From contig PEAN01000039.1 of the NCBI GenBank assembly GCA_002753735.1, forward strand, positions 1 through 36,008: 36,008 nt of DNA. Direction: 5' to 3'. The position numbers and the translations under genes were made by a program. Shown here piece by piece: positions 1-36,008 of the stretch. The notes under the pieces were generated by a model. That model was not told the DNA's origin. It ran no database searches and worked only from the letters and a program-made list of their open reading frames with translations. The stretch is from Magnetococcales bacterium DCbin4 (lineage in GTDB: Bacteria > Pseudomonadota > Magnetococcia > Magnetococcales > UBA8363). The first letter of the stretch is position 1. Each line of letters opens with the position of its first letter.

Positions 1-2078
1 CTCCCCCCCCAGCCGATGCCGCCCACGGCCAGGTCTGGTCGTCCATCGTGGCGATGATCGACCAACCTGGATCGGAGAACGAGTTCATCAGCGTATTGGA
101 TACGCCCCGGACGACATTTGAAACGCATCCCTGGAGCTTGGGAGGAGGTGGAGCTTCTGGGTTGAAGAAAGAAATTGAGAAACATGGAAAATCGAGACTG
201 GAAGAACATGTAATTGCAATGGGAAGGGGACTCCACACTGGTAGTGATGAAGCATATTTTTCGCCAGTGGGAATATGGAAGCGGTTCTTTATCCCAAGTG
301 AATTTTTCCTTCCTATCGTCGAAGGGGATGTAATCCGAGATTGGTATCTAACTCCAGAGACTGAAACTTTGTTTCCTTACGACTCAGCCCTGAAAGCAAC
401 TTTGGAAGGCTATGACCATCCTGTTTTAAAAGCACTTTGGCACTCAAAGCAGTTTCTTGTTAGGCGTCGTGAACCGGGGGGAACCCATACCGAAATCGGC
501 CTTACATGGTACGAATGGAGCCGGTTTCAACGGGAGCGTTACCGCACCCCCCTCTCCATCGCCTTTGCCTTCGTGGCCACCCACAACCATTTCGTGCTGG
601 ACCGGGGCGGCAAGGTGTTCAACCGCTCAGCCCCGGTGATCAAGCTGCCGCCGGAAGCTACGGAAGCGGACCATCTGGCCCTGCTGGGGCTGCTCAACAG
701 CTCCACGGCATGTTTTTGGGGAAGGCAAACCTGTTTCCAAAAAGGAGGTTTCGGCTCGGGCAAGTGGGAAGAACGTTTGGAGTGGGATGGCACCAAGCTC
801 AAACAATTTCCCATTCCTGTTGATAAGCCTCAAACTCTATCCACTAAACTGGATCAACTGGTCCAGGAGCGACAAGCTCACCTGCCAGCACAACTGACCG
901 GACAGCTTCCCATGCCCCGGGAAGCGCTGGAGGGTCACCGCGCCCGGGCCGAATCCCTGCTGTGCCGCATGATCGCCCTGCAAGAGGAGTTGGACTGGCA
1001 GTGCTACCGCCTCTACGGCATCCTCGATGAAGAATTGACCCATCCCGGCGAACCGCCGGAAGTGCGCCTGGGGGAACGCCCTTTCGAGATCCTCATGGGT
1101 CGCCGGATTGCCAATGGAACATTGGAACCTACCTGGTTCGAGCGCCATGGCGCCACGCCCATCACCGAAATCCCCGCCCACTGGCCCGCCGACTACCGTG
1201 CCACGGTGGAACGGCGGCTGGCAGCTATTGAGAAAAATCACAACATCCGCCTGATCGAGCAGCCGGAATACAAACGGCGCTGGAACCGGGAGCCCTGGGA
1301 AAGTCAGGAGCAACGTGCCCTCAAAGGGTGGCTCCTGGACCGCATGGAGGTCATGACCGTGTGGCGATCCGATGCCCCGGAACTGGCCACCTGTGCCCGT
1401 CTCGCGGACCAACTCCATCATGACACCGATTTCATCCAGGTGGCGGCCCTTTTCCGGGGTCGCAGCGATTTCGATCTGACCCAACTGGTCACCGAGCTGG
1501 TGCTGGACGAGGCGGTGCCGTTCCTCCCCATCCTGCGCTACAAGGATGCGGGCCTGCGCAAACGCGCCGCCTGGGAGCGCACCTGGAACTTGCAGAGAAA
1601 AGAGGACGCCGGCGAAAAAGTGGGCGACATCCCCGTGCCGCCCAAATATGCCGCCGCCGACTTCCTGCAAACCTCCTTCTGGCGGCTGCGGGGCAAGCTG
1701 GACGTGCCCAAGGAGCGTTTTGTCCTTTACCCCCATTGTGAAAAGGCCAGTGACCCCACCCCGGTCATCGCCTGGGCGGGCTGGAACCCTCTGCAACAGG
1801 CCCAGGCCCTGGCGGGTTATTTCATCAGTATGAAGGACAACGAGGGATGGTCCACCGAGCGACTCACGCCCCTCTTGGCCGGATTACTGGAATTGTTGCC
1901 CTGGCTCAAACAGTGGCATAATGAACCGGATCCCGCCTTCGGCACCGGCATGGGGGATTACTTCGCCGGATTCATCGACGAACAGTTGCGCGCCTTGGAG
2001 CTGACCGGAACGAAGGTTCAATCCTGGCGTCCACCCCAAGCCGCGCGCCACCGGGGCCGGCGCAAGAAGACGGAATAG
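1..2078 (+). CDS. pglX: BREX type 2 adenine-specific DNA methyltransferase PglX, C-terminal part (5' end outside window)
   Basis: The reading frame is open from base 3 with no stop, so this is the C-terminal ~690 residues of a protein that begins before the window; the GTG at 48 is only an internal codon. PglX is the N6-adenine methyltransferase that marks host DNA in BREX systems. The catalytic domain with the NPPY motif must lie upstream. What is visible is the linker and target-recognition/C-terminal region, including a THPWSLGGGG-like segment (HPWSLGGGGASG, around nt 126-162) and an NSSTACFWGRQ segment followed by KQFPIP, both of the kind seen in BREX-2 PglX proteins. The identification rests strongly on the four downstream genes. 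The stop lies 6 nt before pglY. Codons from about nt 120 to 520 are much poorer in G+C than the rest of the gene, which may reflect exchange of the specificity region. Confidence 0.88.
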   Translation, partial: PPPADAAHGQVWSSIVAMIDQPGSENEFISVLDTPRTTFETHPWSLGGGGASGLKKEIEKHGKSRLEEHVIAMGRGLHTGSDEAYFSPVGIWKRFFIPSEFFLPIVEGDVIRDWYLTPETETLFPYDSALKATLEGYDHPVLKALWHSKQFLVRRREPGGTHTEIGLTWYEWSRFQRERYRTPLSIAFAFVATHNHFVLDRGGKVFNRSAPVIKLPPEATEADHLALLGLLNSSTACFWGRQTCFQKGGFGSGKWEERLEWDGTKLKQFPIPVDKPQTLSTKLDQLVQERQAHLPAQLTGQLPMPREALEGHRARAESLLCRMIALQEELDWQCYRLYGILDEELTHPGEPPEVRLGERPFEILMGRRIANGTLEPTWFERHGATPITEIPAHWPADYRATVERRLAAIEKNHNIRLIEQPEYKRRWNREPWESQEQRALKGWLLDRMEVMTVWRSDAPELATCARLADQLHHDTDFIQVAALFRGRSDFDLTQLVTELVLDEAVPFLPILRYKDAGLRKRAAWERTWNLQRKEDAGEKVGDIPVPPKYAAADFLQTSFWRLRGKLDVPKERFVLYPHCEKASDPTPVIAWAGWNPLQQAQALAGYFISMKDNEGWSTERLTPLLAGLLELLPWLKQWHNEPDPAFGTGMGDYFAGFIDEQLRALELTGTKVQSWRPPQAARHRGRRKKTE

Positions 2079-2084
2079 ACCGCC

Positions 2085-5000
2085 ATGACGCTGATCCAGG
2101 AACTCATCGAGATACCCGAACGGGTCCACAAGGGGGACTTCGTCCTGCGCCTCACCGAAGGGGTGCAGCGTGCCGACGAAACCCTGCGCCACTACGTGGT
2201 GACGCCTCAGCTAAGGGAGAGCTTCGATCACGCCATCACCTTCATCAAAAGCGCGGTGGAAACCCGAGCCAGCAAGGCGGCCTACCTGCATGGCAGCTTC
2301 GGCAGCGGCAAGTCCCACTTCATGGCGGTGCTGCACCTGCTGCTTCAGCACAACCCCGACGCCCGGGCCATCGCCGAACTGGCCCCGGTGGTGGCCAGGC
2401 ATGACGCCTGGCTGAATGGCAAGAAACTGCTCATGGTCCCGTACCACATGATCGGCGCCATCAGCATGGAGTCGGCCATTCTGGGCGGGTTCGTCCAGCA
2501 TGTGCGCAAACACCACCCAAAAGCGGGCATCCCTGGCGTTTACCAGGCCGAAGCCCTGTTCCGGGATGCCGTCAAGTTGCGCGAATCGATCGGCGATTAC
2601 GGTTTTTTCCCCATGCTCAACGGCCCGTCCAAGGTCGATGGTGAGTGGGGGGATTTGGATGTCACCTGGAACCCCAGACAATTTGACGAAGCGCTGAAAC
2701 AACCTCCAGGAGGTGATCTGCGCACGGCCCTGGTAGGCGATCTGGTGAAAAACATCTTTACCGCCCAAACCAGTTTGGCGCTCGCCAAAGAGGAAACCCA
2801 TGTCCCCCTGGAGGAGGGTCTCACCATCATCAGCCATTTCACCCGGGAGTTGGGCTACGACGGGTTGATCCTGTTCCTGGACGAGCTGATCCTCTGGCTG
2901 GCCAGCCATGTGGCCGACCTCAAGTTCGTCAGTTCCGAAATCCAGAAAGTGATCAAGCTGGTTGAGTCCGGCGGGAGCCAGCGCCCCGTACCCATCATCA
3001 GTTTCGTCGCCCGCCAGAGGGATTTGCGGGAACTGGTGGGTGAGCACATGCCCGGGGCACAGCAACTCTCCTTTGCGGATACCTTGAAATATTGGGAGGG
3101 GCGCTTCGACATCATCACCCTGGAAGACCGCAACCTGCCGTTGATCGCCGAAAGGCGTGTACTCAAGCCCAGGTCCGAGGCCGCCCGCGCCCAATTGCAA
3201 ACCGCATTCGAGACCTCCACCAAGGTGCGGGAAGAGATCCTCTCCACCCTGCTCACCAGCAACGGCGACCGGGAGATGTTCCGCCGGGTCTACCCCTTCA
3301 GCCCGGCCCTGGTGCAGGCCCTGGTGGCGCTCTCCTCGGTGTTGCAACGGGAACGCACCGCGCTGAAAGTGATGATCCAGCTGCTGGTCAACCAGCGGGA
3401 GACCCTGGAACTGGGACAGATCGTGCCGGTGGGCGATCTCTACGACGCCATCGCCGACGAGGCGGAACCCTTCACCAGCGAAATGCGCCACCACTTCGAA
3501 AACGCCCGCAAGCTCTACCGGCAGAAACTCCTGCCCATGCTGGAGAAGGAGCATGCCGTGCGGGCGGAGGACATCCCTGATCTGCCGGTGACCGACGCCA
3601 GACGCCGCGCCTTCCTGGCCGACGACCGGCTGGTGAAAACCCTGCTCCTCTCCGCCCTGGTTCCGGCGGTGGAGTGCTTCAAGAATCTCAACGCCTCCCG
3701 CTTGACGTCCCTCAACCACGGCAACGTGCGCGCCCCCATCCCGGGCCAGGAGGTGGGCATCGTTTTGCAGAAATGCCGCCGCTGGGCCGGACAGGTGGGG
3801 GAGATCAAGATCGGCGACGAACCCGCCAACCCGATCCTGTCGGTGCAACTGACCGGCGTGGACATTGAAACCATTCTGGAAAAGGCCCGCGGGGTGGACA
3901 ACCCGGGCAGCCGGGCCAAGAAGATCCGCGAGCTCCTTTTTGCCGCACTGGGCATTCCCGATTCGGACTCCCTGTTCGGGGTGGAGGTCGCCCACACCTG
4001 GCGGGGAACCTCCCGCACCATGGACGTGGTCTTCGCCAACATTCGCGAGATGATCGATGACGCCACCCTGAAAGCAAGAGAAGACCGCTGGCTGTTCATC
4101 ATCGATTTCCCATTCGATCTGGAGGGTCACAGCCCTGCTGACGACATGGCGCGCATCAACAATTTTCAGGCGCGCAACAACGGAACCCAAACCATCTGTT
4201 GGCTACCTTCCTTTCTTAGCCAGGCGGTGCAAGGTGAGCTGAAAAAACTGGTGATCATGGAACACGTTCTGGCCAGCGACGACCGCTTCCGGAGCTTCTC
4301 GGATCATCTTTCGGAGATCGAACGGGCCTCCGCCAGGAGCCTGATGGACAACCAGCGCAGTCAGCTCAAACAGCATGTGCTCAACTGCCTGGAGGGAGCC
4401 TACGGCATCGCCTCGGCAGCCCCGGGAACCCTGGACGGGGCGCACAATCTGGCCGACCACTTCCAGTCCCTGGATCCCACCTTCCAACCCCGGCCGCCGG
4501 TGGGGGCCAATCTCAAGGATGGCTTTCTCCATCTCGTGGAGCAGGCTTTGGGCCATCAGTTCCCGGCCCATCCGCAGTTCGAGGCGGAGCTCAAGGCTGC
4601 CAACCTGAAGCGGGTGATGGACGAGGTCACCCTGGCGATCGAGTCCAGCGATGGGCGTGTGGGCGTGGAGAAGACACAGCGCCTGTTGATGAAGCAGATC
4701 GCCAATCCCCTGAAGCTGGGCGAGATGCACGAGACCCATTTCGTGTTGGGCAATCACTGGAAAACCCATTTCGAACGCAAGATCGCCGGCCACAGCGGCC
4801 CGGCCTCCGTGGGAAATCTGAGACGGTGGACCGACGACCCCAAACCCATGGGGCTCCCCGCCATGACCCAAAACCTGTTGATCCTGCTCTTCGCCAAGCA
4901 GACCAACCGGGTCTTCATGCAGCATGGCGCAGTGGTGCAGCCATCCCTGGAGCGCATCCCGGATGAAGCCGTCCTGCACCAACAGACCTTGCCGGAACAG

Positions 5001-5750
5001 AGCGCCTGGGAACGGGCCGTGAAACGGGCCGGGGCGATCTTTGGTATTGCCGCCTCGCCCCTGTGCAACGCCACCAATGTGGTCGATCTGGCTCAGAAAA
5101 TTCAGGACCAGCTGACCACCCACCTGGATCCCTGCCGCCGTCTGGTCAAGGCGCTGGGCGAACGGGGCCAGGCGTTTTCCCTGCCCGGGGATGCCGCCCG
5201 CAAACAGAGCGCGGATTCCATGCTCGCTCTGCTGGAAAAGCTGCGCCATGCCGACGCCAACACCCTGGTGACCATTCTGTCCGAGTGGGAGATCCCCACC
5301 AGCGAGGAACGTTTTGGCCATGGCCTGAAAAAGGCCTCCGATGTGCTGACAGCCCTGAATGCCGCCGATTGGGTGATCCTTGAAGGTGCCTGGGGATTGA
5401 CAGACGAGCGGCAAGCCATGGCACAGGCCAACCGGGCCAAGGTGATCGGTGCCTTGTCCCGGGACGAGTTGGTTGTCCCGCTGGGACCGGTGTTGCGTGA
5501 GGCCAAAAAAGAAGCGGTGGCTTTGCTGACGCCGGCAAAAAAACCAAAACCTCCCGTGACGCCACTGATCGATCCACCCATCGTCATCCCACCGCAACCG
5601 CGTGGACGAAGGACCTTTGCCACCGTATCCCGGCAAGGCTTGGCCAGAGCCGAAGCCAAGCGGGTTTTGAAAGAGATCGAACAGCAACTGGATAAGCACC
5701 CTCATGCGGAGATGACCATCGAAGTCCGCATCGAGGGGGAAGAGGAGTAG
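2085..5750 (+). CDS. pglY: BREX type 2 ATPase PglY
   Basis: This is a 1221-residue P-loop ATPase of the size expected for PglY, a large ATPase required for BREX-2 (Pgl) phage exclusion. A Walker A motif, GSFGSGKS, lies near residues 70-77, and a Walker B-like LILFLDEL near residue 260. The rest is a long mostly alpha-helical body without obvious membrane segments, ending in a proline- and lysine-rich linker (around residues 1145-1180) and a short charged C-terminus. The ATG at 2085 is 6 nt after the pglX stop, and the next gene starts 3 nt after this stop, so it sits inside a tightly coupled operon. Its exact biochemical role in BREX is not established; ATP-driven action on DNA together with PglZ is the usual proposal. 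Confidence comes from motif, size and gene order together. Confidence 0.9.
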   Translation: MTLIQELIEIPERVHKGDFVLRLTEGVQRADETLRHYVVTPQLRESFDHAITFIKSAVETRASKAAYLHGSFGSGKSHFMAVLHLLLQHNPDARAIAELAPVVARHDAWLNGKKLLMVPYHMIGAISMESAILGGFVQHVRKHHPKAGIPGVYQAEALFRDAVKLRESIGDYGFFPMLNGPSKVDGEWGDLDVTWNPRQFDEALKQPPGGDLRTALVGDLVKNIFTAQTSLALAKEETHVPLEEGLTIISHFTRELGYDGLILFLDELILWLASHVADLKFVSSEIQKVIKLVESGGSQRPVPIISFVARQRDLRELVGEHMPGAQQLSFADTLKYWEGRFDIITLEDRNLPLIAERRVLKPRSEAARAQLQTAFETSTKVREEILSTLLTSNGDREMFRRVYPFSPALVQALVALSSVLQRERTALKVMIQLLVNQRETLELGQIVPVGDLYDAIADEAEPFTSEMRHHFENARKLYRQKLLPMLEKEHAVRAEDIPDLPVTDARRRAFLADDRLVKTLLLSALVPAVECFKNLNASRLTSLNHGNVRAPIPGQEVGIVLQKCRRWAGQVGEIKIGDEPANPILSVQLTGVDIETILEKARGVDNPGSRAKKIRELLFAALGIPDSDSLFGVEVAHTWRGTSRTMDVVFANIREMIDDATLKAREDRWLFIIDFPFDLEGHSPADDMARINNFQARNNGTQTICWLPSFLSQAVQGELKKLVIMEHVLASDDRFRSFSDHLSEIERASARSLMDNQRSQLKQHVLNCLEGAYGIASAAPGTLDGAHNLADHFQSLDPTFQPRPPVGANLKDGFLHLVEQALGHQFPAHPQFEAELKAANLKRVMDEVTLAIESSDGRVGVEKTQRLLMKQIANPLKLGEMHETHFVLGNHWKTHFERKIAGHSGPASVGNLRRWTDDPKPMGLPAMTQNLLILLFAKQTNRVFMQHGAVVQPSLERIPDEAVLHQQTLPEQSAWERAVKRAGAIFGIAASPLCNATNVVDLAQKIQDQLTTHLDPCRRLVKALGERGQAFSLPGDAARKQSADSMLALLEKLRHADANTLVTILSEWEIPTSEERFGHGLKKASDVLTALNAADWVILEGAWGLTDERQAMAQANRAKVIGALSRDELVVPLGPVLREAKKEAVALLTPAKKPKPPVTPLIDPPIVIPPQPRGRRTFATVSRQGLARAEAKRVLKEIEQQLDKHPHAEMTIEVRIEGEEE

Positions 5751-5753
5751 ATT

Positions 5754-8477
5754 TTGAGCCCGCCTCAAGTCACCGAATCCCAGATCGTCGCCCAGGTCCG
5801 ATCCATTCTGGAAAAGGATCCGACCGCCCGTGCCATCGGCATTCGCTCGGTGGGGCCGTGGCGCGGTGGAGAGACCCTCGTGGTCGGGGATCGCAATCTG
5901 CGGGTCAGCCATTGCAAGTCGCCGTTGGCGTTCCGTGAGCGGTTGGTGGCGGTCAAGGACTCCGATGAGATTTCGGTTCTCCTGACCCCGCTGGACAACA
6001 ACAGCCTGGGCCAGGATGTCCTGGCGCGACTCTGGCGGCAGCAACTCATCGCCATCCAAAGCTGGCGCATCGTGCGCGATTTGTTCGGTGTGGACGAAAT
6101 CGATGCCCGGCTGGTCAACCAATCCTGGATGGCTGACGCACTGCTCAACGCCCAACCACCTGCCGGTTACCCTCCCGTTCCCGGCCGGGCGCTCACCTCC
6201 GAGTTCGCCTGGCAGTTGCTGCTCAAGCGCTACCTGGGGTTTGAGCAATCCCAGGTGGACGCCATCGAGCTGGCCCGGTGGGCCAAAGGGCAGGATCGCG
6301 TCGAGACCTACCTGCGCGCCCCCCCTGAGTTTCGCGCCAGCCTTCCCGACTGGATCGCCCAGTCCGCCGGAGCGGTGGGACGGGTCATGCTGCATGCCCT
6401 GGAGCAAGGGCATGGCCGGGATCTCCTGCCGCTTGGGCTGGCGTGTCAGGTGGTGTTCGACCCGGCGTTGACGGATGAATCCGACCTGAAAATGGCGGCG
6501 ACGCGCCTGGAAGAACGCTACCTGGATGGCAAGCCCCTCCCGCCCGAAACAGGCCGTGGCTGGGGAGCCGCAGTGGCCTCGGTGATGGAAGCGGACATCG
6601 CCAAGCGCCAGTGGCAGGCCATCCAGTCATTCCAACGCCAGGCGGAAGTGATCCTGGTTGAACTCAAGGCGGATGCATTCATCGATGCCAGCCCGCTTCT
6701 TCCAAAGGGCTTTGAGCGCCGCCTGGAACGCGTCGCCCAAGGCATCCTCAAGGCCATCTCAGCCAATCCGGGCAAAAAGGCGCTGGAGGTGTTGGAGTCC
6801 TCCGTTCAATCCGCCCTGGATCACCGCATGGCGGCCATGAAACCCCAGCGGGCCGAAGGTCTCCAGATGGCAACCCGCCTTGTCCGGTGGCTCGGGGAAC
6901 CGTCACGGCAGCGCCATGCCGGTTCATTCCATGAGGCGGCATTGGCCTATTTCAACGACGGCGGCTTTGTGGATTGGGCGCGGGCGCGGATTTGGGATGG
7001 CGACAGCAATCCTGCCCTGGCGGACGCCTACGGTCAGCTCTCCAAACGGGTGGACGCCCAGCGGGAGCTGGAGAACAAACAATTCGGCGGGCTGATTCAG
7101 CACTGGTGCCGGAATGCCGAACCGTCCTCGTCAACCCTGTGGGTCGAGGATCTGTTGGACCGGGTTGTCGCGCCCCTGGCCAAAGAGAGGCCCTCCCTAC
7201 TCCTGGTGTTGGACGGCATGAGCGTGGCGGTGTTCCGGGAGTTGCTCCAGGATCTCCACATGCAGGGCTGGGTTGAACTGGGGTTCGGCGAGGATGGCCA
7301 GCGCAGGCCGGTTGTCGCCGCATTGCCAACCCGCACGGAAATCTCCCGCGCCAGCCTGCTGTGCGGACAATTGACCTCTGGCAACAGCGCCAAGGAGAAG
7401 GAATTGTTCCGCCAGCATGAAGGGCTGCGCGCCACCGGTCGATCCAATCATCCGCCTACGCTGTATCACAAAGCGGAACTGACCGTCTCCGGCGGGCGTG
7501 GGCTCTCGCCGGAAGTACGGGCCGACATCGCCGGGACGGACCGCCGGGTGATCGGCGTCGTCATCAACACGGTGGATGACAATCTGGCCAAAAGTGGGCA
7601 GTTCAAGGAGACCTGGACCACGGAAACCATCGTTCCGCTGGGTCAGGTGCTGGATGCAGCACGGGAATCCAACCGTATTCTGATCCTGACCAGTGACCAT
7701 GGCCATGTCCTGGAGCGGGACATGGAATACCGCGCTCATGAGGAAAGCCAGGAGCGCAGTCGGTCGGTTAACAGTCCCATCGCCCCGGATGAGGTGACAC
7801 TGCAAGGCCCGCGCCTCTGGCCTCCAGGTGAAAAGGTCATCGCCCCGTGGAGCGAAAAGGTGCGCTATGGCATCAAGAAGTACGGCTACCACGGCGGCGT
7901 ATCCCCGCAGGAGGTGGTCGTACCACTGGCCGTGCTCCACTCCGGCTCCCAGGATGCGCCTTCCGATTGGGTGGAAACGACCAGCCTGTGGCCAGAATGG
8001 TGGGAGCATGCGGAGCCCGAGCACCAAAAAGAACCGGTCATGGGAACCGTGAAGCCCAGGAAGGGGAAATCGGCCAATGCAATTGGTGGCCTCTTTGCGG
8101 GCTTGGAAGATGAACTGGAACACGCTCCCGAGCCAAGTGCGCCGCCCGCTGCCACTGGAGGGTGGATCGACCAGTTGCTCACGTGTTGCGTCTACCAGGA
8201 ACAGAAACAGATGGGCGCACGCACGGCCCTGGACGATGACCGGGTCCGGCGTTTCCTGGAGGCTTTGGATGCGCGTGGTGGCAGGATGACTCGCGCTGCC
8301 ATGGCCAGGACGCTGGATATTCCCCGCATGCGTTTCCCCGGGATCCTGGCGGCTCTGCGACGGCTCCTGAACGTGGATGGCTATTCCATCCTCGATGTTG
8401 ACGAAAACAGCGACATGGTGTCGTTGGACAAACGGCTCCTCTTCACCCAGTTCGAAATCAAGGATCAAGCCGGATGA
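5754..8477 (+). CDS. pglZ: BREX type 2 phosphatase-fold protein PglZ
   Basis: This 907-residue protein carries a PglZ domain of the alkaline-phosphatase superfamily, the hallmark of BREX. Metal-site and core motifs can be read: LLLVLDGMS near residue 485, PTRTEISRASLL near 525, ILTSDHGHVLERD near 645-655, and YGYHGGVSPQEVVVPLAVL near 710-725. The HGG-SPQE segment is very typical of PglZ. The C-terminal ~130 residues after a proline-rich linker look like a separate helical, winged-helix-like module (inference). Translation begins at a TTG at 5754, behind a purine-rich GGGGGAAGAGGAG stretch that overlaps the end of pglY. The next gene overlaps this one by 4 nt (ATGA). PglZ is essential in studied BREX systems, but its substrate is uncertain. 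Confidence 0.93.
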   Translation: MSPPQVTESQIVAQVRSILEKDPTARAIGIRSVGPWRGGETLVVGDRNLRVSHCKSPLAFRERLVAVKDSDEISVLLTPLDNNSLGQDVLARLWRQQLIAIQSWRIVRDLFGVDEIDARLVNQSWMADALLNAQPPAGYPPVPGRALTSEFAWQLLLKRYLGFEQSQVDAIELARWAKGQDRVETYLRAPPEFRASLPDWIAQSAGAVGRVMLHALEQGHGRDLLPLGLACQVVFDPALTDESDLKMAATRLEERYLDGKPLPPETGRGWGAAVASVMEADIAKRQWQAIQSFQRQAEVILVELKADAFIDASPLLPKGFERRLERVAQGILKAISANPGKKALEVLESSVQSALDHRMAAMKPQRAEGLQMATRLVRWLGEPSRQRHAGSFHEAALAYFNDGGFVDWARARIWDGDSNPALADAYGQLSKRVDAQRELENKQFGGLIQHWCRNAEPSSSTLWVEDLLDRVVAPLAKERPSLLLVLDGMSVAVFRELLQDLHMQGWVELGFGEDGQRRPVVAALPTRTEISRASLLCGQLTSGNSAKEKELFRQHEGLRATGRSNHPPTLYHKAELTVSGGRGLSPEVRADIAGTDRRVIGVVINTVDDNLAKSGQFKETWTTETIVPLGQVLDAARESNRILILTSDHGHVLERDMEYRAHEESQERSRSVNSPIAPDEVTLQGPRLWPPGEKVIAPWSEKVRYGIKKYGYHGGVSPQEVVVPLAVLHSGSQDAPSDWVETTSLWPEWWEHAEPEHQKEPVMGTVKPRKGKSANAIGGLFAGLEDELEHAPEPSAPPAATGGWIDQLLTCCVYQEQKQMGARTALDDDRVRRFLEALDARGGRMTRAAMARTLDIPRMRFPGILAALRRLLNVDGYSILDVDENSDMVSLDKRLLFTQFEIKDQAG

Positions 8478-9790
8478 TCAGCCCCCAACGCCGCAATGAA
8501 ATCATCTCGGCACTGCGCCGGGGCGCTGTTCCCCAGCGTAGCCTGGATGCCTTCGCAGTTGGGCTGGAGCGCTTCGAACCCGCGCTTGATGAAGAACTCG
8601 CTGGCGTTGAACGTGGCCAGGGAACCTTCAAAGCGGTCCGTGGCGAATACGGCAGCGGCAAGACCTTTGTTGCCCGATGGTTGCAGGAAAAAGCCAAAAA
8701 ACGAGGGTTTGCCACCGCGGAAGTGCAAATATCAGAAACGGAGACGCCACTTCACCGCCTGGAGACCATCTACCGGCGGCTTGTGGAACGCCTTTCCACG
8801 GCGGACACCCCTCAGGGTGCTTTGCGACAGATTCTGGATGGCTGGTTCTACGCCCTCGAGGAAGACATCCTGGCATCCGGCGACATCTCCGAAGATGACC
8901 AAGCCGCTCTCCTCGCAAAAACCAACGAGATGATGGAAATGCGGCTCTCGGAGATCACCCGGAGCGCGCCAGCTCTGGCGGCCGCACTCCGAGCCTACCG
9001 TCATGCCATTGCCGAAGAGGACGCCGCGACCGCCGAAGGATTGATCGCCTGGATTTCCGGTCAACCCAACGTCGCCGCCAACATCAAACGCATGGCTGGC
9101 ATCAAGGGAGACATGGATCATTTCGGAGCCCTGAGCTTTCTGCAGGGCTTGCTGGTCATCCTGCGCGACTCTGGACACCCCGGGCTGCTGCTGGTCCTGG
9201 ATGAGGTGGAAACCCTGCAACGGGTGCGGACGGATGTCCGGGACAAGGGGCTGAATGCCCTTCGCCAGTTCATCGACGAAGTGGATTCGGGGCGCTTCCC
9301 CGGCCTCTACCTGCTGATCACGGGCACACCGGCTTTTTTCGAGGGGCCTCAGGGGGTGCAACGCCTCGCCCCATTGGCCCAGCGCCTCAACGTGGACTTT
9401 TCCACGGACGCCCGGTTCGATAACCCCCGCGCCGTCCAGATACGCCTTCCCGGATTTGATCTGATCAAGCTGGGCCGGGTCGGGAGAAATATCCGGGATC
9501 TGTTCGCCCAAGGGGCCGCAGCGCAAAGCCGCATCTTTGCCCTGGCGGATGACGGCTATGTGGATGACCTGGCCAGAGCCGTGACCGGCAACCTGGGGGG
9601 AAAGGTGGGGATCGCGCCACGGATCTTTCTCCGGAAGCTGGTGGGTGATGTCCTGGACCGCATCGACCAGTTCCCGGATTTCAACCCCAGGGAGCACTAC
9701 GCCCTGACGTTGAAGGAGCACGATCTGACTGAATCGGAACGCAACGCCATGGCCGCCTCATCGGTCAACGACATCGAGTTGAACCTGTGA
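8474..9790 (+). CDS. brxD: BREX type 2 ATP-binding protein BrxD
   Basis: This is a 438-residue AAA-like P-loop ATPase matching BrxD of BREX-2 in size and position. Walker A is GEYGSGKT at residues ~57-64, and Walker B LLLVLDEVE is at ~237-245. A sensor-like ITGTP segment follows near residue 280. The ATG at 8474 overlaps the pglZ stop in an ATGA arrangement and is preceded by AAGGA 9 nt upstream, so both coupling and independent initiation are possible. It overlaps brxHI by 4 nt (GTGA). BrxD and BrxHI are the two genes that distinguish the extended type 2 BREX set from the classical pglWXYZ set. No membrane segments are visible. The ATPase assignment is firm; the precise role in phage exclusion is not known. 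Confidence 0.9.
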   Translation: MISPQRRNEIISALRRGAVPQRSLDAFAVGLERFEPALDEELAGVERGQGTFKAVRGEYGSGKTFVARWLQEKAKKRGFATAEVQISETETPLHRLETIYRRLVERLSTADTPQGALRQILDGWFYALEEDILASGDISEDDQAALLAKTNEMMEMRLSEITRSAPALAAALRAYRHAIAEEDAATAEGLIAWISGQPNVAANIKRMAGIKGDMDHFGALSFLQGLLVILRDSGHPGLLLVLDEVETLQRVRTDVRDKGLNALRQFIDEVDSGRFPGLYLLITGTPAFFEGPQGVQRLAPLAQRLNVDFSTDARFDNPRAVQIRLPGFDLIKLGRVGRNIRDLFAQGAAAQSRIFALADDGYVDDLARAVTGNLGGKVGIAPRIFLRKLVGDVLDRIDQFPDFNPREHYALTLKEHDLTESERNAMAASSVNDIELNL

Positions 9791-11910
9791 GCGCCTTTGA
9801 ACGCCTCCATCCCGCCGTTCAGCACCACATCGTCAACTCCCTGGGCTGGTCCTCCCTGCGGCCGCTTCAGGAATCCTCCATCGATCCCATCCTCCAGGGC
9901 AAAAACGCCATTCTGCTGGCCCCGACTGCCGGGGGGAAAACCGAAGCCGCCATTTTTCCCGTTTTCTCCCGCATGCTCAGCGAGAACTGGCAAGGACTCT
10001 CGGTTCTTTACGTCTGTCCCATCAAAGCCCTGCTGAACAATCTGGAACACCGGCTGGACAGCTTTGCGACCCTCGTTGGTCGGCGGGTCGAACTGTGGCA
10101 TGGCGACATCAAGGACAGCAAACGGCAGAAGATCGGCAAGGCACCCCCGGACATCTTGTTGGCAACGCCGGAATCCATTGAGGTGATCCTGGTTTCCCGC
10201 CGGATCGAGCACCGGATGTTCTTCCAGAACGTTAAAGCGGTCATCATTGACGAGGTGCATGCCTTTGCAGGTGATGACCGGGGATGGCATCTCCTCTCCC
10301 TTCTGGAACGATTGACGCGCCTGACTGGCCGGGACATTCAGCGCATCGGCCTGTCGGCTACGGTTGGAAACCCACAGGATCTTCTGAAGTGGGTTTCCGG
10401 TTCCTCCAAGTCCGAAGGGCTGGTGATCAATCCGCGGGTGAAGGACGCCGTCAAGCCGGACGTGCAGGTGGATTACGTCGGCAACCTGGGCAATGCCGCC
10501 ATCGTCATCTCCCGATTGCACAGGGGAGAAAAGCGGCTGGTCTTCTGCGATAGCCGCAGCCAGGTGGAAAGGCTGTCGGTGGAGCTGCGGGGGCTTGGGG
10601 TCGCGACCCACGTCTCCCACAGCTCCCTCAGCCTGGATGAAAGAAAGCGGGCCGAGGCGGCCTTTGCCCAGGGTCAGGATTGCGTGATCGTGGCCACCAG
10701 CACCCTGGAGCTTGGAATCGATGTAGGGGATCTCGACCGGGTGATCCAGATCGATGCGCCCTTCACCGTTGCATCCTTCCTTCAGCGTATTGGACGAACG
10801 GGCCGCCGTGCGGGCAGCAGCCGGAACTGCCTTTTCCTTACCACGACTGAGGACGCCTTTCTAAGGGCCATGGGATTGATGCGGCTGTGGGTGGAAGGAT
10901 ACGTGGAGCCCATCGTGCCACCACCATTGCCGTTCCACATCCTGGCCCAGCAGATCATGGCACTGTCGCTTCAAGAATCCGGCATTGGCTTTCAGGCTTG
11001 GCGAGCGCATATCGGGGGCATGCCTGGTTTTGCCGGGATGGATCCAGGGGATCAGAATGAAATCGTCCGCCACATGCGCTTGGCGGGGATTCTCTTTGAG
11101 GACGGCGGCCTGCTCATGATGGGCGATGAGGGAGAAGCGAAGTTCGGTCGCCGCCACTTCATGGAGCTGATGTCCGTATTCCTAAGCCCCCCCATGTTCA
11201 CGATTCTCCACGGACGCAAGGAAATCGGTCAGGTCCACCAGCACTCGTTCCAGACCCACAACAAGGGCCCGGCGATCCTGGCCCTGGCCGGGCAGAGCTG
11301 GCGCGTGACCCACATCGACTGGAACCGGCACATCGCCTACGTCGAGCCTTCCAAGGAAAGGGGCAAGTCCCGTTGGGTCGGCGGCGGACAGCCCATGCAC
11401 TTCAAACTTTGCCAGGCGGTGGTACGTGTTTTGGTTGAGGAGACCACGGGGTTCTCGGTATCTGAACGTGGGCAAGCCCTGTTGGCTGATCTCAGGGATG
11501 AATTCGATTGGCTGGAACCTGAGAAAACGTTCTTGATCAGCAACGGAAAAGGCGAGGTCAGGTGGTGGACCTTTGCGGGCCAGGCGCTGAATTCCCAGGC
11601 AGCCACCCATTTGGTGGATTGTGGGTTTGAAGCAAAGTTTGATAACTTCTCTGTCATGCTTAAAGGCGTTTGTGAGCCAGAAAAGGTGTTGTCTGCGATT
11701 CATTCATGGTATGCAAATCGGGGTCAAGGTCTTCGATCTGTAGCGCATGAAGAGATGGCAAACAGCCTGAAATTCTCGGCCTGCCTGTCTGTTACGATGA
11801 TCAGTAAAATGTTTACAGAACGGCGCAATATCTTTCCGGAGTTGGAAAGACTGGCATCGTGGTTCGACGCCAGTTCGGTTCAATCCATGAATTTCACCGC
11901 ATATCATTGA
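9787..11910 (+). CDS. brxHI: BREX type 2 DEAD/DEAH-box helicase BrxHI (Lhr-like)
   Basis: This 707-residue superfamily 2 helicase shows the expected series of motifs: motif I APTAGGKT (residues ~45-52), motif II DEVH (~155-158), motif III SAT (~189-191), a motif IV FCDSRSQ segment (~255), and motifs V/VI TLELGID and QRIGRTGRRAG (~305 and ~332-342). The RIGRTGR form and the long C-terminal extension are like Lhr-type helicases. The GTG start at 9787 overlaps the brxD stop. The last ~90 codons fall to about 45% G+C by hand count (27, 29 and 25 of 60 in the lines from 11641), unlike the ~62-70% seen in several pglX/pglY lines. The 3' end overlaps the convergent HD-GYP gene by 7 nt, leaving no room for an intergenic terminator. 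Confidence 0.9.
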   Translation: MSAFERLHPAVQHHIVNSLGWSSLRPLQESSIDPILQGKNAILLAPTAGGKTEAAIFPVFSRMLSENWQGLSVLYVCPIKALLNNLEHRLDSFATLVGRRVELWHGDIKDSKRQKIGKAPPDILLATPESIEVILVSRRIEHRMFFQNVKAVIIDEVHAFAGDDRGWHLLSLLERLTRLTGRDIQRIGLSATVGNPQDLLKWVSGSSKSEGLVINPRVKDAVKPDVQVDYVGNLGNAAIVISRLHRGEKRLVFCDSRSQVERLSVELRGLGVATHVSHSSLSLDERKRAEAAFAQGQDCVIVATSTLELGIDVGDLDRVIQIDAPFTVASFLQRIGRTGRRAGSSRNCLFLTTTEDAFLRAMGLMRLWVEGYVEPIVPPPLPFHILAQQIMALSLQESGIGFQAWRAHIGGMPGFAGMDPGDQNEIVRHMRLAGILFEDGGLLMMGDEGEAKFGRRHFMELMSVFLSPPMFTILHGRKEIGQVHQHSFQTHNKGPAILALAGQSWRVTHIDWNRHIAYVEPSKERGKSRWVGGGQPMHFKLCQAVVRVLVEETTGFSVSERGQALLADLRDEFDWLEPEKTFLISNGKGEVRWWTFAGQALNSQAATHLVDCGFEAKFDNFSVMLKGVCEPEKVLSAIHSWYANRGQGLRSVAHEEMANSLKFSACLSVTMISKMFTERRNIFPELERLASWFDASSVQSMNFTAYH

Positions 11911-13181
11911 TACAGATCTGGCTTGGGCATGAACTGTTTGGGATCAATCTTCCATTTGTCATTCGGTTCCGGACGAACGATGCGAAAACCACCACCCGTA
12001 TCTGCTGAATGCTCCATCAAATTGATATCCCTTGGATTGAATCGTTTCCCCGTTTTTGCATCAAGAATAACCTTGATCACCGGATAAAGCAGACTTTCAC
12101 GATTGGAATGAATCACGATCCCCACCAGATGATTTTCCAAACGCACCAGGGTTCCAATGGGATAAATGCCGACGCATTGAATAAACTTCTGATAAAGTTT
12201 GGTGTTGAAATGGTTCGTTGACCAGTCGAGCATCCGTTTCAAAGCGACGTGGGGCGGGTTACCCTTGTGGTAGATGCGATCTGAGGTAATGGCATCATAA
12301 ACATCCACAATGGCCGCCATCTGCCCGAATTCATTGATTTCATCCCCGCTCAGACCGGAAGGATACCCCGTTCCATCAAATCGTTCATGATGCTGGGCCG
12401 CAACATAAATACTGATCTCAGGGATTCCCGCCGTTTGTTCGAGAATCTGTCTGCTGAATACGACATGCTGCTTCATGATGTGGAATTCTTCATCCGTCAA
12501 TTTACCCGGTTTATTGAGGATGTGTTCAGGGGTCTTCATTTTGCCGATATCATGAAGCATGCCACCCACACCCACTTTAATGATCGTCTCTTCCTCCATA
12601 TCCAAAGCCCGGCAGAAAGACATCAGAAAGACGCCAACATTGACCGAATGCATGAAAGTATATTCATCACGTTTTTTGATCAGGCTCAAACTGAGGATGG
12701 CGTCAGGATTACGAAACATCGATTCCGCCATCCCCCGGACGGCATCCTGTACCGGTGCCAGAGCAACTTGTTTTCCCAAACGGGCATCCGTCAAAACATG
12801 ACCAACAATCATGCGCGCCTTGGACTTGACTTCAGCAGCAGCAGAGAGTTCCTCGGAAAACGGTTTTTCAGGATTGAATTTAATGGCAAGTTCTTCGTCA
12901 TCACCCAGTTCCAGCAGTTGCTGCGAAAGATTCTGTTCAACTTCATTCAATGATTTCCCATCCGTCTCTTTACCTTTGGCGATGTCGATAAAGAGTTCCT
13001 TGATGCCATGATCAATAATCGCCTGAATTTCAGATTCAGTTCGGATCAGTCGAGGACCGCGAAAAGCATTTGGATCTTTATCCTGGCAACAAGGATTACG
13101 CCAATCATGATTGAAGTCGGTTACATACATTCCTACTTTCAGATCGATGATCTTTATTTTTATGATTGTTTCTTTTGCCAT
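11904..13181 (-). CDS. HD-GYP domain cyclic-di-GMP phosphodiesterase with N-terminal DUF3391
   Basis: The product is 425 residues long if translation starts at the ATG at 13181, which has AAGGA about 8 nt upstream; a longer frame back to 13229 has no better signal. The N-terminus (KIIDLKVGMYVTDF...) is a typical DUF3391 domain, often found before HD-GYP domains. The C-terminal half carries the HD-GYP signature: the first His in MHSVNVG, HDIGK (near residue 208), a His in MKQHVVFS, HHERFDGTGYP (near residue 262) and DVYDAITSDR. All metal-ligand positions appear intact, so hydrolysis of cyclic di-GMP is expected. That would lower this messenger and tend to oppose sessile growth. There is no receiver domain or membrane segment. 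The 3' end overlaps brxHI by 7 nt on the opposite strand. The kinase-like gene upstream on the same strand is 394 nt away, so co-transcription is uncertain. Confidence 0.92.
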   Translation of the reverse strand: MAKETIIKIKIIDLKVGMYVTDFNHDWRNPCCQDKDPNAFRGPRLIRTESEIQAIIDHGIKELFIDIAKGKETDGKSLNEVEQNLSQQLLELGDDEELAIKFNPEKPFSEELSAAAEVKSKARMIVGHVLTDARLGKQVALAPVQDAVRGMAESMFRNPDAILSLSLIKKRDEYTFMHSVNVGVFLMSFCRALDMEEETIIKVGVGGMLHDIGKMKTPEHILNKPGKLTDEEFHIMKQHVVFSRQILEQTAGIPEISIYVAAQHHERFDGTGYPSGLSGDEINEFGQMAAIVDVYDAITSDRIYHKGNPPHVALKRMLDWSTNHFNTKLYQKFIQCVGIYPIGTLVRLENHLVGIVIHSNRESLLYPVIKVILDAKTGKRFNPRDINLMEHSADTGGGFRIVRPEPNDKWKIDPKQFMPKPDLYQ

Positions 13182-13575
13182 GATGGTGTTCCTTGCAATC
13201 CTTGAAGGCGAGGATATGGACGAAAACAAAGTTTTTCATCCCCTTGGCTCCTGAGACGCATCAACTCTACCACACCCACCGATTTCCTGGCGAGCACATC
13301 AGCCATGTAAGAAGAATATGAACCCACGATTGATTGAGAAATGGAAGGATCGGTATCAAACGCTCCTGCCACAAAAAAATCATGGCAGGCATCGAGATGG
13401 TTCGGATGACCCAAAAGGGGGAAAAGATCTTTGTAGGGAATCACGGTCCCCTGCCCCATCATTCCATGCCGCGATGGCCGAATTTCATCACGCATTTTTC
13501 AGGCTTGAAACGATGCCGCGAAACGCTTCTCCCTGTGATGACCCGAATCCAAAACCACCCCATGCAAACAACGAA
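13182..13575. other. 394-nt non-coding gap between HD-GYP gene and kinase-like gene
   Basis: No convincing gene is seen. A minus-strand frame from 13495 to 13160 runs into the HD-GYP gene but has no recognisable motifs or start signal. A 7-bp inverted repeat, CCTGCCA (13365-13371) and TGGCAGG (13383-13389), surrounds an A-rich 11-nt loop. It could be a transcript-end structure for the kinase-like gene or an operator for the HD-GYP gene. No clear -35/-10 pair was found. Confidence 0.5.
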
Positions 13576-16500
13576 TCACCGGACACTGGTAAGGGAACTG
13601 GCAAGCCTGAAACCATTGCCAAAATTGTTGAAATCGGGACGCCCCCGGTACCGGTAACCGCAACGCAGATTGCCTGAATTACTGTGCCATGCGCCACCAC
13701 GCAATACATGCAGCGATGAGCTGTCATCATTGGCCAGGGGATTGTGTTCGGGCGCTTTACCATAATAATCTTTCACATACCAATCCTCGACCCATTCATA
13801 GACATTGCCATGCATGTCAAACAAACCATAGCGGTTGGGCGGAAAGGACCCCACGACCACAGTCGTTTTGCGAAACATCCCTTTCTCCTCCCCGGGAAGT
13901 GGCTGGCTGCCATTGAAATTGGCTTGGTTTGTAAGGATGGTGCCACCAAACTGATAGGGATCATTGCCACCGGCACGGCATGCATTTTCCCACTCCGCCT
14001 CGGTCGGCAACCGAAATACAACCGAAGATTTTTCATTCAAACGTTGAATGAATTCCGCCGCCATGGTCCAGGATACTGAATCGACCGGAAGTTGATCATC
14101 CTGGTTGAATTTGGAAGGGTTGTTGTTCGCCCCCATGATCGCTTTCCAAACCCCCTGGGTCACTTCAAATTTGGAAATACGATAGGAATCCAGACACACC
14201 CGATGCACGGGGGATTCATCCGCATCACCATATTCGGTCCCCATATTAAAACAACCTTCCGACAATTCCACAAATTCCATCCCCGTGATCGGATCCTTCC
14301 ATACCGCTCCCGCTTTGGAAGGATTGGCCACCACGGTCGGGGCTGCGGTTGCCGGTTTGGAAACTTCAGGTGGAAGGGAAGGCACTTCCGATGAAGGGGT
14401 CACCGTTTCGGGTAAAGAAGGAGCGGCCTGGAGGGAAGCTGTCTGGGATGGTTGCTCCTGTTGGACCTCAGGTGATTTCACCTCGGAGGCCGGGGACTCA
14501 ACCACAGGTTTGGCTTCAACGACCTTCTGATCCTGCTTGACGGGCGGAACCCATTCCTTGTTCAACAGCTTGCGATATCCCTCTGCGACCACCGGATGCT
14601 CAGGTGCCACCGCAGCCGCCTGGGCCAATCGTGCTTCCACCATCACACGATCCCCCTTATCAGCCGCAGCCCGGGCCAAAGTGATATATCTTGCTGCAAT
14701 TTCCCCCAGAAACGCCCCAACCTTTGGATTCCCCGGATCCAATTCACCCGCCAACATCACCCTGGCCAGGGCATTTCTGACCGGGGGTTGGGAAAGACGG
14801 TCCTCATCAATGTCATCCCGTGCCAAGGCCAATAATTGACCGGCAATGCGCCGGATTCCCTCCAGAGCCTCCTTTTGTTCAGGGACCAGAGCCAAAACCG
14901 CCCGATAACTTTCCAAGGCATTGCTCCCTTCAGGAAACGTCAAACGCATGGCACGAACATGCCGGGATGCCTCTTTAAGCAATCCTGGAATTCGCGGATC
15001 ATTCACCGCCTGGCCTTCAGGACGAGTCGTTGTATCTCCCGGGGCACCGGAAGAAGCCTCCATACCCTCCGTCCGCTTTTGCGACAGCATCGGTGACGGC
15101 AACGGCAATGGCTCTTGCTGCTGCGCCGATTCCGGCTGGTCGGCAGATGCCTTCTCCACCCTTCTGGCCAAAGGAGGCGGTTCGGGAACGGCCGACATCA
15201 CATCCATCGCCGCCTCCTCCAACGCCCCACCCGGTCCCCGAATGGCAACCTGGATTGCCTGGGTCGCAGTGATCCCCTGAGGGTCCGGCAGAATCACCAT
15301 CTCCTGATCCGATTCACGCGGCGCCTCTTCGTTGACCGCAGGAGATGTCCCCTCCGGGGCGGTCACATTCACCGACGCCTTCTCCATGGGTTCCGCCACC
15401 TGGACCGGAGGCGCCTTCTGCTGCGATGGCGATGATGGCACCGCATCCTCTTCGGGCTTCGCCGCCACATCGGTCACAGGCGGCTTGGCTTCCTTGGCGT
15501 CTGCGGCAACAGCGACGACCGGTTCACTCGGCAACACCTCATCCAAACTGAGATCCACCACCGTATCCTCGGCCAGTTCCATATCGACCACAACGTCGCT
15601 GTAACCCGTTTTCTCCAGTTTCAAGGCATAACGTCCCCGAATCACCTGGCCAACCGTCAAAGGCGTCATGCCCAGCCGTTTGCCATCCAGCGTCACCTGG
15701 GCACCACTGGGACGGCTTTCCACCCGCAACATCACCGTCTGTCCCTGATTCGGGTTCTCCCCCACCAGATCAGGATCCACCTGCTGCACAGACGGATCCA
15801 CTCCGGTATCCAGCAGCGCCACCATATCCTTCCCACCACTGTTTTTTTGATAATACCAACCCAGACCGACACTCAGAACAATGGCCACCACCGCAATCAC
15901 CAATGGACCCGCATACTGCCCCATCAATGCCAGCGGCGAAGCATCCAAAGCATCAACAAATGCCATGGCCGACGGAAACCTTTTCCCGGGATCCTTCGAC
16001 ATCGCCTGATTGATCACTCGGTTGCGCCTTTTACCCACTTCCCGCAAAGGGGGAGGTGCCATGTTACAGACCGCATGCATCAATGCCTGAGGTTCCACCT
16101 GATCGAACGGCGGACGTCCCGAAACCAATTCATAGAATATCGCCGCCAAGGCATAGCGATCCGCCGCTGGACCGGGAGGTGGAAATCCAAAAAACTGTTC
16201 CGGGGCCATGTACCCGTGTAACCGGCTGGCCGACTCCAAATCCCGTATCATGTTCTCGGTACGGATCTCCTTGGCCAGATGTTCGGGGACGAGACAAAAA
16301 TTGATCAGCTTTACTTCCCCGGTGTGCGTAATCAGGATATTGTCCGGCTTGAGATCACGATGCAATAATGACCGGTGCGCATGATCCAGGGCAAAGGCAA
16401 TCTGGCGGCAGATTTCCAAGGCTTCCGACAATGGAAGCAATCCTCTTCCGTTGCGAATTCTGTGTTCCGTCAGTGTGATCCCTTCGACGTATTCGCGTAC

Positions 16501-16764
16501 TAAAAAATGCTCCTGGCTCAGGGCGTCGAATTCCAGCGCATGCATTTTGACGATATGGGGATGATCGAGACTTTGCAAAAGTTGAAAATTACGCCGCACA
16601 TCCGCCAAAACCCGTTCATCCCGGCGGATCCGTTCCGTAAGCGTCTTGACGGTCACCGTCAATCCGGTACTTTCATCGTGGGCCAGATAGGCGTCCCCGA
16701 ACAATCCTTGCCCGAGTTCTTTCTGGAGCGTGTAACGTCCGGCCAGACTGAGACCTTTTTTCAT
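13576..16764 (-). CDS. Transmembrane Ser/Thr kinase-like protein with PEGA and FGE/SUMF-type domains (probable pseudokinase)
   Basis: The product is 1062 residues long from the ATG at 16764; a TTG 6 nt upstream is possible but lies too close to the GGGAATGG ribosome site. Order of parts: a Hanks-type kinase domain (~8-280) with LGQGLFGDAY glycine loop, VTVK lysine (~40), HRDLKPDN (135-142) and APEQ; a membrane segment (~286-306); a PEGA domain (~345-395, ESRPSGAQVTLDGKRLG); a long Pro/Glu/Ala-rich linker with helical repeats; and an FGE/SUMF1-type domain (~818-1062, GCFNMGTEYGD, RLPTEAEWENACRAGG, FDMHGNVYEWVEDWY, LRGGAWHS). The kinase faces the cytoplasm and the rest the periplasm. The DFG motif reads NFC (155-157) and the alpha-C Glu position is Asn (59). 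In the FGE domain the two catalytic Cys positions around YRYR are Gly. Signalling by binding rather than catalysis is inferred. Confidence 0.88.
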   Translation of the reverse strand: MKKGLSLAGRYTLQKELGQGLFGDAYLAHDESTGLTVTVKTLTERIRRDERVLADVRRNFQLLQSLDHPHIVKMHALEFDALSQEHFLVREYVEGITLTEHRIRNGRGLLPLSEALEICRQIAFALDHAHRSLLHRDLKPDNILITHTGEVKLINFCLVPEHLAKEIRTENMIRDLESASRLHGYMAPEQFFGFPPPGPAADRYALAAIFYELVSGRPPFDQVEPQALMHAVCNMAPPPLREVGKRRNRVINQAMSKDPGKRFPSAMAFVDALDASPLALMGQYAGPLVIAVVAIVLSVGLGWYYQKNSGGKDMVALLDTGVDPSVQQVDPDLVGENPNQGQTVMLRVESRPSGAQVTLDGKRLGMTPLTVGQVIRGRYALKLEKTGYSDVVVDMELAEDTVVDLSLDEVLPSEPVVAVAADAKEAKPPVTDVAAKPEEDAVPSSPSQQKAPPVQVAEPMEKASVNVTAPEGTSPAVNEEAPRESDQEMVILPDPQGITATQAIQVAIRGPGGALEEAAMDVMSAVPEPPPLARRVEKASADQPESAQQQEPLPLPSPMLSQKRTEGMEASSGAPGDTTTRPEGQAVNDPRIPGLLKEASRHVRAMRLTFPEGSNALESYRAVLALVPEQKEALEGIRRIAGQLLALARDDIDEDRLSQPPVRNALARVMLAGELDPGNPKVGAFLGEIAARYITLARAAADKGDRVMVEARLAQAAAVAPEHPVVAEGYRKLLNKEWVPPVKQDQKVVEAKPVVESPASEVKSPEVQQEQPSQTASLQAAPSLPETVTPSSEVPSLPPEVSKPATAAPTVVANPSKAGAVWKDPITGMEFVELSEGCFNMGTEYGDADESPVHRVCLDSYRISKFEVTQGVWKAIMGANNNPSKFNQDDQLPVDSVSWTMAAEFIQRLNEKSSVVFRLPTEAEWENACRAGGNDPYQFGGTILTNQANFNGSQPLPGEEKGMFRKTTVVVGSFPPNRYGLFDMHGNVYEWVEDWYVKDYYGKAPEHNPLANDDSSSLHVLRGGAWHSNSGNLRCGYRYRGRPDFNNFGNGFRLASSLTSVR

Positions 16765-17050
16765 TTGCAACCATTCCCGTCAACTGAAAATGCAAAGGCA
16801 GTTCACTCGACCATCCCCGGATACCGTCAAAATTCCATCTTCCCAGGACAACGATCACCACAACCCATGACTGCAACACCCGGAACAGCACCGAATCCAA
16901 GGGTTCTTCAATAAGTATTAATGAAGGGTTTCTTGCACCTTTCAGGCCATTCGCAGCACCTACCGAAAAAAATAAATAAACAATATCTTGAAGTCAGTTC
17001 TCCAGCTATTCCCTGATCACGTGTATCTCCGAGCCATCAAGGTCAATCAC
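16765..17050. promoter_or_regulatory. Divergent intergenic region between kinase-like gene and AEC transporter gene
   Basis: This region of about 290 nt must hold promoters for both divergent genes. It is A+T-rich near 16905-16985, with an imperfect repeat of AAGGGTTTCTT (around 16900 and 16924) flanking TAAGTATTAAT. A TATTAA-like hexamer occurs there, but I see no convincing -35 partner on either strand, so exact promoters are not called. A short frame on the minus strand here overlaps the kinase-like gene and is not supported. Confidence 0.35.
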
Positions 17051-17962
17051 ATGGGTAACCTTTCTCTCGTCGTGCTACTGCTTTTCTCTGGCATGGCCCT
17101 CAGACATCTTGCCGTATTTCCCAGGGACACCCCTCAAGCCCTCAATCAATACGTCATTCACATTTCACTTCCAGCACTGGTCCTGGTACAGATTCCACGC
17201 TTGAGTCTTTCCACCGACCTGATGGTTCCGGTGATCATCCCCTGGGTCATGCTGTTCTTTTCAATCCTCCTGATCCAGCTCCTGTCGCGGCATCAAGGAT
17301 GGTCCAGGGAAGTGACCGGATGTTTGATGTTGACTGTTCCCCTGGGCAATACCTCTTTTTTGGGAATCCCCATGATCGAGGCCATGTTTGGACCAACCGG
17401 AGTTCCCTACGGCGTCCTTTATGACCAGACGGGATCTTTTCTGGCGCTTTCCACCTATGGCGCGGTGGTGGTCACATTCTATCAGGCCAACCTGACGCAA
17501 AGACCGTCTTTGGCAGCCATCAGCCGTCGCATTTTCACTTTTCCCGCCTTCATTGCCCTGTGGACCGCCGTGCTGGCGGGGCAATACCTGCAAACCCTCA
17601 TGATTCAGACCATTCTGCAACGTTTGGCCGATACCCTCGTCCCCGTGGTCATGGTCGCAGTGGGATTCAACCTGAAACCCAATCTGCCCCGTCCGTATCT
17701 CGGGCCTCTGTTGATGGGTCTGGGCATCAAGATGATCGTAGCACCTGCCCTGGCTTTGGGCATTTGTCTTGCCCTGAACCTGATGACCCCTCCGGCCATC
17801 ATCGCCATTTTCGAAGCGGGAATGCCTCCCATGATCACCGCCGGGGCCATTGCTTCGGCTGCGGGATTGGCCGTGGAACTGGCTGCCGCCATCGTGGGAT
17901 TGGGAATCTTCGCCTCGTTGATCCTCTTACCCCTGTTGGCTGCCATCCTGAAGGGGATGTGA
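17051..17962 (+). CDS. AEC (auxin efflux carrier) family transporter
   Basis: A 303-residue, very hydrophobic integral membrane protein of the AEC family, whose bacterial members export or exchange small organic acids such as malate or malonate. About ten membrane segments can be traced, from NLSLVVLLLFSGMALRHL at the N-terminus to AAAIVGLGIFASLILLPLLAAIL at the C-terminus. Family-typical features include the LNQYVIHISLPALVL segment in the first half, the GNTSFLGIPMIEAMFG loop before mid-protein, and EAGMPPMITAGAIA in the second half. The ATG at 17051 is preferred because it has AAGG 9 nt upstream and begins directly at the first membrane segment; an in-frame TTG at 16988 would add 21 polar residues. 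The substrate cannot be deduced. It is divergent from the kinase-like gene and convergent with the giant repeat gene, 58 nt away. Confidence 0.88.
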   Translation: MGNLSLVVLLLFSGMALRHLAVFPRDTPQALNQYVIHISLPALVLVQIPRLSLSTDLMVPVIIPWVMLFFSILLIQLLSRHQGWSREVTGCLMLTVPLGNTSFLGIPMIEAMFGPTGVPYGVLYDQTGSFLALSTYGAVVVTFYQANLTQRPSLAAISRRIFTFPAFIALWTAVLAGQYLQTLMIQTILQRLADTLVPVVMVAVGFNLKPNLPRPYLGPLLMGLGIKMIVAPALALGICLALNLMTPPAIIAIFEAGMPPMITAGAIASAAGLAVELAAAIVGLGIFASLILLPLLAAILKGM

Positions 17963-18020
17963 TTCGACCCACATGCTCAGGTTATGAAGAGGATCTGGAA
18001 AACAGGTGCTGCCGCAAACC

Positions 18021-21000
18021 TTATCCCATTTCCAGCCGGACCAACCCATCGGAAGAGACCAGGGTATCGTCGTATTGTGGGGCGAATGCATATGAGTGAT
18101 CGAGCAGATCGCTGAAACCTGTGGGCCAAATGTTTGACTGACCTTGCCCATCCAATTCTTGAAGATGATTGATCCTCGCCAGGACATCGATCTCGTGGGG
18201 TCCAGTCTGAGCCGCGGCATCCAAAAGTGTGGTCAACCATGCATCGAAAATGGCATTTTCCGGAGTCAGGACCAGGTGTTCGATGATGCGTGAAACGTGT
18301 TCCAGATCCGGTTCATGGGTGTCACGAGGTGGCGACGGAATAGGATGTTCCGAAGGATCGTCATGAACAACGGGTGTTTCCAGGTTGGCGGGTGGGGCGT
18401 CGGCTACGTGAGAATCATCGACACCCTCATGGTATTGACTGCGTTCAGTCTTTTCCAGGTGAACGGCAGGTGATCTCGGGGTTGGCTCTGCGGGCCGATA
18501 CCGGAATTCCACCTCCGCAAGTGGCCGCGATTGGCCATCATCCAGGGTGAAATGGCCCTCGGTTAAAATTTGGTTGTCGCCTTGCCAGGTTTCATTGCGG
18601 GTGGTGTTCAGGGAAATGGCGACAATCCCATTCCGCCTCAGAGTGCCAAGTTCATTTGGATCGGAAATGCCGTTCTGGTTTCGGTCTTGCCAGACCAGAA
18701 TGTCGGCAAAAGAAGAATCCAACGCGTCAAGCACATGGTCATTGTTGTCATCCAATTGCCAAAGCGCGGCCATGCCGGAGTGAACACCCTCGAACATCTG
18801 TTCCGAGAAAAGTTCGGTTGCGTCGGAAATCATGCCATCGTGGTTGCGATCCAGTGCCAGAAGGGCATCATCCGGTCCAACCCAACCCGTTGCCTGGGGC
18901 ACTCCTGACAATCCCATGTCGAAACGCACCCCTTTGTCCTGGTCCACCAGACTCAAACCATCACCGTTCAAGTCCAAAACAACCGGATCGAGAAATGTAT
19001 TGATGGTATTGTTGACGAGAAGCGATACGCCGTTCAGGAGGTAACCATCATACGTTTGGCCATCGATGGTGGCGACACTGGTGGTTTTGGCCCAACCCGC
19101 ACCGATGTGAAGGGTATCCTGAAGATCACCCATGATCCGCAAATCAACACCCGGGTTGACGATCTGGCGGACATGAGATTGTGTGAATGTCAAAACGTTT
19201 GCACCGTTGCCGGATTGCAGATCAATGATTTCAAATGACGCCAGGCGGTAGGCGGGCAAAGAGGTCAAGTCCAGGTTGGTCAGGTTTACCCGGAGGGTAT
19301 CCATTCCCGATCCACCGTCGATGATTTTGAAACCAAGGTCGTTCAACAAGAACAGATCATCCCCCCCTTCCCCGAAGAGGAGATCATTACCATTGGCAGC
19401 GGTCAAGGTGTCGTTGCCATCGCCTCCCAGTACGACATCCTGAGCTGCGGAATCGACCGGGGCATTGGCGGTGGCATCCCCCTGGTACGTTACGGCACGG
19501 GCCGTGAGTGTGAGATTGGTCGACGTGAATGTGGGTTCCAATACGATGCCATTTCCGACGTTCAGACCGTTGATCCGATCCATGGCGCCGGAAGACCCCG
19601 TGTAGCTCATGACGCCAAAGGAATTGCCCGCAACAGGGACGAAACCACCAATCAGGCCAATATTAACCGTCCCATCCAATACGACGTTTCCGGATATGGC
19701 AAGTTTGTCATGGCTGGTTCCTGCCACAGTCCCCCCCAGGTCCAGATTCAGGACGGATGTGGAACCAAAGGTCAAAGTGGAGCCACTGTGGTTGATGGTC
19801 AACAAACCTGCCGAAAGTGCATTCCCGGGCTGAATGGTACCATTTTGGTCGGAACCTCCGGTATTGGCCACCGTCAAGGTTCCATAGCCTTGAAGGGTAT
19901 TGGAACCTTGAAAGGTCACATCGTTGCTGGTTCCGGACACGGACAACAAGGTTCCGCTGGCGATTGTCACCGTTCCACTGCTGGTGAGGGTACCGTTGAT
20001 GGTCAGGTCATCGACCGACACGACGATGGCACCGGAGCTGATGACCGTACCATTGATGGTATCGACACCACTGGCGGTGCCACCCGGGGTGATGGTCCCG
20101 GTATTGGTCAGGGTTTTACCCGTCCCCAGGGTCAGCGTGGCGTTGTAGGAGGCGTTATCAGACGTGAATGTCAGCGTACCGGCATTGGTCAGATCCGCGT
20201 TGAAGGTTTGGACAGTACTGGTAAAGCCATAGTTGGATGCCGCCGTGCTATCGATGATCAGGTTGGCTCCGGCGGCGTTGACAAAGGCCACATTAAAAAA
20301 GTCATTGGCACTGCGCAGATAAAGGGTGCCGGCGTTGGTAAAAGTCCCGGTTCCCTCGACCGTGACCCCACCACCGAACTTCAGTGTTGCCGTGTTGGTC
20401 GCCAGATGGGTGTAGCCATTACCAATGTTCAAGGTGTGGGTGCCGGCGAGGTCAACCGTGCCGGTGCCGGTCAAGGTTGTCCCGGAACCAAAACGGGTGG
20501 TCCCGCTGTTGACGGTCAGAGTCTGGCCACTCGTAACGCTGATGGCACCGCTGATGGTATCGAAGAGTGTGCCGTTATTGATGGTTAAATCGTCTACCGT
20601 GATATTGATGGTTCCAGTATTGGTGACATTTCCGTTGATGGTGTCGATACCACTGGCGGTACCACCCAGGGTGATGGTCCCGGTATTGGTCAGGGTTTTA
20701 CCCGTCCCCAGGGTCAGCGTGGCGTTGAAGGAGGCGTTATCGGATGAAATCGTCAGCGTGCCGGCATTGTTCAGATCCGCGTTAAACGTCAGGAGGGTAC
20801 TGGTGAAGCTGTAGTTGGATGCCGATGTGCTGTCGATGATCAGATTGGCTCCGACGGCGTTGATGAAGGCCACGTTGAACACGTCGTTGCCACTGCGCAA
20901 ATAAAGGGTGCCGGCGTTGGTAAAAGTCCCGGTTCCCTCGACGGTCACAACACCACCGAATTTCAGTGTTGCCGTGTTGGTCGTCAGATGCGTATAGCCA

Positions 21001-24000
21001 TTGCCAATATTCAAGGTGTGGGTGCCGGCGAGGTCAACCGTGCCGGTGCCGGTCAAGGTTGTCCCGGAACCAAAACGGGTGGTCCCGCTGTTGACGGTCA
21101 GAGTCTGGCCACTCGTAACGCTGATGGCACCGCTGATGGTATCGAAGAGTGTGCCGTTATTGATGGTTAAATCGTCTACCGTGATATTGATGGTTCCAGT
21201 ATTGGTGACATTTCCGTTGATGGTGTCGATACCACTGGCGGTACCACCCAGGGTGATGGTCCCGGTATTGGTCAGGGTTTTACCCGTCCCCAGGGTCAGC
21301 GTGGCGTTGAAGGAGGCGTTATCGGATGAAATCGTCAGCGTGCCGGCATTGTTCAGATCCGCGTTGAAGGTCAGGGCGGTACTGGTGGCGCCATAATTGG
21401 ACGCCGTCATGCTGTCGATGATCAGGTTGGCTCCGATGGCGTTGATGAAGGCCACGTTGAAGATATCGTTGGCACTGCGCAGATGAAGAGTGCCGGCGTT
21501 GGTAAAATTACCGGTCCCTTCAACCGTCACCACACCACCAAATTTCAGTGTTGCGGTGCTTGTCGTCAGATGCGTATAGCCATTGCCAATATTCAAGGTG
21601 TGGGTGCCGACGAGGTCGACCGTGCCGCTGCCGGTCAAGGCTGTCCCGGTACCAAAGCGGGTGGTCCCGCTGTTGACGGTCAGGGTTCGACCGCTTGTGA
21701 CGCTGATGGTACCCCCGACGGTATCGAAAAACGTACCATTATTGATCGTTAAATCGTCCACCGTGATGTCGATGGTTCCGGTATTGGCGACATTCCCGTT
21801 GATGGTATCAACACCATTGGCTGTTCCGCCCAGGGTAATGGTCCCGGTGTTGGTCAGGGTTTTTCCTGTCCCCAAGGTCAGGGTGGCGTTGAAAGAGGCA
21901 TTATCGGAAGAGAACGTCAGCGTGCCGGCATTGCTCAGACCGGTATGGAAAATCTGGGTGGATGTACCATAACTGGTGGTACCATCAATAGTCAGGCTGC
22001 CACTGGATTGAACCACGACACTTGGGTAGAGGGCGCCGGTCCCCCTCAGAGTCAGGCTGTTTTGAACAACGAACGAACCAGTTCCATTCAGGTTGAAGCC
22101 GGAGAGGCCCGCGGCACCGTTGGTTTCCAAGATACCGTCGACGGTAAGGTTATTGAATGTGGCTGGGGTGTTGAGGGTCAGTTTTTTTCCAGCGGCAAGG
22201 GCAACTCCGGAAGTAAGGGTCACCAGATCGCCGGTATCGCCGTCGATACGAAACGTTGCGCTACCCGCGATCTGGTTCAGGTGGGCAAGGGAGAGGGTCA
22301 GGGTGTTATTTCCGGTGCCGGTGAGATCAATCACCTCAAGATCGGTCATTTTTCCCGCCATTCCCGCGACCGTCAGGTTCAGGTTGACGCCGCTGCCGCT
22401 GACACGCAAGGTATCGACGCCCCTGCCGCCATCGATCCGTTGAAACGTTGTGTCCGAAATGGTGAGGAGGTCGTTGCCGGTGCCGCCGATCAGTACATCT
22501 GCGCCACCTCCTCCCGTCAGGGTATCGTTGCCCAACCCGCCACGCAGAATATCGGCCCCGGTCGTACCCGTCAGGGTTTGGGCTGTCGTGGGTACCGCCG
22601 TGAAATTGCCGCCGAAAAAGAGGTAGGAAGCGCCGGAATCGCTGCCCCCTGCGTCGGCATAGGTGGCACCCATCAAGAGGTCGTCAAAACCATCACCATT
22701 GATATCGCCGGCGCCGCTGACCGAATAACCGCTCAAGTCTCCAGTCGCCACCCCATCGAGCCGAAACCCGTTGCCGCCATTGAGAGCGGAGAGATTGAGT
22801 TGGGAAGTAAAGCCACTCCCTTTGCCATAAATGACATAACTTGCACCGGAATTATTGCCACCCGGATCGGCCCAACTGGCACCCACAATCAGATCGTCAA
22901 AGCCATCACCATTGACATCGCCGGCGTTGCTGACCGAATAACCACTCCAATCATCGCTTGCCGCGCCATCAAGCCGAAATCCGTTGCTGCCATCCAGGGT
23001 GGAGAGATCGAATTGGGAGGTAAAGCCAGCTGCTTTGCCAAAAATGACATAGCTTGCTCCTGAATGAATGTTCCCCCCCGCATTGGCCCAACTGGCACCC
23101 ACAATCAGGTCGTCAAAACCATCACCATTGACATCGCCGGCGTTGCTGATCGAACGACCGCTCCGGTCATCATCCGCCACCCCATCAAGCCGAAACCCGT
23201 TGTTGCCGTCCAGGGTGGAGAGATCGAGTTGGGAGATGAAACCACTTGCTTTGCCAAAGATGACGTAGCTCGCCCCGGAAAGACTGCCACCCGGATCAGC
23301 CCAGGCGGCACCGATCATGAGGTCGTCGAAACCATCTCCATTGACATCGCCGGCACTGCTGACCGAATAACCGCTCCAATCATAGGCTGCCACCCCATCA
23401 AGCCGAAACCCGTTGTTGCCGTCCAGGGTGGAGAGATCGAATTGGGAGATGAAACCACTTGCCTTGCCAAAAATAACATAGCTTTCACCAGAATAAGTGC
23501 CACCCGGATCGGCCCAGGCGGCACCCAGGATCAGGTCGTCAAAACCATCACCATTGACATCCCCGGCGTTGCTGACTGCAATACCGCTATAGTCGTAGGC
23601 GGTCACACCATCAAGCCGAAATCCGTTGCTGCCATCGAGGGTGGACAGATCAAGTTGGGAGGAAAAGCCGCCTGCTCTGCCAAAAATGACATAGCTGGCA
23701 CCGGAATTATTCCCCCCCGGGTCGGCCCGATCGGCACCGATCAAAAGGTCATCAAGGCCATCACCATTGACATCTCCGGCGTTGCTGACCAAACGACCAC
23801 TCCGATCCAGGGCAGCGACGCCATCGAGCCGAAACCCATTGCCGCCATCCAGGGTGGACAGATCAAGTTGGGAAACAAATCCACCCGCCTTACCAAAAAC
23901 AAGATAACTCGCCCCAGAATCATTGCCACCCGGGTCAGCCCAGGCGGCACCAATCAGGAGATCATCAAAACCATCACCATTGACATCTCCGGCGTTGCTG

Positions 24001-27000
24001 ACCGAACGACCGCTATAGTCGTAAGCGGTCACCCCATCCATCCGAAACCCGTTGGTCCCATCCAGACTGGAAAGTTGCACAACCGCCCGGGGAAGGGTCG
24101 TGATGGTGCCAGAGGTCAGGGATTGAGTCGTACCATGGCCATCCGTATAAGAAACCGTGAGACGGGTCAGGCTGTTGATATCGGAAACATTTAACGCAAA
24201 GGTGGAACCGGTGGCACCGTCAATGTCACTCCAGAGGATGCCGCCATCGGTGGAACGTTGCCACTGAAACGAAAAGGTTCCCAGACCATCCAGGTCATCG
24301 ATGGTACGGGTATCCGCGGTCAACAGGCCCCCTGCGACGGTGTCCCCCAAGAGGATGACGGCTCCGGTTGGGGCATCGTTGAGGTTGGCGACGATGCCAA
24401 AGGGGGCGCCATCGACGACTTCAGCAAATCCATGACCATCCGTATAACGTGCCGTCACCGTGATCGTTCGACCCACCATCGCTTCGGTCAACAACAGCGT
24501 GGTCCCGGTTGCATTGGCAAGTGCCACGCCATCAGCCAACCATTGGTAGTCAACCGTCCCCATGCCATCGGGGTCTTCCAGGGTATGGCCGAGGATCGTC
24601 AACGTTTGTCCCTGAGTGGCATCACCATCGATGATGATCGAACCGGTGGGGCTGTCGTTGAGGTTGGCGACGATGCCAAAGGGGGCGCCATCGACGACTT
24701 CAGCAAATCCATGACCATCCGTATAACGTGCCGTCACCGTGATCGTTCGACCCACCATCGCTTCGGTCAACAACAGCGTGGTCCCGGTTGCATTGGCAAG
24801 TGCCACGCCATCAGCCAACCATTGGTAGTCAACCGTCCCCATGCCATCGGGGTCTTCCAGGGTATGGCCGAGGATGGTCAACGTTTGTCCCTGGGTGGCC
24901 ATGCCATCGATGATGATCGAACCGGAGGGGCTGTCATTAAGGTTGGCGACGGCATCGGTTGCCGTACTGACCATCATTTCCCCGGTGCCGTGGCCGTCGG
25001 TGTATTCGACCTCGACCTGGATGGCCTTGCCCACCTGATCCTCGGTCAAAACCAGGGTGCTCTCGGTGGCACCATTGATGAAGGTTCCATCGGCCAGCCA
25101 ACGGTAATGCAGGGTTTCCATGCCATCGAGGTCCACCAGGGATGAGGTCACTGCGGTCAGAGTGTCTCCCTGAACGGGGTTGCTCGCGAGGGTGATCGTA
25201 CCGGTCAGGGGATCATTGATGTTGACCACGGCACCGGTGGCCGCACTTGTGACCTGTTCTGCCACACCCCGACCGTCGGTGTACCGGGCGATGACGGTCA
25301 GGGTTCGGCCCACATGGGTTTCGGTCAAAAGCAACGTGTCACCCGTGGCCCCGGAAAGGTCACTGCCGTTGCCCTGCCATTGATAATGGATCGTTCCCAA
25401 TCCTCCCGCATCCGACAGGGAATGGGTGACGGTCAAGGTGTTTCCTTGCGTTGCCGTGCCATGAATCGTCACCGACCCCATCGGCGGTCCGTTGACGTAA
25501 ATGGGGGTGGTAGGCGTGGTGGGGGTGGATGGGGTGGTGGGCGTGGTGGGGGTGGATGGGGTGGTGGGGATGGATGGAAGGGTGGGTTCGAGGGTGTTGC
25601 TGGAAGATGGCGGGGAAGAAACGATGGTATTTTCGACGATACTGACAGGAGAGATCGGAATCGATGGTGGAATTTCCACCGTGATCACCGAGGGCGGAAT
25701 CACAACCACTGTCGGGGGATTCTGTATCGTGGGTGGGGTCACCGGCACCTCGATATGGACTTCCGGCGGGGTGGATTCCTGCGTTTGAGTAGGGTTTATC
25801 CGTGTCTCCAACGTCAGTTCCGGCATTGCCACTTCTTCGGAAATGCCCAACAAATCGGTCAGGGTCGTATCGGTTTGGGGCTGGAATGGGGATTCCGGAA
25901 TAAACTCCCGTTCCTGAAAGGTGGGAATTTCAGACTGCGGGAGTTCGATCTGCGAGAGTCCGGTGGCAGTATTCTGGGATGGAATGGTTGCCGTAGCGAG
26001 GTTTTCCAGAGAGGATCCCGGAATGGCGACCGGTTCGGTAATTCCCAGGAAATCGACCAGAGAAATGTCAGTCTCATCCGGTATGTTGGCTCCCGATGCC
26101 GGTTCGGCTTCCAGAGCGGACAGGGATTGCGCCTCGGGGGTAATGGGTGTCTTTTCCGTTTCGGATTCTTCAACCGTGGATGGCAGGGCCGTTTCAACCG
26201 GAAGCGTGTTGGGGAGGACAGGCTTGATCTGAGCACCAGTGTTGGAGGTGGCTTCCGGAGGTGCTGTCATCAGGCCGATGACCTCCCCCACGGCGCCAAA
26301 ATCGACGTCGGCCCCTTCCAAAACACTTCCCGTACCAATGAGGTCAGCCAGGGAGAATGCGTCCACACCCATGTTGCCGGGTATGGGTTGTCCATTGGCG
26401 ATGTTATTCGGAGCGATGTCTGTGGTGGATCCTTGGGGTAAGGCCGTTTGTCCCCCCTCATTGGCGGTTCCACTCCCTGAACGATCCGTTTCGGTTACCT
26501 CGTTGACACCCTCCTGGAGCGTTTGATTGTCAGCGGCCGCCTCGTTTTCGGCGTCATCGACACCATCAACCTCCTTCTGGGTTTCGCTCTGATTCCCGTC
26601 GGTCTTGTCTTCCCGTGGATTCTGCTTCTCCGTCGGAACTTCCGGTTTTCCTTCTGGATTCCCATCCGGTCTTTGTTCCTGGCCGCCGTTTTGTTCTTCG
26701 CCCTTTTTTTCCTCCTTCACTTTCTGGATGTCCAACTGACTTTCCAACCGGGAGATGAAATTGGCGGGCGCCTTGAATACCGGTTCGGGCGCACCCGCGC
26801 CAAAAACCACCTGGGTCGCGGTGCCCGGTTCGATCAAGGTGACCGTTCCCTGTCCCCTGGCATCGGAAATATCCAGAATACCGGCGGTGTGGACCACCGT
26901 CGTCGAACCATCTTCCATGACTTCGCCCGACAACTGGCTGCCACGAATGCCAATCACCGCCGTGGGTGTTTTGATCGTCGAATGGCGGCCTGCGTTCAAC

Positions 27001-27665
27001 CCGGAGATGGCGCCGCTTTCAAAGCTGAAGATCCCCTGGGTGACGGTCGCCTCGAATCCGCCCTTTTTGGCTTCGGGGTCGTAAATGAATTTGTCCAGGA
27101 CCGCACGGGCCGATTCGCCCAATTGAAACGTGGTGCCATCGGGAAAGGCCAGTTTGACCAACCCCCCTTTTTGCGTCTGAAGGACCTCTCCCTGATAAAT
27201 GGAATCCCCCTCCTTGAGGATCCGTTCCACCCCATCGGTCCCTTTGGCCATCACCGTCCCCAACATTTCTCCAACCTTGCCGATGGGGGGCGACGTGGGG
27301 GTCTGCGTGGTGGCCGCAGCGACCATCGTGGGACCGGCAACCAGGGTGGCTCCCTGGGTGGGATCGATCACTGAAAGGGCGATGATGGTTTCCGGCAGAA
27401 GAAGGGCACCATTGGGTGCCGTGAGGATCGGCGGTACCGCCGCATCGAAATAACCTTCGACCGTAATCGAAGTTCCGTCGGGCGCGGTAATGACAAGATC
27501 ACCTCCCGCACGCAGATAACGTCCTTCAAGGAGCATGGTTGCGTTGGGAAGTGTAATCTCCGTTTCCAGGCCGACCCGATCAAGATCATTGCCGAAAGGA
27601 GATGCCGACGGGTGTAAAGCGTTTGGTGTATCGATCCGTGCTGTCATGGTGTTCATAACAACCAA
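18021..27665 (-). CDS. Giant FecR / Ig-like / FG-GAP / RTX / beta-helix repeat protein, probable secreted or surface adhesin
   Basis: A 3214-residue protein. Parts in order (approximate residues): an N-terminal segment (~45-110) resembling prefix domains of large adhesins (GDLVITAPDGTSITVEGYF); a FecR-like domain (~135-290); a Gln/Glu/Pro-rich region; a Thr-Pro hinge (~692-722); five Ig-like repeats of ~93 residues (~723-1195); seven FG-GAP/integrin-alpha-like repeats of ~71 residues with NAGDVNGDGFDDL (~1195-1690); an RTX segment GGLGNDTLTGGGGADVLIGG (~1700); three 194-residue beta-helix-like modules (~1910-2500) within a wider Gly/Thr/Asn-rich region; a second RTX segment GGDGNDTLTAANGNDLLFG (~2740); and a Ca-binding region (LDLNGDG, LDRNHDGMISD, QDRNQNGISDPNE; ~2893-3025). 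No Sec signal peptide is evident, and with RTX motifs this suggests type I secretion. The TTG at 27665 has GAGGA 6 nt upstream; ATGs at 27656 and 27647 are alternatives. No secretion genes lie in the window. Confidence 0.85.
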   Translation of the reverse strand: MVVMNTMTARIDTPNALHPSASPFGNDLDRVGLETEITLPNATMLLEGRYLRAGGDLVITAPDGTSITVEGYFDAAVPPILTAPNGALLLPETIIALSVIDPTQGATLVAGPTMVAAATTQTPTSPPIGKVGEMLGTVMAKGTDGVERILKEGDSIYQGEVLQTQKGGLVKLAFPDGTTFQLGESARAVLDKFIYDPEAKKGGFEATVTQGIFSFESGAISGLNAGRHSTIKTPTAVIGIRGSQLSGEVMEDGSTTVVHTAGILDISDARGQGTVTLIEPGTATQVVFGAGAPEPVFKAPANFISRLESQLDIQKVKEEKKGEEQNGGQEQRPDGNPEGKPEVPTEKQNPREDKTDGNQSETQKEVDGVDDAENEAAADNQTLQEGVNEVTETDRSGSGTANEGGQTALPQGSTTDIAPNNIANGQPIPGNMGVDAFSLADLIGTGSVLEGADVDFGAVGEVIGLMTAPPEATSNTGAQIKPVLPNTLPVETALPSTVEESETEKTPITPEAQSLSALEAEPASGANIPDETDISLVDFLGITEPVAIPGSSLENLATATIPSQNTATGLSQIELPQSEIPTFQEREFIPESPFQPQTDTTLTDLLGISEEVAMPELTLETRINPTQTQESTPPEVHIEVPVTPPTIQNPPTVVVIPPSVITVEIPPSIPISPVSIVENTIVSSPPSSSNTLEPTLPSIPTTPSTPTTPTTPSTPTTPTTPIYVNGPPMGSVTIHGTATQGNTLTVTHSLSDAGGLGTIHYQWQGNGSDLSGATGDTLLLTETHVGRTLTVIARYTDGRGVAEQVTSAATGAVVNINDPLTGTITLASNPVQGDTLTAVTSSLVDLDGMETLHYRWLADGTFINGATESTLVLTEDQVGKAIQVEVEYTDGHGTGEMMVSTATDAVANLNDSPSGSIIIDGMATQGQTLTILGHTLEDPDGMGTVDYQWLADGVALANATGTTLLLTEAMVGRTITVTARYTDGHGFAEVVDGAPFGIVANLNDSPTGSIIIDGDATQGQTLTILGHTLEDPDGMGTVDYQWLADGVALANATGTTLLLTEAMVGRTITVTARYTDGHGFAEVVDGAPFGIVANLNDAPTGAVILLGDTVAGGLLTADTRTIDDLDGLGTFSFQWQRSTDGGILWSDIDGATGSTFALNVSDINSLTRLTVSYTDGHGTTQSLTSGTITTLPRAVVQLSSLDGTNGFRMDGVTAYDYSGRSVSNAGDVNGDGFDDLLIGAAWADPGGNDSGASYLVFGKAGGFVSQLDLSTLDGGNGFRLDGVAALDRSGRLVSNAGDVNGDGLDDLLIGADRADPGGNNSGASYVIFGRAGGFSSQLDLSTLDGSNGFRLDGVTAYDYSGIAVSNAGDVNGDGFDDLILGAAWADPGGTYSGESYVIFGKASGFISQFDLSTLDGNNGFRLDGVAAYDWSGYSVSSAGDVNGDGFDDLMIGAAWADPGGSLSGASYVIFGKASGFISQLDLSTLDGNNGFRLDGVADDDRSGRSISNAGDVNGDGFDDLIVGASWANAGGNIHSGASYVIFGKAAGFTSQFDLSTLDGSNGFRLDGAASDDWSGYSVSNAGDVNGDGFDDLIVGASWADPGGNNSGASYVIYGKGSGFTSQLNLSALNGGNGFRLDGVATGDLSGYSVSGAGDINGDGFDDLLMGATYADAGGSDSGASYLFFGGNFTAVPTTAQTLTGTTGADILRGGLGNDTLTGGGGADVLIGGTGNDLLTISDTTFQRIDGGRGVDTLRVSGSGVNLNLTVAGMAGKMTDLEVIDLTGTGNNTLTLSLAHLNQIAGSATFRIDGDTGDLVTLTSGVALAAGKKLTLNTPATFNNLTVDGILETNGAAGLSGFNLNGTGSFVVQNSLTLRGTGALYPSVVVQSSGSLTIDGTTSYGTSTQIFHTGLSNAGTLTFSSDNASFNATLTLGTGKTLTNTGTITLGGTANGVDTINGNVANTGTIDITVDDLTINNGTFFDTVGGTISVTSGRTLTVNSGTTRFGTGTALTGSGTVDLVGTHTLNIGNGYTHLTTSTATLKFGGVVTVEGTGNFTNAGTLHLRSANDIFNVAFINAIGANLIIDSMTASNYGATSTALTFNADLNNAGTLTISSDNASFNATLTLGTGKTLTNTGTITLGGTASGIDTINGNVTNTGTINITVDDLTINNGTLFDTISGAISVTSGQTLTVNSGTTRFGSGTTLTGTGTVDLAGTHTLNIGNGYTHLTTNTATLKFGGVVTVEGTGTFTNAGTLYLRSGNDVFNVAFINAVGANLIIDSTSASNYSFTSTLLTFNADLNNAGTLTISSDNASFNATLTLGTGKTLTNTGTITLGGTASGIDTINGNVTNTGTINITVDDLTINNGTLFDTISGAISVTSGQTLTVNSGTTRFGSGTTLTGTGTVDLAGTHTLNIGNGYTHLATNTATLKFGGGVTVEGTGTFTNAGTLYLRSANDFFNVAFVNAAGANLIIDSTAASNYGFTSTVQTFNADLTNAGTLTFTSDNASYNATLTLGTGKTLTNTGTITPGGTASGVDTINGTVISSGAIVVSVDDLTINGTLTSSGTVTIASGTLLSVSGTSNDVTFQGSNTLQGYGTLTVANTGGSDQNGTIQPGNALSAGLLTINHSGSTLTFGSTSVLNLDLGGTVAGTSHDKLAISGNVVLDGTVNIGLIGGFVPVAGNSFGVMSYTGSSGAMDRINGLNVGNGIVLEPTFTSTNLTLTARAVTYQGDATANAPVDSAAQDVVLGGDGNDTLTAANGNDLLFGEGGDDLFLLNDLGFKIIDGGSGMDTLRVNLTNLDLTSLPAYRLASFEIIDLQSGNGANVLTFTQSHVRQIVNPGVDLRIMGDLQDTLHIGAGWAKTTSVATIDGQTYDGYLLNGVSLLVNNTINTFLDPVVLDLNGDGLSLVDQDKGVRFDMGLSGVPQATGWVGPDDALLALDRNHDGMISDATELFSEQMFEGVHSGMAALWQLDDNNDHVLDALDSSFADILVWQDRNQNGISDPNELGTLRRNGIVAISLNTTRNETWQGDNQILTEGHFTLDDGQSRPLAEVEFRYRPAEPTPRSPAVHLEKTERSQYHEGVDDSHVADAPPANLETPVVHDDPSEHPIPSPPRDTHEPDLEHVSRIIEHLVLTPENAIFDAWLTTLLDAAAQTGPHEIDVLARINHLQELDGQGQSNIWPTGFSDLLDHSYAFAPQYDDTLVSSDGLVRLEMG
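20172..21917 (-). repeat. Three tandem 582-bp modules inside the giant gene
   Basis: The landmark CAGCGT-CCGGCATTG recurs at 20172, 20754, 21336 and 21918, exactly 582 nt (194 codons) apart. Bases 20428-20783 and 21010-21365 appear identical over 356 bp when compared line by line; the third module has clearly diverged. Each module encodes a Gly/Thr/Asn-rich beta-helix-type segment (for example TLTNTGTITLGG, HTLNIGNGYTHL). The period is a whole number of codons, so gain or loss of a module would keep the frame. Confidence 0.9.
22590..24085 (-). repeat. Seven tandem FG-GAP-type repeats (about 213 bp each) inside the giant gene
   Basis: Seven copies of a ~71-codon unit with consensus DLSTLDG-NGFRLDGV, then SGYSVSNAGDVNGDGFDDL, then a GASYVIFGK segment. 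DVNGDGFDD-type loops are the calcium-binding sites of integrin-alpha/FG-GAP blades, and seven units are the number needed for one closed seven-bladed beta-propeller. Copies differ at many bases, so this array is older than the 582-bp one. Confidence 0.88.
24383..24940 (-). repeat. Near-identical 279-bp tandem duplication (Ig-like repeats 3 and 4) inside the giant gene
   Basis: Bases 24383-24661 and 24662-24940 are almost identical for most of their length (for example the block around AAAGGGGGCGCCATCGACGA). Each encodes one 93-residue unit with TLEDPDGMGTVDYQWLADG and YTDGHGFAEV. The neighbouring units have the same plan but have diverged, so this pair is a recent duplication or has been homogenised. 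Confidence 0.88.
25507..25577 (-). repeat. 27-bp short tandem repeat encoding a Thr-Pro hinge
   Basis: A 27-nt unit starting GTGGTGGGCGTGG on the plus strand occurs at 25507-25533 and 25534-25560, with a partial third copy following. On the coding strand it gives repeated TPTTPTTPST. The period is nine codons, so slippage would change hinge length without a frameshift. It separates the FecR-containing N-terminal part from the Ig-like repeats. Confidence 0.8.
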
Positions 27666-27731
27666 TGCCGTTCCTCAACCGAGGAGACAGAAATAACAGT
27701 TGTGTCGCAAACGTTCCAGGTGCACAAAAGA

Positions 27732-27767
27732 TCCCGGCAAATCCTCACCAGGTTGATGCTGCCGGGA
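27732..27767 (-). terminator. Stem-loop between AsmA-family gene and giant gene (terminator or attenuator)
   Basis: A perfect 8-bp inverted repeat, TCCCGGCA (27732-27739) and TGCCGGGA (27760-27767), encloses a 20-nt loop. Read on the minus strand it is followed by TCTTTTG, a short U-rich run, so it could end the AsmA-family transcript about 115 nt after its stop or attenuate read-through into the giant gene. It lies 66 nt before that gene's start. I see no clear -35/-10 pair between the hairpin and the start. Confidence 0.45.
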
Positions 27768-27882
27768 CATTGTGGTCCCCTCCAACCATCTGTCCCTTTT
27801 TGATCATCCGTTCAAGCACCGACGAATCGGGTGTCACCCATCGCTGAATGCGCGTGATCAATACGACGAGTTCATTCTTCCG

Positions 27883-30336
27883 TCACCTCTGATCCCAAGG
27901 GAATAAACCGTGTTTCCAACGGGACATGGGACGACGGTTGCGCTGGACGGCATCCGCCATGGGAATGAATGGGGGCGCTTCGGAATAGGATTTGGGTCCC
28001 TGAAGGAAACCACCCCCCTTTTCTTTATTTTGTCGGGCGGCAATGAAGCGCCGTGTCAATTGCGGCTCACCAACATGAGGTTTTTTAAGCATGTTCAACG
28101 GGCCAACGACATGAATCGGTAAAACAACCCCTTCCAGTTGATCCCAATAGGCGATGTCCATCCCTTTGAGCGCCGCCTGGGCATCCGCGGAAAAGGTATA
28201 GTCCACCGTCATCCCCACCAGATCCGCTTCACCCTTTCCTTTAATGACCGATGACGGAGAAACCGCCAGAAGATCACTGTTGATCAACCGCCCCTGCCCA
28301 ACCCGCGCGGTGGCGGTCAATTCCGAGAAGGCCGTCACTGGATCCCCGGTCGCAGCCTGGACCGGACGGCCTTCGATTGCCAAGGCCATGTTGCGGATGG
28401 ACTGAGTCAGATCGATCCCCTGAAACGCCCCGTTTTTCATCCCCAACCAATAGGATCCTTTCAGATTTTTTCTGGCCGAAACATAATCATTACCCGAAGT
28501 TTCCACCTGCCCCGACAAATCCATGGTCCCTGACAACCATGCAACACCGGCAATCGTATTGAAAAAGGGCTGGATCTGAATCCCCTTCATCTCCTTTTCC
28601 ACCAAAAGCCGCGAATCATCGCCACGCTGTTGTATTTGAATTTTCTGTTTCCAATCGCCCTGATAGAGGGTGAACTGAAAAGGATCCAGATTCAAAACCC
28701 CATCACCCATCTTCACCCCGAGTTTGACCGCATCCAGTGCCGCACCTGAAATCTGCATCTGTCGTGCATTCAGGGTTCCCTGTAGATCCAGGTGTTCCGG
28801 CAGACGGCCAAACAGCCCCGCCAAGGAAATTTCGGGAATGAGCATGGCGACCAAAGGTTTGTTTTCCGGCAATCCGTCCGAGATTGCCACCAGATCCCAG
28901 TAACGATCGATCTCCAGTTGATCCAGCGCAACATCAAACTTGATTTCAGAGCGGTCACTGCGTCTCCAGGAAAAATTGCCGTCAACATGGGTGCTGTCAA
29001 GATCGATCTGGAGCGGGTCTATCGTGACACCATGGACATCGGCCTGGAAATCACCGACAAGAACGCTTTTCGCCAACACCTCATTGCCCAGGATCCGGGG
29101 CAATTGGAGTCCCATGGCAACCAACAGGGCCTTGGGATCAAATGGTTCCGTGACCAGGTGCCCCTTGGCCACGACCTGGCGCAACCCCTCCTGCAATCCT
29201 TGCAAAACAAGATTTCCCTGTATCCGGGTATCGGCCGGTCCCTCAAGATGGATGCCGTTCAAGGTCACCGCACCCGTCTGAGCCTGCCACTCCAATCCTG
29301 AACGCATGAAGAAATGCATCCCCGCGGGAGGGAGATCATCGGCATGGACCTTGACGGTCAACCGGTTGTCGGCCAGGGTCCCCACCGCCTTGGCGATATC
29401 CCATTGGGCCGTCCCTTTGAGGATCATTTCAAGATCTCTGAGGGAGTATTGGGTAAACCACCCGGTCACTCCCATCTCCATATCGCTGGCCACGATCATA
29501 TGGTCATCGAAATCAAGGGTCAGATTGGTGGCAAGGCGGAGTTCCGCCTCACGCAGAGAGACCTTGTCGGACTGGCTGGTCAGAAGCAGATGGATATCGG
29601 CCATTTCAAAATGATTGCCCTGATCCCGGACCTCATAGTTCAGCATGACCCGTCCATGGGTATCCACTGGCAACCAGTTCCAATTGCCACTCAATTCAAT
29701 CCCCATCGCCCCGCCACCCAGGGAATGGCTGACGACGAACACGTTATCCAAGGAATAATCGACCATTTTTTTCCGATCACGCCAATGGATTCTGGCATTT
29801 TGAAGCTGCACCTTTCCGATGGAAACGGCGGCCAGACCGGAAAGGGCGATCCGCAACGTCCGCCGATCTTCCTCACTGGAGACCCCTTTGACCATCCACT
29901 CTTCGAGTTGATGCCACGAAGCGACCCCGGACAACGTACCCGGATCGGGGCTGTCGGCAACGCCATCGGCACTTTGTTCCAAAGTGATTTCAAGGTTGTC
30001 CACATAGAGTTCCACCAGGTCCAGGCGCCCAAACAACAGCCCGAGGCCCCGTACCACCAGGGTTGCACTGTGAAAGGTTGCCATGGAAGCGGGGTCCGAG
30101 CCTTCGGGGTTGTCCAGATGTGCAGGACCGATATGGATTTTGACATCGGGGAAAAAGGAAAAGGTCAATGCACCATCAATCACCAAAGGGCGACCTGTTT
30201 TTTCACGAATGATCTGAGCAATTTTTCCCTTGATGACATTCGAATCGAGCAATGCGGGGAAACCGATGAAAATGATGACGGTCAAAAGTGCCGTCAGGGT
30301 CAATCCGATGACGATGCCTGTAGCAAGTCGATTCAT
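27883..30336 (-). CDS. AsmA-family protein
   Basis: An 817-residue AsmA-like protein with one N-terminal membrane anchor (ATGIVIGLTLTALLTVIIFIGFPALL, ~5-30) and a long periplasmic body. The anchor is followed by the characteristic start of the AsmA N-terminal region: VIKGKIAQIIREKTGRPLVIDGALTFSFFPDVKIHIG. A C-terminal AsmA_2-like region is seen around QSIRNMALAIEGRP and AFSELTATARVGQGRLINSDLLAVSPSSVIKGKGEADL. Members of this family are thought to act in outer-membrane assembly or lipid transport between the membranes. The ATG at 30336 was chosen because it starts at the anchor and has GAAGGG about 10 nt upstream. The gene lies 113 nt after the epimerase gene on the same strand, with a repeat in between, and upstream of the giant repeat gene. 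A link to export or anchoring of that protein is only conjecture. Confidence 0.9.
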   Translation of the reverse strand: MNRLATGIVIGLTLTALLTVIIFIGFPALLDSNVIKGKIAQIIREKTGRPLVIDGALTFSFFPDVKIHIGPAHLDNPEGSDPASMATFHSATLVVRGLGLLFGRLDLVELYVDNLEITLEQSADGVADSPDPGTLSGVASWHQLEEWMVKGVSSEEDRRTLRIALSGLAAVSIGKVQLQNARIHWRDRKKMVDYSLDNVFVVSHSLGGGAMGIELSGNWNWLPVDTHGRVMLNYEVRDQGNHFEMADIHLLLTSQSDKVSLREAELRLATNLTLDFDDHMIVASDMEMGVTGWFTQYSLRDLEMILKGTAQWDIAKAVGTLADNRLTVKVHADDLPPAGMHFFMRSGLEWQAQTGAVTLNGIHLEGPADTRIQGNLVLQGLQEGLRQVVAKGHLVTEPFDPKALLVAMGLQLPRILGNEVLAKSVLVGDFQADVHGVTIDPLQIDLDSTHVDGNFSWRRSDRSEIKFDVALDQLEIDRYWDLVAISDGLPENKPLVAMLIPEISLAGLFGRLPEHLDLQGTLNARQMQISGAALDAVKLGVKMGDGVLNLDPFQFTLYQGDWKQKIQIQQRGDDSRLLVEKEMKGIQIQPFFNTIAGVAWLSGTMDLSGQVETSGNDYVSARKNLKGSYWLGMKNGAFQGIDLTQSIRNMALAIEGRPVQAATGDPVTAFSELTATARVGQGRLINSDLLAVSPSSVIKGKGEADLVGMTVDYTFSADAQAALKGMDIAYWDQLEGVVLPIHVVGPLNMLKKPHVGEPQLTRRFIAARQNKEKGGGFLQGPKSYSEAPPFIPMADAVQRNRRPMSRWKHGLFPWDQR

Positions 30337-30384
30337 GGATGCGATGCCCTTCAGGCAAAAGGTCAAAGGAAAAGTCAAAACCCC

Positions 30385-30425
30385 GGGGACCATCCCCCGT
30401 CATTCCCGGGAAGGCGGGAACCCCT
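30385..30425. repeat. GTCATTCCCG-type intergenic inverted repeat with adjacent small hairpin
   Basis: The stretch GTCATTCCCGGGAAGGCGGG (30400-30419), continuing as AACCC, resembles the common proteobacterial GTCATTCCCGCG...GCGGGAAT (dRS3-like) repeat, in a degenerate form (stem TTCCCG/CGGGAA). Next to it GGGGA-CCA-TCCCC (30385-30397) can form a small hairpin. Read on the minus strand this is followed by GGGGTTTT, so the pair may serve as the transcript end of the epimerase gene. Confidence 0.5.
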
Positions 30426-30449
30426 GTTTCATCTTGAACACATATCGGT

Positions 30450-31394
30450 TCATGGACCGTGATCCGCAGCAAGACTGACAAGCAAATCACCCAGGCCGGC
30501 GGCCATATCGTGATTGGCGATCAGCCCGAGGTTCCGGGTAGCCATCGTGGGATCGCCCAGGGAATGACGAATATCACCCGCCCTGGGAGGTGCATGAGCA
30601 ACCGGCACCGGATATCCCGCCTCCTGAAGCATGAACCGCACCAGTTGATTGACAGAGGTCTGACGGCCCGTACACACATTATAGATCTCTGGATTGTCTC
30701 TTCCCCGCCCCATTCCCGCAAGTAAAAAATGGACCACATCACTGACATGGACGAAATCGCGGGTTTGCGAACCATCGCCAAAGATGGTCAACGGCTGTCG
30801 CGCCAATATTTTCCCGGCAAAAATGGAAATCACCCCGGAATAGGGGGACCGGGGATCCTGACGCCGACCATAGACATTGAAAAACCGAAACCCGACCGTG
30901 GGCACGCCATGAACCCGGGTAGCGACGGCGGCATGGAGTTCGGAGCCCAACTTATCGGCGCCATACGCGGTCAATGGTCGGGTTGCAGCATGTTCCGCCA
31001 GGGGAAGGTGAGGATTGTCGCCATAGACCGCAGCGGAAGAGGCGAACACCACCGGGATGGGCGTGCCCTGTGGCCCGGCACGCCGGGCCGCGTCAAAGAC
31101 CTGGACCGAACCGGTTTGATTGACCCGATGCGTCCAAAGCCACTCCTCGTTGGAACGGGCCACCGAAGCAATGGCAGCAAGGTGCCAGCATCCTGCGACG
31201 CCGGACATGGCATCACGGACCGCTTCGCCATCCGCCACGTCCCCCACCCGCAATTCCACCCCTTCGGGAAGGTTTTCACGGGATCCGGTGGAAAGGTCAT
31301 CCAGGACCCGCACCCGATCCCCCCTGGCCACCAAGGCATCGGCAAGGTGTGAACCGATGAACCCACACCCCCCGGTGATCAAATACAACGCCAT
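30450..31394 (-). CDS. NAD-dependent epimerase/dehydratase (GalE-like extended SDR)
   Basis: A 314-residue extended short-chain dehydrogenase/reductase of the nucleotide-sugar epimerase type. The N-terminal TGGCGFIGSHL (residues ~6-16) is the NAD-binding glycine motif, followed by the acidic VLDDLSTG loop. The catalytic SSAAVYGD and AYGADK (YxxxK) segments are present at mid-protein, then FRFFNVYGRRQDP and IFGDGSQTRDFVHVSDV, both usual in UDP-sugar 4-epimerases. The likely job is making a UDP-activated sugar for lipopolysaccharide, capsule or glycoprotein. The exact substrate cannot be told from sequence alone, so no gene symbol is given. The start at the ATG at 31394 (MALYLITGG) has GGGAG 10 nt upstream; a longer frame to 31424 adds residues not expected in the family. 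Confidence 0.9.
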   Translation of the reverse strand: MALYLITGGCGFIGSHLADALVARGDRVRVLDDLSTGSRENLPEGVELRVGDVADGEAVRDAMSGVAGCWHLAAIASVARSNEEWLWTHRVNQTGSVQVFDAARRAGPQGTPIPVVFASSAAVYGDNPHLPLAEHAATRPLTAYGADKLGSELHAAVATRVHGVPTVGFRFFNVYGRRQDPRSPYSGVISIFAGKILARQPLTIFGDGSQTRDFVHVSDVVHFLLAGMGRGRDNPEIYNVCTGRQTSVNQLVRFMLQEAGYPVPVAHAPPRAGDIRHSLGDPTMATRNLGLIANHDMAAGLGDLLVSLAADHGP

Positions 31395-31553
31395 GTGCCA
31401 GAAACTCCCAACGTCAAAACCCAACCCAGTGGGTGATGACCTTCATTGAAGTAAACAATCCAAGAAACAAATGGGATCGCGCCGTTTCCGCTTTTCCCTG
31501 ACCATCATGAATGTCAGGACGCCCCGGAACCTTCTCCCTCCGTCTCGCGCCCA

Positions 31554-31862
31554 TCAAGCCAGGCGCAGACGCTCCACCGGTTTGCCTTTGTCGAGGTGTT
31601 CATCGAAAATCGCCACCACGTCTTCGGGTTTCACCCGGCCATACCATACGCCATCGGGGTAGACCACCACCGTGGGGCCATGGTCACACGGTCCCATGCA
31701 AAAGGTTCCCGTCACCTGAACCTTTTCAAACAGGCCCCGTTTTTCAACTTCACCCGCCAGGGCCTCGAACACGCTCCCCGCCCCGACCGATCCGCAGGAA
31801 CCCCGGGGATGCCCGGCGGGCCGTTGATTCATACAAACGAAAACATGGTGCTTTGGTTTCAT
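31554..31862 (-). CDS. Thioredoxin-like [2Fe-2S] ferredoxin
   Basis: A 102-residue soluble protein with the four-cysteine pattern of thioredoxin-fold [2Fe-2S] ferredoxins: Cys10, Cys23, Cys55 and Cys59, the last two in FCMGPCDHGP. The N-terminus KPKHHVFVCMNQRP and the segment VVVYPDGVWYGRV...DVVAIFDEHL are typical of this family (also seen at the ends of NuoE-like proteins). The ATG at 31862 has AGGAG 7 nt upstream. It carries single electrons, and the partner is unknown. It is transcribed divergently from dsrC, which suggests, without proving, a link with the Dsr redox unit. A promoter-like TTGACA/CAGAAT pair lies about 85 nt upstream. Confidence 0.9.
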   Translation of the reverse strand: MKPKHHVFVCMNQRPAGHPRGSCGSVGAGSVFEALAGEVEKRGLFEKVQVTGTFCMGPCDHGPTVVVYPDGVWYGRVKPEDVVAIFDEHLDKGKPVERLRLA

Positions 31863-31947
31863 GGATCCTCTCCTGATCTCAAGTGTTTGTTCATCGCGCC
31901 ACACCGATCACATCAGCGCACACCAACCGGTCCTTTGAACGGCCTCA

Positions 31948-31976
31948 ATTCTGGTGGCATGAGCAACAAATGTCAA
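31948..31976 (-). promoter_or_regulatory. Candidate sigma-70-like promoter for the [2Fe-2S] ferredoxin gene
   Basis: On the minus strand a perfect TTGACA (31976-31971) is followed after 17 nt by CAGAAT (31953-31948), four of six matches to the -10 consensus. Predicted transcription would begin near 31941, giving a leader of about 80 nt before the ATG at 31862. Confidence 0.45.
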
Positions 31977-32090
31977 TTCATCCATTCAGTTCTCCCTCAA
32001 CCACGAGAACCATCCTTGAACCCTGCAACCCCATCGGTTTAATATCAACGCTGAAATCAACACCTCGTCCCGGGAACAATGCATGGTTCC

Positions 32091-32118
32091 TTGCTGTTCA
32101 AGTGAATCATGATATACT
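32091..32118 (+). promoter_or_regulatory. Candidate sigma-70-like promoter of the dsrCMK unit
   Basis: TTGCTG (32091-32096), a 16-nt spacer, and TATACT (32113-32118), with an upstream T of the -10 in a TGATATACT context. It points towards dsrC and is the only good -35/-10 pair I see in this gap on the plus strand. Transcription would begin near 32125. Confidence 0.55.
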
Positions 32119-32251
32119 GATACTGCCCGAGCCTGAACGGCAGAGCCGAATTTTTGCCGAAAACCGGATTCCAGCGTTTCAGACGCTTTTGGATCAATTT
32201 ACCTTTTTGTTTGATTAAAAAAACATCTCAAATACCAAGGAGTTGCCTGTT

Positions 32252-32587
32252 ATGCCAAGCTTTGAACTGAATGGCCGTACCTATGAAACCGACGAGGACG
32301 GATATTTGATCAATCTTTCCGACTGGAATGAAGAGGTTGCGGCCTATGTCGCCAAACAGGAAAATGTCGATATGTCGGAAAATCATTGGGAGGTTGTCAA
32401 TTTCCTTCGTGAATACTACGAAGAATACAAAATCGCCCCCATGATCCGCATCCTCACCAAAGCCATCGGCAAGAAGCTTGGCAAGGAAAAGGGCAACACC
32501 AAGTACCTTTACGATCTCTATCCGGGTGGACCTGCCAAACAAGCCTGCAAAATTGCCGGTTTGCCCAAGCCGACCGGTTGCGTCTGA
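32252..32587 (+). CDS. dsrC: DsrC/TusE-family sulfur-carrier protein
   Basis: A 111-residue DsrC. The N-terminal SFELNGRTYETDEDGYLINLSDWNEEVA and the central HWEVVNFLREYYEEYKIAPMIRILTKAI are family signatures. The C-terminal arm carries both redox cysteines, Cys99 and Cys110, separated by ten residues and ending GCV. Having both separates true DsrC, which forms an intramolecular trisulfide or disulfide, from TusE-type proteins with only the last cysteine. DsrC carries sulfur or electrons between cytoplasmic sulfite/sulfide chemistry and the membrane DsrMK complex. The ATG at 32252 has a perfect AAGGAG 9 nt upstream. dsrM follows after 128 nt containing a stem-loop. The pairing with dsrM and dsrK supports the assignment. 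Confidence 0.95.
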   Translation: MPSFELNGRTYETDEDGYLINLSDWNEEVAAYVAKQENVDMSENHWEVVNFLREYYEEYKIAPMIRILTKAIGKKLGKEKGNTKYLYDLYPGGPAKQACKIAGLPKPTGCV

Positions 32588-32604
32588 AGCCTGCCACGTC
32601 CTCA

Positions 32605-32643
32605 GGGCTTCTCCATGGGACTTTTGTGCCTGAGGAGAAGCCC
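32605..32643 (+). promoter_or_regulatory. Strong stem-loop between dsrC and dsrM
   Basis: GGGCTTCTCC (32605-32614) and GGAGAAGCCC (32634-32643) form a perfect 10-bp stem with a 19-nt loop, extendable by three pairs past a single bulged base. CTCAGG (32601-32606) and CCTGAG (32629-32634) form a competing shorter stem. There is no U-run after it, so it is not an ordinary intrinsic terminator. A role in protecting the dsrC transcript end or lowering read-through into dsrM is plausible. Confidence 0.6.
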
Positions 32644-32715
32644 GAGAACTGGTTTCCTGGAGCCGGGAACACTGTTTGCGTGCATGATCTTTAACCCCAA
32701 AGATGGAAAAGCCGG

Positions 32716-33432
32716 ATGTTGACCTACCTTGCCTACATCGTTGAGGGGATTTTTTCCATTGGGTTTTTATGGAAAATCTTCGTTTATGCCCGATCCCCGG
32801 CACCACTGCTCATTCCCACCACGCCGGCACCTGTCACACGCAGTGGCGTCGTATGGCGTTTGTTTCGGGAAGTTGTTTTTTTTGAAAGCCTGTTCAAGGC
32901 GGACAAGCTGTTATGGATTGTCGGTTACGCCTTTCACGCCGCGCTGGCGTTGGTATTGATCCGTCATATTCGTTATTCTATCGATCCCCTGCCCGAATTT
33001 TTCGCCCACTATCAAATTGTTGGCATCATGGCGGGTCTCGTCATGGTCGGTGCATTGGCATTTTTGCTGGCACGGCGTTTTGTGATCGACCGGGTACGGC
33101 ACATATCTTCACCCGCCGATTATCTTATTTTATTACTGCTTCTGGGCATTGGCACCTCCGGCTTGCTGATGGATTTCATTTTGCGGCCAGACATCGTCGC
33201 CATCAAACATGCGATGACCACGCTATGGACATCATCGGCGGCAAGCCTTTCAATGGCCAGCCCGGGCGATGTCGTGTTCATCCTTCATCTGATCATGGTG
33301 GCAGCCCTGATCATCATTTTTCCCTTCAGTAAATTGATGCATCTGGGGGGCATCTTTTTCAGCCCGACACGAAATCAGGTGGACAATCCAAGGGAACAAC
33401 GTCACATCAATCCCTGGTATGTCGAAAAGTAA
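32716..33432 (+). CDS. dsrM: DsrM-like cytochrome b membrane subunit (NarI family)
   Basis: A 238-residue membrane protein with about five hydrophobic segments: LTYLAYIVEGIFSIGFLW, LLWIVGYAFHAALALVLI, QIVGIMAGLVMVGALAFLLA, YLILLLLLGIGTSGLLMDF and VFILHLIMVAALIIIFPF. Histidines placed in these segments (GYAFHA, LIRHIRY, FILHLIM, KLMHL) suit axial haem b ligation, as in the nitrate reductase gamma subunit/DsrM family. It would move electrons between the quinone pool and DsrK on the cytoplasmic side. It is shorter than many DsrM proteins (about 330-400 residues), so it may lack some N-terminal segments; TmcC-like proteins are an alternative. The ATG at 32716 has only a weak purine stretch upstream. 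dsrK follows after 54 nt. Confidence 0.78.
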   Translation: MLTYLAYIVEGIFSIGFLWKIFVYARSPAPLLIPTTPAPVTRSGVVWRLFREVVFFESLFKADKLLWIVGYAFHAALALVLIRHIRYSIDPLPEFFAHYQIVGIMAGLVMVGALAFLLARRFVIDRVRHISSPADYLILLLLLGIGTSGLLMDFILRPDIVAIKHAMTTLWTSSAASLSMASPGDVVFILHLIMVAALIIIFPFSKLMHLGGIFFSPTRNQVDNPREQRHINPWYVEK

Positions 33433-33486
33433 CGGTGCAAGCGACCCCGACTTTTCCTTTATCGTCACAATCCCGAGGATTCACCG

Positions 33487-34986
33487 ATGGCCGATCATGA
33501 GGTTCCCAAACTCCAGGATGATATTGAAACCCCTGCCTTGAAGCCGGGCAGCATGGGTCACCTGGCACCTTACCCCGCAGGCGAAAAGCATATGAAACCT
33601 CTTGGCTTTCCCGAAGCCAGGGTGCCGGATTGGGAAAAGCGGGGTGTGGAAAAGCTTGGAGAGATGCTCAAGAAATATCGTTCGCTCCAGGTTTATATGG
33701 ACATTTGTGTCAAATGCGGTGCCTGCACCGACAAATGTCACTATTATCTGGGGACCGGTGATCCCAACAACATGCCGGTTCAGCGCGCCGAGTTGATGCG
33801 TAGTGTCTATCGCCGTTACTTCACCCCGGCGGGACGGATGTTTCCCGATCTGGTCAAGGCAAAGAATTTTGACGAAGAGACATTGAAGCAATGGTTCACC
33901 TACTACCATCAATGTTCACAATGTCGCCGTTGTTCAGTTTTCTGCCCCTATGGCATTGATACTGCTGAGATTACCATGGCTGCCCGGGAGATCATGGATG
34001 CCATCGGCGTCGGACACAAATATACCGCCGAGATTGTCAGCAAGGTGCATGAGATCGGCAACAATCTGGGGATTCCCAAGCCGGCCCTCTCGGGGACGTT
34101 GCAGTTTCTCGAAGATGACATGCTGGAAAATACCGGCCATGAGATCAAGCTGCCTTTGGATCAGGAAGGTGCTGAAGTATTGTTGGTCGCCCCTTCCGCC
34201 GACTTTTTCAGCGAGCCACATATTCAATCGCTCATGGGATACGCCAAGGTATTTCACCAGGCGGGCATTTCCTACACCATCAGTTCCTATGCTTCGGAAG
34301 CGGCCAATTTTGGCATGTTCATTGGGAGTTTCGAGCAGAAGAAAAAAATTTCCAAACGGATTGCCGAACAAGCCCGTGCGTTGAAGGTCAAGCGGATCGT
34401 GGTGGGTGAATGCGGCCATGCCTGGCGGGTCGCCTACAGTTTTTGGAACACCTTGAATGGGCCGTTCGACTTTTTGGACAAGCGTTATCCGGTGCCACAG
34501 CACATTTGTGAATTCACCCATGACTTGATCCAGCGGGGTGCGTTGAAGTTTGACAAGGAAGCCAATGACGATTACAGGGTGACGATGCATGATTCCTGTA
34601 ACGTGGCACGGGCTTCCCGCATGGGACCCAATCCCGGCGGGCAGTTTACCATTCCGCGTGATCTGATTCGTGCCACCTGCAATCATTTCGTGGATATGGA
34701 TGAAGATACCATCCATGAAAAAACCTTCTGTTGCGGTGGTGGCGGTGGCTTGCTGACCGATGAATTGATGGATTTGCGCATCCAGGGGGCGCAACCTCGG
34801 GTGACCGCACTTAAAAAGGTCATGAAGGAACACAAGGTCAACTTTTTGGCTTTGATTTGCGCCATCTGCAAAGCTCAATTCAATAAAATTCTTCCCATGT
34901 ACGGCATCCCCATGGATACGGTGGGGGGGGTGCATCAGCTTGTCAGCAACGCCATTCGCCTGGGGGTCAACAAGGGGATTGTTTGA
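33487..34986 (+). CDS. dsrK: DsrK, iron-sulfur subunit related to heterodisulfide reductase HdrD
   Basis: A 499-residue cytoplasmic iron-sulfur protein. Two [4Fe-4S] ferredoxin motifs, CVKCGACTDKC (residues ~75-85) and CSQCRRCSVFCP (~143-154), are followed by HdrD-type CCG-domain elements: MHDSCN (~365), FCCGGGGGLLTDE (~414) and ICAICK (~458-463). These build the unusual [4Fe-4S] site that handles disulfides in HdrB/HdrD. DsrK is thought to reduce or oxidise the DsrC cysteine pair, exchanging electrons with the DsrM haems. The ATG at 33487 has GAGGA 7 nt upstream. It is the last gene of the unit, with an intrinsic terminator 18 nt after its stop. TmcB-type proteins are close relatives, but the adjoining dsrC makes DsrK the better name. 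Confidence 0.88.
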   Translation: MADHEVPKLQDDIETPALKPGSMGHLAPYPAGEKHMKPLGFPEARVPDWEKRGVEKLGEMLKKYRSLQVYMDICVKCGACTDKCHYYLGTGDPNNMPVQRAELMRSVYRRYFTPAGRMFPDLVKAKNFDEETLKQWFTYYHQCSQCRRCSVFCPYGIDTAEITMAAREIMDAIGVGHKYTAEIVSKVHEIGNNLGIPKPALSGTLQFLEDDMLENTGHEIKLPLDQEGAEVLLVAPSADFFSEPHIQSLMGYAKVFHQAGISYTISSYASEAANFGMFIGSFEQKKKISKRIAEQARALKVKRIVVGECGHAWRVAYSFWNTLNGPFDFLDKRYPVPQHICEFTHDLIQRGALKFDKEANDDYRVTMHDSCNVARASRMGPNPGGQFTIPRDLIRATCNHFVDMDEDTIHEKTFCCGGGGGLLTDELMDLRIQGAQPRVTALKKVMKEHKVNFLALICAICKAQFNKILPMYGIPMDTVGGVHQLVSNAIRLGVNKGIV

Positions 34987-35003
34987 TCTGAGGGTGCTTC
35001 GAT

Positions 35004-35064
35004 AAAAACACATGACAGGTGGAGAGAATGATCCGCTCCACTTGTTTTGTGTTTTTGCTTTTTC
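35004..35064 (+). terminator. Long intrinsic terminator after dsrK
   Basis: AAAAACACA (35004-35012) pairs with TGTGTTTTT (35048-35056), and inside it CAGGTGGAG (35016-35024) pairs with CTCCACTTG (35036-35044) with one G-U, leaving an 11-nt loop. U-runs at the base of the stem and in the following GCTTTTT complete the structure. It begins 18 nt after the dsrK stop. Confidence 0.75.
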
Positions 35065-35082
35065 AAAAACATGAATCAACAC

Positions 35083-35118
35083 CCTGGGGGCAGTCCCTTA
35101 AGCCCCCTTTTTTCTTTC
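35083..35118 (+). terminator. Second terminator after dsrK, also one copy of a dispersed repeat
   Basis: GGGGGC (35086-35091) and GCCCCC (35102-35107) pair around a 10-nt loop and are followed by TTTTTT, a textbook intrinsic terminator. The whole element is matched, in reverse orientation, by the sequence at 35974-36008 with only a few differences. Confidence 0.75.
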
Positions 35119-35187
35119 GATCATCCCGACCCGGGGAGATACCTGGGCAGTTACCAGTATTTTTACAATCAACCCCAAGGAATATTC

Positions 35188-35907
35188 ATGATCCGACGCA
35201 ACCAACGCAGTCCCGATCAACTGCGGCCCATCACCATCACCCGCTCTTTTGTTGATCACGCCGAAGGATCCTGTCTCATTACTTGCGGCAATACCCGTGT
35301 TTTGTGCACCGCCTCAATCGAAGAAAAACTCCCTTTCTGGATGCGGGACCAAAATCGAGGCTGGATCACTGCGGAATACGGAATGTTGCCTCGTGCGACC
35401 CATACACGCACTGTCCGTGAGGCATCCCGGGGAAAGCAGTCGGGACGAACCTTGGAAATTCAACGTTTGATCGGACGTTCCATGCGCGCCGTGGTCAATC
35501 TTGAAAAATTGGGGAAACGGACGATTTGGATCGATTGCGATGTCATTCAAGCGGATGGTGGAACCCGTACCGTTTCGATTACGGGGGCCTTCATTGCATT
35601 GATGGATGCCTGTCGGCGTCTGCATGAAGGGGGTCTCCTATCTGAACTGCCGATCATCGATTACATTGCCGCTGTGAGCAGTGGCATGGTTCAGAATGTC
35701 CCCATGCTCGATCTGGATTATGATGAAGATTCCCACTGCCAAACCGACATGAATTTTGTCATGACCGGTTCCGGTCGTTTCGTCGAAATCCAGGGAACCG
35801 CCGAGGGGTCACCTTTTTCCCGGCAAGAATTTGATTCGATGCTTGCCCTGGCAGAAAAGGGGATTAAAGAACTCATTGAACTTCAACGAAAGGCCCTGAA
35901 TCCCTGA
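35188..35907 (+). CDS. rph: Ribonuclease PH
   Basis: A 239-residue RNase PH, the usual length. It trims tRNA 3' ends by phosphorolysis in the cytoplasm as a hexameric ring. Signatures include the N-terminal [58 protein letters not shown], the active-site region [48 protein letters not shown] and [12 protein letters not shown]. The ATG at 35188 (MIRRNQRS) has AAGGAA 5-6 nt upstream and matches the family N-terminus; the frame is open farther upstream but that part overlaps terminators and is not expected in RNase PH. A TACAAT hexamer at 35164-35169 could be its -10 element, though I see no good -35. Two terminators separate it from dsrK, so it is probably its own transcription unit. Confidence 0.96.
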
Positions 35908-35973
35908 TCAGGGACGATTGACAATCAATAAATTATTGTAACTATTCAGCACCCCCTCCATATTGGAATTATT

Positions 35974-36008
35974 GAAAGAAAAAAGGGGTCTGGGGGATTG
36001 CCCCCAGG
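35974..36008 (-). repeat. Inverted copy of the terminator-like repeat, downstream of rph (cut by window end)
   Basis: Read on the minus strand this is CCTGGGGGCAATCCCCCAGA followed by CCCC and a T-run then CTTTC, aligning with the element at 35083-35118 at most positions. CTGGGGG (35990-35996) and CCCCCAG (36001-36007) make a perfect 7-bp stem with a 4-nt loop. The T-run is on the minus strand, so it would end transcription coming from the right, or act as a simple hairpin after rph. It may continue past the window. Confidence 0.65.

Follow-up and report, generated by a model that had tools for sequence, protein, structure and literature searches.

The DNA analysed here (36,008 nt; called the window below) is the entire contig C20 of a 4.52-Mb Magnetococcales MAG (148 contigs, 96% complete). 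Pfam and NCBIfam profile matches demonstrate an intact dsrC-dsrM-dsrK unit at 32252–34986 on its + strand. The first gene, dsrC (32252–32587, +), encodes a sulfur carrier of 111 aa (PF04358, 7e-48; TIGR03342, 1.5e-49), the best structural relative of which is the Allochromatium vinosum-type DsrC 1yx3 (E 1.8e-50). Its start at 32252 is backed by an AAGGAG motif ahead of the ATG codon, which is kept in each of the six sequences compared at genus level. The protein carries the two conserved C-terminal cysteines of a catalytic DsrC, C99 and C110, both of them invariant among 78 sequences. The second gene, dsrM (32716–33432, +), encodes a NarI-like b-type cytochrome membrane subunit of 238 aa (PF02665, 1e-12; NF038037, 1.8e-50). 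H74, H84, H191 and H209 of this subunit are invariant and H230 is 98% conserved (81 sequences), so that the NarI-like heme histidines of a DsrM from the DsrMKJOP complex are in place. The protein misses the NF038037 cut-off, as does canonical sulfur-oxidizer DsrM. The third gene, dsrK (33487–34986, +), encodes an HdrD-like Fe-S/CCG-domain subunit of 499 aa (NF045796, 576 bits at a cut-off of 400). As in DsrK of the DsrMKJOP complex, it contains two 4Fe-4S motifs and the CCG cysteines C371, C415, C416, C458 and C461, which are invariant in 83 sequences. The named loci nearest by DsrK are those of Magnetococcales MAGs (91–93% identical). Judged from these alignments, DsrC, DsrM and DsrK keep the residues required for function, and the presence of both redox cysteines in DsrC and of an intact CCG domain in DsrK, recognized already in the initial annotation, is confirmed. 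DsrM had been described there as short. This idea was dropped after a length comparison: among sulfur oxidizers a DsrM of 238 aa is of nearly normal size (~242–253 aa in the canonical ones), and the subunit is short only against sulfate reducers.

The unit is preceded by a predicted promoter, TTGCTG-16 nt-TATACT (32091–32118, +), with an extended −10 element (TGA before the −10, its TG sitting one base before the −10). The site scores under the threshold of the consensus scan. Both of its elements are conserved within the genus, TTGNYG...TATACT being kept in 6/6 genus-level sequences compared, which agrees with the promoter proposed earlier for this position. As for the two terminators proposed after dsrK, the first terminator-like hairpin (35005–35060, +) has a T-rich tail and is strong (−25.3 kcal/mol, z = −5.1), its core being found by a motif scan as well. 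The second one (about 35085–35113, +), a GC stem GGGGGC...GCCCCC followed by TTTTTT, is weaker and not significant alone (−12.8 kcal/mol, z = −1.1).

The unit is flanked by a divergent gene of a 2Fe-2S (thioredoxin-like) ferredoxin (31554–31904, −; NF041613, 2.8e-30, below the cut-off of this family) and by the downstream rph gene of RNase PH (35188–35907, +; TIGR01966, 2e-114), which is not part of the Dsr pathway; synteny supports both assignments. With these genes on its flanks, dsrCMK is not the remainder of a longer dsr operon truncated where the contig stops, just as had been assumed. In several other Magnetococcales, the single-contig genome G038 included, rph begins only 7–30 nt past dsrK, and the closed downstream end is therefore a local rather than a general feature. 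A conserved dsrK-rph terminator was considered and rejected, as the gap varies from <10 to several hundred nt and its hairpins are unrelated among loci. A homologue of the ferredoxin gene is located beside dsrC in nearly all Magnetococcales, and none was detected near the dsr genes of other taxa. It is possible that this ferredoxin serves as a redox partner.

One more hairpin, GGGCTTCTCC...GGAGAAGCCC, was found by folding z-scores in the gap between dsrC and dsrM (32600–32650, +). The gaps examined were this one and those of loci L004–L027, L028–L083, L127, L131 and L132. A strong hairpin occupies the dsrC-dsrM gap in 28/28 Magnetococcales loci (mean z −3.1). It is also present in most canonical operons with a similar mean z of −2.7 (−0.47 in the dsrM-dsrK gap taken as a control), and the assumption of an order-specific hairpin was rejected for this reason. 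The stem sequences are unrelated between lineages. Since the hairpin in this genome is devoid of a U-tract, its likeliest role is that of a processing or stabilizing element of dsrC mRNA; possibly, it is a recurrent post-dsrC element yielding DsrC in excess over DsrMK.

The initial annotation had pointed out that dsrAB and dsrJOP are missing from the unit, and no linkage of either to dsrCMK was found on contig C20. Both were located on other contigs by a genome search that also covered dsrEFH. The genes dsrA-dsrB-dsrL lie on contig C146 (locus L086:8569–12933), with DsrAB scores of 491.7 bits (TIGR02064) and 460 bits (TIGR02066), both over the cut-off. The DsrL encoded there has 625 aa and a YRR motif, i.e. 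it is of the DsrL-2 type; a run of N (an assembly gap) follows directly downstream of its gene. The genes dsrE-F-H-J-O-P lie on contig C129. The products of the last three are 41–46% identical to Cocleimonas DsrJ, DsrO and DsrP (tblastn), DsrJ having three CXXCH motifs, and no C, M or K gene adjoins them. The genome thus contains dsrL and dsrEFH of the oxidative Dsr pathway and the DsrJ, DsrO and DsrP components of the DsrMKJOP complex. The aprA gene is found on contig C138. Instead of a single contiguous dsrABEFHCMKLJOP operon, the parts list is distributed over three blocks on separate contigs (dsrCMK, dsrABL and dsrEFHJOP), with aprA on a fourth one. The whole MAG (96% complete) contains one single DsrK and one complete canonical DsrC. 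A diverged DsrC-family paralogue on contig C55 (L087:7282–7734; 150 aa, 31% identical) is devoid of both C-terminal cysteines; it is encoded near two multi-CXXCH cytochrome-like proteins.

The locus was compared with 80 loci from a one-genome-per-species scan and with three whole-genome loci. A dsrC-dsrM-dsrK block without any other dsr gene nearby was found in 27/27 related Magnetococcales loci (a count that excludes the window and in which a few loci may be one species held in both collections). The divergent 2Fe-2S ferredoxin gene is nearly always present upstream of the block, and rph usually downstream. As revealed by tblastn with the Cocleimonas reference operon, the loci of other taxa nearly all follow the order dsrABEFHCMKLJOP as far as the contig extends, the clearest exceptions being a Nitrospirae MAG (L029) and a Spirochaetia MAG (L037). 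Genome G038 is a single 4.72-Mb contig with dsrCMK at ~52 kb, dsrEFHJOP at ~2.11 Mb and dsrABL at ~2.65 Mb. The three blocks are far apart on one contig, which means that the split is real and is not an assembly effect. Of 48 genomes searched in the order, 40 have a DsrK, 42 a DsrA and 43 a DsrE scoring above the cut-off, and 41 gave DsrP matches; the corresponding numbers for the 27 high-quality genomes are 27 (DsrK), 25 (DsrA), 27 (DsrE) and 26 (DsrP).

Identity of DsrA to the protein of this genome splits the loci into two types, 70–100% (type II) vs 46–50% (type I). All fetched loci were typed by this identity and by the DsrL motif, and part of them were taken into a DsrA tree. Type II is accompanied by a DsrL of about 625 aa with YRR wherever the full DsrL was checked, whereas the full-length DsrL of type I has 574–604 aa and does not match the YRR motif. 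Both DsrABL types are present in ten genomes, together with one DsrK. Type II alone is present in about fifteen, including the near-complete G003, G004 and G033 as well as this genus, where the divergent (type II) DsrABL with YRR DsrL is the only type found. In the tree (small outgroup, midpoint root), DsrA of this genome belongs to a separate long-branch clade, outside the group uniting proteobacterial and MC-1-type oxidative sequences and away from sulfate-reducer chains. A third kind of DsrAB, 43–50% identical, was seen in G014 (L108, G014:C77); it adjoins dsrEFH, and in the tree its long branch joins reductive-type chains, for which a transfer or a binning error would account.

Most probably (we put the probability at about 0.92), dsrCMK of the window is a block of a complete, genomically dispersed oxidative (reverse) Dsr pathway. 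If established rDsr biochemistry applies, DsrEFH, encoded elsewhere, would load sulfane sulfur onto DsrC, and DsrMK together with JOP would oxidize the persulfidated DsrC to a trisulfide with the transfer of electrons to the quinone pool. The middle sulfur of the DsrC trisulfide would then be oxidized to sulfite by DsrAB-DsrL, the electrons passing to NAD(P), and AprA with its partners would take sulfite towards sulfate. Of the two alternatives offered in the initial annotation, the unit serving dsrAB located elsewhere is borne out by dsrABL on C146, dsrEFHJOP on C129 and the single DsrK; the stand-alone dithiol/disulfide-quinone module is not.

In 'Ca. Magnetaquicoccus inordinatus' UR-1, the divergent DsrABL is known as a second copy without an assigned role (PMC6783814). 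In the present genome, where EFH, C, MK and JOP are all complete, the divergent DsrAB is the only one; this suggests that the divergent DsrABL can run the oxidative pathway alone; the type II enzyme likely works in the oxidative direction. More tentatively, and with the odds rather against it, DsrC/DsrMK may form an uncoupled hub in this order, so that two reductase modules, MC-1-type DsrABL (non-YRR DsrL) and divergent DsrABL (YRR, NADP-type DsrL), are interchangeable and can each be served by the one dsrCMK and the one dsrEFHJOP. Of these modules, the divergent one seems to be the only one in use in this genus. The second DsrAB of the order, which has no assigned role, becomes testable in those Magnetococcales, some of them about 100% complete, that have the divergent copy as their sole DsrAB.

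It is improbable that dsrCMK and the divergent DsrAB-DsrL-2 operate reductively, i.e. in sulfite or sulfate reduction. Such a direction would be consistent with the position of DsrA outside the main oxidative clade and with the YRR motif, the mark of NADP-type DsrL-2, which occurs with reductive DsrAB too (PMC7596348). However, dsrEFH is present on C129, a 2023 survey (PMC10591310) states that Magnetococcia DsrL-2 clusters with organisms whose oxidative metabolism is verified or indicated, and both DsrAB copies of UR-1 were assigned to the sulfur-oxidizing group (PMC6783814). Even less probable is a stand-alone DsrC-DsrMK dithiol/disulfide:quinone module independent of DsrAB. The predicted promoter and terminators of dsrCMK would suit such a module, as would genomes G001 (99% complete) and G025 (96%), where DsrK and DsrE are present and dsrAB was not detected. 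Looser dsrB searches in genomes without dsrA gave weak matches only (E of at least 4e-4 in G001 and G025; 2e-6 in G007). But DsrA is found in this genome, as in 25/27 high-quality genomes of the order, a second DsrK is absent from it, and G001 and G025 are draft assemblies of 230–430 contigs, in which the absence of dsrAB is most simply attributed to missing contigs. For this locus the question of a stand-alone respiratory module is closed, the unit being part of a full rDsr pathway. Finally, a second complete dsrCMKJOP cluster elsewhere would make this dsrCMK a paralogue with another function, a case raised in the initial annotation and one to which the DsrC-like protein on C55 might point. 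This case is already refuted, unless such a cluster lies in the ~4% of the genome that is missing: DsrK is single, dsrABL and dsrEFHJOP lie on other contigs, JOP is without C, M or K, and the C55 protein is only 31% identical and has no C-terminal cysteines.

Among known systems, the rDsr operon dsrABEFHCMKLJOP(N) of sulfur-oxidizing Proteobacteria has its literature example in Allochromatium vinosum. The canonical operons of this kind in the Cocleimonas, Thiogranum and Magnetospirillum loci encode the same proteins, with DsrK about 58–66% identical and a DsrM that resembles the one here in length and shares its histidines; DsrC here is closest to the A. vinosum protein, and most of these operons have a hairpin after dsrC, as here. 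In contrast to them, the genes are divided here among three blocks, of which dsrCMK is equipped with a predicted promoter and terminators of its own. The likeness to DsrMK(JOP) of sulfate reducers consists in a DsrK above the family cut-off and a NarI-like DsrM, but the sulfate-reducer model DsrM is about 80 aa longer, the canonical sulfur oxidizers being likewise shorter. The scattered Magnetococcales dsr set was already partly reported for UR-1, with dsrABL, dsrC and a dsrFEHJOP cluster (PMC6783814). Our locus comparison shows that UR-1 (L009) carries the same dsrC-dsrM-dsrK block; it has two dsrABL copies, whereas this genus has the divergent type only, with YRR-type DsrL. What the locus represents is a known system, dispersed in a way that the whole order conserves, and not a new stand-alone system.
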